Program-made: the position numbers and the translations under genes
Part shown: piece by piece, positions 1 through 22,613 of the stretch
How the letters are laid out: each line of letters begins with the position of its first letter
Position numbering within the stretch: the stretch's first letter is position 1
Virus record (IMG/VR): IMGVR_UViG_3300034190_001470
Coordinates: 1 to 22,613 of that record
From: a virus
Direction: 5' to 3' (one strand)
Length of the DNA: 22,613 bases
Notes under the pieces: model-generated
What the model saw: the letters and a program-made list of their open reading frames with translations, nothing else
Databases searched by the model: none
Told to the model about the DNA's origin: nothing

Positions 1-95
1 CAGACGACAGCACAGACGTGGCCGCACACCTCGTAGCATCTGGTGTCAGGGCTATCCTGATGTTCGACAGTATCGACACCACGGTGGTGAACTGA
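1..95 (+). CDS. 3' end of an unidentified gene (partial)
   Basis: An open frame enters from the left edge (first full codon at 3) and stops with TGA at 93-95. The last 30 residues end in AILMFDSIDTTVVN and have the amino-acid balance of a real protein: hydrophobic residues alternate with charged ones and there are no serine or arginine runs typical of shadow frames. Too little is present to assign a family. It runs in the same direction as the following small genes and is separated from the next start by 55 bases, which hold two short palindromes. Confidence 0.5.
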   Translation, partial: DDSTDVAAHLVASGVRAILMFDSIDTTVVN

Positions 96-101
96 GGGTG
101 C

Positions 102-149
102 GACAACTTGTCACAGAGACATTCATTAACTGATCATTTAGGGTCTAAA
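102..149. promoter_or_regulatory. Two short palindromes in the 96-150 intergenic gap
   Basis: The gap before the first complete gene contains GACAA-C-TTGTC at 102-112 and TTTAG-GGT-CTAAA at 137-149. The second sits over the presumed ribosome-binding site (AGGG at 140-143) of the gene starting at 151. Inverted repeats at this position could be operator sites or could modulate translation. No convincing -35/-10 pair is visible. The second palindrome recurs almost exactly inside the DNA polymerase gene at 4584-4596. The functional reading is inference. Confidence 0.25.
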
Positions 150-150
150 C

Positions 151-360
151 ATGGCTGACTACAAAGGATGGGTACATCTCGAAGATGAGATGCCCCGCAT
201 AGGATCAGGGCTACGACTTATCGAAGGTCAGGTCGGACGTAAGTGGGTCCGACTCAGGTCAGCGACAAGCCCGACACCCACCGACAGATCACGTATCCAC
301 ATCAGTATCTGGAGAAAGATTCTCCGCAGAACAGAGAAGAGAGGAATACCATGGAAGTAA
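151..360 (+). CDS. Small phage protein of unknown function
   Basis: Encodes 69 aa starting MADYKGW, with a weak AGGG ribosome-binding site 7 bases before the ATG. The first half (residues 1-38) has a natural composition, with Trp at 7 and 32 and a GLRLIEGQVGRKWVRLRS segment that could form beta strands. The second half is Arg/Ser/Thr-rich and basic, so conservation may be limited to the N-terminal part. The last 10 bases overlap the next gene. No family is recognised. It is the first complete member of the run of small genes at 151-1099, which in T7-like phages is typically host-takeover or accessory material; that role is inference. Confidence 0.5.
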   Translation: MADYKGWVHLEDEMPRIGSGLRLIEGQVGRKWVRLRSATSPTPTDRSRIHISIWRKILRRTEKRGIPWK

Positions 361-512
361 CCTACAACGACATCACCGACATCAAGGTACAGTCAGAGGA
401 TCGTGACTTCTACAAGATCACCTACGTCACAGCCACTGACTCAGAGGGTCGGCAATTCACCATCCGAATGTTCGGACACGAAAACAACCAGACAAAGGTA
501 GAAGTAAAATGA
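351..512 (+). CDS. Small acidic protein of unknown function
   Basis: Encodes 53 aa. I chose the ATG at 351 over an upstream alternative at 243 because GAGAGG lies at 339-344, 6 bases before it, and because the upstream extension looks like a shadow of the preceding gene. The product (MEVTYNDITDIKV..., ending in TKVEVK) alternates hydrophobic and charged residues and looks like a compact all-beta or alpha/beta domain with strands around residues 8-14, 18-27 and 33-40. It overlaps the gene before it by 10 bases and the gene after it by 4 (ATGA). Function unknown. Confidence 0.6.
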   Translation: MEVTYNDITDIKVQSEDRDFYKITYVTATDSEGRQFTIRMFGHENNQTKVEVK

Positions 513-784
513 ATCGTTACAACCTTCGACAGATCAGCCCGACAGGCTACGTCACCATCAAACAGGCAGCAGACCTATTCAGAGGAGAGATCAGTGCAGG
601 TGGGATCAGACAAGCAGGATACGCAGGACGAATCGACATGGTCCGATCAGGACAGGGAGGATGGTCAGCCGACAGAAAGAACCACAACGAGGTCTGTCTC
701 CAATCGCTCTGGGAATATCTACAGGAGCGTGACCCCAGAGGTCGTCAGCTACGTAACGTCAGTGGCGGGGGAGACACCCGATGA
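509..784 (+). CDS. Putative helix-turn-helix DNA-binding protein
   Basis: Encodes 91 aa, starting in an ATGA overlap with the previous stop. Residues 12-50 (GYVTIKQAADLF, then GGIRQAGYAGRIDMVRSG) resemble the excisionase/MerR-type winged HTH pattern, in which a strand leads into IKQAADLF as the first helix and a second helix precedes a basic wing. Members of that broad class bind DNA as small regulators or recombination directionality factors. No integrase is present in this window, so a transcriptional or accessory role is more likely. The C-terminal 20 residues (Arg/Gly-rich) overlap another candidate frame and may be poorly conserved. The HTH assignment is from pattern only. Confidence 0.6.
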   Translation: MNRYNLRQISPTGYVTIKQAADLFRGEISAGGIRQAGYAGRIDMVRSGQGGWSADRKNHNEVCLQSLWEYLQERDPRGRQLRNVSGGGDTR

Positions 785-872
785 AGACGACATCAGAGAG
801 TTCATCGAAGGTCTCGAACTATGGTACTCGGAGGCCCGACAGGGCGGAGATTTTTCCGATGACCATGAATGA
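729..872 (+). CDS. Possible small acidic protein (start uncertain)
   Basis: The frame ending at TGA 870-872 carries an acidic segment, DEDDIREFIEGLELWYSEAR, which reads like a genuine amphipathic helix. The competing frame over the same bases is Ser/Thr/Arg-rich and reads like a shadow. The start is unclear: GTG at 729 has AGGAG almost touching it, GTG at 762 has no clear ribosome-binding site, and GTG at 594 has a good one (AGAGGAGA) but would lie deep inside the HTH gene. The last 14 bases overlap the zinc-ribbon gene. Function unknown. Confidence 0.4.
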   Translation: MTPEVVSYVTSVAGETPDEDDIREFIEGLELWYSEARQGGDFSDDHE

Positions 873-972
873 TGGACGACCACCGTGTGATGACTGCGGA
901 CAGCGTCGGGCCGACATAAGATCAGGTGGACTGTTCTACTGCCCCGAATGTTGGAAGACATACAATGATTAA
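859..972 (+). CDS. Zinc-ribbon microprotein
   Basis: Encodes 37 aa (MTMNDGRPPCDDCGQ... to ...YCPECWKTYND). Two CxxC pairs, C10/C13 and C29/C32, spaced by 15 residues, form a classic zinc-ribbon knuckle pair. The ATG at 859 has GGAG at 846-849, 9 bases upstream. A longer reading of the same frame from ATG 781 overlaps the HTH stop as ATGA, but its N-terminal 26 residues are Ser/Thr-rich and look non-coding. Proteins this small with one zinc ribbon usually bind nucleic acid or a host protein such as RNA polymerase; which applies here cannot be told from sequence. Confidence 0.6.
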   Translation: MTMNDGRPPCDDCGQRRADIRSGGLFYCPECWKTYND

Positions 973-1099
973 AGGATTGTTAGGAGTAGTAATAATGGCG
1001 GCATCGACCGGTCTCGTCATGATCAACCCGCTGCTGTCAATCCCTGTCTTTATTCTAGGCTTTTGGATGATGATGTCTACGGACTGGGACGAACTCTAA
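965..1099 (+). CDS. 44-aa integral membrane microprotein
   Basis: Encodes 44 aa. ATG at 965 overlaps the previous stop region by 8 bases and the gene ends with TAA at 1097-1099. After a short basic start (MIKG) the sequence is almost wholly hydrophobic from residue 5 to 37, enough for one long or two short membrane helices with an NP turn near residues 21-22. It ends with a polar acidic tail, STDWDEL. The topology suggests a small inner-membrane protein. Phage proteins of this type include holin-like, antiholin or host-modifying factors, but nothing here is diagnostic. Its stop codon is part of a perfect ribosome-binding sequence for a following mini-ORF. Confidence 0.6.
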   Translation: MIKGLLGVVIMAASTGLVMINPLLSIPVFILGFWMMMSTDWDEL

Positions 1100-1111
1100 G
1101 GAGGCCACGAA

Positions 1112-1135
1112 GTGGCAGATTACCGACAACCATAA
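1112..1135 (+). CDS. Seven-codon leader mini-ORF with perfect ribosome-binding site
   Basis: TAAGGAGG at 1097-1104 is the full complement of the 16S anti-Shine-Dalgarno sequence. It lies 7 bases before a GTG at 1112 that opens the ORF VADYRQP followed by TAA at 1133-1135. The start codon is inside the small hairpin GCCAC-GAA-GTGGC (1104-1116), which would also cover the last base of the ribosome-binding site. The arrangement resembles leader peptides that couple translation to the folding of a downstream RNA. It may instead be a ribosome-docking site with no peptide product. Confidence 0.3.
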   Translation: MADYRQP

Positions 1136-1268
1136 ACATACGAGACAGTAGAGAAGAGAAAGGAAAACAGTAGTAGAAATTACTGTTTGTCTCAAACCCG
1201 ATACATAGATATGTACTCGCCGCGACGACCCCCTCACAATAGGACAGATTGTCGCACCCCTGAAACCC

Positions 1269-1311
1269 GCAGAAATCCGGCGATTAACACTGATGTTGTC
1301 GCCGGTTCTGC
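1269..1311. other. Strong 43-nt hairpin, 17 paired bases
   Basis: The two arms are GCAGAA (1269-1274) with TTCTGC (1306-1311), CCGGCGA (1277-1283) with TCGCCGG (1299-1305), and AACA (1286-1289) with TGTT (1294-1297) around a 4-base loop. The only interruptions are AT at 1275-1276, TT at 1284-1285 and G at 1298. No T-run follows either arm, so it is not a standard intrinsic terminator on either strand. Possible roles are an origin hairpin, an RNase III cleavage site or a protein-binding structure. Confidence 0.7.
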
Positions 1312-1359
1312 ACCACCGATAGGGCCGATCTGGTACTATCGGGAACGAAAGGACATCTC

Positions 1360-1388
1360 TTGACGACCACGAATCAGCAGAGTATGAT
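1360..1388 (+). promoter_or_regulatory. Near-consensus sigma70-type promoter
   Basis: TTGACG at 1360-1365 and TATGAT at 1383-1388 each match five of six consensus bases and are separated by exactly 17 bp. Transcription would begin near 1395, shortly before the gene at 1421, and could read into the primase-helicase and polymerase genes. It is the best host-type promoter I found and sits where the small-gene cluster gives way to the replication module, immediately after the hairpin array. Confidence 0.6.
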
Positions 1389-1420
1389 GCGTAACCACCA
1401 ATCAATTGCAGGATTTCATC

Positions 1421-1597
1421 ATGGCAAAGTGGAAACAGTTGAACGCATCGAGGGTCTTCCCGGACTTCAAGCCGGTACGCAACCCTCGATGGCTCTGGAA
1501 TCGTTACGGAAAGTTCTACGATCCCTTGGTCTGGGTAAAGGTGGACGGGAAAGTCCACGACAAGTCCAGTCCGAAGGCAGGACTCTCCAGCCTGTAG
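1421..1597 (+). CDS. Small Trp-rich basic protein of unknown function
   Basis: Encodes 58 aa (MAKWKQLNASRVFPDF...). I preferred the ATG at 1421 to one at 1406 because GGA at 1411-1413 is 7 bases upstream and because MAKWKQ is a natural start. Trp and Tyr are frequent (NPRWLWNRYGKFYDPLVWVKV) and the protein is strongly basic, which suits nucleic-acid or protein binding by a compact domain. It would be the first gene after the promoter at 1360-1388. No family is recognised. The 105 bases after it (1598-1702) hold no gene or clear signal that I can see. Confidence 0.55.
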   Translation: MAKWKQLNASRVFPDFKPVRNPRWLWNRYGKFYDPLVWVKVDGKVHDKSSPKAGLSSL

Positions 1598-1702
1598 CTG
1601 TCCTTAGTAAATGTGACCGTTCCGAAGAGCGTCTGTAGCACGAGCGGTTCCATATCGGATTACTCCCCTTTTAATCTTTGTCCACAAGTTGGAGCCACCA
1701 CG

Positions 1703-1897
1703 GTGACCCCCGACATTGAAGACATCAAACACGAGTGTGGCAGTACTAAATGTCATGGCAATTCTCCTTGCCCCAAATATAATGCTGCACTGCAACAAAG
1801 ACAAGACGATGCCAGAAATCATAGCCATTCCACTTGCAGTTGTACTACTCGTCGGCGCGATTGCATTCACCCTAATCTTCTTCCGAGGCAACGATGA
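1703..1897 (+). CDS. Possible Cys-rich small protein overlapping a membrane microprotein
   Basis: GTG at 1703 has GGAG at 1691-1694, 8 bases upstream, and opens a 64-aa frame beginning MTPDIEDIKHECGSTKCHG. The first 40 residues look protein-like, with Cys at 11, 16 and 22 that might form a small metal site. The last 25 (Arg/Cys/Ser/Thr-rich) look like a shadow of the membrane microprotein read in another frame at 1809-1901. Either this gene is real and overlaps completely, or only one of the two is. The stop overlaps the primase-helicase start. Confidence 0.3.
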   Translation: MTPDIEDIKHECGSTKCHGNSPCPKYNAALQQRQDDARNHSHSTCSCTTRRRDCIHPNLLPRQR

Positions 1898-1901
1898 GTG
1901 A
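1809..1901 (+). CDS. 30-aa single-span membrane microprotein
   Basis: Encodes MPEIIAIPLAVVLLVGAIAF followed by TLIFFRGNDE: one continuous hydrophobic helix of about 22 residues with a short charged tail, the standard design of a single-pass membrane microprotein. The same frame is open upstream to ATG 1716, but that extension is less convincing. The ATG at 1809 has only a weak purine-rich stretch before it (AAGACAAGACG). It overlaps the primase-helicase start by 8 bases, which suggests translational coupling. Function unknown. Confidence 0.5.
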   Translation: MPEIIAIPLAVVLLVGAIAFTLIFFRGNDE

Positions 1902-3573
1902 TTCAGAACCAGTCAAGACACACATCCCATGTCACCTCTGCGGATCGTCCGACGCAGGTGCCATCTACACAGACGGACACTTCCACTGTTTTAGCTGTCG
2001 TCAGACCGAACACGCATACGACGGCGAACATGCACACGAGGTAGTAAATCACATGAAACCAACACACCCGAAGCCCCGGCTAGTTCACGACTCCTCCCGT
2101 CTGGATGAGATGCTGAACGGCCTGACCTGTAGCATCCTTGCCGACCGCAAGATTTCGGCAGCAGTTGTCGAGAAGTTCGGAGTCCGCATCGACAACTTGA
2201 ACGACCGACACCTCTACCCGTACCGCAACGGTGATGGTGCCCTGATCGGGGTAAAGACACGGTACTCCAGAAACAAGACGTTCTCATGGGACGGTAACGG
2301 ACAGACAGTCCTGTTCGGGATGCACCTGTTCCCCGGCGGTGGTAAGACCATCACCATCTGCGAGGGCGAGATCGACACGATGGCCGCACACCAGATGAAC
2401 GGGTCCAAGTGGCCGACAGTCGGAATGCCATCAGCCACCGGGATCAAGGCAGTCAAGGACAACCTCGAATACCTGAACACGTTCGAGGAAATCTATCTGG
2501 CCTTCGACAACGACGATGCAGGTAAACGTGCCACCGAGGACGTTGCCAACCTGTTCGAGCCGAACAAGTGTAAGGTAGTCAACCTCGCCCCACTGAAGGA
2601 TGTCGGTGAGTATCTGGCCGAGGGTAAGGTCGAGGACTACACCCGACGCTGGTGGAACGCGCAGCCGTTCACCCCGGAGGGTATCGTCCGTGGGTCGTCA
2701 CTCTGGGACTTGGTGTCCACCGACGACGACACCCCGTCCGTATCGTATCCGTACGACGGCCTACAGGAGATGACCTACGGCATCCGTGTCGGTGAACTGG
2801 TCACTCTCACAGCCGGATCAGGACTGGGCAAGTCAGCCGTCGTCCGTGAACTGATGTACCACCTGCTCAACGTGACCGAGGACAACATCGGCTGTATGTT
2901 CCTTGAGGAATCCACGAAGCGGTCAGCCCTCGGCTTCATGTCGATGGCTGCAAACAAGCCGCTGCATCTACCCGACACTGAGAAGACGCCGGAGGAACTG
3001 CGTCTGGCATTCGATCAGACACTGGGCACCGACCGCATCTTCCTCTACGACAGCTTCGGGTCGAACTCTCTGGAGAATATCATCGGCAGGGTTCGTCACA
3101 TGGCGAAGGCCATGGACTGCAAGTACATCGTCCTCGACCACCTGTCCATCGTTGTCTCCAGTCAGGAGAACGGCGACGAGCGTAAGGCCATTGACGAGAT
3201 CGTCACCAAGCTGCGTATGCTGGTACAGGAACTACGCATCAGTCTCATCATGGTGTCGCACCTCCGTCGTCCGCAGGGTCAGGGTCATGAGGATGGTGCA
3301 GCGACTAGCCTGTCGCAGCTTCGAGGCTCTGCCGCCATCGCCCAGCTATCCGATATGGTCATCGGGCTGGAGCGTAACGGACAGCACGAGAACGAGGTGA
3401 TGCGAAACACGACGACGGTCCGTGTCCTGAAGAACCGATTCTCCGGCATCACCGGACCTGCCACCTACCTGTACTACGACAAGACGACAGGACGCTTGAC
3501 AGAGACTGGTGAGCCGGGGCAGGATGACACACCCGTCTTCGACAACAGCCCACTGGCGGACTTCACATCATGA
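1894..3573 (+). CDS. T7-like bifunctional primase-helicase
   Basis: The 559-aa product, close to the 566 aa of T7 gp4, unwinds the fork and makes lagging-strand primers. Domains in order: a zinc-binding domain with C13/C16 and C32/C35; a TOPRIM primase core with CEGEID (156-161) and the acidic DNDD (205-208); a linker near 250-285; and a RecA-like DnaB-family helicase with Walker A GSGLGKS (308-314), Walker B region YIVLDHLSIV (411-420), the sensor-like SHLRRP (455-460), and VLKNRFSG (511-518), whose Arg is at the arginine-finger position of the T7 family. It begins in the tail of the membrane microprotein gene and ends in an ATGA overlap with an HNH endonuclease gene. All key residues that I can recognise are present, so it should be active. 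It would work with the polymerase at 4021 and the SSB at 6540. Confidence 0.95.
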   Translation: MSDSEPVKTHIPCHLCGSSDAGAIYTDGHFHCFSCRQTEHAYDGEHAHEVVNHMKPTHPKPRLVHDSSRLDEMLNGLTCSILADRKISAAVVEKFGVRIDNLNDRHLYPYRNGDGALIGVKTRYSRNKTFSWDGNGQTVLFGMHLFPGGGKTITICEGEIDTMAAHQMNGSKWPTVGMPSATGIKAVKDNLEYLNTFEEIYLAFDNDDAGKRATEDVANLFEPNKCKVVNLAPLKDVGEYLAEGKVEDYTRRWWNAQPFTPEGIVRGSSLWDLVSTDDDTPSVSYPYDGLQEMTYGIRVGELVTLTAGSGLGKSAVVRELMYHLLNVTEDNIGCMFLEESTKRSALGFMSMAANKPLHLPDTEKTPEELRLAFDQTLGTDRIFLYDSFGSNSLENIIGRVRHMAKAMDCKYIVLDHLSIVVSSQENGDERKAIDEIVTKLRMLVQELRISLIMVSHLRRPQGQGHEDGAATSLSQLRGSAAIAQLSDMVIGLERNGQHENEVMRNTTTVRVLKNRFSGITGPATYLYYDKTTGRLTETGEPGQDDTPVFDNSPLADFTS

Positions 3574-4028
3574 GTGAGAAGAGATGCACCAAATGCGACA
3601 TCGTAAAACCCATTGAGGATTTTCATCGCGTAAGAAAAAACAAAGAGCGTAGACGTAGTCGGTGTAACGTATGTAGGAACACACACAAACGCAATCACTA
3701 TCGAGAAGATCGAATACAAAATCTTCCCAGATATATGTTGTATGGCTGTCGAGACAGGGCAAAACAGCGTGGACTCGAATGCACAATAACGATAGAAGAT
3801 ATTGAAAGCGTCATGGTTGACGTCTGTCCTGTTCTGGATATCCCGCTAACAGTTAACGAACTCGGATCATCCAGAGACAATTCGTATTCGCTCGACCGCA
3901 TTGATAACAACAAGGGTTATGTTCCGGGAAACATCCAGATCATTTCGGGAAAGGCAAACAACATGAAAAGCAACGCAACACTCGAAGAACTTGAGGCGCT
4001 TGTCGCCTACATGCGTCGCCATGTCTGA
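3570..4028 (+). CDS. HNH-family endonuclease, probably free-standing homing type
   Basis: The product has 152 aa. The N-terminus carries a zinc-finger pair C6/C9 and C32/C35 in a very basic stretch (residues 20-45). The C-terminal half has the signature SLDRIDNNKGYVPGNIQIIS (107-126) followed by KANNMKSN, the pattern of a phage HNH/endonuclease VII-like family in which D109 takes the usual His position. The gene fits exactly between primase-helicase and polymerase, overlapping the first by 4 bases and the second by 8. Its base composition is clearly more AT-rich and its codon use differs from both neighbours (AAA, AGA and ATA are frequent), which indicates recent transfer. Its presumed target would be a nearby allele lacking the insert. 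A non-homing nuclease role cannot be excluded. Confidence 0.85.
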   Translation: MSEKRCTKCDIVKPIEDFHRVRKNKERRRSRCNVCRNTHKRNHYREDRIQNLPRYMLYGCRDRAKQRGLECTITIEDIESVMVDVCPVLDIPLTVNELGSSRDNSYSLDRIDNNKGYVPGNIQIISGKANNMKSNATLEELEALVAYMRRHV

Positions 4029-5760
4029 CGTTATCGTAGACATTGAGACGGATGACCTCGACGCCACGGTCATCCACGTTGCCTGTACCCGTGTCGTCGA
4101 TACCGAGGAGCGACGGACGTTCACCGCAGAGAACATAGCCGAACTGCCTGACTACCTCCGGTCCTTCGACTGGATGTACGGCCACAACGCCGTGAACTTC
4201 GACATCCCAGTCATCAACCGTCTGCTGGATGCTGACCTCGACATCTCCAAGGTTCGAGACACCATGCTGATCAGTCAGCTGCTCTGGCCTGATCGTACCG
4301 GAGGACACAGCCTACGTGCATGGGGTGCCCGACTCGACGATGCGAAGATCGACTTCCACGACTGGAGCCTCGGGGCAACAGCCGAGATGATTGAGTACTG
4401 CCGACAGGACGTGGACCTGACACATCGTGTACTGAAGCATCTACAGGGTGAGGCGTACCAGATGGACAGGTCTGCGGGTGGTGCGTCATGGAAGGCTGCA
4501 CTTACCATGGAGCATCGTGTCCGTGCCGTGATGAACTCGGTCGAGGATCATGGCTACTATCTCGACCAGCCCAAGGCTGGACATTTAGTGTCTAAACTTT
4601 CCAATGAAGTTGCCGAGATCGAGGCCGAGGTTCTGTCCGGTCTGCCTGACATTCCCAAGCCTCGTCGCCTCGTCACCCCCAAGTATCGGAAGGACGGAAC
4701 ACTATCATCCGTCGGGCTGAAGCATCTCAACGATCCATCTGTCTGCGGTGGTGAACACACGGCAATCGAATGGCAGACCTTCAACCTTGCCAGTCGTCAG
4801 CAGATTGCCGACCGTCTGATGCGACAGGGGTGGGTGCCGAAGAAACACACCGAGAAGGGTCAGCCCATCGTTGACGAGGCCACGCTGTCGGCCATTGACC
4901 TACCCCTTGCTCAGAAGATTGCCCGTTACCTGATGCTTCAGAAGCGGGTGGCACAGGTATCTTCATGGCTCGACAAGGTAGACAGGGACAGTCGTGTCCG
5001 CTGCGGTTACCTGACACTGGGTGCCATCACCCACCGCATGTCCTGCACCGGACCGAACCTGCAACAGGTGCCGGGACCACAATCAGAGTACGGCATGGAG
5101 TGTCGGTCGTGCTGGACTGTACCGGCGGGACGACAACTCATCGGCACTGACCTTGCCGGTATCGAACTCCGATGCCTTGCCCATTACCTTAACGACAACG
5201 ATTACACAGAGGAACTTATCAATGGAGACGTTCACACAAGAACTCAACACCTTGCTGGATTGCCTACACGCGCTGGAGCAAAAACTTTCACGTACGCACT
5301 GCTTTACGGGGCGGGAAATGCAAAGCTGGGAACTATTATCGGAGGCGGAGCAGATGCTGGTGCTGCAATTAGGGAACGATATCTCCGTGGTATGCCATCA
5401 TTTGCGAACCTACAGCGAAGAGTTGCCCGACAGGCGGTATCAGGCACAGTCACCGGCATCGACGGACGACACGTCCGAGTCCGCTCAGAACACGCAGCCC
5501 TGAACACGCTGCTCCAATCATGTGCTGCGGTCATCGCCAAGCAGTGGCTGATCAACGTCCACGAGACGTTGCCGCCGGGTGCGAACATCGTTGCCATGAT
5601 TCATGACGAACTCTGCATTGAGGCTGATGCCAGTCTCGATCCCGAAGAGATCGGACTGATCTCAAAGAATGCTGTACAGGCCGTGGCCGAGCAGCTATCC
5701 TTCAACTGCCCACTCGATTGTGATTGGAAGGTGGGCCATAACTGGTCGGAGACACACTGA
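4021..5760 (+). CDS. Family A (T7-like) DNA polymerase with 3'-5' exonuclease
   Basis: The product has 579 aa, clearly shorter than T7 gp5 (704). ATG at 4021 gives the natural start MSDVIVDIETDD; an upstream in-frame ATG at 3991 lies inside the HNH gene. Exonuclease motifs: ExoI DIET (D7, E9), ExoII GHNAVNFD (54-61) and ExoIII YCRQD (Y126, D130). Polymerase motifs: A, TDLAGIELR (376-384); B, RAGAKTFTYALLYGAG (417-432) with K421 and the Tyr at 425 that corresponds to T7 Y526; C, HDE (528-530). All catalytic residues are intact. The shorter length suggests a reduced thumb/processivity insertion, but I cannot align it here. Between about 5203 and 5390 the codon use changes markedly (more GGA, GCA, CAA, AAA and AGA), over motif B and over an alternative-frame ORF. 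Confidence 0.95.
   Translation: MSDVIVDIETDDLDATVIHVACTRVVDTEERRTFTAENIAELPDYLRSFDWMYGHNAVNFDIPVINRLLDADLDISKVRDTMLISQLLWPDRTGGHSLRAWGARLDDAKIDFHDWSLGATAEMIEYCRQDVDLTHRVLKHLQGEAYQMDRSAGGASWKAALTMEHRVRAVMNSVEDHGYYLDQPKAGHLVSKLSNEVAEIEAEVLSGLPDIPKPRRLVTPKYRKDGTLSSVGLKHLNDPSVCGGEHTAIEWQTFNLASRQQIADRLMRQGWVPKKHTEKGQPIVDEATLSAIDLPLAQKIARYLMLQKRVAQVSSWLDKVDRDSRVRCGYLTLGAITHRMSCTGPNLQQVPGPQSEYGMECRSCWTVPAGRQLIGTDLAGIELRCLAHYLNDNDYTEELINGDVHTRTQHLAGLPTRAGAKTFTYALLYGAGNAKLGTIIGGGADAGAAIRERYLRGMPSFANLQRRVARQAVSGTVTGIDGRHVRVRSEHAALNTLLQSCAAVIAKQWLINVHETLPPGANIVAMIHDELCIEADASLDPEEIGLISKNAVQAVAEQLSFNCPLDCDWKVGHNWSETH
5222..5503 (+). CDS. Candidate overprinted gene inside the polymerase (+1 frame)
   Basis: ATG at 5222 is preceded by AGAGGAA at 5208-5214, about 8 bases away, a good ribosome-binding site for this genome. 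It opens a 93-aa frame, +1 relative to the polymerase. The product starts METFTQELNTLLDCLHALEQ and has a Leu-rich, amphipathic, coiled-coil-like pattern through about residue 66. Its last 25 residues are Ser/Thr/Gln-rich and look unconstrained. The polymerase codon use departs from the rest of the gene over the first two thirds of this ORF, as expected if both frames are selected. T7 has comparable nested genes (4.1 and 4.2 within gene 4). A recombined DNA segment would also explain the codon shift. Confidence 0.35.
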   Translation: METFTQELNTLLDCLHALEQKLSRTHCFTGREMQSWELLSEAEQMLVLQLGNDISVVCHHLRTYSEELPDRRYQAQSPASTDDTSESAQNTQP

Positions 5761-6242
5761 TGAAACGTGTAAAGTTCACCAGCAAAGACATCGAATACGC
5801 CAAGCAGGTAGCCAAGGACATCTATGATGAGTCACGGAAGCAGGGATTAAATCCCGGCAACGCAACAGGTCGTGGATACGAAGCTAAGAACGAAATACTT
5901 GGTGTTATGGGGGAGATGGCCTACGCCAAGGCCACTGGCAGAAAGTTCGTCCCCAACATCAACCAGTTCAAACGACCTGACGTTGGCGATACCCACGTCC
6001 GTAGTAGTTATTCATTAGGTCATATGATACTTCGTCCCGGTGATGTGCCGGGTCTGTACAGCTTTGTTCATGTTGCTAGGGACCACACATGGGCAACGGT
6101 TGTCGGACACTTCGACGGGGCCGAGGCCATGACAGACAAGTACTGGCGTACCAAGGAGCAGATCGCTGACGTACTCGGACCGGGTGATGCTGCTTGGATC
6201 GTTCACTTCAAAAAACTTAAACCACTGCAAGAGGCAGCATAA
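5760..6242 (+). CDS. Conserved phage protein with a PD-(D/E)XK-like core
   Basis: The product has 160 aa and begins at an ATG that shares the last base of the polymerase stop. The N-terminal helix-rich region (1-40) is followed by GVMGEMAYAKATG (48-60), then RPDVGDTHVRSS (72-83), then ILRPGD and a strand YSFVHV. The order Glu helix, Asp, then a strand with VRS resembles the degenerate PD-(D/E)XK-like fold seen in many phage and actinobacterial proteins of unknown function, where a hydrophobic strand and a Trp-containing domain follow. The usual catalytic Lys appears to be Arg81, so nuclease activity is doubtful. Its place just after the polymerase supports a DNA-processing role. The assignment is by motif pattern only. 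Confidence 0.7.
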   Translation: MKRVKFTSKDIEYAKQVAKDIYDESRKQGLNPGNATGRGYEAKNEILGVMGEMAYAKATGRKFVPNINQFKRPDVGDTHVRSSYSLGHMILRPGDVPGLYSFVHVARDHTWATVVGHFDGAEAMTDKYWRTKEQIADVLGPGDAAWIVHFKKLKPLQEAA

Positions 6243-6463
6243 TGAAGATCGAAGTAAACCTGAATGACGAATGGGTCGATGAGGTTGTCGCTGCATCGCT
6301 ACGCGATTTCATCCGACGCGACTACAACAGCCCCGACGTGCCAATCAAGGCAATGAAGAAAGTACTGAAGTTCTATAGCGTCCGCGAGGACTACAAGGAT
6401 TTCATGGAAGACATCAAGGAATTGGATGACATTCATCGTCATCAAGAAAGGTTTGACTTCTGA
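6242..6463 (+). CDS. Small conserved phage protein, function unknown
   Basis: The product has 73 aa (MKIEVNLNDEWVDEVVAAS...). The start overlaps the previous stop as TAATG. An N-terminal strand (KIEVNLN) is followed by predicted helices DEWVDEVVAASLRDFIRRDY and a second helical half rich in Lys, Asp and Glu. Short proteins with this beta-helix-helix layout occur in replication modules of marine T7-like phages, but no function is known to me. The tight coupling to the gene before it suggests the two are made together. Confidence 0.7.
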   Translation: MKIEVNLNDEWVDEVVAASLRDFIRRDYNSPDVPIKAMKKVLKFYSVREDYKDFMEDIKELDDIHRHQERFDF

Positions 6464-6488
6464 TCGGCAACCTGATAGAAGTCAGATG

Positions 6489-6518
6489 GTGCGATACAGA
6501 GGGGCTTCGCACACCCCC
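6489..6518 (+). promoter_or_regulatory. Two mutually exclusive hairpins upstream of the SSB gene
   Basis: In the 76-base gap before the SSB gene, GTGCGA (6489-6494) can pair with TCGCAC (6507-6512), and GGGG (6501-6504) can pair with CCCC (6514-6517). The two stems overlap and cannot form together. They end about 22 bases before the SSB start, whose ribosome-binding site is AAAGGAAA at 6527-6534. Control of SSB synthesis by leader RNA would be a reasonable use, but this is inference. Confidence 0.3.
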
Positions 6519-6539
6519 AGAAACTTAAAGGAAAACACT

Positions 6540-7040
6540 ATGCCTACACTTACCGGAACTGCACACTGGGCCAAGGTTCACGAAGCTGCCAACAGCCCGA
6601 AGTACCCCGACAACTACCAGTACTCCATTGATATTGGTCCGTTGTCTGTTGACGACATTGCCGAACTGACCGCCCAAGGTCTGGCCGACAAGATCGTACA
6701 CGATCATGCCAAGAAGGATTACACCCCGTGCATTACCTTCAAGCACCCACCGGTTGTCTGGGAAAACAATCCCGACGATCCCGACGGTGATCGGATCGAG
6801 GTTCCCTTCGAGCCTCGTGTTGTTGACACCGAGATGAACGCCATTCCGAAGAGTACCCTCATCGGTAACGGCTCCACGGTGAACGTGGTGTACTTCGCAT
6901 CACATTCCAAGAAGTACGGCACGACCTCGGCTCGGTTCAATGCAATTCAGGTCGTTGATCTTGTGCAGTATGCAGGATCATCGCCAGACCCGATGGCTGA
7001 ACTTGCAGCACTCGGTAACGGGGCATCGTTCTCCGCCTAG
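6540..7040 (+). CDS. Single-stranded DNA-binding protein, gp2.5-like
   Basis: The product has 166 aa. I chose ATG 6540 because AAAGGAAA lies 5 bases upstream and MPTLTGTAHWAKV is the typical N-terminus; the open frame further upstream reads as non-coding. The pattern GTAHWAKVHEAANSPKY, then YSIDIG, then TPCITFKHPP, then IPKSTLIGNGSTVNVVYFA and a final strand AIQVVDLVQY matches the OB-fold SSB of T7-like phages. It would coat single-stranded DNA at the fork and coordinate polymerase and helicase. Unlike T7 gp2.5, it does not end in an acidic tail with terminal Phe; the end is ALGNGASFSA. The partner-binding mode may therefore differ. Confidence 0.8.
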   Translation: MPTLTGTAHWAKVHEAANSPKYPDNYQYSIDIGPLSVDDIAELTAQGLADKIVHDHAKKDYTPCITFKHPPVVWENNPDDPDGDRIEVPFEPRVVDTEMNAIPKSTLIGNGSTVNVVYFASHSKKYGTTSARFNAIQVVDLVQYAGSSPDPMAELAALGNGASFSA

Positions 7041-7045
7041 TAGTC

Positions 7046-7075
7046 CGGGTCCGGGGGTACCCGTCATCCACCCCC
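7046..7075 (+). terminator. GC-rich hairpin after the SSB gene, possible terminator
   Basis: CGGGT (7046-7050) can pair with ACCCG (7059-7063); alternatively GGGGGT (7053-7058) pairs with ACCCCC (7070-7075). The second stem has six pairs, five of them G-C, and is followed by ACCTAATTTAG rather than a T-run, so it is at best a weak intrinsic terminator or an mRNA-stabilising 3' structure. It lies in the 70-base gap between the SSB and exonuclease genes, one of the few gaps in the replication module. Confidence 0.35.
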
Positions 7076-7110
7076 ACCTAATTTAGTCGCGTAGCACGGA
7101 GGACAGTCTC

Positions 7111-7959
7111 ATCAAACGTATCGAAGATATTCCGCAAGACCTACAGATGATGTTCGATCTGGGGATCACCAATCCTAATCTAGATAACGTCGAGACCATG
7201 CTGTCGGATATGCGCGAAGCTGTTCTTCGATCCATCTCCGAACCGGCCAAGAAACCTAAGACACTTCGTATGTCGAACATGGGTCGGCCCGACCGTCAGC
7301 TATGGTACGACATTAACAGACCGTCCAGCGGTTCCGACATGCCGTACAGTCTCCGCATCAAGTTCCTGATGGGTCACCTGATGGAGGCTCTTATCCTCTT
7401 CCTGATCAAGGAGGCTGGGCATACAGTCGAGGACGAGCAGCGCGAGATCGAGATTGGTGGCATCAAGGGACACATGGATGCCCGTATCGACGGGGTCGTG
7501 ACCGATGTGAAGACAGCATCTCGGTACGGCATGAAGAAGTTCGACGATGCCCTGACCCTTTCCATGGACGATCCCTTCGGATACATCGGACAGATCAGCG
7601 GCTACGCACAGGCGTGTGGTGATGACCGCGCAGCCTTCCTTGCCATCAACAAAGAGTCCGGTGAGATTCAAATCTGCACCGTCTCTGGCAACCACATGAT
7701 CAATGCAGAGGAGCGGGTCTCCCATGTCAAAACCGTCCTGTCTTCTGATACGCCACCTGCTAGATGTCACGATTCGATTGCAGACGGGAAGTCGGGCAAC
7801 TTCGGATTGGCGAAAGGTTGCACGTTCTGCGACCACAAATTTGAATGCTGGGCCGATGCAAACGGCGGCGCAGGACTCCGAGGATTCCGATACTCCAACG
7901 GAGTGAAGTACTTAACCCATGTAGTAAAGACACCAAATGTCGAGGAAATCGTCCGCTAG
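7111..7959 (+). CDS. PD-(D/E)XK exonuclease, Cas4/RecB-like
   Basis: From the first canonical ATG (7147) the product has 270 aa. The nuclease core is GHLMEAL with E80, GHMDARIDG with D111, TDVK with D120 and K122, and the QxxxY motif at Q149-Y153. Cys207, Cys225, Cys228 and Cys234 near the C-terminus could hold an iron-sulfur cluster as in Cas4 and AddB. In T7-like phages an exonuclease at this place trims RNA primers and processes host or concatemer DNA. I extend the start to ATC at 7111 because 12 upstream codons (IKRIEDIPQDLQ) are protein-like and in frame, and GGAGG at 7098-7102 sits 8 bases before the ATC. ATG 7147 has no ribosome-binding site, and no ATG, GTG, TTG or CTG lies between the upstream stop (7084) and 7147. 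Confidence 0.88.
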   Translation: MKRIEDIPQDLQMMFDLGITNPNLDNVETMLSDMREAVLRSISEPAKKPKTLRMSNMGRPDRQLWYDINRPSSGSDMPYSLRIKFLMGHLMEALILFLIKEAGHTVEDEQREIEIGGIKGHMDARIDGVVTDVKTASRYGMKKFDDALTLSMDDPFGYIGQISGYAQACGDDRAAFLAINKESGEIQICTVSGNHMINAEERVSHVKTVLSSDTPPARCHDSIADGKSGNFGLAKGCTFCDHKFECWADANGGAGLRGFRYSNGVKYLTHVVKTPNVEEIVR

Positions 7960-8401
7960 GGGACACTGGAAGAACCCATCACGAATTGCCCTTGACCCGG
8001 ATAACTCCTTCGGCTTTGTCTATCTCATTGTCAACCTGCTGACAGGTCAGAGATACATAGGAAAGAAACAGTATCACCAGTATCGGAAGGGTGTACGGAC
8101 ACGGCCATCAGACTGGCGTACCTACACCTCCTCATCACGTACCCTCAACGAAGATATAAACCGACAAGGCAAGTGTAACTTTCATTTCGAAATCCTTGCC
8201 GAGTTCAACACAAGAAGCGGACTGGTCTATGGCGAGACGCATCTTCAGCATGTCTGCAATGTCCTCACGGAAAAACTAGGAGACGACGAACGCCTGTTCT
8301 ACAATCGCTTCATCGACAAAATCCGGTTCATCCCGAAGGAGTTCATGACGGCCAAAAAGAAAGAGAAAGTCATGTCCCGTGTCCTCGAAGATTTCCGTTG
8401 A
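7937..8401 (+). CDS. GIY-YIG-like endonuclease (homing-type candidate)
   Basis: The product has 154 aa and overlaps the exonuclease gene by 23 bases. Residues 26-44 (GFVYLIVNLLTGQRYIGKK) match the GIY-YIG pattern with a VY/YIG variant. The following DWRTYTSSSRTL (59-70), GKCNFHFEIL (78-87) and YGETHLQ with E100 correspond to the later conserved blocks of the family, E100 being the expected metal-binding Glu. A related layout is common in stand-alone nucleases of phages. The N-terminal 20 residues are basic. It may be a selfish homing nuclease or have been recruited for host DNA breakdown. Together with the HNH gene it gives two unrelated mobile-type nucleases within 5 kb. Confidence 0.75.
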   Translation: MSRKSSARGHWKNPSRIALDPDNSFGFVYLIVNLLTGQRYIGKKQYHQYRKGVRTRPSDWRTYTSSSRTLNEDINRQGKCNFHFEILAEFNTRSGLVYGETHLQHVCNVLTEKLGDDERLFYNRFIDKIRFIPKEFMTAKKKEKVMSRVLEDFR

Positions 8402-8726
8402 CCTCGAAGAGAAGTTAGAGGTATTGTCAGATACACCTGCTGGTGATCCACACCGGCTCCTCTTCATGGCCGTTATCTTTCAGGCCATGCTCGATGCAAC
8501 CAAACCAGAGGCAGAGAATGAGTCAGCAGAAGCAGTCCTTGAACGGAGTAGAGCACAGGCGTGGCTCTTCGCAACAACGGGAGTTACAGCAACAGACTTC
8601 ATCACCGTCTGCGATCTGGCCGGGATCGACTACAGTCATGTCCGGTCCTTTGCCCATCAGGTCATCAACACAGGCGAAGTCAGCTTCATCAGAAAGAAAA
8701 TCAATGCCATCCTCAACCACAGTTAA
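8379..8726 (+). CDS. Small helical phage protein with an HTH-like region
   Basis: The product is 115 aa from a GTG start at 8379 that overlaps the nuclease gene by 23 bases; no better start exists upstream in frame. The middle and C-terminus, AWLFATTGVTATDFITVCDL then AGIDYSHVRSFAHQVI, match a common phage pattern in which AWLF begins a helix and CDLAGIDxxxVR forms an HTH-like pair. Such proteins are often found next to DUF3310 or nuclease genes, with no established role. The N-terminus up to residue 55 is acidic. A DNA-binding regulator is possible. The ribosome-binding site is weak, which fits translational coupling. Confidence 0.7.
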   Translation: MSSKISVDLEEKLEVLSDTPAGDPHRLLFMAVIFQAMLDATKPEAENESAEAVLERSRAQAWLFATTGVTATDFITVCDLAGIDYSHVRSFAHQVINTGEVSFIRKKINAILNHS

Positions 8727-8979
8727 ATCAGACGGCTGGTCCACCAGCTACTACGAACTGCCATCCGGCGCAGCTGAACTACAAGACCTGATTGAGTATC
8801 GGGAGATGAACTTTTCTGTAGGTAACATCTTCAAGGCCTGTTATCGTCTGGGCCGTAAGGATGGGGCGACAACGCTGTACGACCTGAACAAGATCAAGTG
8901 GTACGTCGAGCGTGAGATTGCCCGACTGGAAAAAGAACAACGGCAGGGTCAGTTCGAGTTTCGGGAAGAGTATCTATGA
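8704..8979 (+). CDS. DUF3310-family protein
   Basis: The product has 91 aa. ATG 8704 overlaps the previous gene by 23 bases; longer readings of this frame look like a shadow of that gene. The segment ELQDLIEYREMNFSVGNIFK (residues 25-44), followed by ACYRLGRKDGATTLYDLNKI and KWYVEREI, fits the DUF3310 pattern: a helix, FxxGNxxKY, R-GRKD, and a D(L)xKxxWY helix. DUF3310 proteins are widespread in phages and are sometimes labelled nucleotide kinase-like, but their activity is not established. The C-terminus is a charged helix. The position before methyltransferase, ThyX and RNR genes would suit a link to nucleotide metabolism. Confidence 0.8.
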   Translation: MPSSTTVKSDGWSTSYYELPSGAAELQDLIEYREMNFSVGNIFKACYRLGRKDGATTLYDLNKIKWYVEREIARLEKEQRQGQFEFREEYL

Positions 8980-9611
8980 AAGAAGTAAACGGCCTTTGGT
9001 TGCCGGATTCAGACACACACTTTGCCGGTCCTGACTATGAGATCGGGACACGGCGGGTAGCCCTTGGCCTGACCAAGCAGCGGCGTCTGGCCCTCGATGT
9101 TGGTGCCCATGTCGGTATCTGGACACGACACCTTGCCGAGGAGTTCGACACGGTCTGGGCCATGGAGCCGAACCCTGAGAACTTTGATTGTCTTACCCGG
9201 AACACCGACGATCTGGACAATGTAGTCCTGCGAAACGAGGGTGCATCGTGGACAGACGACATGATGACACTGGTTCACAATCGTAAGGGCAACTCCGGCA
9301 TGTGGTCACTGGCCGCGCCGGGGCAGAAGGCAGACGGAACTGCCTACTTCGTCAAGGTCGTCACCATTGACAACCTCGCCCTACCTCATCTAGACTTCAT
9401 CAAGATCGACGCCGAAGGACATGAACCTGCCGTGCTACGGGGAGCAACAGATACCATTGAACGGTGCCGTCCTGTCCTGTGCCTTGAGGTGAAGGGCAAC
9501 GGCGTATCGTACGGAGCAGTGGCTGATGCTATCAACATGGCCCTGTCATCTTTTAACTTTGACTATCACCCGCACCGCGTAGGTTCGGAGATCATCTACA
9601 CACCGGCATAG
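8976..9611 (+). CDS. FkbM-family SAM-dependent methyltransferase
   Basis: The product has 211 aa and starts in an ATGA overlap. The SAM-binding glycine loop is LALDVGAHVGIWT (38-50), with an acidic MEPNPENF (63-70) closing the second strand. The family signature LDFIKIDAEGHEPAVLRGA (139-157) is characteristic of FkbM methyltransferases, which O-methylate sugars or other small molecules. The complete Rossmann core is present. In phages these enzymes usually accompany glycosyltransferases, and two such genes lie 3-4 kb downstream, so sugar decoration of a virion or host glycan is a fair guess. The substrate cannot be told. Confidence 0.88.
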   Translation: MKEVNGLWLPDSDTHFAGPDYEIGTRRVALGLTKQRRLALDVGAHVGIWTRHLAEEFDTVWAMEPNPENFDCLTRNTDDLDNVVLRNEGASWTDDMMTLVHNRKGNSGMWSLAAPGQKADGTAYFVKVVTIDNLALPHLDFIKIDAEGHEPAVLRGATDTIERCRPVLCLEVKGNGVSYGAVADAINMALSSFNFDYHPHRVGSEIIYTPA

Positions 9612-9612
9612 C

Positions 9613-9741
9613 ATGGCAAAGAAAAGAGAAACACGAGTCGTCCGCACCAAGACAAAACGTCGGACATTTCCCGCAGGACATCGCCACTCGAAAAAGATTG
9701 GCCGTCGCTCGACAATCGCTCGGAAGCGTGGTAAGTACTAA
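9613..9741 (+). CDS. 42-aa highly basic protein, probably nucleic-acid binding
   Basis: ATG at 9613 lies one base after the methyltransferase stop and opens a 42-aa frame ending with TAA at 9739-9741. It begins MAKKRETRVVRTKTKRR and ends ARKRGKY. Eighteen of 42 residues are Lys or Arg, with two His and only one acidic residue. The composition resembles protamine-like or ribosomal-protein-like peptides. It would bind DNA or RNA, perhaps in packaging or host-nucleoid disruption, but no family is recognised. The codons follow the local style (CGT, CGG, AAG), supporting real coding. Confidence 0.65.
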   Translation: MAKKRETRVVRTKTKRRTFPAGHRHSKKIGRRSTIARKRGKY

Positions 9742-9765
9742 CCTTCACTAACTCATCGGAAAACT

Positions 9766-10410
9766 ATGCAAGTTACTCTCATCAACTCAATGGGCAACGA
9801 TCAGACTGTTGTCGATGCTGCGCGTGTATCTTTTGCCAAGACGGCAGACAACTACACCGAAGCCCAGAACGAGAAGCTAATTCAGTATCTGGCCCGACAC
9901 AATCACTGGACACCTTTTGGTCATGCACAGGCAACCTTCCATATCGAGGCACCAATCTTTGTTGCCCGACAGCTTGTCAAGCATCAGGTTGGACTGGTCT
10001 GGAACGAGGTGTCGCGTCGTTACGTGGACGACAAACCTCGCTTCTTCAGCCCGTCCTCGTGGCGTCCCCGATCAGAAGATAAGAAGCAGGGATCGGACAA
10101 GCACGACATAATTCCTGATATGCGTCAGGCGTGGAAGGTGTACGAGTCGGCTATTCACAACATCAGTAAGACCTACGGCATCCTCCTTGAGATGGGTGTC
10201 GCCCCCGAACAGGCCCGGATGGTACTGCCCCAGTCGATGATGACTGAGTGGTACTGGACCGGAAGTCTGGCAGCATGGTCTAGAGTTTGTCGTCTGCGTA
10301 TATCCGACGATGCACAGGCCGAGACAGAGAGTATTGCGCTGGACATCAGTCGTGAAATGAAACACTTATTCCCCGTATCATGGGCAGCACTGGAGGAAAA
10401 TAATGGCTGA
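9766..10410 (+). CDS. thyX: Flavin-dependent thymidylate synthase ThyX
   Basis: The product has 214 aa, close to the family size. It makes dTMP from dUMP using methylene-tetrahydrofolate, FAD and NADPH. The recognisable parts are the N-terminal ARVSFAK, HNHWTPFGHAQATFHI (45-60), the substrate/FAD motif RQLVKHQVGLVWNEVSRRYV (68-87) and PEQARMVLPQSMMTEWYWT in the C-terminal half with the conserved Arg and Gln. In the usual motif RHRxxSxNExSxR, the RHR is here KHQ (72-74), a variant also seen in other phage ThyX proteins as far as I recall. A tetramer is expected. It precedes the RNR genes, forming a dNTP-supply cluster. Confidence 0.95.
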   Translation: MQVTLINSMGNDQTVVDAARVSFAKTADNYTEAQNEKLIQYLARHNHWTPFGHAQATFHIEAPIFVARQLVKHQVGLVWNEVSRRYVDDKPRFFSPSSWRPRSEDKKQGSDKHDIIPDMRQAWKVYESAIHNISKTYGILLEMGVAPEQARMVLPQSMMTEWYWTGSLAAWSRVCRLRISDDAQAETESIALDISREMKHLFPVSWAALEENNG

Positions 10411-10591
10411 ACCACAGGACTATCTCAAAAGCAAATTGGCGAGTCAGCGACTCGTACATAAAATCAAAAATTACTATGCCGACCGTGGCTCTCCCAATGT
10501 CCGTGTCTGGGTTGAGGAGGAAACGGTTGGCCGTCAGAAAATCTATCAAGTCAGGTCTAACCTGCGCTTCACCGTGCCGGAGATAAAGTAA
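10403..10591 (+). CDS. Small basic protein of unknown function between thyX and RNR
   Basis: The product has 62 aa. ATG 10403 overlaps the ThyX end by 8 bases, with GGAGG at 10391-10395 just upstream, an unusually good ribosome-binding site here. The sequence is MAEPQDYLKSKLASQRLVHK with an N-terminal helix, then YYADRGSPNVRVWVEEETV and a C-terminal strand pair (KIYQVRSNLRFTV), suggesting a helix-plus-sheet domain. It shares one base with the RNR start. No family is recognised. The position between two deoxynucleotide enzymes may indicate a link to them, but that is inference from context. Confidence 0.7.
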   Translation: MAEPQDYLKSKLASQRLVHKIKNYYADRGSPNVRVWVEEETVGRQKIYQVRSNLRFTVPEIK

Positions 10592-12495
10592 TGTTGTCCA
10601 ACCACCTACCCACCCAGTACCAACAGTTCATCGCACTGTCCCGCTACGCCCGATGGCTTCCCGAGGAGGGCCGTAGAGAGACGTGGTCTGAGACGGTTGA
10701 TCGTTATGTGGACAACGTCGTTGCCCGTCGGATCGACGACGAGGCTGTGGTGGAGGAACTGCGCGAGGCTATCCTGTCACTGTCCATCATGCCGTCGATG
10801 CGTATGATGATGACTGCCGGTCCTGCTCTCGACCGCGACAACACTGCCGGATACAACTGCTCGTACCTTGCAGTGGACGACATGAAGGCATTCGATGAGG
10901 CCATGATGATCCTGCTGTGTGGCACAGGCGTCGGCTTCTCTGTCGAGCGTCAGCACATCGCCAAGCTGCCCGAGGTTCCTGATCAACTGTTCGACTCTGA
11001 GGACACCATCGTCGTCCACGACTCGAAGGAAGGCTGGGCCAAGGCGTACCGCAAGGTCGTTGCCATGCTCTACTCCGGTGAGATTCCGAAGTGGGACGTG
11101 TCGAAAGTCCGTCCGTCCGGTGCAAAACTGAAGACATTTGGTGGTCGTGCCTCTGGCCCGGAGCCGCTTGTCGATCTCTTCCGGTTTACCATCAACGTCT
11201 TTCGTGGTGCCGTGGGCCGTCGCCTGAACAGCATCGAGTGTCACGACATCATGTGCAAGATCGGTGACATTGTTGTCGTCGGCGGTGTTCGTCGGTCGGC
11301 CATGATCAGCCTGTCGAATCTGTCCGATGATCGGATGCGTCATGCCAAGTCTGGTCAGTGGTGGGAGCAGAACGCTCAACGTGCCTTGGCAAACAACTCC
11401 GTGGTCTACACCGAGAAGCCGGATGTCGAGTCCTTTCTCCGTGAGTGGACAGCACTTGTCGAATCCAAGTCTGGTGAGCGTGGCATCTTTGCCCGATACG
11501 CAGCAGATCGTCACGTCGAGAACCATGGTCGTCGTCAGGCAGGTCACGAGTGGGGGACGAACCCGTGTTCGGAGATTATTCTCCGCAACAATCAGTTCTG
11601 TAACCTGACAGAGTGTGTTGTCCGGGCCACCGACACAGTCGAGTCGCTGAAGAACAAGGTCCGTCTTGCCACGATCCTCGGAACGGTCCAGTCTACCTAC
11701 ACCAAGTTCCCCTATCTGCGTCGTATCTGGACGAAGAACACGGAGGAGGAACGTCTACTCGGTGTCAGCCTGACAGGCATCATGGACTCGGTGGTAACCA
11801 GTCATCCCGACCCGGAAGTTCTGGCTGAACTCCGACAGATTGCTGTGGACACCAACAAGGAGTGGGCCGAGCGTCTCGACATTCCGCAGTCTGCTGCAAT
11901 CACCTGCGTCAAGCCGTCCGGCACTGTCTCGCAGCTTGTCGATGCAGGGTCCGGTATCCATGCCCGACACAGCCCGTACTACATCAGGACTGTACGTGGT
12001 GATGTGAAAGACCCACTGACCCAGCTGATGATTGATGAGGGTGTCCCGTCAGAGCCAGAGGTATTCCACCCGGACTCGACCATGGTCTTCTCGTTCCCGG
12101 TGGCATCACCTGAGTATGCGGTGACACGTAACGACATGACCGCACTGGAACAGCTTGAACTGTGGAAGGCCTATGCTGTAAACTGGTGCGAACACAAGCC
12201 GTCTGTCACCATCAGCGTTCGTGATGAGGAATGGCTGGAGGTTGGTGCATGGGTCTACAAGAACTTTGACCTGTGCAGCGGCATCAGCTTCCTCCCACAT
12301 TCTGATCACACCTACCAACAGGCACCGTATCAGGACTGCGACGAGGCGACGTATCAGGAACTGCTGGACAGAATGCCCAAGATGATTGACTGGAATCGTC
12401 TGGGTGAGTACGAGGCCGAAGACAATACGGCAGGGTCTCAGACACTGGCCTGTGTTGGGGGAGTATGTGAAATTGTCGATCTCAACGCAGCGTAA
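10591..12495 (+). CDS. Adenosylcobalamin-dependent (class II) ribonucleotide reductase, monomeric type
   Basis: The product has 634 aa. It reduces ribonucleotides to deoxyribonucleotides using B12 as radical source. The active site is NPCSEIIL with thiyl Cys326 and Glu328, followed 11 residues later by Cys337; with Cys90 in YNCSYLAVDD this gives the redox pair known as C119/C419 in Lactobacillus leichmannii RTPR. IGDIVVVGGVRRSAMIS (224-240), the VKPSGTVSQLVDAGSGIHAR block, and the C-terminal pair Cys621/Cys626 (CVGGVC) are further family marks. It is about 100 residues shorter than the leichmannii enzyme. No separate small subunit is present, as expected for class II. Use of B12 implies that the host makes or imports the cofactor. 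It overlaps the genes on both sides. Confidence 0.93.
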   Translation: MLSNHLPTQYQQFIALSRYARWLPEEGRRETWSETVDRYVDNVVARRIDDEAVVEELREAILSLSIMPSMRMMMTAGPALDRDNTAGYNCSYLAVDDMKAFDEAMMILLCGTGVGFSVERQHIAKLPEVPDQLFDSEDTIVVHDSKEGWAKAYRKVVAMLYSGEIPKWDVSKVRPSGAKLKTFGGRASGPEPLVDLFRFTINVFRGAVGRRLNSIECHDIMCKIGDIVVVGGVRRSAMISLSNLSDDRMRHAKSGQWWEQNAQRALANNSVVYTEKPDVESFLREWTALVESKSGERGIFARYAADRHVENHGRRQAGHEWGTNPCSEIILRNNQFCNLTECVVRATDTVESLKNKVRLATILGTVQSTYTKFPYLRRIWTKNTEEERLLGVSLTGIMDSVVTSHPDPEVLAELRQIAVDTNKEWAERLDIPQSAAITCVKPSGTVSQLVDAGSGIHARHSPYYIRTVRGDVKDPLTQLMIDEGVPSEPEVFHPDSTMVFSFPVASPEYAVTRNDMTALEQLELWKAYAVNWCEHKPSVTISVRDEEWLEVGAWVYKNFDLCSGISFLPHSDHTYQQAPYQDCDEATYQELLDRMPKMIDWNRLGEYEAEDNTAGSQTLACVGGVCEIVDLNAA

Positions 12496-12616
12496 GACTT
12501 GTCAGGCTGCGTGTCGGCTTGACGAGGAGAAAGAGTACTGCATAGGATGCGGTCGTACAGTCGAGGAAATTCGACAGGCCTATAAAGACTATGTGAAGTC
12601 AACCAAGGAGAAGTAA
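12467..12616 (+). CDS. DUF1289-like four-cysteine protein overlapping RNR
   Basis: The product has about 49 aa. The core KTCQAACRLDEEKEYCIGCG followed by RTVEEIRQAY is the DUF1289 pattern (C-xxx-C, then YCxGCGRTxxEI), so four Cys probably bind a metal. The start is uncertain: GTG 12467 is only 3 bases after GGAG (12460-12463), whereas TTG 12473 is 9 bases away and is the better-spaced choice. Both lie within the RNR C-terminus, giving an overlap of 23-29 bases. DUF1289 proteins have no established function. The overlap with RNR suggests linked synthesis and perhaps a redox or partner role. Confidence 0.72.
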   Translation: MKLSISTQRKTCQAACRLDEEKEYCIGCGRTVEEIRQAYKDYVKSTKEK

Positions 12617-12811
12617 ATGTTAGAATTAGTTCTTGCTATCATGCTGGGTATCAGCACCTTTCTAGGTCTGCCGTCTGGTGAAGTAAATGAATACGGTCAG
12701 CCACAAATCTACGGCTGGGGTAATCAGACCATCGACAAGTTCGGCAACACCGCCGCAGATCGTGAGCGTCTAAAACTCGCCAACGAGAATCCGGCCACCA
12801 GAGGTAAGTAA
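12617..12811 (+). CDS. Small membrane-anchored or exported protein
   Basis: The product has 64 aa. ATG 12617 follows the previous TAA directly, and AAGGAGAA at 12605-12612 is a strong ribosome-binding site. Residues 1-19 (MLELVLAIMLGISTFLGLP) form a hydrophobic helix with no basic residue before it, like an uncleaved signal anchor. The rest (GEVNEYGQPQIYGWGNQTID and a charged tail) is polar. It may be an inner-membrane or periplasmic accessory protein. No family is recognised. It separates the nucleotide genes from the glycosylation cassette. Confidence 0.65.
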   Translation: MLELVLAIMLGISTFLGLPSGEVNEYGQPQIYGWGNQTIDKFGNTAADRERLKLANENPATRGK

Positions 12812-12855
12812 AAAAAGTCTTTGTGAAGGTTGTCGTCTCTGATGATTATGTCCCC

Positions 12856-13623
12856 ATGGATATATTCATTGGATACGACGCCTCCACTGTTGAGGCCTAC
12901 GTCGCATGTACCGGGTCGATTCGAGAGAACACCCGTGAAGAGGCTCCGGTAATTCACGGCCTCAATCATCGTAAACTACGAGCCGACAATCTGTTCGACC
13001 GTCAATGGTCGGTCGATGAGATCGGACAATACTGGGATCAAGAAGACGGTCGTCCATTTTCGACGGAGTTTTCATTTACCCGTTTCTGCACTATCCCACT
13101 GGCCCGTCGCATGGGAATCAAAGATTGGGTCATGTTCTGTGACTCAGACTTTATCTTCCAGCACGACCTGACCAAGCTGTTCGACTACGCCAGAGGACAT
13201 CCCGACAAAGCAGTAATGACTGTCCAGTTCGACTGGCAACCCGAGGAGGGTGCAGTCAAGATGGATGGACGACAACAGAGTCAGTACAGCAGGAAGCTGT
13301 GGTCATCGCTGATGATGATCAACATGAACCATCCGTCCAACGCCAAGCTGACAACGGAGGTCGTCAACAGTGCCTCCGGTACACGGCTGCATAATTTCTT
13401 CTGGTTGGAAGAGTCCGAGATCGGGTGTCTTCCCGCACAATGGAACTGGATCGAAGGTATCAGCGATACCAATACAGTTCCCAGCGGTATCCACTTCAGT
13501 CATGGACTGCCGACACATCCCGGCTATATCAACTGTCGGTACGCCACAGAGTGGTGGGAGTATCTGCACAGACAGCTGATCCATCTTGGCAACTCACAAA
13601 ACTTTGAAGGGCTTCAGCCATGA
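12856..13623 (+). CDS. Glycosyltransferase, GT8-like
   Basis: The product has 255 aa. ATG 12856 gives MDIFIGYDASTVEAYVAC, the usual start of this phage and bacterial family; a GTG at 12823 would add 11 residues and neither start has a good ribosome-binding site. The fold is GT-A: first strand IFIGYD, FTRFCTIPLARRMGIKDWVM before the metal-binding DxD (DSD 96-98 in FCDSDFIF), and a C-terminal region with His/Trp residues (WWEYLHRQL). It should transfer a sugar from a nucleotide sugar. It overlaps the next gene by 4 bases and belongs to a run of two glycosyltransferase genes and a methyltransferase. The acceptor is unknown. Confidence 0.82.
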   Translation: MDIFIGYDASTVEAYVACTGSIRENTREEAPVIHGLNHRKLRADNLFDRQWSVDEIGQYWDQEDGRPFSTEFSFTRFCTIPLARRMGIKDWVMFCDSDFIFQHDLTKLFDYARGHPDKAVMTVQFDWQPEEGAVKMDGRQQSQYSRKLWSSLMMINMNHPSNAKLTTEVVNSASGTRLHNFFWLEESEIGCLPAQWNWIEGISDTNTVPSGIHFSHGLPTHPGYINCRYATEWWEYLHRQLIHLGNSQNFEGLQP

Positions 13624-15251
13624 ACAAGTACGTACTGGTAACGTCGTTTAATGAGGACGGTTACGAGAAGTATGGGAAGCGGATGCTGGAGTCTGTCGCT
13701 CGGTACTGGTCCGAGGACATAGACATCCGTGTCTGGTACCATGACTTTGATCTACTGGCGCAGAATGGTCTACCAGAAGCTGATCACATCAGCTATTACA
13801 ATCTGAACGATGTCTCCGAACTGATTCTGTTCCGCAACAGGATGAAAGACTACGAGCCACCGAACTGGCGCATGGACGTGGTCAAGTTCTGCCACAAAGT
13901 CTATGCCATCACCGAGACCTGCCGCAGCCTCGTCTCTGACCCTGACGATCAGACACCCTACAGTCTGCTCTGGCTGGACGGAGACACGGTTACGACTGGT
14001 CCTGTCACTGCTGATTGGCTGGACACATTCATCGACACAGAGACCGATGTCACCCTGCTGGAGCGTCCCGTCGCTGACTATGCCGAGACATCCTTCATGC
14101 GATTCGCCCTCTGGCCTGATCGTGAAGCAGCCTTTAACGTGCTGGAAGATGTCCGTTCTGCCTACGACAAGCTAGAAGTTCGCGGCTATCGTGAATGGCA
14201 CGACGGCTTTGTCTTTCAGCGCATCATCAATCTGCATCAGAACCATGGACTGATGGTGCAAAATCTTTCGCCCAATGCTACAACACTCGACGCATTCCAT
14301 ACGTCGCCACTGTCTGAACGCATGGAGCATTTCAAGGGAGCAAAGAAAGATGGACCCGTTGCCGACACTCGTGAAATTCCTATCATGGTGCAGCCCCGTG
14401 ACTCTATGCCGGATGATTATATCAAGAACAACATCATGGAAAATGTTGAACTTATCGGGAAGTGGGTGGAAAGGTGTCGAGTCCATAACGGACGAGGAGT
14501 GGTGGTATCGGCAGGACCGTCGGTAGATTACGACACCCTCCGTCAGGAATACTACGACGGAAAGTTTGTCAGCAAGAGTCATATCCTCTGCGTCAAACAC
14601 ACACTACCTAAGATGCACGAGGCTGGTATCGTCCCGTGGGGATGTATTGTCCTTGACCCACGACCCATCGACGGCGAGTCAACGCACGGCGTCCTCCGCA
14701 AAGACCTGTTCGAAAACATCGACGAGCGTACCATCTTTTTTGTCGCCTCCATGACAGACCCGTCGGTAACTCGACATCTGATTGAGAAGGGTGCCAACAT
14801 CATCGGTTTCCACGCCTACTCGAATGCTATTCAGCGGGTCGCAAAAGAGGAAGACTTCCCCCTCGATCCGGATACTGTCTACATTACCGGCGGTACGTGT
14901 GCCGCAACTCGTGCCGTCGGATTACTACACACCCTCGGGTTCCGTGATGCGACTATGATCGGACTGGACGGTTCATTCCCGGAGCCGCCTGATGAGGAGA
15001 AGAACGATAAGATAACCAGCCACGACGGCAAGGAACGTGAGAAGTATCTGTCCGTCAAGATCAATGACCGACCGTTCTGGACGACAGGTGAATTACTTGC
15101 CATGGCACAGGATTGTGAACGTCTGTTCGACAAGACCGACATGGATATGGAACTGTCGTTCATCGGGGAGGACACGCTCTGCGCCGAGACGTGGAAGAAC
15201 CGCAAGATACGCGAACTGAAAGACATAAAGGATGTTGCCCGTGGGTATTGA
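13620..15251 (+). CDS. Two-domain protein: glycosyltransferase-like plus DUF115/MptE-like
   Basis: The product has 543 aa. The N-terminal half (1 to about 250) resembles a nucleotide-sugar transferase: YVLVTSFNEDGYEKYG at the start, a helix-rich middle, LLWLDGD with D120/D122, then REWHDGFVFQR (191-201) and a later HF(KGAKK). The C-terminal half (about 288-510) has the DUF115/MptE-like signature GRGVVVSAGPSVD (291-303), HILCVKHTLPKMHEAGIVPW, CIVLDPRP, and TGGTCAATRAVGLLHTLGF followed by IGLDGSF. DUF115 occurs in archaeal pterin enzymes and in Maf-type glycan (sialic/pseudaminic acid) transferases of bacterial flagella. Both halves look intact, and the join near 255-285 is charged. Overlap with both neighbours supports an operon. 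Confidence 0.75.
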   Translation: MNKYVLVTSFNEDGYEKYGKRMLESVARYWSEDIDIRVWYHDFDLLAQNGLPEADHISYYNLNDVSELILFRNRMKDYEPPNWRMDVVKFCHKVYAITETCRSLVSDPDDQTPYSLLWLDGDTVTTGPVTADWLDTFIDTETDVTLLERPVADYAETSFMRFALWPDREAAFNVLEDVRSAYDKLEVRGYREWHDGFVFQRIINLHQNHGLMVQNLSPNATTLDAFHTSPLSERMEHFKGAKKDGPVADTREIPIMVQPRDSMPDDYIKNNIMENVELIGKWVERCRVHNGRGVVVSAGPSVDYDTLRQEYYDGKFVSKSHILCVKHTLPKMHEAGIVPWGCIVLDPRPIDGESTHGVLRKDLFENIDERTIFFVASMTDPSVTRHLIEKGANIIGFHAYSNAIQRVAKEEDFPLDPDTVYITGGTCAATRAVGLLHTLGFRDATMIGLDGSFPEPPDEEKNDKITSHDGKEREKYLSVKINDRPFWTTGELLAMAQDCERLFDKTDMDMELSFIGEDTLCAETWKNRKIRELKDIKDVARGY

Positions 15252-15924
15252 GACAACGACGTACCGTCTGCTCCAGCAGATAGAACCGAAGGACAAGACC
15301 TGCCTGTGTCTGGGCTACTCAGACCTACTTGTCGATCCTAAACTCATCGAAGGTGAGTACACCGAACTGGAGGACGCCGACAAGATTCGGTCGTGGCATA
15401 ACTGGCCTCACCCGGTGTACGACACAACAGAAGTGTTGACCTCCGAACTAGGATTTCAGAAGGTAGACTATGTAGATATTGTTCAGGCGCGTGGTCCGGA
15501 GCGTATCGTTGACCTTAACTATCCCGCTGACTGGGAGGAAGAATATGATGTCGTTATTGACGGCGGTACTGCCGAGCATTGCTTCAACATCGGACAGGTA
15601 TTTGCTAATATCCTTTCCGCTGTTCGACCTGATGGTGGCGTGGTCGTCCATGTAAATCCGCTGAACATGATGAACCACGGCTTCTGGAACATCAGCCCGA
15701 CAGCCTATGCCGACTTCTACCGGGACAACGGCTTCGAGATGCTGGGCGGCTGTGGCGTAACCGGCCCTGTATCGGAACGACAGGTTGTGCCCTACAACAA
15801 GAACCACCTCTACGGCAGGTTTCAGTTTGAACAGCCCGTAGAGATGACAAACATAATTGCGTTCCGTCGGACCACAAAGGTCAACGGCCCCGTAATCTGG
15901 CCCATGCAGAGTAAATACCGATGA
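15241..15924 (+). CDS. Putative SAM-dependent methyltransferase (glycan cassette)
   Basis: GTG 15241 gives 227 aa (MGIETTTYRLLQQI...). I prefer it to ATG 15232 because AAAGGA ends 8 bases before it, whereas the ATG abuts the same sequence. Class I methyltransferase features are CLCLGYSDLL (first strand and loop), the fourth strand YDVVIDGGTAEHCFN, the following helix (GQVFANILSAVRPDGGVVVH), and NPLNMMNHGFWNISPTAYAD. The glycine-rich first loop is poorly matched, so the class rests mainly on the later motifs. It ends in a 4-base ATGA overlap. The context suggests methylation of a sugar or peptide in the same pathway as the two preceding genes. Confidence 0.65.
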   Translation: MGIETTTYRLLQQIEPKDKTCLCLGYSDLLVDPKLIEGEYTELEDADKIRSWHNWPHPVYDTTEVLTSELGFQKVDYVDIVQARGPERIVDLNYPADWEEEYDVVIDGGTAEHCFNIGQVFANILSAVRPDGGVVVHVNPLNMMNHGFWNISPTAYADFYRDNGFEMLGGCGVTGPVSERQVVPYNKNHLYGRFQFEQPVEMTNIIAFRRTTKVNGPVIWPMQSKYR

Positions 15925-16217
15925 GTGATGACAAGGATAAGGTAGTCTACCTAAAGGGGAAGCAACAGATTCCCAGCCCGGAGGAGGACAGTGCCGAGGC
16001 TTTGCGTACCATGGCAGAGTGTCTTAGCATAGTATCGGCCAAGGTAGCCTCTGAACAGGTTGACGGCATGATTGTGATAACCTTTAACAAAGACAGCACG
16101 TCAGAAGACTACCTCGTAGGCCAACTTAATATGGCGGAAGTTACTCACGTACTTCAGTGTTTGCTCGTGAACAACATTCTGATGACACAAATAGACTTTC
16201 GAGACTTGGAGACATGA
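15921..16217 (+). CDS. Small protein of unknown function
   Basis: The product has 98 aa, with start ATGA overlapping the methyltransferase stop. The N-terminal 20 residues are Lys/Asp-rich (MSDDKDKVVYLKGKQQ). The rest looks like one alpha/beta domain: a helix AEALRTMAECLSIVSAKVAS, a strand MIVITFN, a helix EVTHVLQCLLVNNILM, and an acidic end. No family is recognised. It is directly followed by two membrane-type genes, so it may belong to the lysis or virion group rather than to the glycan group. Confidence 0.7.
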   Translation: MSDDKDKVVYLKGKQQIPSPEEDSAEALRTMAECLSIVSAKVASEQVDGMIVITFNKDSTSEDYLVGQLNMAEVTHVLQCLLVNNILMTQIDFRDLET

Positions 16218-16514
16218 ATGGACGTAGACCTGCGTATGTTGCTGACACTGGGTGCTCCGCTCGTGTCGGTGGTCTCCGCAGCCGCCATTGCTCGACAACA
16301 AATCAAACAACTAACAGAACAAATCAAGGATATCGAGACACGACTGCGGCAGCTGGATAATCGACTCGATAAGAACGACAATAACACTGACTCGATGCTG
16401 CAACGAATGGGGATATTGGCTGGTATGATGTCCCCTGATACAATGGAGCGACGTCACCGGGAGGTAGAATCCCTGAAAAAGGACGTCGAATACCTGAAGA
16501 AAGCGGTCTCGTAA
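16218..16514 (+). CDS. N-terminal membrane anchor plus coiled coil, spanin-like
   Basis: The product has 98 aa, immediately after the previous stop. Residues 7-26 (MLLTLGAPLVSVVSAAAIAR) form one membrane helix. It is followed by a heptad-type coiled coil (QIKQLTEQIKDIETRLRQLD) and a second charged helix near 78-97. An N-in single-span protein with a periplasmic coiled coil is the usual layout of an inner-membrane spanin (Rz-like), but the same layout fits other phage membrane proteins. No Rz1-like lipoprotein partner was seen. It overlaps the next gene by one base, and that gene is holin-like, so a lysis role for the pair is plausible but not proven. Confidence 0.65.
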   Translation: MDVDLRMLLTLGAPLVSVVSAAAIARQQIKQLTEQIKDIETRLRQLDNRLDKNDNNTDSMLQRMGILAGMMSPDTMERRHREVESLKKDVEYLKKAVS

Positions 16515-16960
16515 TGCTCGGTGGAATCCCTCTAGAACTTGTTACAATGCTTGGCAGCAGCCTGTTGGGTGGCTTCATGACCATCTGGTCACAGAATATG
16601 AAGTCCAAGCAGGAGGCCTTTCAGAGGGCCATAGACGGCCTTGCAGCGCAGTCCAAGGCTACGGACGAGGCTCGTCGGTACGAGAACAAGGGATTCCAGC
16701 TGACGCGCCGTATCATCGCCCTGTCGGCTATCGGTGCAGTCATTGTCTGGCCGAAGGTTGTCCCCGTCTTCTGGCCGGACATGCCAGTCATCGTCGGCTG
16801 GACTGAATGGAAGCCGGGATTTTTATTCCTGATTGAGGGTGAAGAGCAGACAGTCTGGCAGACAATGAAGGGGTTAGTTATCACCCCGCTAGACACGCAT
16901 CTTGTGTCGGCTATTACTGGACTCTACTTCGGTGCGTCCATGGTGAAGAACGCCAAGTAG
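16514..16960 (+). CDS. Holin-like membrane protein
   Basis: The product has 148 aa with probable membrane segments near 3-24 (GGIPLELVTMLGSSLLGGFM), 67-87 (IIALSAIGAVIVWPKVVPVF) and 127-146 (LVSAITGLYFGASM), joined by a charged amphipathic stretch (28-60). The size and three-span topology suit a class I holin, and the neighbour upstream is spanin-like. Some marine phages carry a similar protein near their virion genes, so a virion membrane protein is an alternative. Its stop TAG (16958-16960) touches the stop of the convergent virion gene with no base between. Confidence 0.6.
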   Translation: MLGGIPLELVTMLGSSLLGGFMTIWSQNMKSKQEAFQRAIDGLAAQSKATDEARRYENKGFQLTRRIIALSAIGAVIVWPKVVPVFWPDMPVIVGWTEWKPGFLFLIEGEEQTVWQTMKGLVITPLDTHLVSAITGLYFGASMVKNAK

Positions 16961-19900
16961 CTATTCGAAGATAACCTCGGGAAGATCGTCCGGGTCTGCC
17001 ATGTTCAGGTTCTTGTTATCGTAGGCTCGTTCAATCTTACGGAACAGGCTCCGCAATTCACCTGTATTTAATTCAGGATTATTTCTCCTGATTTCCTTCC
17101 AAAACTCATTATTGGTGGACAGGCGCTTCACAGCTGATCGGTCGCGCAACAGACGGCCCCGCTCCCGACGAGATCGTGGCATTGCCGACTTCAGATCGGG
17201 GTCGCGCATCACCTTTCGGGCAGCAGACTTACTACCTGCCAGTACTTCGAGATCATCGAACAGGTCGGCGATGTTGGCCTGAATACCCACCTGACGTCCC
17301 AGTTCTTCCTCGTACTCACGGGCTATACGCTCATAATCAAGGCGGTCTGTGTAGCTTGGGTCGCGCAGCAGCTGTCCGATACCCCGACGATATGACGACC
17401 ATCCTGTGTTCAGATCACGAGACTGGTTGCTAAGTGCAAAGCCGGTCGTCGAATCCACCTCGAAGCGACGTTCCGGGGCTAGGGTGACCAGACCGGTCCG
17501 GTAGAAGTATTCCCCGACGTCTTCAATCGAGTCGATCTTCTTACCTTCTGACCCGAAATACCGTGGGGAGACAACCCGCTCAAGGTTCGGGTCGAGTACG
17601 TCTGCCTCGGTTACCAGTTCTCGGGCCATCTTGGCAAAACCGGGTTCAAGTATTCGATACGTCTTGCCGAGGTAATACTCTGCTGTACGACTATCGCCTT
17701 CTGTAGTCGCCATAATTGATCTATAGAGTGACTGTCCCGCCTCAGAGGCCAGAGACTGATCGACGAATGGGCTGACGACGTCCCCGATAGCGCCGGGAAG
17801 TGTCTCAGCAAGGGCATCCTCTACCGGTTTTCCTGATGCAGCAGCAGCCATCACCCGGTTCGCGATCTGACTGATCGGGTTGAACGGATTGATATAACCC
17901 AGATCACGGTATGTGATGGTACGTTTCCCGTCTTCATCTTCCTCGACCCCGGTGATTACAATCGGGTTGTATTTGTCGAACGACAGGTAGTCTTTCAGAG
18001 AGGAGGCAATCTCATCGTACCCGTTCAGTTCGTTCCATGCGTAGGCACCCCCGACGAGACCGGCGTTGAGTGACGACAGAGTGGCAAGGCGCTGTGCCCC
18101 GGACCTGACCAGTGCGTCGTTACCCACGTTAAATCCATCGACCATCTCCTGATGGCCCATCTTCATGATGTTATAGGCATTGCGGAAAACCTCGGCTTGG
18201 AAGGCCATAAAGTTACCGATTACCGGAACACCTCGAAAATACTCTGTAAAGACGGGGACACGACTGTATGTCGGCATGACGTTGAGGGCTTTCCGGGCTG
18301 CAAGTTCGTCCAGAACTGCATTGTCCGTCATGCCGACTGTACGTTCCCCGATGATGTTACCGTCCCCATCACGGACCTGTCGGGTAAACTTCTGTCGTAC
18401 CTGATCCCGGAGAACATCCTTATAGGCATCGTCTGACGCTTTCCAGATGTCCTCCATCTTTTTCCGTTCACCGGCAAAAGCCATAAATTTACCTACCTCG
18501 TCCGTTGCCTGATAGGCACGACGAGCAGCGTCACCAACCTTACCAGCCTTGAGAACTTTCTCGGCAACTTTTCTGACATTGTTGGCATTCGTCGTTCCCC
18601 GTTCAAACTCGGGACCAAGACGATTCATAATCTGCCGGAATGTAACGCCTGTGTCGCTGATACCGAGGTCGGTCATCAGTTGTCTGAACTGCTCTCGTTC
18701 CTCTTTGGTGCCTGTGCTGAGACGTTTTAGATAGTCAGCAGCACCCCGGTAATTACCGCTGCCAAACACCGACATACCCATACCGCCGATGTTGCGGATA
18801 TGACCGACAGGATTGTAGCCGGTCTTCCCCAGCTTAATTGCACCCTGAAGGAACGACGTTGCCTCCAGCATATTGTTAATCATCCGAAGCGGTCCCTCTT
18901 CGGCAGAGAACCGGGCGGCAGGGTTGGCGACAACCTTGTTAATTCGGTCGCCCAGTGTCTTGGGTACATAGAAAGAGAAGTCTTCTGACCGCATCCCGCG
19001 CTTCATCGGGAGGACTTTGCTACTGGAGATTGGGACCAGATCGTCAGCGTCCAGCAGCTGACCTGTCTTGTCACGGAACTTTGTCTGTGCCTCACCGGCA
19101 TTCTTTGCGTAGACGGCCAGATTGTCGGCCTCCAGCACACGACCAATTTCATTGGCTCGGTGAATCTGTGTGATAGGCTCGACAATGCCCTCGACAGAGC
19201 GGAATATGCGGGTGCCTACCTTGGCCTGTTCTTTACCGAGGAACCGTTCCACTGTAGGTTCAAGTTTTTGTCTCTTCTTGAGTATACTGCCCCCGTAGTC
19301 GTACTTACCAACACGACCCTCGTACAGATCACGTGCCCGTCGGCGCAGCTGCGACATCACCGCATCGTCAGGATCGAGAGTACGGAACGCAGCATCGTCA
19401 AAGCCAAAGTCTCTGGCGTATCCTACTTTTACATTGTCGGGGGCGTATGCGTCTTTCTGAATTGTCTTGTACAGGTCTAGGACAGCGTCTGGATTTTGCT
19501 TGATGAACTTATCAAAACTGACTGGGCGACGTTTGCCCAGTTCGAACGCATCATATGTCCGACGCAGATAGGTCGGATTGAAGCCCTCGGCTGTGCTGTC
19601 AAAGAGAGATTTGATACCGGGGCGAAGACCCTCGACTTCGTTGGCATAGTTCTGCGATTCCCGAATTATCTTACGACCATCTTCAAGAAGATTGGCGAGT
19701 TCGTCGCCATACTTATCACGGACAGTTTTAAGTTCATTGGCGCGACCTTCCGCTGCCCTGTTAATTAGGTTCAGCGTGTCCATGTCATTCTCAGCTTGAA
19801 TCTTCTGATACGCCGCGTTCCTGTTAAAGCCTTTCTCAATGTCGGCAGCACGTTTGAGGAGATCATTTTGCCGTGCCTCGGCAATCTCAGAGATTCGGAC

Positions 19901-20695
19901 GGCATCTTCGCTGAGACCGCCGTTGGGAAAAAGCAATGTCCGCATTCTTTCGGTCAGGTTGTCCGCTGGTTGCAGAAAACGGTCAAAACCTTCAGACTTG
20001 TCACGGGCCAGACGGGTCAGATTTCCTGTCCCGATGGCTCCTGCCTTTACCCCTGTACCAAGGGCACCGCCCAGAGCAACAGAACCCGGCCCCTCCAGCA
20101 GTCCCGTCAGGGCAATCGTGCCGGGATCGTAATCGTCACGGATGCCGACATCCATCTCAGTTTCTTGAATCTTGGCCTCACGAGCAGCACCACCGACACC
20201 ACTGATGGCAGCATCGACACCAGCTGCCTTCAGTACAGGGGCAGATACAGTTGCCTTGAGCCGATTCTTCAGGAAACCTGTGGCACTACGCTTGGCAGCT
20301 TCTTTGGCGGCTAATGTACCGGCAGTTGCTGCCCCGCCCGTGAAGATACCGCCAATGATGCCAAGAATGTTTGTCGGGTCCGTGATGGCGTACATCGCAT
20401 TATCGACAATAGCCCTGCCGACCGGGGCCGATCCTTCCTCAAAGATTGTTGGAAGTTCTTCGACCTGCTGATAGACCTCACCGAACCGGGACTTACCCTC
20501 GTCGGATAGCTTATCTATATCTGATGAAAGGGCGAACGTACCGAGAATGTTGTTCTCGAAGTTACGACTGCGAGACAGAAAGTCGTCCACCATCTCCTGA
20601 TTGGTGGCCGGGATGTCGTAGTCTAGTTCCTCGTAGACGTTATAGAGGTTGGTAAGAAACTGCCTATCGTTGATCAGCTGATCGTAGGTAGCCAT
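16961..20695 (-). CDS. Very large internal virion/ejection-type protein
   Basis: The product has 1244 aa, similar in size to T7 gp16 (1318). An N-terminal helical region is followed by an Ala/Gly-rich hydrophobic segment (108-131: NILGIIGGIFTGGAATAGTLAAK within it), a long charged helical body (about 250-560), a middle region with further weakly hydrophobic helices, and a C-terminal charged part. Segments such as RVPVFTEYFRGVPVIGNFMA and FRNAYNIMKMG resemble large proteins that marine podoviruses eject into the host with their DNA. No lytic transglycosylase motif is seen, unlike the T7 gp16 N-terminus. It begins right after a double stop (TAATAA) of the previous gene. The role is inferred from size, composition and neighbours. 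Confidence 0.75.
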   Translation of the reverse strand: MATYDQLINDRQFLTNLYNVYEELDYDIPATNQEMVDDFLSRSRNFENNILGTFALSSDIDKLSDEGKSRFGEVYQQVEELPTIFEEGSAPVGRAIVDNAMYAITDPTNILGIIGGIFTGGAATAGTLAAKEAAKRSATGFLKNRLKATVSAPVLKAAGVDAAISGVGGAAREAKIQETEMDVGIRDDYDPGTIALTGLLEGPGSVALGGALGTGVKAGAIGTGNLTRLARDKSEGFDRFLQPADNLTERMRTLLFPNGGLSEDAVRISEIAEARQNDLLKRAADIEKGFNRNAAYQKIQAENDMDTLNLINRAAEGRANELKTVRDKYGDELANLLEDGRKIIRESQNYANEVEGLRPGIKSLFDSTAEGFNPTYLRRTYDAFELGKRRPVSFDKFIKQNPDAVLDLYKTIQKDAYAPDNVKVGYARDFGFDDAAFRTLDPDDAVMSQLRRRARDLYEGRVGKYDYGGSILKKRQKLEPTVERFLGKEQAKVGTRIFRSVEGIVEPITQIHRANEIGRVLEADNLAVYAKNAGEAQTKFRDKTGQLLDADDLVPISSSKVLPMKRGMRSEDFSFYVPKTLGDRINKVVANPAARFSAEEGPLRMINNMLEATSFLQGAIKLGKTGYNPVGHIRNIGGMGMSVFGSGNYRGAADYLKRLSTGTKEEREQFRQLMTDLGISDTGVTFRQIMNRLGPEFERGTTNANNVRKVAEKVLKAGKVGDAARRAYQATDEVGKFMAFAGERKKMEDIWKASDDAYKDVLRDQVRQKFTRQVRDGDGNIIGERTVGMTDNAVLDELAARKALNVMPTYSRVPVFTEYFRGVPVIGNFMAFQAEVFRNAYNIMKMGHQEMVDGFNVGNDALVRSGAQRLATLSSLNAGLVGGAYAWNELNGYDEIASSLKDYLSFDKYNPIVITGVEEDEDGKRTITYRDLGYINPFNPISQIANRVMAAAASGKPVEDALAETLPGAIGDVVSPFVDQSLASEAGQSLYRSIMATTEGDSRTAEYYLGKTYRILEPGFAKMARELVTEADVLDPNLERVVSPRYFGSEGKKIDSIEDVGEYFYRTGLVTLAPERRFEVDSTTGFALSNQSRDLNTGWSSYRRGIGQLLRDPSYTDRLDYERIAREYEEELGRQVGIQANIADLFDDLEVLAGSKSAARKVMRDPDLKSAMPRSRRERGRLLRDRSAVKRLSTNNEFWKEIRRNNPELNTGELRSLFRKIERAYDNKNLNMADPDDLPEVIFE

Positions 20696-20698
20696 TTA

Positions 20699-22501
20699 TT
20701 ATGACCCGAGATTACGCGGGTCTCCGGTAGCCAAACTATCGGCCACCTGATCGCCGCTACCAGCACCCGCAGCAGATGGGCCAAGTATTCGTATAAGTTC
20801 GGCTTTGCCTTCTTTTTCCGGAATGGTACCATCATCTATTCCTTCGATAAGCAGTTTAGCGTATTTATTACGCGCCGTAAGTTTATCAATCTCTGGTTTG
20901 GCACTATAATACTTAGCCTGTGACTTTCTAAGATCGTTGATAAACTCTTGGGCACCTGCTTCACGATCCTCTTTGCGTCGGGCCATCTCCAGCGCCTCTT
21001 CTTCGCGCTGTGCCTTCTTCGTTTCGCGCATTCCAGTAGCAGCAGCAGTCGCAGCAGGGGACAAGACTTTGCTGAGCGATTCGAAAGGTCCGGTTTCACG
21101 ACCAACCGTGCCGTCTTCAAACCCACCCTTCAGGGCTGCGGCAGCAATACCAAGAAATGCTGCATCGTCCAGACGCTTGTCTCCGACATCGCGCCGCAGT
21201 CGGCCAAGGCTGTCGTCAACTTCGTCTCGGACCGTCTCTGGTTCAGGTTTTGGTTCCGGAGCCGGAGTCAGTGTTGGCGTTGGCGTTGGTTTTGTGAAAG
21301 TTTCAATTTCTTTCTCACTAAGACCTGCAAGAAGTTCCATGTTGGGATCATAGCCAGAACCAAGCCCTTTATTAGGATAAAGATAATCTCCTTGCTCTCT
21401 TAATCCTACTATAGGTGCTCCGGGAGCAGTACCAAACGCTTTCTGCATTGATCGGGCACGTTCCCCAAATAGACCTTCGCCGCTGAGTATGCGGTCAAAG
21501 ATACTTCCCCCGTTATCCATCCGGACAATCTGACCACCATTGGCACGACGTACAACACCCGACAATCCTGCCTGACGACCGACAGCACCGCCCCGGTTGA
21601 ACAGCCCGAACGCCTTCCCTGCTGCTGCACCGCTGATACCAAGACCTGCCAACTGCTGGAGCGAGGACGGACCCGGAACAGTCGGTCGCTGTGTCGTCTG
21701 CTGGAATCCAGAAGGTGACGGGGCGTTGGTGATAAACCGCAGATATGTCGCCAGTGTTTCCTCGGGGAACATCTGTTCGCGCTGGAACTGGGTCTGGGCC
21801 AGATCAATAGCTGCCTGTTCACGGGCACGTTGCGCCTCACCGACACCACCCAGCTGACCAAACTGTGCCATACGCTGCTGATACGCACCAGTACCGATGG
21901 ACGGCATCTGCGCGGCAAGGTTTGCCAGACGGCCACGAGACGCCGCTGCCTCTGCCATGGCCTGTTGAAATGCCTGTTGTCCGCCCATCGTCTGTAGGTC
22001 ATCCAGCCGCCGCTGTAGATTACGCTGACCTTCGGCCTCTTCGATAAATCGACGGGAACCGCGAAGACCACCGGCCTCGACTGCACCGGTCCTGAGTTGT
22101 GCCTGTGGGCCACGCTGATACTGACGGACTGCCTCGCGCTTGGCGATGTCGGTCACTGCCTGTTGGTACGGATTCATACCCTGCTGGATTTCAGCGGCAG
22201 TTACCGGGGCGGCAGCACCGAGGGCGGCTGTACGGGCAACCTCAAATGCAGGGGCCGCACCCGGACCACGGGCAAGAGACTCGATACCACTGAAGGCTTC
22301 CTGTTCCTGCGCGGCAAAAGGGGCTAACTGTTGGCCGGGGAACGGCTGGAAGCCTTCCTCGGTACGCTGCTCATAAAGTTCCTGCGCCTTGCCAAAGACG
22401 TCGGAAACATATTCGCGCTGTTCCGGGGCATACTCAGGAACCTGACGGGTGGTCGTCTGCGTCGGCGGCGGCGGCGGCGGTTTTGATGATCCAAAACTCA
22501 T
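20699..22501 (-). CDS. Virion structural/internal protein with Pro run and Gly repeats
   Basis: The product has 600 aa. It begins MSFGSSKPPPPPP and an acidic QREYVSDVFGKAQELYEQ helix, followed by an Ala/Gln/Arg-rich helical region (about 60-260), a Gly-rich part with repeated NRGG/NGG motifs (about 300-340: FNRGGAVG, RRANGGQIV, DNGGSI), a Thr/Pro linker (TPTPTLTPAPEPKPEP), and a charged helical C-terminus. This layout is common in large structural proteins of marine podo- and siphophages placed next to ejection proteins. AAAGGAA lies 7 bases before the start. The start comes one base after the stop of the upstream gene. It probably belongs to the inner core or neck; which one is uncertain. 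Confidence 0.75.
   Translation of the reverse strand: MSFGSSKPPPPPPTQTTTRQVPEYAPEQREYVSDVFGKAQELYEQRTEEGFQPFPGQQLAPFAAQEQEAFSGIESLARGPGAAPAFEVARTAALGAAAPVTAAEIQQGMNPYQQAVTDIAKREAVRQYQRGPQAQLRTGAVEAGGLRGSRRFIEEAEGQRNLQRRLDDLQTMGGQQAFQQAMAEAAASRGRLANLAAQMPSIGTGAYQQRMAQFGQLGGVGEAQRAREQAAIDLAQTQFQREQMFPEETLATYLRFITNAPSPSGFQQTTQRPTVPGPSSLQQLAGLGISGAAAGKAFGLFNRGGAVGRQAGLSGVVRRANGGQIVRMDNGGSIFDRILSGEGLFGERARSMQKAFGTAPGAPIVGLREQGDYLYPNKGLGSGYDPNMELLAGLSEKEIETFTKPTPTPTLTPAPEPKPEPETVRDEVDDSLGRLRRDVGDKRLDDAAFLGIAAAALKGGFEDGTVGRETGPFESLSKVLSPAATAAATGMRETKKAQREEEALEMARRKEDREAGAQEFINDLRKSQAKYYSAKPEIDKLTARNKYAKLLIEGIDDGTIPEKEGKAELIRILGPSAAGAGSGDQVADSLATGDPRNLGS
22463..22480. repeat. (CGG)6 trinucleotide repeat encoding a proline run
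   Basis: Six perfect CGG units on the plus strand encode six consecutive Pro codons (CCG) at residues 8-13 of the minus-strand virion gene. Perfect codon-level repetition makes this site prone to slippage, and a change of a whole unit would keep the reading frame. The length of this run may vary between related phages. Confidence 0.8.
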
Positions 22502-22502
22502 A

Positions 22503-22613
22503 TCAAAGTTCCTTTGTCATTAACACTGCTTGACGTTTAAATCCGGGAAGAACTTTCTCCCACCCGGTGCGTCCTGTAAGCATAAGACGGGCCGCTCCGT
22601 GTTGTCGGCCCCA
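22503..22613 (-). CDS. 3' end of a virion-region gene (partial)
   Basis: A frame enters from the right edge on the minus strand and stops with TGA at 22505-22503. Its last 36 residues (including GRQHGAARLMLTGRTGWEKV and a basic, hydrophobic tail ending MTKEL) look like a real protein. It lies one base before the start of the 600-aa virion protein, so it is in the same operon. Only the tail is present, which is not enough for a family call. Confidence 0.55.
   Translation of the reverse strand, partial: WGRQHGAARLMLTGRTGWEKVLPGFKRQAVLMTKEL

Follow-up and report, generated by a model that had tools for sequence, protein, structure and literature searches.

We identified a conserved non-coding element at 1117..1348 on the plus strand of the virus record IMGVR_UViG_3300034190_001470, the whole of which (22,613 bases) is referred to here as the window. 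The element is structured on that strand and occurs in single copy; its bounds are those of the conserved block and of the replaced genes around it, and it is the best-folding segment of the record. At a probability of about 45%, we consider it to be an intercistronic control region, a structured transcript at the boundary between early and replication genes, that is also a recombination joint. Its position, the plus-strand folding bias, the persistence of its hairpins and the closeness of the last hairpin (P5) to the start of the next gene favor a control RNA, and sequence that is alike at the element while the neighboring genes differ argues for a homology joint. Among the candidates raised in the earlier note on this DNA, a structured regulatory RNA is thus supported by strand bias, kept hairpins and position, whereas a replication origin is less favored.

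The hairpin array is genuine. Six inverted repeats had been reported at 1097-1342, and the sequence contains each of these stems: 1104-1108/1112-1116, 1142-1146/1189-1193 enclosing 1165-1172/1181-1188, 1202-1206/1211-1215, 1222-1226/1251-1255, 1269-1284/1299-1311 and 1316-1322/1336-1342. The claim that they exceed random expectation held against dinucleotide shuffles, with the plus strand of 1097-1342 reaching an MFE of -77.0 kcal/mol versus -53.7 +/- 4.4 (z -5.3; 0 of 200 shuffles as good). Folded as RNA, the minus strand is modest (z -2.1). With DNA parameters the plus and minus strands score z -5.5 and -4.8, and strength on both strands is expected of inverted repeats. When the whole record was scanned in 240-nt segments (mean z -0.47, sd 1.14), the segment starting at 1121 ranked first of 280 (z -5.0); the element ranks 2 of 287 segments in the related genome G002 and 9 of 357 in G001. 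A search of the element for T-run terminators was negative, as the reported lack of T-runs implied, and an intrinsic terminator was rejected. Although all six stems exist in the window, the first (1104-1116) is absent from relatives, so we take the conserved block as about 1117-1348. The gap is also not the only long one among the plus-strand genes, as had been stated, since another ORF-poor gap of 255 nt lies at 1639-1893.

Within the block, the fold gives five hairpins on the plus strand. P1, at 1142..1193, pairs GAGAC with GTCTC and encloses AAACAGTA/TACTGTTT; P2 is a short hairpin, TACAT/ATGTA, at 1202..1215; P3, at 1222..1255, pairs GCGAC with GTCGC around an invariant core; the middle hairpin P4, GCAGAA-CCGGCGAT/TCGCCGG-TTCTGC at 1269..1311, has a z of -6.5 alone; and the 3′ hairpin P5, CCGATAG-GCC/GGT-CTATCGG at 1316..1342, is also seen in relatives, several of which have TAGTACC-GATCT-GGTACTA as its inner part. 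A T-box-like TGGTAC at P5 was considered and rejected, as it is not conserved in L044/L051/L063 and has no Rfam match. No tRNA or tmRNA was found in four large relatives, and that reading was dropped. A coding origin of the conservation was rejected as well, because the minus-strand ORF at 1055-1558 is not kept and its homologue in G003 has just 66 aa. Rfam gave no family match for the whole window or for five relatives, and nothing for 1050-1420 even at E up to 10; no named phage carries the block.

The block at about 1117-1348 recurs in at least 10 distinct related viral contigs. Relatives from viral_contigs match it at 72-97% identity, full-length homologues have nhmmer bit scores of 140-238, and pattern scans added diverged versions (L051/L044, L065, L063, L055 and L045). 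In the larger records the element is always single per genome and always lies between variable small plus-strand genes and the primase operon, and downstream of 1348 many relatives carry different genes instead. None of the named phages shares the DNA, and nhmmer searches upstream of primases with 45-54% identity found no homologues. The gap upstream of the HTVC115P primase was rejected as a homologue, being AT-rich, not unusual in folding (z -1.25) and devoid of the core; L145, an IMG/VR contig found with the P5 pattern, was set aside as a chance match with no similarity to phage genes or the window.

In 12 of 12 homologues the plus strand is more structured than the minus strand, with z from -1.6 to -5.1 on the former and from +0.3 to -2.5 on the latter. 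Segment by segment, the hairpins around the core mostly hold position while their own sequences are replaced. P1 is present with unrelated sequence in L046/L055, L065 and L051/L044 (z -1.8 to -4.3); in L045 and L064 it is weak or missing. P2 is absent from the L046/L055, L065 and L051/L044 versions, and the lower stem of P3 is lost in L065, L051 and L044. The place of P4 is taken by other hairpins in L045/L064, L055, L063 and L065, with no significant hairpin at that place in L051/L044. Covariation, proposed earlier as a check, was weak: in the column alignment, for which P1 and P4 are too diverged, 1 of 11 pairs in P5 and 0 of 8 in P3 covary, neither above shuffles, although 78% of cells in P5 are paired and positional conservation of the hairpins is good. 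Hairpin positions are thus mostly kept, yet classical covariation support is thin.

Only one part of the element is invariant, the 20-mer core CAATAGGACARATTGTCGCA at 1237..1256 on the plus strand, which is single copy in the window and identical in every homologue; the homologues were partly collected by the core pattern, and those found via the primase gene carry the core too. Within it, an AGGA is followed at 1249-1263 by the four-codon frame TTG TCG CAC CCC TGA, the in-frame stop of which is kept in most homologues but not in L065; a leader peptide here is a possible, weak reading. The right part of the core is half of a dyad, TGYGACA-N3-TGTCGCA, that the left half does not fit, and the core runs opposite to most early dyad copies. 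A second copy in the window, TGTGACAAGTTGTCGCA, lies in the early block at 99..115 on the minus strand and has a counterpart at G003 6061. G001, G002 and G003 each carry the dyad, with up to 2 mismatches, in their divergent early intergenic region, and counts on both strands are 4-10 per genome versus shuffled means of 0.3-1.2, most of them in control regions. It is also multi-copy in contigs with a terminase related to those of HTVC027P/HTVC023P-type pelagiphages, and was not seen in those parts of the named phages HTVC023P and HTVC027P that were examined. The strict dyad occurs in at least 120 bacterial-genome contigs versus about 7 expected, an estimate based on the length of the pattern and the size of the collection; among the matches listed, nearly all are from beta- and gammaproteobacteria and many carry a TATAAT-like hexamer at a distance of about 16 bp. 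A SciP-type site is among the readings set aside.

Two further arrangements of the dyad were observed. In two genomes (L131:293-359; G001 reversed 19151-19218) the divergent early region contains pairs of dyads spaced 50-51 bp, which look as if they were bound cooperatively. Intergenic stretches of pelagiphage-like contigs hold dyad arrays (L052:5669-6500, L047:4364-7180, L150:661 onward) accompanied by CCCCCTTCGGGGG hairpins and by sites that resemble NrdR boxes (TACTACATCTAGTG) and DnaA boxes (GTGGATAAC); these are possibly decoys or a phage use of host regulators.

Pairwise identity between homologues shows sharp breaks at both the core and the element ends. Expressed for the 5′ half, the 3′ half and the 300 nt downstream, with a random baseline of about 0.5, identities are 0.96/0.78/0.52 for the window and L045, 0.75/1.00/0.97 for L045 and L064, 0.70/0.99/0.97 for L131 and L133, and 0.97/0.71/0.54 for L133 and L055. 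These switches suggest that the 5′ and 3′ halves have been exchanged along with their neighbor genes, and by sequence comparison the element marks a boundary where flanking genes reassort. Some of the joints might be metagenome assembly chimeras at the shared core, although one and the same combination is found in the contigs L046 and L061. The Phage_integrase and Resolvase families had no match in nine records, with positive controls, making homologous exchange at the conserved stretch the simpler reading.

The switch at the core, its status as the sole invariant part, and the recurrence of the dyad in early control regions, pelagiphage-like contigs and bacterial genomes would also suit a DNA regulatory or recombination site, in which the core alone matters, as a site bound by a host or phage protein, and the hairpins are incidental or DNA cruciforms. 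We regard this as unlikely. It leaves unexplained why plus-strand-biased hairpins are kept around the core, the exact core is absent from the collection of bacterial and archaeal genomes, its left half is degenerate, and the two commonest recombinase families were not found.

The plus-strand genes of the window include those for a primase/helicase, endonuclease VII, a family A DNA polymerase, a Cas4-type exonuclease, thymidylate synthase and ribonucleotide reductase, and are followed by minus-strand genes, one of them for a DNA ejection protein. The first recognizable replication gene is that of the DNA primase/helicase at 1894..3573 on the plus strand (phrog_239, E 3e-176). Its product is at most 49% identical to those of named phages, the nearest being Pelagibacter HTVC115P and HTVC104P and Roseobacter CRP phages, suggesting by its replication genes an uncultured phage related to pelagiphages and roseophages. 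The first gene after the element, at 1360..1638 on the plus strand (TTG at 1360, or ATG at 1384/1387), encodes a small conserved protein; related proteins in G001, G003 and G004 are 85-92% identical among themselves, and other relatives have a different gene first. The next gene starts about 10-22 nt past P5 in L131, L055, L063 and L051, mostly with an SD-like sequence.

No promoter-like site was found inside 1117-1348 on the plus strand. Directly after the element, at 1360-1388 of the window, lies a promoter-like TTGACG-17-TATGAT that alone is not above chance, and a TTGACA-16-TATCCT occupies a similar position in L045/L064. A T7-type promoter reading of TCACAATAGGACA was rejected, as it is single copy and a search of the relatives for a T7-type RNA polymerase, run without a positive control, gave no match. 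In two genomes (G001 reversed 24186-24615 and 25495-25623; L128:18555-18729) the DNA downstream of the element contains low-complexity repeats, 12-bp GGTCTGGGACCG and 6-bp GTCTGG, that are very strongly folded, with z to -10.4 in G001.

Position upstream of the primase/helicase and polymerase, together with inverted repeats that are strong on both strands as DNA, could instead mean that replication starts beside the replication genes, at a DNA or R-loop structure made up of hairpins and core. The GC-skew check named in the earlier note gave no consistent turn: cumulative skew is lowest near the element in G002, but there is no turn at it in G001, G003, G004 or the window. Such an origin is doubtful on other counts too, because the element is not AT-rich, the plus-strand folding bias points to RNA, and the region has no iterons, just two direct repeats of 10-12 nt, each in two copies. 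G001 and G003 instead have iteron-like tandem repeats 4-7 kb away, in the divergent early region. Early-region tandem repeats were recorded in G001 (= L125-L127), reversed 18903-19068, and at L131:168-235, with 38-bp CGCCAGAGCAGTGACCAAAACTATATATATTATTCATA x4.5 and AGAACAAAACGTGAACATAGGCTGGG x2.6; they are a candidate origin or early promoter array.

Two readings that stay closer to RNA are quite improbable. A small RNA that acts in trans, is about 230 nt long and has its own promoter would agree with the compact independent fold, single copy and negative Rfam searches, but promoter and terminator were not found, in several relatives P5 lies directly against the start of the next gene, and the two halves are exchangeable. 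An RNase III or RNase E processing site between early and replication mRNAs, which would be a special case of our best explanation, might account for the near-continuous helix of P4, the long interrupted helix of P1 and helix sequence that changes freely while pairing stays, but it leaves the invariant core and the wide variation in hairpin lengths unexplained.

Returning to the control region, we propose that the element acts within the plus-strand transcript. P1, P4 and P5 would protect or process the end of the early mRNA and the start of the replication mRNA, and may set translation of the next gene. The core with its half dyad could be bound by a regulator common to the early control region, and the element would also serve as a homology joint through which early and accessory genes are exchanged. 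A bolder form of this, which we put forward tentatively and consider improbable, is a phage leader RNA of a new class, with an invariant 20-nt core, exchangeable hairpin arms and a bound early-region regulator, perhaps a host global regulator. If this were true, early-gene sets could be swapped whole while the replication genes stay under the same control. The element adds an uncatalogued conserved structured non-coding unit at a strategic place in uncultured aquatic phages, a specific example of the way in which phages may exchange accessory genes at a regulatory boundary, and, through the common dyad, a testable link from phage control regions to a proteobacterial genome motif.

Several known systems resemble the element in part. 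The hairpins that process T7 early and middle mRNAs are RNase III sites and likewise lie between early and replication genes; unlike in T7, the relatives gave no T7-type RNA polymerase match in the search without a positive control. HK022 put RNA and lambda nut are antitermination sites, structured RNAs in a phage operon which, like the element, have a conserved core. However, the element lies about 5 kb into the plus-strand gene block and not at the start of an early operon, no boxA was seen by eye, and it lacks the two-hairpin pattern of put. PeSL (promoter early stem-loop) cassettes of T4-like phages are described as mediating gene shuffling between related phages (cited in PMC4503421). Like them, the element is a short non-coding unit of stem-loops, conserved and set between variable genes, at which identity switches, but it has no T-run terminator and no recognizable early promoter inside, its core occurs once per genome where PeSLs have many copies, it consists of several hairpins plus an invariant core, and it belongs to an unrelated phage group. 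As the promoter-terminator and multi-copy features of PeSLs are missing, we assign it broadly to phage intergenic regulatory elements, with no named family. RegA/PrrA-type sites of proteobacteria take the exact form GCGNC-N5-GNCGC. A degenerate GCG inverted repeat has been proposed as the RegA/PrrA binding site (PMC4263372), and the dyad GCGAC-N5-GTCGC resembles it. Unlike such sites, with their two inverted half-sites, the core pairs a good GTCGC with a degenerate AGGAC; elsewhere in these genomes several copies are complete dyads, and we take the resemblance of the dyad to RegA/PrrA sites as a lead.
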